NCBI GenBank assembly: GCA_005240095.1
Contig: SBAX01000346.1
Coordinates: 1 to 33,234, forward strand
Direction: 5' to 3'
Length of the DNA: 33,234 bases
DNA from: Phycisphaera mikurensis
GTDB taxonomy: Bacteria > Planctomycetota > Phycisphaerae > UBA1845
Each line of letters begins with the position of its first letter. Position 1 is the stretch's first letter. This document shows positions 1-33,234 of the stretch, one piece after another. A model generated the notes under the pieces. The model was not told the DNA's origin, searched no databases, and saw only the letters and a program-made list of their open reading frames with translations. Position numbers and translations under genes: made by a program.

Positions 1-2
1 CA

Positions 3-89
3 GCTGAACGCACCGCCCGCATCATCCAGTACCACCAAGCCCGCAACCGCACCGCCAAAACCTCACGACTCAAACGCCATGACAATTAG
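3..89 (+). CDS. C-terminal 28 aa of an ORF truncated by the window edge (AERTARIIQYHQARNRTAKTSRLKRHDN*), function unknown
   Basis: Open frame from the window edge to TAG at 87-89; basic C-terminus. Too short to assign. Confidence 0.35.
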   Translation, partial: AERTARIIQYHQARNRTAKTSRLKRHDN

Positions 90-330
90 CGCTGTAGTGG
101 TAGATGCCTGTCGCGGGGTTCTTCAACCCGACCAAGCTCTCGCGATGGCGGAAACGGACGTGCAACGCTTTCTCATGCATTATTATCTCGGCGCAAAAGC
201 ACTAGTCGATGCTCGGACAGAAGCGGCGAAGGCGTCATTCGCAAAGTGCCTCGCGGATCCGCAGTACCAGTACCCGGAGTACGACTTGGCTCGGTGGCAC
301 GCTCGTGCGCCCTCCGACGCTCCGCAGTAG
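79..330 (+). pseudogene. Small ORF resembling the C-terminal part of a TPR/NlpI-like protein, possibly a gene remnant
   Basis: HYYLGAKALVDARTEAAKASFAKCLADPQYQYPEYDLARWHARA resembles a terminal TPR-type helix pair; no clear RBS; no N-terminal repeats present. Confidence 0.3.
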
Positions 331-354
331 TCCCCCAGAGCCCTGCGTTGTCGG

Positions 355-693
355 CTACTCGCACCAGGCGACCAGCCCGTCATTGCCGGGAACCATTACC
401 GCGGTCCCGTTATCGGGCAGTTGTACGCTCTGGGACCCTGACCGCAGCGTGACCAGGGCGATCTGGCACATGAAGAAAACGGCCCCATTGACGTGAAAAG
501 CAAACGGCACACCGCCGTGGGTGACGTTCCAGGTTTCCACCAATGATTTCGCCACGTCCTTGCCACGGTCACCCGTGTGGATGGGAATCAATACGTGACG
601 CATTACGAAATCGTCTTGCCCGCCGATGCGGAATTTCAGGCCGAACTCCACATTGTGGGAGTAGGCTCCCCCGCCCCAGTTTATGGTGTTCAT
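355..693 (-). CDS. Hypothetical protein (112 aa, MNTINWGGGAYSHNVEFGLKF...)
   Basis: ATG at 693 preceded by a strong SD (GAAAGGAGCAAGTC-ATG on the minus strand); stop at 355. Confidence 0.6.
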   Translation of the reverse strand: MNTINWGGGAYSHNVEFGLKFRIGGQDDFVMRHVLIPIHTGDRGKDVAKSLVETWNVTHGGVPFAFHVNGAVFFMCQIALVTLRSGSQSVQLPDNGTAVMVPGNDGLVAWCE

Positions 694-1016
694 GACTTGC
701 TCCTTTCGCCGTCGCGTGGTCTGGCGGCTAAACTTCCGTCGTCGACAGGTGAAGACATATCCCGGCGCCCGCCAGAGGCGAGCGAGGACCCGCAGAAGAC
801 CGCTGACGTAGGAGTGCAGTTCCTGCGAGTCCTTCGATGGATGCATCGCGTCGCATCCGTTCTATTGCACGCAGGCGCGGACTCCGCCGTCTGAAACTGC
901 GTAAACTGCCCATGATGAAAACGCCGACAGCCTAGCAGGTGACCGCGGGAAATGCAAGGTCTTTCCTGAAGGTGTCAGGCGCTGCTACCGTTGGGTGGTC
1001 TACATTCGAGCGGGTG

Positions 1017-1035
1017 CGCGGGCGTAGAGCCCGCG
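1017..1035. terminator. Hairpin CGCGGGC-GTAGA-GCCCGCG just 3' of the pseudopilin remnant (minus strand)
   Basis: Perfect 7-bp stem, 5-nt loop; no clear T tract, so terminator is only a possibility. Confidence 0.35.
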
Positions 1036-1053
1036 GCTGGGTTGGAAGGGCCT

Positions 1054-1220
1054 TTAGTATTCGTCGTAGGCCCGGGTGCCGTCGAGGTTGGCGTCGTCGC
1101 TGTTGGCGATGATCTCGCCGGTGTTGGGGTTGTAGACCCAGCCATCGGTTCCGGAGACGACCAAAGGCGGGGAGTCGACCGCGTCGATGGCCACGGTGGC
1201 ATCCCCCCTGTTGGGGGGCC
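1054..1220 (-). pseudogene. C-terminal remnant of a type II secretion pseudopilin-like protein (...GDATVAIDAVDSPPLVVSGTDGWVYNPNTGEIIANSDDANLDGTRAYDEY*)
   Basis: GWVYNPNTGEI.AN ending is typical of GspG-like pseudopilins; no prepilin N-terminal methylation motif upstream in the frame. Right boundary approximate. Confidence 0.5.
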
Positions 1221-1279
1221 GACCGCAATAGGCGCCTGAGCGCGTAACGCCCTGTTGCCGATATCTGAGTTGGCCGGTT

Positions 1280-2224
1280 ATGTCAGCGTACAGGCAGATC
1301 GAGCGATTATTGTTTCGTCCGCGGATAGTGGCTGCCATGCTCGCGCCGGCGGCGATCCTGGCGCCGCGAGCCGTCGAAGCGTCTTACCACTTCATGCAGA
1401 TTGAGCAGGTTGTGGCCGGGGTCGATGGCGACCTGCAGGCGCAGGCCATCCAGCTTCGCATGCGTTCCAACAGCCAGAACTTCGTGAGCCGGGCCCGGCT
1501 GGTTGCGCTGGATGCTCAGGGTGAGAACCCGGTTGTGCTTGTCGACCTGGATAGTGATCTGCCCAGCGGTACGGCCGGTGATAGGGTTCTGCTGGCCAGC
1601 GCGAAACTCAGCTCCTACACAAGCCCCACGGTGGAAGCGGACTTCGTGCTCGACAGCGTGATTCCCGAGACGTACCTGGCCGCGGGCAGTCTGGTGTTCG
1701 AGAACGATGAGGGAACGTTGCTGGTGTGGCGACTGAGCTGGGGCGGGGCGGCCTATGACGGTCCCACCGGCGGGGCATTGACCAACGATGACGATGGAGA
1801 GTTCGCCCCGCCGTATCCCGACGCCCTGCCCACCGAAACCCTCCAATCTCTGCTGTTCACGGGTTCGGCGGATGCCAAGGGTTCGACCAATGCCGCGGAC
1901 TATGCTCTCTCCGCAGACGCGGCCGTGCTTACCAACAACGCGGGCGAAGCCTTCACCGTCACCGAGCTGCAGTGCCCCAACGACCCGGACTCAGACACCG
2001 ACGATGACCATGTATGCGGCGATGTGGACAACTGCCCGTCGGTGCCCAATGAGGATCAGGACGATTCCGACGACGACGGCCTGGGGGACGCCTGCGACGG
2101 CTGTCCCAACGACCCCCTCAAGAGCGAGCCCGGCCTGTGCGGATGCGGGCTCGATGACGTGGATGACGACGATGCCGACAGCGTAGTAGACTGCCTCGAC
2201 AACTGCCCCGGGTCTGTCCAATAG
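1280..2224 (+). CDS. Secreted thrombospondin type 3 repeat protein (N-terminal part; frame broken near 2219)
   Basis: Signal-peptide-like N-terminus, then Asp-rich DNCPSVPNEDQDDSDDDGLGDACDGCP repeats; premature stop after DNCPGSVQ. Confidence 0.7.
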   Translation: MSAYRQIERLLFRPRIVAAMLAPAAILAPRAVEASYHFMQIEQVVAGVDGDLQAQAIQLRMRSNSQNFVSRARLVALDAQGENPVVLVDLDSDLPSGTAGDRVLLASAKLSSYTSPTVEADFVLDSVIPETYLAAGSLVFENDEGTLLVWRLSWGGAAYDGPTGGALTNDDDGEFAPPYPDALPTETLQSLLFTGSADAKGSTNAADYALSADAAVLTNNAGEAFTVTELQCPNDPDSDTDDDHVCGDVDNCPSVPNEDQDDSDDDGLGDACDGCPNDPLKSEPGLCGCGLDDVDDDDADSVVDCLDNCPGSVQ

Positions 2225-2531
2225 CGATCAGGCCGACACCGACGGCGACGGCGCGGGCGACGCGTGCGACGAGTGCCCCGACGACCCCGACCTGATCGCC
2301 GTGGGCCCCGAAGGCTGCGTGCCGTCGACCGGTGACGGCGATGAGCCAGACGGCGATGGCGATGGCCCGCCCCCGGACGACGGCGATGACGATGGCGCTC
2401 CCGCAGCCCCGGCTCCGCGAGCCTGTGGCGTCGGAATAATCGCATCCCTCATCCCTCTCACCCTCTTGCTGCTTTGCCAGCATCTGCGGCGACGCTGCCC
2501 TTGCGAAACGGCTCCTAGGGCATCCCAGTAG
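2220..2531 (+). pseudogene. Continuation of the thrombospondin type 3 repeat protein in the +1 frame, ending in a C-terminal TM/sorting-like tail
   Basis: NSDQADTDGDGAGDACDECPDDPDL continues the repeat; C-term ACGVGIIASLIPLTLLLLCQHLRRR. Confidence 0.65.
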
Positions 2532-2591
2532 AGAATCGTGTAGAATGCGACTGAGTTCTGGAGCTTGGGCGAGATCATCGGTGCTTAGCGC

Positions 2592-2676
2592 GCCCTTTCA
2601 GGGCTTAACTGATTGTGGGGCTGGGCCAACCCCAGGGCGTTGCCCTGGGCTGGCTTATGACGGCCCTTCGGGCCTC
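2592..2676. repeat. Dispersed multi-hairpin repeat, copy 1
   Basis: Hairpins GCCCTTTCAGGGC (2592-2604), CCCAGGGC-GTT-GCCCTGGG (2631-2649), GGCCCTTCGGGCC (2662-2674); 46-nt core matches 8540-8585 with 2 mismatches. Confidence 0.8.
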
Positions 2677-2717
2677 GTGCCGAAAACTGTGACGAGTTAC
2701 GCTCGAGTGGAACCATC

Positions 2718-3533
2718 ATGAACTTTCCCGAAGCGCAGCCCGCGAAGGCTTTTGACTTCAATAACATCCTCTACGTCAAGGCGGGTCCGCGGGCGACGGT
2801 GACGATCAACCGGCCGGGCGTGCTCAACTGCCTGGACTTTCCCACCATGCGGGAGCTGATCCGCGCCTTCGAGGACGTCTCCTGGGACGACTCCATCCGG
2901 GTGATGGTGCTCACCGGGGCCGGCGACCGGGCCTTCTGCACGGGGGCGGATGTCAAGGAGCAGGCGGACCGCTGCCTCGATGACCCCAATGCCTACTGGA
3001 AGTGGATGGGGGCGTTCATCGAGATGCACGACAAGCTCCGCAACATCGGCAAGGTGACGGTGGGGCGGCTCAACGGGATGGTCGTGGGCGGAGGCAACGA
3101 GCTGAACATGGCCTGCGATCTGGCCATTGCCGCCGACGACATTTACATTCGCCACGTGGGCGCGTCACATGGCTCGGTGGCGGCAGCGGGGGCCACGCAG
3201 TGGCTGCCCCTCATCATCGGCGACCGCCGGGCGCGGGAGATGTTGTTCCTCAACGACGAAGTTCCGGCGGCGAAGGCGCTGGCGTGGGGCCTGGTCAATC
3301 AGGTCGTACCCCGTGCCCAGCTCGACGCGGCCGTGGACGCCATGTGCGAGAAGCTGATCAACAAGCTGCCGGAATGCACCCGTTACACCAAGCAGCAGCT
3401 CAACTTCTGGCGGGACTTGTCGTGGTCGCTGACCGTCGGCCACGCCCGCGACTGGCTGGCCATCCACAACCTTTCCCCCGAAACGCGCGAAGGCATCCGC
3501 GCCTTCGTGGAGAAGCGACCGGTCAAGTATTAG
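2718..3533 (+). CDS. Enoyl-CoA hydratase/isomerase family protein
   Basis: Crotonase-fold motifs: TGAGDRAFCTGADVKEQ, GRLNGMVVGGGNELNMACDLAIAADD, ATQWLPLIIGDRRAREMLF, AKALAWGLVNQVVP. Confidence 0.85.
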   Translation: MNFPEAQPAKAFDFNNILYVKAGPRATVTINRPGVLNCLDFPTMRELIRAFEDVSWDDSIRVMVLTGAGDRAFCTGADVKEQADRCLDDPNAYWKWMGAFIEMHDKLRNIGKVTVGRLNGMVVGGGNELNMACDLAIAADDIYIRHVGASHGSVAAAGATQWLPLIIGDRRAREMLFLNDEVPAAKALAWGLVNQVVPRAQLDAAVDAMCEKLINKLPECTRYTKQQLNFWRDLSWSLTVGHARDWLAIHNLSPETREGIRAFVEKRPVKY

Positions 3534-3688
3534 GGTGGGTGCCCCGGGGTGCCCATCCTTTGCGCCAGCAAAGGGTGGGGGCCTGATGATCGAGCGCCGA
3601 GAGTCGTTCGGGTGGTGCGGCGTCATCGGCATTCGATCATCGTGACCCCACCGATCGCTCCGCGATGGATGGGCCACCCGACCCACCC
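3533..3688. repeat. MITE-like palindromic element with outer inverted arms and an internal 12-bp hairpin
   Basis: Left arm GGGTGGGTGCCCCGGGGTGCCCATCC (3533-3558) vs reverse complement of right arm (3667-3688) GGGTGGGTCGGGTGGCCCATCC; internal hairpin CCCATCCTTTGC-GCCA-GCAAAGGGTGGG (3552-3579). Confidence 0.5.
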
Positions 3689-3720
3689 GGCACGGCCGTC
3701 ATCGCGCCTTAGGCGGCGCC

Positions 3721-4071
3721 TCACATCGGTTTCCACAGGCCCACGACGTTACCGTCTGTGTCCGCGAACCACGCAAAGTGCCCCATGCCCGGCACTTCCT
3801 GTGGAGGGATGACGGTCTTCCCGCCCAAGCTTTCAGCCTTCTTCAGATACGCCTGAAGGTCATCGACTTGGGCGTAGAACGTCAGGTAGTTGTGCGGCTC
3901 GTGGCCCAGGGCGGTGATGTGACCGTCGATGCCCATCCCTCCACCGTGCGTGTCGATCATCGCCGCCGGGCCCTGCTGCTCGATCTTCCAGCCGAACAAG
4001 TCGGTGTAGAACTTCGTGGTCTTCTGGCTGTTTCGACATCCGATCTCAAAATGAATGACTGGTGCGCCCAT
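3721..4071 (-). CDS. VOC family (glyoxalase/bleomycin resistance-like) protein
   Basis: 116 aa; VIHFEIGCRNSQKTTKFYTDLFGWKIEQ ... GHFAWFADTDGNVVGLWKP. Confidence 0.85.
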   Translation of the reverse strand: MGAPVIHFEIGCRNSQKTTKFYTDLFGWKIEQQGPAAMIDTHGGGMGIDGHITALGHEPHNYLTFYAQVDDLQAYLKKAESLGGKTVIPPQEVPGMGHFAWFADTDGNVVGLWKPM

Positions 4072-4088
4072 GTTTTTCCTTCCTTTGT

Positions 4089-4454
4089 TCAGTTAGCCGT
4101 TACGCGCTGCGGCGTTGCTCCGTACTTCTGCGTCACGAAACCGACGATCACTCCCACCAGACTGCCGGGCAGGATGATTTCCAGATAGTGCGATCCCTGC
4201 ATGATGGCCACGACGAGGGCCAACGCAAAGCCCAAGCCAAGTCCGCAGACGATTCCGGCGGCCATGGAGTTGTATTTGCGGGCCACGGCCCCGGTGACCA
4301 CGCCTACGATCAGTCCCTTGACCGTGGAGCCGATCACAATGCCCACGATGCCCTCCTGGACCTCCGGCACGTTCGGGGACGATACCAACGCCGACAGTCC
4401 GTCGAAGGCGCCAAGAATCCCCCCCAGGATAAGACCCAGTAACGGTTTACTCAT
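4089..4454 (-). CDS. Small integral membrane protein, Gly-rich (121 aa)
   Basis: MSKPLLGLILGGILGAFDGLSAL...; SD AGGAGATG before ATG at 4454; several hydrophobic segments. Confidence 0.65.
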   Translation of the reverse strand: MSKPLLGLILGGILGAFDGLSALVSSPNVPEVQEGIVGIVIGSTVKGLIVGVVTGAVARKYNSMAAGIVCGLGLGFALALVVAIMQGSHYLEIILPGSLVGVIVGFVTQKYGATPQRVTAN

Positions 4455-4537
4455 CGAACATCTCCTGATCCACGTCGACGCACACGCATCGCTCACACTC
4501 TTATTCAACGGCCCGACGGATTCCTTTAAGCGTTCTT

Positions 4538-4658
4538 GTGCGGGAATCCTGACTCGCACGCCCTTGCGTGGGAATCCTGTCCCACGAGCCCTTTCGTCTC
4601 GGTAAACCTCACGCGGGATAGGAATCCCGCTCTTGTTGTGCCGAGAAGGGATTCTCGG
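4538..4658. repeat. Array of four short hairpins sharing a GAATCC/GATTCC-type core
   Basis: GTGCGGGAATCCTGACTCGCAC (4538-4559), CGTGGGAATCCTGTCCCACG (4567-4586), GCGGGATAGGAATCCCGC (4613-4630), CCGAGAAGGGATTCTCGG (4641-4658). Confidence 0.8.
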
Positions 4659-4663
4659 CCCAG

Positions 4664-5683
4664 CTACCGCCGCTGCCAGAGAATCAGCAGTGAACGCATG
4701 AGCAGATACGCGGCGACGATCAGGATCGGCACCCGGTACCACCACGCCCATCGGGCCAGCCGTTCCGCGACTCCTTCGCGATGGGCCAGGACCGCCTGCC
4801 CGCTGCGGAACCGCGCTACATCGGTGGCCAGTTCCGCGGCGCTGGCGTAGCGCTGCTGAGGTTCCGCAGACAAAGCCTTCAAACCGATCGCCTCCAACCG
4901 CCGTGGACTGCTGCGGTTCAGTTGCCGCGGCGGAACCAAGCCAGGCTCACCCATCCAAGTCTGTGGCGATTGTCCCGTCAGGAGAAAGTACAGGATCCCA
5001 CCCAGGGCGTACACATCACTTCGCTCATCGACGCGGTCCACTTCTCCGCGAGCCTGTTCCGGAGGCATGTAGGCCGGGGTCCCCAGGATCGTGCCGTGAG
5101 CCGTTTGCGGAGCATCGCAAGGGGTCCCTCGGGCTGCGCTCTCTGGCGGTCGCAGCTCGGTCAAGGCAGCCACCTTGGCTACACCCCAATCCAGCACGAG
5201 CACCTCGCCGAATTGTCCCACCATTACGTTCTGCGGCTTAAGATCCCGATGGATCACTCCGTGGGCGTGGGCGAAGGCGACCGTCTCGCAGACCCGCTCG
5301 AAGACGCGAAGCCGCTCCTGAAGCGACGCTGACGCCTCCGCATACTCGTCCAAGCGTCGGCCCTGGATGAGCTTCATGATGTAATACACCCGCCCATCGG
5401 GCAGACGCCCGGCGTCGTGGACGGGAACGATGCCGGGATGCTCCAGCCGGGCGATGACTCGCGCCTCGCGGAGCATCCGCTCCACGGCCTCCGCGTCCTG
5501 CACGCCGCGCAGAACCTTCATGGCCACGCGGCGATGCAGGGTGACGTCCTCGGCCAGGTACACCGTACCCATGCCGCCCTGTCCAAGGGTCTCGACGATG
5601 CGATAGCGGGGGTCTTCGGGCTCCGCGGACTGGACGATACGCCGCAGGTGATCGAGCGTGCTGTCATTCACCGACGCAGTCAC
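4664..5683 (-). CDS. Hanks-type Ser/Thr protein kinase with C-terminal TM helix
   Basis: GQGGMGTVYLAED, VAMKVL, HRDLKPQNVMV, LDWGVAK, GTPAYMPPEQARGE; hydrophobic tail WYRVPILIVAAYLLM; GTG start at 5683. Confidence 0.92.
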   Translation of the reverse strand: MTASVNDSTLDHLRRIVQSAEPEDPRYRIVETLGQGGMGTVYLAEDVTLHRRVAMKVLRGVQDAEAVERMLREARVIARLEHPGIVPVHDAGRLPDGRVYYIMKLIQGRRLDEYAEASASLQERLRVFERVCETVAFAHAHGVIHRDLKPQNVMVGQFGEVLVLDWGVAKVAALTELRPPESAARGTPCDAPQTAHGTILGTPAYMPPEQARGEVDRVDERSDVYALGGILYFLLTGQSPQTWMGEPGLVPPRQLNRSSPRRLEAIGLKALSAEPQQRYASAAELATDVARFRSGQAVLAHREGVAERLARWAWWYRVPILIVAAYLLMRSLLILWQRR

Positions 5684-6441
5684 GCCTCAACTCCCAGCAG
5701 CCGCCGCGCTTCCGCGCGGAACTCCTCATCGCTTGCGGTCAGTTCCCGCAAGGCATCCATGACGCAGCGCCGAAACGTCCGTCGTGCCCAGGCGAGATAA
5801 TTCGTCACCTGCGTCACAGGCAACCCAACCTCCGCGGCGAGCTGCTCATAGCTGGGCCGCTGCCCGGCGACTTCGCTGGTCAGGTCGTATCGTTCGAACA
5901 GCCGGAAGTGAACGCTCTTGCCGGCGGTCTCGCAGGTGCTTTGCAGGGCGAGGATCGCCTGCTCGAACAAGCTGCGGAGGCATTCCCGGTCAAAGCATGC
6001 TTCCGGGTCCGCGCCAAGGCCGTTGCCCGATAGTTCCCTGTCTGCGGCCTCGAAATCCAGGGCCACGAAGCGATGTTCCCCACCGCGCTTAAGCCTTCCG
6101 GCGGCCTTGCGCTCATTGGCCACGTAGCCGTCGATGCACATTCGAAGATAGGTGCGAAAGCTGGCCCGCTGCGTCGAGTACCGCTCGATGAGGCCCTTCT
6201 CTAACGCGACGGCCAAGAACCCCTGGGTAAGGTCCTTGGCCTCTTCGCTACCGGTCTGCCACTTCACACGGATATACTTATAGGCCGGCTTCCAATACGC
6301 AGCGATCAGAGTTTCCCACGCCGCCTGCCGATCGCCCGCGTCGCCGCCCCGCGCCGCCTCGATGACCGATCGCCGCGTCGAGGGAAACCGGTCCTGCCAT
6401 CCGCCGATGTGCGTGTCGTGTTCCATGAGCTCGCGGGGCAT
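5680..6441 (-). CDS. ECF-like RNA polymerase sigma factor
   Basis: Sigma2-like EEAKDLTQGFLAVALEKGLIERYSTQRASFRTYL and sigma4-like SYEQLAAEVGLPVTQVTNYLAWARRTFR; overlaps the kinase start by 4 nt. Start codon uncertain. Confidence 0.8.
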   Translation of the reverse strand: MPRELMEHDTHIGGWQDRFPSTRRSVIEAARGGDAGDRQAAWETLIAAYWKPAYKYIRVKWQTGSEEAKDLTQGFLAVALEKGLIERYSTQRASFRTYLRMCIDGYVANERKAAGRLKRGGEHRFVALDFEAADRELSGNGLGADPEACFDRECLRSLFEQAILALQSTCETAGKSVHFRLFERYDLTSEVAGQRPSYEQLAAEVGLPVTQVTNYLAWARRTFRRCVMDALRELTASDEEFRAEARRLLGVEA

Positions 6442-6481
6442 GGTATGTCCCGTCGCCCGCGAGCGGTAGAATAGATCGACT

Positions 6482-8569
<2,088 letters not shown>

Positions 8570-8617
8570 CGGCCCTTCGGGCCTCACTGCTCGGTTTGAG
8601 TAGTTACGCGTGATCTT

Positions 8618-9730
8618 CTACTTCACGCAGTCCTCGTACGACGGCCGGCCGCTGCCGGGGTGGATGAGGTGCGTGGGGATGGGGGCGGAGGGCAGCGTGT
8701 CCTTGGACCAGCCCGGCCCGCGGACGATCACGCAACGATAGAAATCGTAGTCGCCCTCCGAATCCGGGGCTCCGTCGGAGTTGCTGTCGTAGGGCGGGTA
8801 GCTTGCCAGTTGCTCAGATACGTAGTGCTGGGCATAGCCCTGGGCATCCTCCGTGCCTTCGACGTAGACCCGCTGCGTTTCGGCATGCGAATCGACGAAG
8901 GCGCGAGTGTAGGTCCAGTCGCGCCCGTGCCAGCCGCGCATGGTCTTGGTGGGTCCGGGGTCTACGCCGGGCTGCACCCCGGGCAGGTCGCAGACCTCGC
9001 GCATCGCCGCCCAGGCCCAGCGCCCGATGTTCTCCTCGTAGAACAGCGTCCGGGCCGGTGTGGGCACGCGGGTCGTGGGACGCATGTACGGCGAGTTGCT
9101 GTGCATGAAGCCGCCCTGGCTGGCCACCATGAAGACGTTGGCGGCGTAGCTGTTGCCGAAATGGTCATAGGACGACTGCTCGGTGTTGGCGATCCAGTCC
9201 GGACAGTGTCCGCCCCGCGGCGGGCCGTCGTCGGCCGGGCAGCGAAAGCCATCCAGCTCCAGCTTGGTGTCCGCCGATGCACCCGCGCGGTTGAAGGGGT
9301 TGCAGTTGTCCTTAAAGCCCCCTTTGTAGAGCACCTCGTTCATGGCCCGGGTGGCCGGTCCGAAACCGGCTTTGGTGCCATACTTGCTGTTCAAGGGATC
9401 ACGAGACCCCTCGAGGAAATTCGGCTGACCAACGCCGCTCTTTCCGCCCCATTCGTAGGCTCCCACGAAGGTTGGATTGCGCCCGTCCTGAAGAAATTGG
9501 GCCGGGTGCACGGGAATGCTCCAACCCTGCGGGTCGTCGGTCTCGTAGACGCGGCTGGCCGAGGCGATGCTTTTGAGGTTAGACAGGCACGAAGCCCGCT
9601 TCGTCTGCCGCCGGCCGTTCTCCAGAGAGGGCAGGAGGATGGCAATCAGCATGGCGATGATCGCGATCACCACCAGCAGCTCGATCAGGGTAAAACCGGC
9701 GTGGGAAGGCCCACTTCTTACGAATCTCAT
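8618..9730 (-). CDS. Prepilin-type N-terminal cleavage/methylation domain (pseudopilin-like) protein
   Basis: [27 protein letters not shown] motif; SD GGAGGCAAGCC-ATG at 9730. Confidence 0.9.
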
Positions 9731-9877
9731 GGCTTGCCTCCGATTTCTCGTTCCCAACGACCACCGGCGGCACTCCGCAATAAACAACACATCCCGGGGC
9801 GATTCGGCGGAAGAAATCTGGAGAAAAATCGAAAAAGCCGCCGATCAGCAGGGCGGTTGGTGCCTTGGGCCCCGGCA

Positions 9878-9907
9878 TTTACAGGCTTGTGGGCCAGGGA
9901 GTATCAT
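9878..9907 (+). promoter_or_regulatory. Candidate sigma70-like promoter upstream of parA-like gene
   Basis: TTTACA (9878-9883), 18-bp spacer, TATCAT (9902-9907). Confidence 0.45.
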
Positions 9908-9938
9908 GCATGTCGCCCCGCGGGGTCAGGGAGGGCCT

Positions 9939-10883
9939 ATGCGACGGATCGCGGTGATCAATCAGAAGGGCGGCGTCGGAAAGACCACCACCACTGCCAA
10001 CCTCGGTGCGGCCCTCGCCAACAGCGGCTTGCGGGTTCTACTCGTCGATCTTGATCCCCAGGGGCATCTGACCCTGCATTTCGGCGTGGAGCTGTCTGAC
10101 GCTCAGACCAGCGTATACGACATTCTGACCTCTCAGACGCCGGTGAGCGAAGCCTTGGTCAAGGTGCGTGAGCGCATCGCGATCATCCCCGCGGACATCG
10201 ACCTCGCTGGAGCCGAGGCGGAACTGGTCAGCGTCACCGGTCGAGAAGTGTTGCTCCGCGAGGCCTTACAGCCCTTGGAAAACGATTTCGACGTGATGCT
10301 CATCGACTGCCCGCCGTCGCTGGGCGTGCTGACGGTGAACGCTCTCGTCGCGGCCACCGAAGTGCTCATTCCTCTGCAGGCACACTTCTTCGCTCTGCAG
10401 GGCCTCAGCAGGCTACTCGATACGGTGACCCTGGTTCGGCAGCGGATCAACCCGGCCTTGCACGTCGGCGGCGTAATCCTGTGCATGTACGAATCCGCGA
10501 CTCGCCTGGCCACGGAAGTGTGTGAGGACCTCGCCAAGTTCCTCGAGGCCGCCCGGGGGACGACCACCGCATGGTCCAACGCCCGGATCTATCAGACGGC
10601 GATCCGCCGCAACATCAAGCTCGCCGAGTCGTGCAGCTTCGGGCAGACCGTCTTTGACTACGCGCCGCGCAGCCACGGCGCCGTGGACTACGCCAAGCTC
10701 GCGGAAGAGATGCTGCAGGCCAACGGGCAGGCGCCGGCAGCGGCGGTCGCAGCGCCGCGTGCCAAGGCACGTGCCTCTGGTCCTGGCGATACAAAAGCGC
10801 TCGACGCTCAAGTCCTCCCGGCGGACGCGCCTGCGTCCCTTGGCAAGGTGGACAGCACCACGCCCCTGGCGGTGGCGTCCTAG
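9939..10883 (+). CDS. ParA family ATPase
   Basis: MRRIAVINQKGGVGKTTTTANLGAAL deviant Walker A, LLVDLDPQG, MLIDCPPSLGVLTVNAL; Ala/Pro-rich tail. Confidence 0.92.
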   Translation: MRRIAVINQKGGVGKTTTTANLGAALANSGLRVLLVDLDPQGHLTLHFGVELSDAQTSVYDILTSQTPVSEALVKVRERIAIIPADIDLAGAEAELVSVTGREVLLREALQPLENDFDVMLIDCPPSLGVLTVNALVAATEVLIPLQAHFFALQGLSRLLDTVTLVRQRINPALHVGGVILCMYESATRLATEVCEDLAKFLEAARGTTTAWSNARIYQTAIRRNIKLAESCSFGQTVFDYAPRSHGAVDYAKLAEEMLQANGQAPAAAVAAPRAKARASGPGDTKALDAQVLPADAPASLGKVDSTTPLAVAS

Positions 10884-10889
10884 TCGATC

Positions 10890-11312
10890 ATGCCGCCTGC
10901 CGATCTCTCATCCCGGCGGCGAAGGCGGCGTCTGGTCCTGTGGCTTACTTTCTGGGCGATCTCGTTCGCACTTACCCACACGCCTGTGGTTCCCGGCGGG
11001 CGGTTTCAGTTCGACTACGCCGACACCATCGCCCACAGCGTCCTGTATTTCGTGCTGACGCTGCTCGGCGGATGGTATCTCGCCAGTCGCGGAGCGCTGA
11101 CCCCGGGGTCGGTGCTGGCGTGGGCGGCGATTTACGCGGCCTATGGCGTCCTCGACGAATGGCTGCAGCAGTTTGTCCGGCGTTCCATGACCCTTTCGGA
11201 CTGGCTGGCGGACGTGGTGGGCGTGGTTCTGGCGAGCCTCTGGCTGCTGCGTTCCGCGACGCGAGCGAAGCTATCGCAGCATGCCGCGCCACCGGGTGTA
11301 ACGCCGCCTTAA
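10890..11312 (+). CDS. VanZ-like family membrane protein
   Basis: FDYADTIAHSVLYFVLTLLGGWYL ... YGVLDEWLQQFVRRSMTLSDWLADVVGVVLA. Confidence 0.8.
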   Translation: MPPADLSSRRRRRRLVLWLTFWAISFALTHTPVVPGGRFQFDYADTIAHSVLYFVLTLLGGWYLASRGALTPGSVLAWAAIYAAYGVLDEWLQQFVRRSMTLSDWLADVVGVVLASLWLLRSATRAKLSQHAAPPGVTPP

Positions 11313-11413
11313 CGAGGCCCTTGCGGAAGACCATCCCTCCTGACCGTCCCCTCAGGCTATGATAGGATACGGCGTCGCTTGAGTACGTCCCGCGTCCAAC
11401 GGCGGAGCATTTT

Positions 11414-12160
11414 ATGGCCAAGAAACGCACCGTAGTCGTCGTGGAGGATGAGGACGCGATCCGTCGCGGGATCGTGGATGCCCTGCACATCTCCGGTTTT
11501 GAGACGGTGGAGGCGGCCGACGGCATCACCGGCTTGCGCGAGGCTCGCCGCTCGGGCGTGGACCTCGTCCTGCTCGACCTTCTGCTGCCCAAGATGGACG
11601 GCTTCGACGTGCTCGCCGAGCTTCGTGTGACCCATCCGGTGCTGCCGGTGATCATCCTGACCGCCCGGGGCTCGGAAGATGATCGTGTCCGCGGCCTCCG
11701 CGCCGGGGCCGACGACTACGTGGTCAAGCCGTTCTCCGCCCGGGAGCTGCTGGCCCGCATTGACGCGGTGCTGCGGCGGACACCGGAGCGGCCGCAGCCC
11801 GTGGTCCGCATTACCGGCGGAGACATAGTCGTGGACTGCGCCCGGCGGGAAGTGATTCACGGAGATCGGGACCGCGTACCGCTGTCGGAAATGGAGGCCG
11901 AGATCCTGCAGCGCCTGGCCGCCCATAGCGGGCGCGTGGTGTCACGCGAAGAACTCCTGGCCTGCGTGTGGGGATTGCGTGAGGGCGGCGTCGAGACCCG
12001 GGCCATTGACATGCACATCACTCGCCTGCGTCAGAAGCTCTCCGGCGGCTCCACCGAGCCGTTGGATTGGATCGTCACCGTCCGCGGCAAGGGCTACATG
12101 CTCGGTCCAGGTTTGCAGCTCACTACGGAGGACGCCGCGGCGGCGCCGAAGTCGCCATGA
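11414..12160 (+). CDS. OmpR/PhoB-type response regulator
   Basis: VVEDEDAIRRGIVDAL, LLDLLLPKMDGFDVL, VKPFSARELLARI; winged-helix C-terminus MHITRLRQKL. Confidence 0.93.
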   Translation: MAKKRTVVVVEDEDAIRRGIVDALHISGFETVEAADGITGLREARRSGVDLVLLDLLLPKMDGFDVLAELRVTHPVLPVIILTARGSEDDRVRGLRAGADDYVVKPFSARELLARIDAVLRRTPERPQPVVRITGGDIVVDCARREVIHGDRDRVPLSEMEAEILQRLAAHSGRVVSREELLACVWGLREGGVETRAIDMHITRLRQKLSGGSTEPLDWIVTVRGKGYMLGPGLQLTTEDAAAAPKSP

Positions 12161-14031
12161 CCAGCGCCAAGAAGAGCGCTTTAGCCGCGGTTGCTCTGTT
12201 CGTGTTGATCGCCGCGGTCGTGCTGGGCGGCATGACTTGGGCGACCATCTCCAGCTACGAACTGGCCAAGAAAAACGTCGCCGAAGAACACGTCAACCTG
12301 GTGGACAGCGCGCGGCTGCGCATCGAGAGCCATGTCCAGGGCATCCTGAACTCTGAAGCGTCGCGCCCCTACGCCGACTATCTGGACGAACACGCCGTGC
12401 GGCCCGGGTTCGTGGTGACGCGTGATCGGCGAGAATTGGAGGCGATGTATGCCGTGGTGGCATCGCCGGTGGCCGAGTCCAAGCCTCGATACGACTGGGT
12501 GGAGCTCTACTTTCAGGTTGACGAGGACCGGCGGCTTTCCTCCCCACAGCTTACCGCCGAGGATGAGCGCCGAGGCATGGTGAGTGCTGGGGCGGAGCCG
12601 TGGCAGCGCCGCGCCGCCGAGACCTGGGCCTGGTTCCATCGCATGTATTCCGGGATCGACTTTCACGGCCGCGTGAGCGAGGCGCTCTGCGGCGAGGACG
12701 TGCTGCCCGCGCGCCCGGGCGTGGAGCCCAAGGAGCTCGTCGCGCTTCGTCAGGAGGCTTCAGACAAGCGCGGGTTTCGGCGCAGCTCCGTAGCGGAGTC
12801 GCAAAAGGGCTATCTGCCGCCCGAGGACTGTGTTTCCGAGCAGATTGTGAAGGCCGCCATTCGGGGATTGCCGCTGACCATCGAGGGCGAGGCTGAGGAG
12901 ACATCTTCGCCTCTGAGCACCGTACAGATCGGCCCCTTCGCCCCGCCTTTCTGGGTCGAGGCGGGACCGCAGCGAGGGCTGAAACTGGCATTCGTTCGGG
13001 AGTGTCGTGTCGATGCCGACGTCATCTACCAGGGGTTCGTCGCCGACTGGGAACGCCTCAAGCCCGAACTGCTAAAGTTGATCAGCGTTCCTTTCCCGGA
13101 CGCCGACCTTCGGCCCGTGCCCAACGACGTGCGGCTGGATGACGAGGTCAGCGCCATGAAGCTTCACGCCTTGCCCGTCGTGCTCGATGTGCCGGACATC
13201 CCTGGTGGAACCAGCGCTGCGGCGTGGCGGTCGGTGCGCGGGGTGCTGGTGATTTCCTGGACTGCGGCGGTGGCCGTGCTTGTCGTGGCCGGTTGGGGAG
13301 TGCGAAACCTCGTCGCCCTCACCGAGCGGCGCCTGCAGTTCGCATATGCCGTCACCCATGAACTGCGCACGCCGCTGACGACCTTTCGGCTGTATTCCGA
13401 CATGCTGTCCGCCGGCCTCGTGCCGGACCCGTCCAAGCAGGAATACCTCGACACACTTAACCGGGAGTCCCAGCGGCTTTCAAGCCTCGTGGAATCCGTG
13501 TTGGAGTATGCCCGGCTGGAGAATCAGAAGGTCAAGCTGCACGTGACGCAGACGGACGCCGCCTCACTCATGCGCGCGGTGGGGGAGACCGTGCAGCGAC
13601 GCTGCGAGAAGAACGACGTGCAGGGCGCCACGTCCAGCAAGATCGCCGCCGAACATCGCCTGAGTACCGACGTGAACTTGGTCAACCAGATCGCCGCCGT
13701 GCTGGTCGATAACGCCTGCCGTCATGCCCGCTCGTCCACGGAGCCGAAGGTGAAAGTGGAGCTCGGAGCGGACAACGGGCGGCTGCATTTAGACGTGGTG
13801 GACTCCGGACCGGGCGTGGACTTGGCTGACTCTCGACGGATCTTCCGGCCCTTCCGCCGCGGGAAAGATGCGGACGCGTCCGCCCGCGGTGGCATCGGCT
13901 TAGGGCTCGCCCTGGCCCGAAACTGGGCGTCGCTGCTCGGTGGGCGCCTCGATCTCGTCGCCCGCCACGATCCTCAGCTCGGCGGGGCACACTTCCGTTT
14001 GTCGATTCCCGCCCATCACAAGGTCACGTAG
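12157..14031 (+). CDS. Membrane sensor histidine kinase
   Basis: ATGA overlap with RR; N-term TM, large extracytoplasmic region, second TM, H-box VTHELRTPLTTFRLYSDML, N/G boxes. Confidence 0.92.
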   Translation: MTSAKKSALAAVALFVLIAAVVLGGMTWATISSYELAKKNVAEEHVNLVDSARLRIESHVQGILNSEASRPYADYLDEHAVRPGFVVTRDRRELEAMYAVVASPVAESKPRYDWVELYFQVDEDRRLSSPQLTAEDERRGMVSAGAEPWQRRAAETWAWFHRMYSGIDFHGRVSEALCGEDVLPARPGVEPKELVALRQEASDKRGFRRSSVAESQKGYLPPEDCVSEQIVKAAIRGLPLTIEGEAEETSSPLSTVQIGPFAPPFWVEAGPQRGLKLAFVRECRVDADVIYQGFVADWERLKPELLKLISVPFPDADLRPVPNDVRLDDEVSAMKLHALPVVLDVPDIPGGTSAAAWRSVRGVLVISWTAAVAVLVVAGWGVRNLVALTERRLQFAYAVTHELRTPLTTFRLYSDMLSAGLVPDPSKQEYLDTLNRESQRLSSLVESVLEYARLENQKVKLHVTQTDAASLMRAVGETVQRRCEKNDVQGATSSKIAAEHRLSTDVNLVNQIAAVLVDNACRHARSSTEPKVKVELGADNGRLHLDVVDSGPGVDLADSRRIFRPFRRGKDADASARGGIGLGLALARNWASLLGGRLDLVARHDPQLGGAHFRLSIPAHHKVT

Positions 14032-14046
14032 GCCGGTCGGGGCGAA

Positions 14047-15186
14047 TCAGTTGAGACGTCGACCATCGGAATCCGCGGCGAATAAGTGAACGTGGGTCGG
14101 GTCGAACGAGAAGCCTACGCGATCGCCCAGTGTGCCTTCGTACGGACGTGGCGTCCGAGCCAGAAACGTGATCCCGGTTGGGGTAGCCAGCTGCACGTTG
14201 GCGACGTCGCCCAGGGGTTCGATGTCGCGGACGACAGCCTCGCCAGCAGGCGCGCTGATGAGCCCAGCCGCTCCACCTCCGATGGTGATGTGCTGCGGTC
14301 GGATGCCCAGCACCACCGGTCCCGGGGGCGGCGCCGGGGCAAGCCGGCCGAGGCCGATCCGCCCGATAGGCCCCTCGAACGTCGTGTCGCCGGCGCCGCC
14401 TCGCAGTATCCCCGTGAACATGTTCATGGGAGGGCTGCCGATGAAGCAGGCGACAAAGCGGTCTGCCGGCTTGCGGTAGACCTCCAAAGGATCCCCGACC
14501 TGGTGCAGGATACCTGCGTTCATCACCGCGATGCGATCGCCGAGGGTCATAGCCTCTTCCTGATCGTGGGTGACGTGGATCGTTGTCGTACCCAACTCCC
14601 GGTGCAGGGCCTTCAATTGTCCCCGCATGGATAGTCTTTGGCCCGGATCGAGACTGGACAGCGGTTCATCGAAGAGAAACACTTGCGGCTTGCGGACGAC
14701 GGCCCGGCCCAATGCGACGCGTTGCCTCTCCCCACCGGACAGAGAGCCCGGACGGCGATCGAGCAGGTGAGCGATCCCCAACGTGGCGGCGGCTTGACCG
14801 ACCTTGCGGCGGATTTCATCGCCCGGCGTGCCGCGCATCTTCAGGCCGAAGGCAAGGTTCTTGAAAACGGTCATGTGGGGATACAGGGCGTGGTTCTGGA
14901 ACACCATGGCCACGTCGCGGTCGCGGGGCGCAACCTGGTTGACGATCCGCTCGCCGATGCGGATTTCGCCGCGCGAGGGGGCCTGCAATCCGGCGATGAC
15001 GCGCAGCGTGGTGGTTTTTCCGCAGCCCGACGGCCCCACGAGAACCATAAGCTCGCCGTCGCCGACGGACAGGTCAAGGTCGCGCAGGGCGTGAATGACG
15101 CCGCCCCGGGTACGAAACGTGCAGCTCACTCGCGTCAGGGTTACGTTGGGCACGTTGCCAGCTTCTATCTCAAGGACGGCAAGCAT
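14047..15186 (-). CDS. ABC transporter ATP-binding protein (UgpC/MalK-like)
   Basis: VGPSGCGKTTTLRVIAGL, LSGGERQRVALGRAVVRKPQVFLFDEPLSSLD, C-terminal TOBE-like region. Start uncertain. Confidence 0.9.
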   Translation of the reverse strand: MLAVLEIEAGNVPNVTLTRVSCTFRTRGGVIHALRDLDLSVGDGELMVLVGPSGCGKTTTLRVIAGLQAPSRGEIRIGERIVNQVAPRDRDVAMVFQNHALYPHMTVFKNLAFGLKMRGTPGDEIRRKVGQAAATLGIAHLLDRRPGSLSGGERQRVALGRAVVRKPQVFLFDEPLSSLDPGQRLSMRGQLKALHRELGTTTIHVTHDQEEAMTLGDRIAVMNAGILHQVGDPLEVYRKPADRFVACFIGSPPMNMFTGILRGGAGDTTFEGPIGRIGLGRLAPAPPPGPVVLGIRPQHITIGGGAAGLISAPAGEAVVRDIEPLGDVANVQLATPTGITFLARTPRPYEGTLGDRVGFSFDPTHVHLFAADSDGRRLN

Positions 15187-15312
15187 TCAATGGACCCGGG
15201 CGGGCCCAACTGGCGGCGATACTTGCGGCAAGGTGGACCGGCCGGTTAGTGTATGCCCATGGCTGTGGCCAATTCGATTCGGTGAAGGTCCAGCGTCGGG
15301 GAAGCGCGATCC

Positions 15313-16431
15313 ATGCCCGAAGAAGTATTCGATGTCGCTATCGTCGGCGCTGGTCCCGCCGGATCGACGGCCGCGACGGTGCTGGGGCGTAAGGGATATT
15401 CCATCGCCCTGATCGACCGCGCCCAATTCCCGCGCCCGGTGGCGTGCGCGGGCTGGGTCAGCTCCAAAGTCGAAGGGCTTCTTGGAGACCTGGGTCTCTC
15501 CGCTAATGGCGTCCTCGAGCAACCCTTCCGTGATGTCACCTTCTACAACGCTGACTTCACCAAGACCGCCAAGCCGCGGGTAGAAACGACTGTCGGTTAC
15601 GTTGTCGAGCGCTCCCGGTTCGACAACGCCCTGGTCAAGGCGGCCGAGCAACATGGAGCTACCGCTTTCCTGGGGAGCGGCGCCGCGGACATCCGGCTTC
15701 AGGAGTCCAGCGTCGTCGTAACCCTCGCGGATCGCCGCAAGGTCACCGGACGCCTGCTCATGCTCGCTTCCGGGCGCGGATCGGACCTGCTGGATCGGGT
15801 GGGGTTTCCGCGATACCCCGGAACGAATCCTCTGTGGACGGCCCAGGTGGAAGCGCCGCTGGCCCCGCCCACCGGCCCGGCGGAGCCGCGAGTGACCATC
15901 GTCCTGGGTCTTGATAGTGGGCCGAGCTTCGGGCTTTGCTGCCTCACGGCCAATCGCGCCGTCGTCAACGTGAACTGGGCGGGCGACCGCGACCGGGCCA
16001 TCCCCATGCTGGTCGAGCTGTGCAAGGCCGCCCTTCGCGAAAAAGTCATCCCCGTGGACCTGACCAAGGCAGCCAGGACCGCGACGCTCATCCGTAGCCC
16101 TGCGTCGGCGGCGCTGGACATGGATTCGCACGTGGCCAAGCACACTCTGCTGATCGGCGATGCCGGGGGGTTTATTTCCGCGGCCAGCAACGAAGGGATT
16201 TATCCGGCGATGTGGTCGGCCAAGCTCGCCGCCAAGGCCATCGACGCCGCCCTCCAGAGCGACGTCAGCCAGGACCAACTGATGTCCTTCGACACCCTCT
16301 GGCGCACACAGATGGCCGACCACCTGCGCTCGCCGCACACCGACATCCGCTTCCTCCTGCCGCTGATCTTCCAGAACCAGCCCATGGCCGACCGCATGGC
16401 CGCGGCCTTCTTCTATGGCGAGAATCTGTGA
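15313..16431 (+). CDS. FAD-dependent oxidoreductase, geranylgeranyl reductase-like
   Basis: FDVAIVGAGPAGSTAATVLGRKGYSIALID and LLIGDAGGFISAASNEGIYPAMWSAKLAA. Confidence 0.85.
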   Translation: MPEEVFDVAIVGAGPAGSTAATVLGRKGYSIALIDRAQFPRPVACAGWVSSKVEGLLGDLGLSANGVLEQPFRDVTFYNADFTKTAKPRVETTVGYVVERSRFDNALVKAAEQHGATAFLGSGAADIRLQESSVVVTLADRRKVTGRLLMLASGRGSDLLDRVGFPRYPGTNPLWTAQVEAPLAPPTGPAEPRVTIVLGLDSGPSFGLCCLTANRAVVNVNWAGDRDRAIPMLVELCKAALREKVIPVDLTKAARTATLIRSPASAALDMDSHVAKHTLLIGDAGGFISAASNEGIYPAMWSAKLAAKAIDAALQSDVSQDQLMSFDTLWRTQMADHLRSPHTDIRFLLPLIFQNQPMADRMAAAFFYGENL

Positions 16432-16652
16432 TCGTTCCGGCGCGAACGCCATCTCTATTGGATGTCGTGGCTGTCCTGAATCCGCCCGAAGGCGACGGCG
16501 TCGAGGTTGGTGATGTCGGAACCGTCGTCGAGGTGCTGCCACCGGATGGTCTTGAAGTAGAGTTCATCGATTCCGAGGGACATACTCGCTGCGTTGCAAC
16601 TCTCCGCGTGAGCGACGTACTCGTTTTGAATCGCGAACGGACGCCCTTGTAA
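16428..16652 (+). CDS. DUF4926-like small protein (74 aa)
   Basis: GTG start overlapping the upstream TGA; LLDVVAVLNPPEGDGVEVGDVGTVVEVLPPDGLEVEFIDSEGHT. Confidence 0.6.
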   Translation: MIVPARTPSLLDVVAVLNPPEGDGVEVGDVGTVVEVLPPDGLEVEFIDSEGHTRCVATLRVSDVLVLNRERTPL

Positions 16653-16670
16653 CGGCCGTATGCACGGGGC

Positions 16671-17576
16671 CTAGGGCTCAAGGATTGCAAACCCGCCAGT
16701 CGTGGTGAGCTGCCGATAGAGTTCGCTCAGCCGAGTGGTCATCGGCCCAACGCGACCATTGCCGATGGTACGGCCGTCCACTTTCACGACGGCGGCCAGT
16801 TCCCCCATCGTGCCGCTGCAGAACATCTCCGCGGCGCGATAGACCTCGGTGAGCGACAGATCGCGCACTTCGTGGGCAATACCATGCTCGCGGCAGAGCT
16901 CCAGGATCGTGGCACGGGTGATGCCCTCCGGGCAGGCCACGGTGCGCGGCGTAAGCACGACGCCGCCGTGGACGAGGAATACGTGCGTGGCGTTGGTCTC
17001 GGCCACGAACCCGCGGGCGTCGAGCATGAGGGCGTCGTCGGCCCCGGCGTTGTTGGCCTCGATCTTGGCCAGGATCGAGGGCAGCAGGTTGGCATGGTGA
17101 ATCTTGGGATCCAGACAGTCCGGTGGGGAGCGGCGCACGCTGGAGGTGATCAGCGTCAAGCCGGACTTGTCGTACACAGGGGGCTTGTGCTCGGCGAGCA
17201 CGATGAGCGTGGGGCCGGACTGGTTGAGCCGGGGGTCCATGCCGGATGTGATCTTCACCCCGCGGGTGAGGGTCAGGCGAATGTGCGCGCCGTCGCGCAT
17301 CTGATTGGCCAGCAGCGTGCGGCGGATCTGCTCGATGATCTCCTCGTGGGAGGGAATCTGCGCAAACGCCAATGCCAACGCCGAGCTTCGCAGGCGATCT
17401 AGATGTTCGATGAGCTTGAAGATGCGCCCGTTGTAGAGCCGCAGCCCCTCCCACACCGCATCGCCGCCCTGCACCGCGGAGTCGAACGGGCTGACCCCGG
17501 CCTCATTGCGATGCACCAGGCGCCCATTGATGTTCACCATCAAGTCGGCGTTCTTGGGATTGAAGGTCTGAAGCAT
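16671..17576 (-). CDS. Branched-chain aminotransferase-like PLP enzyme (fold type IV)
   Basis: VSPFDSAVQGGDAVWEGLRLYNGRIFKLIEHLDRL, DPKIHHANLLPSILAKIEANNAGADDALMLDARGFVAETNATHVFLV, GITRATILELCREHGI. Confidence 0.9.
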   Translation of the reverse strand: MLQTFNPKNADLMVNINGRLVHRNEAGVSPFDSAVQGGDAVWEGLRLYNGRIFKLIEHLDRLRSSALALAFAQIPSHEEIIEQIRRTLLANQMRDGAHIRLTLTRGVKITSGMDPRLNQSGPTLIVLAEHKPPVYDKSGLTLITSSVRRSPPDCLDPKIHHANLLPSILAKIEANNAGADDALMLDARGFVAETNATHVFLVHGGVVLTPRTVACPEGITRATILELCREHGIAHEVRDLSLTEVYRAAEMFCSGTMGELAAVVKVDGRTIGNGRVGPMTTRLSELYRQLTTTGGFAILEP

Positions 17577-17620
17577 TGTCGCGTCTGATCCCTCCACCCA
17601 ATGGGGAGAGCTTTCACCTG

Positions 17621-18070
17621 CTACGGAACGCCGCTGCGCGGGAAGCCCATGTCCCTCCACTTCCGCGTCTCTACAAACTGATCAAGGTGGCCTATGTTGT
17701 CCGTGGCAACGATAGCACCGGCGAACTTGGCCTGCGCCGCCAAGATCGCGTCCCCATCCAATGCGTGCTTATCAGCTGTCGGCTTGCCATGCTGCCTCGC
17801 TTGAGCCCACAATCTCGCCGCCTCGAGCATCATCGAGGTTTCGATGGGCAGATACGTAAGCTCGCTCTTGATTTGATCGAGACGTTGAAGGCTCTCATGT
17901 AGCCCCTCCAGAATCAGGTTCCGGCGAAGCTCGTAGTCGGCAATCTCGGGCACGATAACCTCACAATCGGCCCTGAGCATGGCAATGAACCACTGCGCCG
18001 TCGCCTTCGCTGCCCTCGGGTGCGCCACTTCCCCAAGCGGCCCAGTATCGAGGAGGATGCGTTCACTCAC
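17621..18070 (-). CDS. PIN-domain nuclease (VapC-like)
   Basis: MSERILLDTGPLGEVAHP ... VPEIADYELRRNLI ... DGDAILAAQAKFAGAIVATDNIGHL: spaced acidic residues of a PIN fold. GTG start. Confidence 0.8.
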   Translation of the reverse strand: MSERILLDTGPLGEVAHPRAAKATAQWFIAMLRADCEVIVPEIADYELRRNLILEGLHESLQRLDQIKSELTYLPIETSMMLEAARLWAQARQHGKPTADKHALDGDAILAAQAKFAGAIVATDNIGHLDQFVETRKWRDMGFPRSGVP

Positions 18071-18488
18071 TGAATCGCTTCCTAGCGGAGGTGCGTGACT
18101 CTTCGATTCTTGCCTTCAGCGTTGGCCACACTCTCTCGTCGTAGCCCGAATCGTCGGCAAGCCAAGACTCGATGAGAGCGATCAGCCTTCTACGTCTTTC
18201 CTGCCGCGACGAAGCCTTCTGCTCTGCCCGTGGTCCGCCTGGCCGAGGTTCAAGAGGCTGGAAAAACCCCCTCGTGACGGTTGCCAGCCTTGGGCCCCCG
18301 TTGATGAGTTCAATGTAACCGCGCAGCAACGAAGCCGGCGAGGCGTCGACCGCCGGCGCGGATCGGCGTCGAGCCGGCCCGTGCCCAACCAAGAAGTAAA
18401 AAGCCTGCGGCGTGGTCGTCGAGCCCTGCTCGCCTTGGCTGAACTCATCTGAGAAGCTCTGCGTTGTCGTGGTCCGTTGGTCGATCAC
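18063..18488 (-). CDS. Unknown 141-aa protein, candidate antitoxin or adaptor
   Basis: GTG start overlapping the upstream TGA by 4 nt, 8-nt overlap with the PIN gene; RRRRLIALIESWLADDSGYDERVWPTLKARIEESRTSARKRF tail. Confidence 0.6.
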   Translation of the reverse strand: MIDQRTTTTQSFSDEFSQGEQGSTTTPQAFYFLVGHGPARRRSAPAVDASPASLLRGYIELINGGPRLATVTRGFFQPLEPRPGGPRAEQKASSRQERRRRLIALIESWLADDSGYDERVWPTLKARIEESRTSARKRFSE

Positions 18489-19333
18489 ACGTTCTTCCTT
18501 TTCCAGAACTCCTTCTGAATCCGCTCATGCGTCAGGTCGGCAAAACCCCGCACGATCCACTCTCGACCTTGCTGAAACCACTCGCGAATCGCATCATCGT
18601 CCAAACTGCGCGGAACACCCCGAGCCGTTAATTCGCACAGTAGAACCGGTTTCATGTCCCTTCGCCTCAGCGCGTGTCGCACTGACACATGAAGGCGACC
18701 GGAAAGCCCGGGCATCAGGAAGCTGAGCTTCCAGGTCGCAGATTCCGGCGTCGGAAGGAATGATCTTTGCGTCCGCCATTCGACATCCGGAAAAACGTGG
18801 CCGATGGTTGCGACGCCGTCCCAGCCCTCCCCTTGGACGATGTGGTTGATATACGTCACCTCAAGCTGGTTGATCTGGGGCGTTCCGACCTTATCGTCCC
18901 GGCAGAATCTGCGGAATCTCTCCCACGCCGACCAGAACCTCTTGAAGACCTCTGGAAAGTGCGGATAAACATCCGTTTCTTGTTGCTTGCGCCAATTGTG
19001 GAGGAAGCGATCACTCTGCACTTGAAGCAACCAACACGGCGTTTGATGAACGAAAAACATTCTCGGCAACGGAGGAGCACTCGATAGCTCAATGCGTGGT
19101 TCCTCGGTCGCCAGCTCGCCGAAGCGTTCGATTATCTGGGCGAGCGGCGCTTGTTGTTCACATGCAGGGTAGTCCTCCTTGACACGCTGCCACAGCAAAC
19201 CAAACGCTGTTGCCAGGAAGCCTTCCAGGGGCGCGAACTGCAAGCCGCAAACGACCTCGATCACCGGCGGGACCTCGTAATCCGGTAGCCGATTCAGCGA
19301 TGTTACAGCCATTGGGAACCGTCGAACCTCCAT
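18485..19333 (-). CDS. TIGR04255-like family protein
   Basis: YEVPPVIEVVCGLQFAPLEGFLATAFGLLWQRVKEDYPACEQQAPL ... LEVTYINHIVQGEGW ... hallmark architecture as I recall it; start at 19333 or 19312. Confidence 0.7.
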   Translation of the reverse strand: MEVRRFPMAVTSLNRLPDYEVPPVIEVVCGLQFAPLEGFLATAFGLLWQRVKEDYPACEQQAPLAQIIERFGELATEEPRIELSSAPPLPRMFFVHQTPCWLLQVQSDRFLHNWRKQQETDVYPHFPEVFKRFWSAWERFRRFCRDDKVGTPQINQLEVTYINHIVQGEGWDGVATIGHVFPDVEWRTQRSFLPTPESATWKLSFLMPGLSGRLHVSVRHALRRRDMKPVLLCELTARGVPRSLDDDAIREWFQQGREWIVRGFADLTHERIQKEFWKRKNV

Positions 19334-19475
19334 TTGCGGGCCTTTGTTCTCACCCGTCCAGCCGCTTCTTGGTTGAACAAGCCGCCCAACTCCTAAGCAT
19401 ATTCTAATCGAGCGATCGTATCCACGGACCGCCGCCTCTCGCACGTCCCGAGGTTCATCGGGCCCGTGCGCAAGG

Positions 19476-20216
19476 TCATGGGCTTCCTTCCAGCCGAAGC
19501 CTGCATTCGTACAGTTGTTCGTAATGGGCCACGCATTGGTTGAGCAACGTCGTCTGCTCCCGGGGCACGGCGTCTTGCTTGGGTCTGTAGGGTTGGAAGC
19601 CGGTGGACTTTTCCACGGCGTCGTACCAGTACTTGGCCCAGATGCCGTCGGTGTCGCGGCGGCCGGGGGGCCAGGAGAGCATGCACTCATCGAAGGCCAC
19701 GCCCACTGCGGCGCATAAGCGCTCCAGCATCCCGCGGGGATTCTCCAGCACGTCCCGGGCGTCGAGGATCGGCGGGGTGCGGCCGGTGCGGGCGCGGACG
19801 AACTCGACGAGTTCGAGCTGCTGCGGCAGGCCGGTGTCCGCCAAGCGCGGGTGAGGCAGGTTCTTCACCAGCGACGTAAGCATCTCCCGCGGATCGCGAA
19901 TGAGGAAGGAGTGGGTGAGACTGTCCAGCCAGTCGCGGCTGATGTCAGGCAGGAGATGATGCGCCATATGCTTCTGGTAGAAGACGGCCCTGCCCTGCGG
20001 CACCGGTCCGGTCAGCCAGGCGACGACCTTTCGCCAGTCGGTCTCATGATGGGCGATGACCTCCTCGCGCCCGGGATGGTCGATGCCGGTGACCTTCAGG
20101 TAATGGGCATAGAGCGGCTCGTCGCAGACGAAGGTGTCCGGCCGGTTGCCCCAGGCGCGCATCATGGCCGTGGAGATGTTTCGAGGTCCCGACCACATGG
20201 CCAGCCGCAGCGGCAT
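19476..20216 (-). CDS. Sulfotransferase-like family protein
   Basis: LAMWSGPRNISTAMMRAWGNRPDTFVCDEPLYAHYLKVTGIDHPG ... SFLIRDPREMLTSL ... DGIWAKYWYDAVEKSTGF. Confidence 0.85.
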   Translation of the reverse strand: MPLRLAMWSGPRNISTAMMRAWGNRPDTFVCDEPLYAHYLKVTGIDHPGREEVIAHHETDWRKVVAWLTGPVPQGRAVFYQKHMAHHLLPDISRDWLDSLTHSFLIRDPREMLTSLVKNLPHPRLADTGLPQQLELVEFVRARTGRTPPILDARDVLENPRGMLERLCAAVGVAFDECMLSWPPGRRDTDGIWAKYWYDAVEKSTGFQPYRPKQDAVPREQTTLLNQCVAHYEQLYECRLRLEGSP

Positions 20217-20362
20217 AGGGCGATCCTATCGCCCCGGACCAGCACGTGCCAAACCCGTATGATCTTGTGCGTCCCGTTTCGAGTACTCCTTACCCGCAGG
20301 GGGCGCGATCAGGTACAATGCCCGCGTTGGTCATCCGACGGCTTCGAATGAGGAGGCATGCC

Positions 20363-21658
20363 ATGTACCGCTTTCGACGATCAGGACTTGTTACGACCGG
20401 TCTGTTGCTTTTTGGCGCGATCGGCACGGCGCGGGCCATCGCCGATCCGGGCAAGCCGCGCCCGCTGGAGTTTTCCGAGAAGGTCGTGGCCGGCGGGCCG
20501 AACGACTTCCTGGAGGTCCGGTATCTGACCATGCGGGGGACCAACTTCGAGATCGGCAAGAAGCTTGCCGAGATCGCCCGGCAGCAGCACGGACTCACCC
20601 CCGTGGCGTCGGCTGACAGGCTGAGGACCCGCGCCCAGCGCGAATACTTCAAGCGCAACGGTCCCATCCACTTCGAGCGTATGCGCGGAGCGGCCGCGGC
20701 CTTCGGAGTGGACGTGAATGACGACGCCCACAACGTCTCGTCTTTGACCTATGGCCTCACCCTGCCGGGGTGCAGCGTGGTCTTCTATCCGCCGGGCATT
20801 ACCGCCGACGGCATCGGCGTGCTCAGCCGCAACTATGACTTCACCACCGGCACGATCATGGGGCTCATCCCCAGATCAGGTGAAAGTCCGTGCACATCAC
20901 GCCCCTACGTGGTGGAGATGTATCCCGACCAGGGCTACGCCTCGCTCGCGGTGGTGGCCTACGACCTGCTGGGCTCGGTCCTTGACGGCATCAACTCCGA
21001 GGGGCTCTCCGTGGCGCTGCTTGCCGACGACGAGCTCGCCGAACTCGGCAAGGCCGATCCCGCACGCGGCACCCAGGCCGGTCTGGAGGTGATCCAAGTC
21101 ACGCGTCTGCTCCTGGACACCTGCGCCACCGTCGAGGACGCCAAAGCGGCGCTCATGTCGTCCCGGTTGTACTATTCCATGATTCCCTGCCACTACATCG
21201 TCGCCGATGCCCAAGGCAAGGCGTTCATCTGGGAGAATGCGCCGTCCATGCACTACGGCACCATCGTAGAGAACGAAGGCGCCCCGCTCATCACCACCAA
21301 CTTCATGCACTACCTGCACCCCGAGGCCCGCGATCCGACCAAGGCCAAAGAGCCCTTCAAGACCTGCAACCGCTACCAGACCCTGCGGCAGCGCATCGCC
21401 TCAACCTCCGGCAAGTTCACCGTGGACGCCATCAAGGCCAACAACGCCGCCGTGATGCTCCAGCGGCCGACACCACCCGCGCCCCGCGCCGCCAACCGCA
21501 CGCTCTGGCACAGCATCTATTTCCCCGAGCAGCGGCGCATGGAAGTGGACTTCTACCTCGGCGAAACCCCGGGCGCATCCCCCAATGACCCGCCCACGAT
21601 TCGCCGTTCGGGCTACTTGAGTTTCAAACTGGCTGGCGACGCCCAAGCGTGGAAGTAA
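20363..21658 (+). CDS. Secreted C45-type (acyltransferase/hydrolase, Ntn-like) protein
   Basis: AGGAGG SD 6 nt before ATG; signal peptide; TLPGCSVVFYPPGITADGIGVLSRNYDF with candidate autoprocessing Cys. Confidence 0.75.
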   Translation: MYRFRRSGLVTTGLLLFGAIGTARAIADPGKPRPLEFSEKVVAGGPNDFLEVRYLTMRGTNFEIGKKLAEIARQQHGLTPVASADRLRTRAQREYFKRNGPIHFERMRGAAAAFGVDVNDDAHNVSSLTYGLTLPGCSVVFYPPGITADGIGVLSRNYDFTTGTIMGLIPRSGESPCTSRPYVVEMYPDQGYASLAVVAYDLLGSVLDGINSEGLSVALLADDELAELGKADPARGTQAGLEVIQVTRLLLDTCATVEDAKAALMSSRLYYSMIPCHYIVADAQGKAFIWENAPSMHYGTIVENEGAPLITTNFMHYLHPEARDPTKAKEPFKTCNRYQTLRQRIASTSGKFTVDAIKANNAAVMLQRPTPPAPRAANRTLWHSIYFPEQRRMEVDFYLGETPGASPNDPPTIRRSGYLSFKLAGDAQAWK

Positions 21659-21666
21659 TCGGGTGG

Positions 21667-21691
21667 CACGGACAAGCTCTGCTTGTCCGTG
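21667..21691. terminator. Strong hairpin after the C45-type gene
   Basis: CACGGACAAGC-TCT-GCTTGTCCGTG, perfect 11-bp stem; 8 nt past the stop; no T tract. Confidence 0.5.
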
Positions 21692-21718
21692 AACTGCTGC
21701 GTCCGGAATCTGCTGCTC

Positions 21719-23992
21719 TTACCCCGTCGCTGCGCCGGCTCCGCCGATGGGCACCTGACGCCCGCGCCCATCCTCGCAGAGGCACTCCACCTGATCGCTG
21801 GTGAAGTTTGGTTGTCCGCGGATCACCACCGACTTGCCGGTCTCCTGCTCGATCTGGTGCAGCGCGGCGCGCTTGGTATTGAGCAGTTGGTAGGCGATCT
21901 CATTGGACACTGCGACCGTCACCTTCTGCACTTGCTGATGATGCGTCGCTAACTGGATCGTGCGCATGACGTCCAGGATGACCGACTCCGGCTGCTTTAC
22001 GTGCCCCGTGCCCTTGCAGTGGGCGCAGTCGGCATAGAGGCTGCGCTTGATCGACGGCCCCTGCCGCTGGCGAGTCATCTCAATCAGACCGAAGGCACTC
22101 ATCTTCAGCGTGCGGGCCCGCTCCTTGTGTTTCTTAAGGGCCTCGCGCAGAGCGATCTCCACCTTGCGCTTGTTGCGATCCAGACGCATGTCGATGAAAT
22201 CGCAGACGATCAGACCACCCAGGTCGCGGAGGCGAAGCTGCCGGGCGATCTCCTCGGCGGCCTGAAGGTTGATCTGCAGGGCCGTCTCCTCGGCGTTTTC
22301 CGGGCTGCGGAAGCGGCCGCTGTTTACGTCGATGGCCACCAGCGCCTCTGTGGAGTCGATGACCAGCGACCCTCCCGAGGGTAGCGGCACGTGCCGCGTA
22401 TTGATCCGCTCGATCTCCGCCTCGATGCCCATGCGGTGGAAGAGGGGCTCACGCTCCGAATAGAGTTCGATCGCTGTCTTGGCCCGCGGCATCACAATCT
22501 GCAGAAACTCGCTGATTCGCCGCGCCGCTCCGACGTCGTCGACGACCAGGCGGTCGAAATCCGCCGTGTAGTGGTCGCGAATGGTCCTGGTGACGAGGTC
22601 GGATTCCCGATAGAGCTCGGCGGGCGCCGGTTGGGACTTGATCCGCTCCACCACTGTCCGCCAAAGCCGCATGAGATAGTTCAGATCACGTTGCAATTCC
22701 CGCTTGGGACGGTCCAACCCCGCGGTCCGAAGGATGAAGCCCATCCCCGCGGGCAGTTTCAGCTCGTTGAGGGCATCGCGCATCTTCCGGCGGGCGCCCT
22801 CATCCTCGATCTTCCGGGAGACGCCGTGCCGGCTCATCCCCGGCATCATCACCAGGAACCGCCCGGGAATGGAAAGGTACGAAGAGAGCGTGGGCCCCTT
22901 CGTGCCCACGCCTTCCTTGGTGATCTGGACGATCACTTCCTGCCCGCGGCGAAAACACTTCTGGATCGGCGGGCGATGATGGCGAGGGATTTTTCGCCCC
23001 ACGTCCTCGGGCGCCCCCGAGTGATTCGGGAAGTATTGCGGCTGCACGTCGGAGATGTGCAGGAAACCGTGCTTGGGCAAACCGAAGTCCACGAAAGCCG
23101 CCTGGATGCTCGGCTCGACGTTGGTCACACGACCTTTGTAGATGTTGCCGACGTGAGATTGGGTCGCGTCTCGCTCGATGAACAGCTCTTCGAGCCGCCC
23201 GTCGTCCAGGATCGCAATCCGGCATTCGTGGCCCGCGGAAACGTTGATGACCATTTCCCGCTTGCCTTTTCGGCGAAAGTCCGCCGGCACGAACGCGGAC
23301 GGGGCCGCCTCCAAGGGCTCGAACTCTTCCTCGACCTCGGCTTCCTCCTCCGCGACCCGCGGCGCTCGACCGTCTTCGGGGAGTGCCTCGGCAACCCCGC
23401 GATCCTCGACCACCTCCTGGTCATAGGCCTCGGCACGCTCCAGGACTCCCGCAGGCTCGCCCGCCTGAAGCTCGGACGGTTCCGCGACAGTCGCCGGCGT
23501 CGGCTCGGCGCGCTCCGATCGCCGACCGCGCCGCCCGCGGCGCCCGCGACGGGATCGTCGCCGAGGCTGTTCTGTGTCGGCGGGAGCGATCTCGACTCCC
23601 TTCAAGTCGCTGACCGGAGCGGCACGCTCTTCGATCAGAGTCGCGCCCTGCCCTGTTACAACGCCTACCCGCGGCTGAGGCGCCGCCACGGACGCTTCCG
23701 CGCTGCCAGTCGGCGGCGACGCAGCCGGCTTGCGACCGCGTCGGGCCCGCGAGCCGGACCGTCGAGTCCGCCCCCGGCCCGGCGCCTCCGCGACCGGCGC
23801 GAGGGGAGTCGCTCCCCCCAGGCCGGCTACGTCAACCTGCGTCGCTGAAGGTGGCGCAGGCTGCGACTGGCGGTTGCCGGATGCCGCTTGAGCGGGTCGT
23901 CGTCGCCGGGACGTTCCTCGGCGCGGCCGAGCGCGACCCGGAGTCATTTCCTGTGGTGTCGATTCGTCTGGTGTCATTTGTTTCACTGCCAT
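21719..23992 (-). CDS. Ribonuclease E/G family with Arg-rich N-terminal extension
   Basis: S1-like GNIYKGRVTNVEPSIQAAFVDFGLPKHGFLHISDV; EALVAIDVNSGRF; DLGGLIVCDFIDMR; CAHCKGTGHV zinc link. Confidence 0.93.
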   Translation of the reverse strand: MAVKQMTPDESTPQEMTPGRARPRRGTSRRRRPAQAASGNRQSQPAPPSATQVDVAGLGGATPLAPVAEAPGRGRTRRSGSRARRGRKPAASPPTGSAEASVAAPQPRVGVVTGQGATLIEERAAPVSDLKGVEIAPADTEQPRRRSRRGRRGRRGRRSERAEPTPATVAEPSELQAGEPAGVLERAEAYDQEVVEDRGVAEALPEDGRAPRVAEEEAEVEEEFEPLEAAPSAFVPADFRRKGKREMVINVSAGHECRIAILDDGRLEELFIERDATQSHVGNIYKGRVTNVEPSIQAAFVDFGLPKHGFLHISDVQPQYFPNHSGAPEDVGRKIPRHHRPPIQKCFRRGQEVIVQITKEGVGTKGPTLSSYLSIPGRFLVMMPGMSRHGVSRKIEDEGARRKMRDALNELKLPAGMGFILRTAGLDRPKRELQRDLNYLMRLWRTVVERIKSQPAPAELYRESDLVTRTIRDHYTADFDRLVVDDVGAARRISEFLQIVMPRAKTAIELYSEREPLFHRMGIEAEIERINTRHVPLPSGGSLVIDSTEALVAIDVNSGRFRSPENAEETALQINLQAAEEIARQLRLRDLGGLIVCDFIDMRLDRNKRKVEIALREALKKHKERARTLKMSAFGLIEMTRQRQGPSIKRSLYADCAHCKGTGHVKQPESVILDVMRTIQLATHHQQVQKVTVAVSNEIAYQLLNTKRAALHQIEQETGKSVVIRGQPNFTSDQVECLCEDGRGRQVPIGGAGAATG

Positions 23993-24651
23993 TGCACGGT
24001 GAGGCGACGGATCCGGTGGTTGATTGCGGTGGCGTCGAAGCCCAACAGTCCTGCCACTTCGGCGGGCTTGGCCGATGCCTGACCTTCGACTTTCAAGGTG
24101 AACTCAACGCCGCTGTCCGTCACGCTCAATTCCATCAAAAAAGGTCGGATATCCACACTCCGAGCCTTGTGCGTTTCATAATCGGTCCGCTCGACGATCG
24201 CCTGCTGCGATTCCCGCAGCGTGTCAGCGCGAGCACGCAACTCGGCATTCGGCGGTCCGTCGGTCTCCAACCGGTACCGGACCGACGCCGGCCGCATGCG
24301 CTCCTGCGGCGCGAGCGCACGAACGGAAAACAACTGAACGCCAGGGGGGGTGTGCTGCCGGAGTTGCTGCAAAGCCTCATCAGGATCGACGGGTCGTTCC
24401 GTCTCTACCACGATGGCCTCGGCCTGCGAGGCAATACCCACCGGCCGCGGCAGCGGAATCATGATCTTCGGATGGGGGTTGAACCCCTCCGAATACCGCA
24501 CCGGCAGATTGGCCCGGGCCAGCGCTCGCCGAAACAGCCGCAACGTGTCGTGATGCGATATGAATCGCAGATCACCGTCGATGCCGTACGCGAACAACCA
24601 TCGGTAGCGACCGCCCGCGGCGGGCGGTGCATCCTGTCGAGTGCCTTCCAT
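23983..24651 (-). CDS. DUF2344 / radical-SAM-associated protein (TIGR03936-like)
   Basis: YGIDGDLRFISHHDTLRLFRRALARANLPVRYSEGFNPHPKIMIPLPRPVGIAS. Confidence 0.85.
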   Translation of the reverse strand: MEGTRQDAPPAAGGRYRWLFAYGIDGDLRFISHHDTLRLFRRALARANLPVRYSEGFNPHPKIMIPLPRPVGIASQAEAIVVETERPVDPDEALQQLRQHTPPGVQLFSVRALAPQERMRPASVRYRLETDGPPNAELRARADTLRESQQAIVERTDYETHKARSVDIRPFLMELSVTDSGVEFTLKVEGQASAKPAEVAGLLGFDATAINHRIRRLTVQWQ

Positions 24652-24758
24652 TCAACACGCAGCGAGGCCGCCCATCGGCGACATGCTACGACACCCCGCG
24701 GTCATGCCCGCAAACAAGATGTTCGATCGTTGAGGCGCCTTTCAAAGGCGGCGCCTTT

Positions 24759-26501
24759 CTAAATCGGATCTTCAGGCAGGACCTTTCTCGTTTCGTCACG
24801 CAGGTAATTCGTTACCTGACGGTCAGTTTCAAAGCTCAGCGCCCGGCGGGCGACGCGTTTGGCCTGGGCCACCGTAATCAACCGGATCAGCTTCTTGATC
24901 TCCGGGATATTGGCCGGGGCCATCGACAGCGTCCGCAACCCCAATCCGATCAGGAACATGGTGTAGAGGGGCTGTCCCGCCATTTCTCCACATAGCGTAC
25001 AGTCAACCTCGCACCTTGTACATTCCTGAATAACCTCCCGCAGGGCTCGGAGGACGGCCGGGTGGGAGGGCTCGTAGAACTGCGAAACCCGCTCATTGCC
25101 CCGGTCCACGGCCAGCAGGTATTGAATGAGGTCGTTCGTCCCAATGCTGATAAAGCTCACTTCGCGGCAGAACTCGGCCACCTGCAGGGCGGCGGCCGGG
25201 GTCTCCAGCATCATCCCGATGGGGATGTCCTTCCGTACATGGACGCCCGCCTCCTCCAGGTCCTCGATGGCGTCATGCACGGCCATCTTGGCCTGGCGGA
25301 ACTCCATCAGGCTGTTGATCAACGGGAACATCATCCGGATGTTGCCGTGGGACGCCGCCCGCAGGATCGCCCGAAGCTGCACCTTGAACATGTCGAGGTT
25401 CTGCAGGCTGTAGCGGATCGAACGAAGGCCCAGCATGGGGTTGCGCTCCTGCTCATAGCTGCGCTGCTGGGTGTACTTGTCGGCGCCGAGGTCGAACGTG
25501 CGGATGGTCACCGGCCGGCCCCCCGCCCCGCGGATCGCCTCCATGTACGCCTCATACTGTTCATCCTCGGAGGGCGCACCCTCGGGCCGGAGGAACAGAA
25601 ACTCCGTGCGGTAGAGTCCCACCCCATCCGAGCCCTTGGCCACCCCGATCGCCGCCTCCCGCGGGAACTCGATGTTGCTCATCAGTTGAATGCGGTGCCC
25701 GTCGCGAGTGACGGCCGGCAAATCCCGAAAGCCCACCAGCTCGTCGGCGTGCCGCTGAAACGCCTGCTCCCGCCCGCGATACTCCGCGAGCGTGGCCTCG
25801 TTGGGGTTGGCGATCACCAGTTGGTTCGTGCCATCCACCACCACGGTGTCGCCGCCGCTGATTCGCGTAGAGACATCGTTGAGACCGATGACGCCCGGGC
25901 GCCCCCACGAACGCAGGAGAATCGCCGTGTGTGATGTGGCCGCTCCCGCATCCAGCGCCACGCCGATGACCTTCGTCGCTGACAGTCGCGCCGTTTGCGT
26001 GGGGGTCAGGTCGTGGGCCACCAGGATCACCGGCTCCGTCAGGTGCCCCAGGTCTTCGCGGGTCTCACCGAGAATGTTCCGCAGGAGTCGGCGCTCGATG
26101 TCCTGCACGTCGCGGATTCGCTCCACCAGCAGAGGATCGCTCATCTCCATGAAGCGGCGTTGGTAATTCCGCATCACCGTGCTGCTGGCATAAGCCGCGG
26201 AGACATTCTCCTTCTGGATCATCTGCTCGATGCTGCTGCGCAATCGCTCGTCGCTGAGCACGCCGATGTGCCACTCGAACACGTTCGCGGCGTCATGCCC
26301 CAGAGTAGTACTGACGGTCGCGGCCTGGTGGTGAAGTTCGTCGATGGATTTCTGGAAGGCTGCCTTCAGGACCGACAGTTCACGCGGGACATTTTTGGGT
26401 GTGACGGAGCGATAGGGGATTCGATAGTCCTCCGCTTCGAGGACCACCGCATGGCCGATGGCCACGCCGGGGGCTACCGAAATACCTCGGAGGATCTCCA
26501 T
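24759..26501 (-). CDS. ptsI: PTS enzyme I (phosphoenolpyruvate-protein phosphotransferase)
   Basis: GAATSHTAILLRSWGRPGVIGL, GVGLYRTEFLFL, GTNDLIQYLLAVDRGN, CGEMAGQPLYTMFLIGLGLRTLSM. Confidence 0.95.
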   Translation of the reverse strand: MEILRGISVAPGVAIGHAVVLEAEDYRIPYRSVTPKNVPRELSVLKAAFQKSIDELHHQAATVSTTLGHDAANVFEWHIGVLSDERLRSSIEQMIQKENVSAAYASSTVMRNYQRRFMEMSDPLLVERIRDVQDIERRLLRNILGETREDLGHLTEPVILVAHDLTPTQTARLSATKVIGVALDAGAATSHTAILLRSWGRPGVIGLNDVSTRISGGDTVVVDGTNQLVIANPNEATLAEYRGREQAFQRHADELVGFRDLPAVTRDGHRIQLMSNIEFPREAAIGVAKGSDGVGLYRTEFLFLRPEGAPSEDEQYEAYMEAIRGAGGRPVTIRTFDLGADKYTQQRSYEQERNPMLGLRSIRYSLQNLDMFKVQLRAILRAASHGNIRMMFPLINSLMEFRQAKMAVHDAIEDLEEAGVHVRKDIPIGMMLETPAAALQVAEFCREVSFISIGTNDLIQYLLAVDRGNERVSQFYEPSHPAVLRALREVIQECTRCEVDCTLCGEMAGQPLYTMFLIGLGLRTLSMAPANIPEIKKLIRLITVAQAKRVARRALSFETDRQVTNYLRDETRKVLPEDPI

Positions 26502-26651
26502 ATGCCGCGGGTCGCCCTGAACATTCCGCGTGGCCTTCGGATCCGCCACTCGGAGAAAGCCGTCCCACCGATTGCCCGTCGCCGGGCACCGACGCGCCGC
26601 CCGGAAACGCCCGGCCGGCCTCGCCCCATGACTTCTTTCCCCGAAACGCGC

Positions 26652-26963
26652 TCATCCGGTCTTCGGATTTGAATCCAGCCGGAATCCGCTCAGCACCAGC
26701 GCCGCCAGGGCGTCCACTGCGGCGTCCGCGTCATCACCGCTCGCTTCGATTCGTAGAACAGACCCCTGCGACGCCTCCAGCAGCATCATCTGCATGGCGC
26801 TTTTGCCATCCACCTTTTCCCCACGCCCGGACACATTGGCCACCGAAACCTTGGATTGAAACTTGGACGCCACGTCGATGAACCGCATCACCGGACGGGC
26901 ATGGAGTCCCTCGGTGTTTCCGACCGTTACTTCGCGCACTGCCTGAGCCAAAACGTCCGCCAC
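26652..26963 (-). CDS. ptsH: HPr family phosphocarrier protein
   Basis: VREVTVGNTEGLHARPVMRFIDVASKFQSKVSV ... GKSAMQMMLLEASQGSVLRIEASGDDADAAVDAL. GTG start at 26963 is a guess. Confidence 0.85.
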   Translation of the reverse strand: MADVLAQAVREVTVGNTEGLHARPVMRFIDVASKFQSKVSVANVSGRGEKVDGKSAMQMMLLEASQGSVLRIEASGDDADAAVDALAALVLSGFRLDSNPKTG

Positions 26964-27024
26964 TTTCCGATCCGTGATCGGTGATCTTGATTCGTGATGT
27001 TCGCCCGTCGCGGCGACTCCCGCC

Positions 27025-27528
27025 TCACCGATCACGACCACTACTCGCTCCCGTCTGATCGCCTTGTGAATCGTCAGCCTCTTTGATGAGGTCGATGATG
27101 GCTTGGCGGGAATCCGCCTGGCGCAGAAACCGTCGGAAGTTCTCGCGCTGCAAATACCGGAAGATGCGCTCCATCGCCGCCAGGTGGTCTTCCGGAGCCT
27201 GTGCCGGGCTAAGCAGGATGAACACGGTGTACACCGGCGCCCGGTCCAGTGCCGCGAAGTCCACGCCATGGCTCGATCGCCCGATCGTGGCCGTCATCCG
27301 CTTGATCGAATCGTGCTTGACGTGAGGGACCGCCACCCCCTTGCCGAAGCCCGTGCTGCCCTGGTTCTCACGGTTGATGGCCGACCGGGCAATGGTCTCC
27401 ACGGCCTCCTTAGGGATCGCCCCATGATCGGCCAGGGATTGAATCAACTCGCGAATGACCCCGTTGCGGTCTGTCGATTGCAACTCGGGGATGATCGAAG
27501 GCCCATGAACCAGGTCGGATAGCCGCAT
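27025..27528 (-). CDS. ptsN: PTS EIIA (fructose/nitrogen type)
   Basis: ENQGSTGFGKGVAVPHVKHDSIKRMTATIGRSSHGVDFAALDRAPVYTVFILLSPA. Confidence 0.9.
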   Translation of the reverse strand: MRLSDLVHGPSIIPELQSTDRNGVIRELIQSLADHGAIPKEAVETIARSAINRENQGSTGFGKGVAVPHVKHDSIKRMTATIGRSSHGVDFAALDRAPVYTVFILLSPAQAPEDHLAAMERIFRYLQRENFRRFLRQADSRQAIIDLIKEADDSQGDQTGASSGRDR

Positions 27529-27550
27529 AGCTTCCTGTCCGCTGTCCGCC

Positions 27551-27910
27551 TCAGCCTTCCGCCGAGTTCCCGTCCGCGGCCAAGCGACCCTTGCGATTGC
27601 GAAGTTTCTCTTTGTGCTTGGTCAGCTGCCGTTCGAGCTTATCCATGATGCCGTCGATTAGGGCGAAGGTGTCCGGACCCGTGCCACGGGCAACGAAGGT
27701 CTGTTTGTGATCTGCCCGGACAATGATCTCAGCCGAGAATTGCTCGGACTCGTGATCCAGTATTACTTCAATCTCGTGGATCCGATCATAATACTTCGTG
27801 AGGCGGCCCGCCTTTCCGCGGACGTAATCCTCCACCTCCCCGCTGACTTCAACATGTCGACCGGTCACGGATATCTGCACGGCGTTCTCCGCAGCCCCTA
27901 GCGCCCCCAT
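27551..27910 (-). CDS. hpf: Ribosome hibernation promoting factor / RaiA family
   Basis: VQISVTGRHVEVSGEVEDYVRGKAGRLTKYYDRIHEIEVILDHES ... DTFALIDGIMDKLERQLTKHKEKL. Confidence 0.88.
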   Translation of the reverse strand: MGALGAAENAVQISVTGRHVEVSGEVEDYVRGKAGRLTKYYDRIHEIEVILDHESEQFSAEIIVRADHKQTFVARGTGPDTFALIDGIMDKLERQLTKHKEKLRNRKGRLAADGNSAEG

Positions 27911-27997
27911 CCGCCGGCGCGGCCCGCTCAGGACCCGCTGGCCTGTGACACCATTGGTTAAGGCGACTTTATTGAATCGGGGTGCCAACGTCAACCA

Positions 27998-28648
27998 TTG
28001 TTCGGGATCGCCCGCTCTCCTACGATCCGCGGCGTGACCGGAGAGGTTTATTCCGCGACCAAGCCCGCTCTTGCGTGGCGGGCCTGGGCCATGTCGGTCC
28101 TGCTGCTGGCCTCGGCGTGTGGCTTGGCGGCGTGGTTGAGCCAGGAGCGCGTCGGGCGCGTACTTTCGCAGTATGTTCAACCGCCAGGTTGGGGCATCGC
28201 CTTCCGAGCGCCGGGCCAGTTCCGTTCGGAGGAGATTCGCACTGCCGACGCCGCTACCATCGCCACCTATTCTGCCGACTTATCCACAGGCGGCTCAGCC
28301 GAGCTGACCGTCTGGAACATCCAGCTTCCCGCCGACCTTGAAAACAGCGAGCTTTGCGACCAGATCGCGGGAGTGCATGCTCCGCTGATGTCGTTGATGT
28401 TTCCTCCTCCGCCCCCGAAACGTCCGGAGTCTCTAGGCCCATTCCTGGGGCTGGAGGCAGCCTATCCGGGGGTGCCGATGGTTGTCCGCGCGGCCGTCGT
28501 TGCCGGGCGCCAGGCCTATGCCGTCGCCCTCCGCGTGCAGGGAGGAGCGATCGACGAGAAACTCTATCGCGCCTTTGCGGCCGTGTGCGATTCCATCGAG
28601 CGTTCTGTCGATCGCGGTGGGCGATCTCTCCAGCCACCCCCTGCCTGA
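27998..28648 (+). CDS. Hypothetical single-TM protein (216 aa)
   Basis: ORF with N-terminal hydrophobic segment WAMSVLLLASACGLAAWL; no family recognised. Confidence 0.5.
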   Translation: MFGIARSPTIRGVTGEVYSATKPALAWRAWAMSVLLLASACGLAAWLSQERVGRVLSQYVQPPGWGIAFRAPGQFRSEEIRTADAATIATYSADLSTGGSAELTVWNIQLPADLENSELCDQIAGVHAPLMSLMFPPPPPKRPESLGPFLGLEAAYPGVPMVVRAAVVAGRQAYAVALRVQGGAIDEKLYRAFAAVCDSIERSVDRGGRSLQPPPA

Positions 28649-28814
28649 CCGCTGAAGCCTACGCGCCTCGAAACCGATGCGCTGCCTCGCCGACGGCAAG
28701 CGTAAGCTGGGCAAGCGCTCCGCGTTCAAACCTCGTCTTGCAATTGCATTCCGCCCGGCTACTCTCCACCAGCCTATTCAGGCGGCGCGGCATTTTTTCG
28801 AGAAGGATGCAGTT

Positions 28815-29564
28815 GTGCGTTCGAAGTTTCTCGAGCCATTACACTTTCGCTGCAGGGCAGTCTCCTTGGTAGAGGTTCTCGTCGTCTGCGCGATCGTCCT
28901 CTTCATGCTGGCACTGCTGGTCCCAAGCCTCACCGCTGCCAAGGAACGTGCCCGTACAGTGCAATGCGCCAACAATCTGCGGCAGTGGGGTTTCGCCTCC
29001 CGTTATTACCGTGATGACCATGCCGACTACCTTCCCACGGAGGGCACGTATTTGGCGCCCGACAAGCCGTACACATGGTTCAATGTCCTGCCACCTTACC
29101 TCAGTGCCCCGCCATACCGCGATGTAGAGGGCGTCGGAGATTTCATTAAGGAATACCCTGAGCTCCATGTCTGGATTTGCCCGTCAAAAAACCTGTCGCG
29201 ACTGCACAAGAGCGCCTCCGGGAAAAACCAGTTCCACTACGGGATGAATGAAGTGCTCGATGGGATGAATAGCAGATGGACACCCGACTTTCCAGACTTA
29301 GGGGAAAACCCCATTCGCGCAACTCCCTTTCGCAATCCCGCGCGGACTGTGCTTATGTTCGACATCTACAGGAACGATTCTCGCGGGCATCAGGATGATG
29401 TCGCAACTTCCTTCCACCACAACTTCGCCAATGTTCTCTTCCTCGACGGCGCGGTCGCCGGATTTCAGGCCATTGACTTTATGACCGATGGAGATTACCG
29501 TCGGGGCGACCCGATTTGGATGCACCCCGATTTGTATTGGGGGTACACACCTGGGGCGCGGTAG
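28815..29564 (+). CDS. Prepilin-like (pseudopilin) protein with DUF1559-like H-X9-DG C-terminus
   Basis: CRAVSLVEVLVVCAIVLFMLALLVPSL; SFHHNFANVLFLDGAV; SD AGAAGGATGCAGTT-GTG. Confidence 0.8.
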   Translation: MRSKFLEPLHFRCRAVSLVEVLVVCAIVLFMLALLVPSLTAAKERARTVQCANNLRQWGFASRYYRDDHADYLPTEGTYLAPDKPYTWFNVLPPYLSAPPYRDVEGVGDFIKEYPELHVWICPSKNLSRLHKSASGKNQFHYGMNEVLDGMNSRWTPDFPDLGENPIRATPFRNPARTVLMFDIYRNDSRGHQDDVATSFHHNFANVLFLDGAVAGFQAIDFMTDGDYRRGDPIWMHPDLYWGYTPGAR

Positions 29565-29604
29565 TCACCAGTCGAGTCGAAATACTCCCCGGCGGAGAGT
29601 CAAT

Positions 29605-30096
29605 GTGTTGCTCGGAATCATGTCCGACAGTCACGGACGGCACAAAACCGTGCGCAAAGCCGTGGAGTTGTTCACCACGCTCGGCGTAGAGCGCATCATC
29701 CACTGTGGCGACGTGGGTGGGCCGGAGGTTTTCGACGAGCTGGTGGGACGGCCGCTCGATTTCGTCTGGGGAAACATGGATTTTCCCGATGCCGCCGTGC
29801 TGGAATACCTGCGTACCACGGGTCTGCGCGAGCCCGGCGAGCCTCCGCTGCAATTGGAATTCGATGAGAAGAGCGTGGCGATCTTCCACGGCCACGAGCC
29901 CCAGTTCTCCGAGGCGCTCGAGCAGCTCACCGTGAATTACATCCTCCACGGGCATACTCATGTGGCCCGCAACGAACTGCTCAATGGCCGGCGCATCATC
30001 AACCCCGGCGCCTTGTTCCGCGCCAGTCGCAAAACCGTCGCGACGCTCGACACTCGAACCGACGCCGTCGCCTTCCACGAAATCAAAGGCGCCTAG
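29605..30096 (+). CDS. YfcE/MJ0936-type metallophosphoesterase
   Basis: GIMSDSHGRHKTV, HCGDVGGPEV, WGNMD, HGHTHVARNELLNGRRIINPGA; GTG start. Confidence 0.9.
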   Translation: MLLGIMSDSHGRHKTVRKAVELFTTLGVERIIHCGDVGGPEVFDELVGRPLDFVWGNMDFPDAAVLEYLRTTGLREPGEPPLQLEFDEKSVAIFHGHEPQFSEALEQLTVNYILHGHTHVARNELLNGRRIINPGALFRASRKTVATLDTRTDAVAFHEIKGA

Positions 30097-31814
30097 TTCA
30101 TTTTCGCGATGGATTCCTCGGAGAGCACGTACACGTAGCCGGGGGCCTCACGACGCGCAGCCAAGCGCACAAGGCCGAACTCATCGACGACCGTATCAAG
30201 ATCCGGTATCCAGTGCGAGCGCCATTTGTTGTCGGGGTCGAGCACAAACAGAACTCGCAGTTGGGCAACTTCCCGCACTTCGCGAATGCGCCTCAGCCAT
30301 TGATCCAAGATGGCCTGGTCCTGGGGAATGGGCAACGCCGCAATACCTGTTTCCAAGGTGACATACTCGTGAAAGTTGCTGATCACGACTAACTCAGGGT
30401 CTGTCTGTGCGCGCAGCCAGCCAAAGAGTGCTGCGGCCCCGGGCTCGAAGCATTTCGACCATTGACCGTAGGGCGAAACCGCACGTTCGGCATGGAGCCA
30501 CCTGTCGTACGTGCGCGACCACTCCTGCTGCATGGTCCAGCAGGCGGCCAGAGCGAACATCACACAGGCCGCGGCGCGCGCCATTCGATAGGTGACCAGC
30601 AGGATCGGCGCCGCAAAAACGCCGAAGTACAGCGGACGGATCGGGATGTAGTAACGCTCCAATTCCACGTAGTCGAATTTCCTTTGGAAGAGTGTGCTCG
30701 CTGCCACGAGCATCGCCAGAGCGCTGAGCATGACGCACAAGCTCAGGCTCACCGCGGGTTTGGATAGATAGGATCGCAATGCCCCCGCAGCCCGGCCACT
30801 TCGCAGGCCGATGGCGACAACCGCGATCGGCCACAAGGCGAAGACCCAATGGGCGACTCGATGGTGACTGTAGTAGCCCAGATCGGTGAACATCCACCAG
30901 GCCTGCGCGAACCGCGACCAGGTGAAGTCAAATCCAGCCGACCGCCCGAGATTCAGTTGCGCAACGCTCGATTCGGACGACCCGAAGACGCGGTTGATGA
31001 TGACCAGCGAGAGGACGGGTACGGCCGCGGCGAACACGAAGGCGAGAACGTGGGCAATGCGGACCTTGCGATCCCATCGCCAGTGAAGAAGCAGGAAAAG
31101 GGCAATCGCCGCGGGGACGAAAACGGACGCATAACGTACCCAAAACAGACCGCCGGCGAACAATCCAGCGACCCCAAATGGCAGGAAAGCGGCGGTCTGG
31201 CGCTCCGCGCGCTCCACACCGCGGATGGTGAGCAGCATCGTCAGCGGAAGAAGCGCCACCAGGATGGCGTCGGTCGAGGGGTTGACCAGGAACCCCACGC
31301 TCACCGCACATCCCGCGGCGACGGCGCTGAGCAGGAGGCCCGCCAGGCCGCGGGGGACGACGCGCCGGGTCCACATGAACCATGCAACGAGTGCGGTGGC
31401 GCAGGCGGCGATGTTGATGCAGCGAGCGGCGTCGAGGGATGTCAAGTTGAATACCTTGCGGAGGGCGACGATGAGCAGGGAGTAGCCCGCCGGCCAGTTG
31501 GTCAAGAAGGCCCAGTCGCCGGTCCACTCCCAGGGCTGGAAGGGGGCGACCGGTTTGGGGCAGGTGAGGCCGTGGCCCTCCAGCATGCGATCCGCGGCGA
31601 TGAACTGATAGCAGTAGTCCGACTCCACCAAGGGCGCGATGCGCGTGCGACCTGGAAGGGCGGCGAGAACTGCAGCGACGATCACGACGGCTACGAGCAT
31701 GCGCAGCCAGGAAACCGGGCGCGGGTGCGACGTGATCTCCGGCACTCCGCCGGCGCGCAGGAAGGGCGCTGCGTCCATCCCTGCGCTACCCAGGATTCCG
31801 CCGCGGCAGATCAT
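30093..31814 (-). CDS. Polytopic GT-C-like (ArnT/PMT-like) membrane protein
   Basis: 573 aa, many TM segments, ESDYCYQFIAADRMLEGHG near N-term, NWPAGYSLLIVALRKVF. Start uncertain. Confidence 0.65.
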   Translation of the reverse strand: MICRGGILGSAGMDAAPFLRAGGVPEITSHPRPVSWLRMLVAVVIVAAVLAALPGRTRIAPLVESDYCYQFIAADRMLEGHGLTCPKPVAPFQPWEWTGDWAFLTNWPAGYSLLIVALRKVFNLTSLDAARCINIAACATALVAWFMWTRRVVPRGLAGLLLSAVAAGCAVSVGFLVNPSTDAILVALLPLTMLLTIRGVERAERQTAAFLPFGVAGLFAGGLFWVRYASVFVPAAIALFLLLHWRWDRKVRIAHVLAFVFAAAVPVLSLVIINRVFGSSESSVAQLNLGRSAGFDFTWSRFAQAWWMFTDLGYYSHHRVAHWVFALWPIAVVAIGLRSGRAAGALRSYLSKPAVSLSLCVMLSALAMLVAASTLFQRKFDYVELERYYIPIRPLYFGVFAAPILLVTYRMARAAACVMFALAACWTMQQEWSRTYDRWLHAERAVSPYGQWSKCFEPGAAALFGWLRAQTDPELVVISNFHEYVTLETGIAALPIPQDQAILDQWLRRIREVREVAQLRVLFVLDPDNKWRSHWIPDLDTVVDEFGLVRLAARREAPGYVYVLSEESIAKMN

Positions 31815-31899
31815 GCGCGTCTCATCATTTATCGGCCGTCTTGGAGAGTGGGCATCGCTTAACTGGCGAGCGCCGGACGCCGAAGATTATGGGAACCGA

Positions 31900-33207
31900 A
31901 TGAAGCTGAGCATCGTCATCCCGGCCTACAACGAGCAGGAGGCCATCGCCTCGATCATCGAGCGGACGCTGGCGGCGCGCGGGACGATCGTTGCGGGCAG
32001 CCCCGTGGATAACCTCGAAGTCATTGTAGTCAGTGATGGTTCGACGGATCGCACGGTGGAGGTCGCCTCGGGCTACACGGATATCCATCTCATTGTTTTC
32101 GAGAAGAACCGCGGCTACGGCGCGGCGATCAAGCGGGGGTTCGAGGAGGCGAGCGGCGAGCTGGTGGGTTTTCTGGACGCCGACGGGACGTGCGATCCGG
32201 CGTTCTTTGCGCCGCTTTGCAGGGCGATCGTGGAAGAGGACGCGGCGGTGGCCATCGGCTCGCGGATGGGTCCGCAGAGCCGCATGCCGCGCATCCGACG
32301 ATTGGGCAATCGCATCTATGCCCTGCTGCTTTCCCTGCTGAGCAACAAGCCGGTGACGGACACGGCCAGCGGCATGCGGGTCATCCGCCGCGACGTCCTG
32401 CACCAGCTCTATCCTCTGCCCGACGGACTGCACTTTACTCCGGCGATGAGCGCCCGGGTGCTGATGGACGAGCGGCTGTCGATCGTCGAATGCCCCATGC
32501 CCTACGAGGAGCGCATCGGGGAGTCCAAGCTGCACGTGGTGCGCGACGGAGTGCGCTTCCTGCGGACGATTTTCGAGATGTCGCTGATGTGGCAGCCGGC
32601 GCGGCTTTTTGCAATCGCAGCGCTCGTTTGCCTTGCTTCGATGAGCCTGCTTGCCGCGTACCCGCTGGAGATGTGGCTTTCCGAGGGGCGGATTCGGGAG
32701 GACATGATCTATCGCCTGCTGTTCTGCTTCCTGCTGGGCACGTGCGGGGCAACGCTGCTCTCCGCGGCCACGCTTTGCGACCTGCTGCAGCACTACTGGC
32801 AGACCAGGCGCCCCCAACGTACGTTCCTTGCCCTGACCGTGCACCGACTTTACACGCTGAGAGGGGCAATGCTGGCCACGGCCGCGGCGCTACCGGTCCT
32901 GGGGTGGCTGATCGGGCGGGGCGTGTGGACGCGGATCACCGGTGGCTACGTGGACTTGCACTGGTCGCGGGTGGTCCTGGCCGGTCTTGTCGCCTTCTGC
33001 CTCCTGCAGATGGTCGTGACCGTTCTGGTGGCCAACCTGATTCGCTTTCACACCACTCGCAAGACGGCCCTAGCCGTGCAATCCCGGACCGCCAAAGGCC
33101 CACGCAGCATGAGCCTCGAGAGGTCGCTCATCGGTCCGCAGACAGCCTATGTCAAGCTCCGTGACGAAAAACAAGGGTTTCCGTCACGGAATCGCCAGGG
33201 ATTTTGA
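31900..33207 (+). CDS. Glycosyltransferase family 2 with C-terminal TM segments
   Basis: MKLSIVIPAYNEQEAIASIIERTL, VVSDGSTDRTVEVA, GYGAAIKRGFEEASGELVGFLDADGTCDP. Confidence 0.9.
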   Translation: MKLSIVIPAYNEQEAIASIIERTLAARGTIVAGSPVDNLEVIVVSDGSTDRTVEVASGYTDIHLIVFEKNRGYGAAIKRGFEEASGELVGFLDADGTCDPAFFAPLCRAIVEEDAAVAIGSRMGPQSRMPRIRRLGNRIYALLLSLLSNKPVTDTASGMRVIRRDVLHQLYPLPDGLHFTPAMSARVLMDERLSIVECPMPYEERIGESKLHVVRDGVRFLRTIFEMSLMWQPARLFAIAALVCLASMSLLAAYPLEMWLSEGRIREDMIYRLLFCFLLGTCGATLLSAATLCDLLQHYWQTRRPQRTFLALTVHRLYTLRGAMLATAAALPVLGWLIGRGVWTRITGGYVDLHWSRVVLAGLVAFCLLQMVVTVLVANLIRFHTTRKTALAVQSRTAKGPRSMSLERSLIGPQTAYVKLRDEKQGFPSRNRQGF

Positions 33208-33234
33208 CAGATATCGCTGGCGGCTGTTGAGAAA

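Follow-up and report, generated by a model that had tools for sequence, protein, structure and literature searches.

TIGR04255 proteins as probable shared control components of bacterial toxin-antitoxin cassettes

Introduction

A 33,234-nucleotide stretch of DNA assigned to Phycisphaera mikurensis (contig SBAX01000346.1, positions 1-33,234, termed the window below) carries three overlapping genes on its minus strand, the first of which belongs to the NCBIfam family TIGR04255 (sporadTIGR04255) and the last of which encodes a PIN-domain protein. This arrangement raises the question of what a TIGR04255 protein contributes to a cassette that ends in a putative toxin. The first gene product passes the curated cut-off of an NCBIfam model that is itself without a function, and neither TIGR04255 nor DUF7689, a family found at related loci, was mentioned in the literature searched, which excluded most subscription journals and preprints. 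A sequence-only reading of the window had suggested a three-part toxin or defence module with the middle protein as candidate antitoxin or adaptor and TIGR04255 as a third, sensor component. Here, we assess that suggestion using profile searches, predicted structures and the genomic neighbourhoods of related genes.

Organization of the cassette

Gene 1 (18485-19333, minus strand; ORF call and NCBIfam HMM) encodes a TIGR04255-family protein of 282 aa that matches the model over positions 2-251 of 252 (E 2e-13, 50.7 bits, cut-off 30), with an alternative in-frame ATG at 19312 that may be the true start and would give 275 aa. Its stop codon and the GTG start of gene 2 (18063-18488, minus strand), which encodes a 141-aa protein, share a 4-nt GTGA overlap (18485-18488), whilst gene 2 in turn overlaps gene 3 by 8 nt (GTGAGTGA, 18063-18070). 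Gene 3 (17621-18070, minus strand) also begins with GTG and encodes a PIN protein of 149 aa. The three genes thus have the coordinates, strand and both overlaps that the sequence-only reading had given. HMM searches with all three products, a check named in that reading, placed TIGR04255 and PIN above their cut-offs and left the 141-aa protein without a family match in Pfam, NCBIfam or PADLOC.

The G+C content of the cassette is 0.57-0.61 (third position 0.66-0.72) compared with 0.65-0.66 (0.78-0.85) in four neighbouring genes, a pattern as for acquired DNA, and the neighbours in the window appear housekeeping-like. Elsewhere in the window, two matches to Acido-Lenti-1 RNA (RF01687) above the gathering score lie at 2631-2675 and 8540-8584 on the plus strand. 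The same genome holds at least one more TIGR04255 locus, on another contig (L071, G000:C309), where an 'HPAYQQI' gene and then a DUF7689 gene come after it, and a further partial TIGR04255 match at the end of a third (L072, G000:C415).

A predicted VapBC/FitAB-type pair

The product of gene 3 matched the Pfam PIN family (PF01850; 30 bits, cut-off 23.6) and its nearest relative of solved structure is FitB (2h1c, E 6e-5). In an alignment of 93 rows, 97-99% retain D8, E47, D105, D107, T123, N125 and H128, and the first four of these residues are the acidic positions whose loss had been named in the sequence-only reading as a reason to doubt it. The protein is predicted to be a VapC/FitB-like PIN ribonuclease toxin.

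Its relatives were collected with a query alignment made from the window PIN and two of its relatives. When approximately 85,000 species genomes were scanned in this way, 297 related loci were obtained, the best 80 of which were kept. Most of these 80 have an upstream gene that ends a few bases from the PIN start and encodes a protein with a characteristic C-terminal tail. The tail of the gene 2 product itself (about residues 103-141, ...ALIESWLADDSGYDERVWPTLKARIEESRTSARKRFSE; 18066-18182, minus strand), which we propose as the PIN-neutralizing segment, recurs directly upstream of the PIN gene in a large majority of the 80. Two related types of tail are found among the PIN partners, 'LLxxWLADESGYDExxWPxLKxxIEENRxSxRKxF' and 'LLxSWxEEGDEQEQxETxEYLxxALDEDRLSxRPLFP', and the N-termini that precede them differ amongst the PIN relatives; one antitoxin from a locus lacking TIGR04255 has a weak FitA-like RHH N-terminus (Pfam, below the curated cut-off). 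With such a tail encoded upstream of nearly all PIN relatives, the 141-aa protein can be assigned as the cognate antitoxin of the gene 3 PIN, as had been surmised. Because of the shared upstream tails, the FitB structural match and the conserved PIN residues, genes 2 and 3 are classed as a VapBC/FitAB-type toxin and antitoxin. Like VapBC and FitAB they combine a FitB-related PIN toxin with an overlapping upstream antitoxin gene whose product has a putative toxin-binding C-terminal tail. They differ from them in that the window antitoxin is without a recognizable RHH or AbrB domain (Pfam and NCBIfam scans gave no N-terminal DNA-binding domain), carries an N-terminal extension and is preceded by a third gene.

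Comparison with three orthologous cassettes from other Phycisphaerae (L084, L085 and L086; PIN identity 63-69%) separated the two parts of the antitoxin. Between the window and these loci, the N-terminal half is 26-51% identical and the tail 54-70%, and the extension (residues 1-95; 18204-18488, minus strand) is fast-evolving and is proposed as the region bound by TIGR04255. The pN/pS of gene 2 is 0.48-0.67 against the three, its higher value being due to drift of the N-terminal half, whereas values against L085 and L086 are 0.25-0.28 for TIGR04255 and 0.27-0.32 for PIN, both genes being under strong purifying selection. A direct search of the genome contigs with the 141-aa protein gave no match because only the tail is conserved. 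A spurious 141-aa ORF was considered and ruled out, given that relatives conserve both the tail and the overlaps.

Recurrence of the three genes

One reading of these data is that genes 2 and 3 alone make up an ordinary VapBC/FitAB system of two genes, with an independent TIGR04255 gene upstream by coincidence, and the PIN scan might seem to favour it, as most PIN relatives in other phyla (72 of the best 80 of 297) form a pair without TIGR04255. The remaining eight have TIGR04255 upstream on the same strand and include loci from Desulfobacterales, Planctomycetaceae, Anaerolinea and proteobacterium MAGs; several loci come from metagenome bins and some of these organism names may be wrong. Closer to the window the association is tighter. 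In a phylum sample of 294 genomes, all three close PIN homologues (E<1e-29; the window, G203 and G081) lie directly behind TIGR04255 and a short gene, the other matches being one truncated at a contig end and two of far lower strength. When 397 genomes of the class were surveyed for TIGR04255, the trio was found in a further five (G627, G368, G502, G375 and G398), the first three of which are the loci L084, L085 and L086 described above. These three share the gene order, the GTGA overlap and the PIN overlap, which in L084 and L085 has the same size as the 8 nt of the window. In L084 (2730-3562) the TIGR04255 gene of the otherwise orthologous cassette is split across two frames, either by assembly error or by decay. 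A second PIN subfamily ('PINb') behaves similarly, six of its eight strong matches in the phylum sample lying behind TIGR04255, and in the clearest exception (G187) the antitoxin has 77 aa compared with 105-137 aa.

Gene order, strand and start/stop overlap are constant across genomes and phyla, which is more than chance. Together with the 3/3 close relatives, and with the many toxin classes and unrelated upstream neighbours of TIGR04255 described below, this constancy makes the two-gene reading very improbable. The sequence-only reading had named rare co-occurrence of the three families as a further reason to doubt it, which the recurrence of the trio in this phylum and others contradicts, and its view of TIGR04255 as a third component holds as far as being a component of the cassette is concerned.

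The presence of TIGR04255 may also be accompanied by a longer antitoxin. Antitoxins with the same tail have 100-156 aa in cassettes with TIGR04255 versus 61-72 aa in those without (L087, L088, L089, L130 and L138), a comparison of about 11 with 5 phylogenetically non-independent proteins that is mainly confined to one tail type. Many other antitoxins of the same PIN family from loci lacking TIGR04255, mostly cyanobacterial, are also long and have a different N-terminus.

TIGR04255 genes precede many different pairs

We classified 202 distinct TIGR04255 loci by their downstream genes, with classes seeded from the loci themselves. The most frequent class comprises a WDSYG protein followed by a GNK protein (72 loci), ahead of a 'QGD' family (20), DUF7689 (15) and the window-type PIN (12). 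Five other PIN groups account for 22 loci, bringing the six PIN subfamilies to 34, and smaller classes contain Fic (7), HEPN (5), a metallo-beta-lactamase fold (5), HTH (5), HicA (4), an M48 peptidase (3, perhaps not a true member given the gap before it), a small family without a name (3) and PemK (PemK/MazF; 1). A further 28 loci were either unclassified (21) or at a contig edge (7). Two Pfam scans that are independent of the class seeding agree with this picture. For the third genes, 78 once the two largest classes were set aside, the matches were PIN (28), DUF7689 (14), Fic (7), Lactamase_B (4), HicA (2), PemK (1) and HEPN (1). In the upstream control on the same locus set no family occurred in more than 2 of 78 and PIN was not among the 25 families listed, those present being mostly metabolic or DNA-related. 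The tight packing is general as well: with starts chosen mechanically, gene 2 starts at a 4-nt overlap in 106 of 187 TIGR04255 loci and overlaps in most of the others, and for gene 3 an overlap with the preceding gene occurs in 89 of 176 loci and a start within 30 nt of its end in another 75.

A quick maximum-likelihood tree built from 181 TIGR04255 proteins needs at least 32 changes of partner label, and the starred set of 18 that contains the window protein has HEPN, WDS/GNK and several PIN classes as partners. TIGR04255 stays whilst the downstream pair is swapped, making the window trio one variant of a larger family, a point that the sequence-only reading had missed, and TIGR04255 probably serves different bacterial toxin-antitoxin systems as a common control component. 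A comparable case is that of Panacea (PanA) and NetFlax, where one protein family is combined with many unrelated toxins (PMC10440598; PMC8832971). Panacea is part of the antitoxin in two-gene systems, whereas TIGR04255 adds a third protein, distinct from the antitoxin, to pairs in which every toxin retains an antitoxin of its own.

Outside the phylum of the window, the range of TIGR04255 is known from the PIN scan and two plasmids. On a Mycobacterium paragordonae plasmid, TIGR04255 is followed by two overlapping genes that by eye are WDS and GNK. On Thermus brockianus pTB1 (L324) it lies near a CopG/VapC pair, a DNA methylase and cas6, with an unassigned hypothetical gene as the next one downstream. 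For Fic, the search gave distant matches only and was excluded as a control; two Fic loci lacking TIGR04255 (L304:359-976 and L305:308-931) begin with a different gene of about 206 aa, possibly another kind of third component, followed by a 183-aa gene and Fic.

The WDSYG and GNK pair, present behind about 70 TIGR04255 genes (L031:549-974 and relatives; L323:3273-4240), looks like an unnamed toxin-antitoxin family. GNK is the commonest third gene, with S57 and H109 invariant and R21 near-invariant, and its predicted structure (pLDDT 92.5) has KptA/Tpt1 as best PDB matches, the best E value being only 0.009. Lower-ranked matches are an Xre-RES toxin, ParT and DarT. Like KptA/Tpt1, these have ADP-ribosyltransferase folds, which provides a lead that GNK may be ADP-ribosyltransferase-like.

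Predicted fold of the TIGR04255 protein

For the window TIGR04255 protein, a model from a 109-row alignment (pLDDT 94.1, pTM 0.90) predicts with confidence a TBP-like fold made of two repeats, each having the order beta-alpha-beta(3-4)-alpha. Foldseek ranks TATA-binding proteins first amongst the PDB matches (E 6e-4, probability 0.99, low TM-scores), ahead of Bet v 1-like folds. Homology to SecB was also considered and is unsupported, SecB being absent from the top 50 Foldseek PDB matches of the model and from the Pfam matches of 109 TIGR04255 members.

Autoregulators such as omega and PaaR occur in other three-gene toxin-antitoxin loci, and a TBP-like saddle that binds the operator and represses the operon, substituting for the RHH domain of the antitoxin, would place TIGR04255 amongst them. 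The TATA-binding proteins as best fold matches fit this idea, as does a window antitoxin without a recognizable DNA-binding domain set beside the one TIGR04255-less antitoxin with a weak FitA-like RHH domain. However, most TIGR04255 proteins are acidic (median pI 5.9, charge -4; window protein pI 7.7), which speaks against DNA binding, TIGR04255 is retained in the HTH class, where the gene 2 product brings a DNA-binding domain of its own, and the same-tail antitoxins of 61-72 aa that occur without TIGR04255 offer scant room for such a domain. We therefore consider autoregulation an improbable role for TIGR04255.

A proposed mechanism and its likeness to TAC systems

A closer functional parallel is provided by the toxin-antitoxin-chaperone (TAC) systems, in which a SecB-like chaperone binds an extension of the antitoxin and makes the antitoxin chaperone-dependent, the same kind of chaperone is common to HigBA, HicAB and MqsRA pairs and the antitoxin extensions have no similarity to one another (PMC5105189). 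In CmdTAC, the toxin becomes free when the chaperone is diverted by a phage capsid protein (PMC11618068). TIGR04255 cassettes resemble TAC (HigBA1-SecB-TA; CmdTAC) in having a third gene common to unrelated pairs, here over a wider range of toxins (PIN, Fic, HicA, PemK, HEPN and ART-like), and in antitoxins with a variable extension. The extension is N-terminal here and C-terminal in TAC, TIGR04255 is encoded first in the cassette, unlike the TAC chaperone, and the SecB fold of the TAC component is replaced by the predicted TBP-like two-repeat fold. Because TIGR04255 is not of the SecB fold or family, the cassette falls outside TAC and the likeness would be functional only.

On this analogy, we consider it reasonably likely that the three genes form a tripartite type II toxin-antitoxin system acting like TAC, with TIGR04255 stabilizing the antitoxin via its N-terminal extension. 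The C-terminal tail of the antitoxin would wrap around the VapC/FitB-like PIN ribonuclease and block it, leaving about 95 N-terminal residues as a variable and probably disordered extension. By comparison with TAC and CmdTAC, we infer that TIGR04255 most likely binds this extension and so preserves the stability or activity of the antitoxin, and that loss or titration of TIGR04255 (through stress or a phage product, for instance) would cause the antitoxin to fail and free the PIN RNase. The N-termini of the gene 2 products have no common motif that could be found by eye, so a common TIGR04255 site on the antitoxins is putative. Such a role would not be specific to PIN, as TIGR04255 also heads cassettes whose third genes are ADP-ribosyltransferase-like, Fic, HicA, PemK/MazF, HEPN and others.

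As to biological role, an anti-phage abortive-infection module in which sensing of a phage product by TIGR04255, in the manner of CmdC in CmdTAC, releases the PIN RNase is compatible with the favoured TAC-like mechanism. This works-like argument from CmdTAC (PMC11618068) is joined by the sporadic distribution of the cassette, its G+C below that of neighbouring genes and the high turnover of toxin partners. Against it, neither the three cassette proteins nor 109 TIGR04255 members matched a PADLOC model at E<=0.001, no relatives of the TIGR04255 protein were found in phages or viral contigs and the window neighbours are housekeeping-like, such that we regard an anti-phage role as possible but on the unlikely side. 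A broader proposal is held tentatively, as one just short of evenly balanced: that, as a non-SecB hub, TIGR04255 governs six or more unrelated toxin classes via their antitoxins and serves as the trigger sensor of a large, undescribed and possibly anti-phage tripartite family.

Implications

With these results TIGR04255, so far a family without a function, gains a testable role as the common third component of many toxin-antitoxin pairs, in which it would do the job of the SecB-like chaperones of TAC with an unrelated fold. The pairs behind it include apparently unnamed toxin-antitoxin families, such as WDSYG with the ART-like GNK, and, if the sensing idea is true, TIGR04255 would offer a route to the triggers of these toxin-antitoxin pairs.
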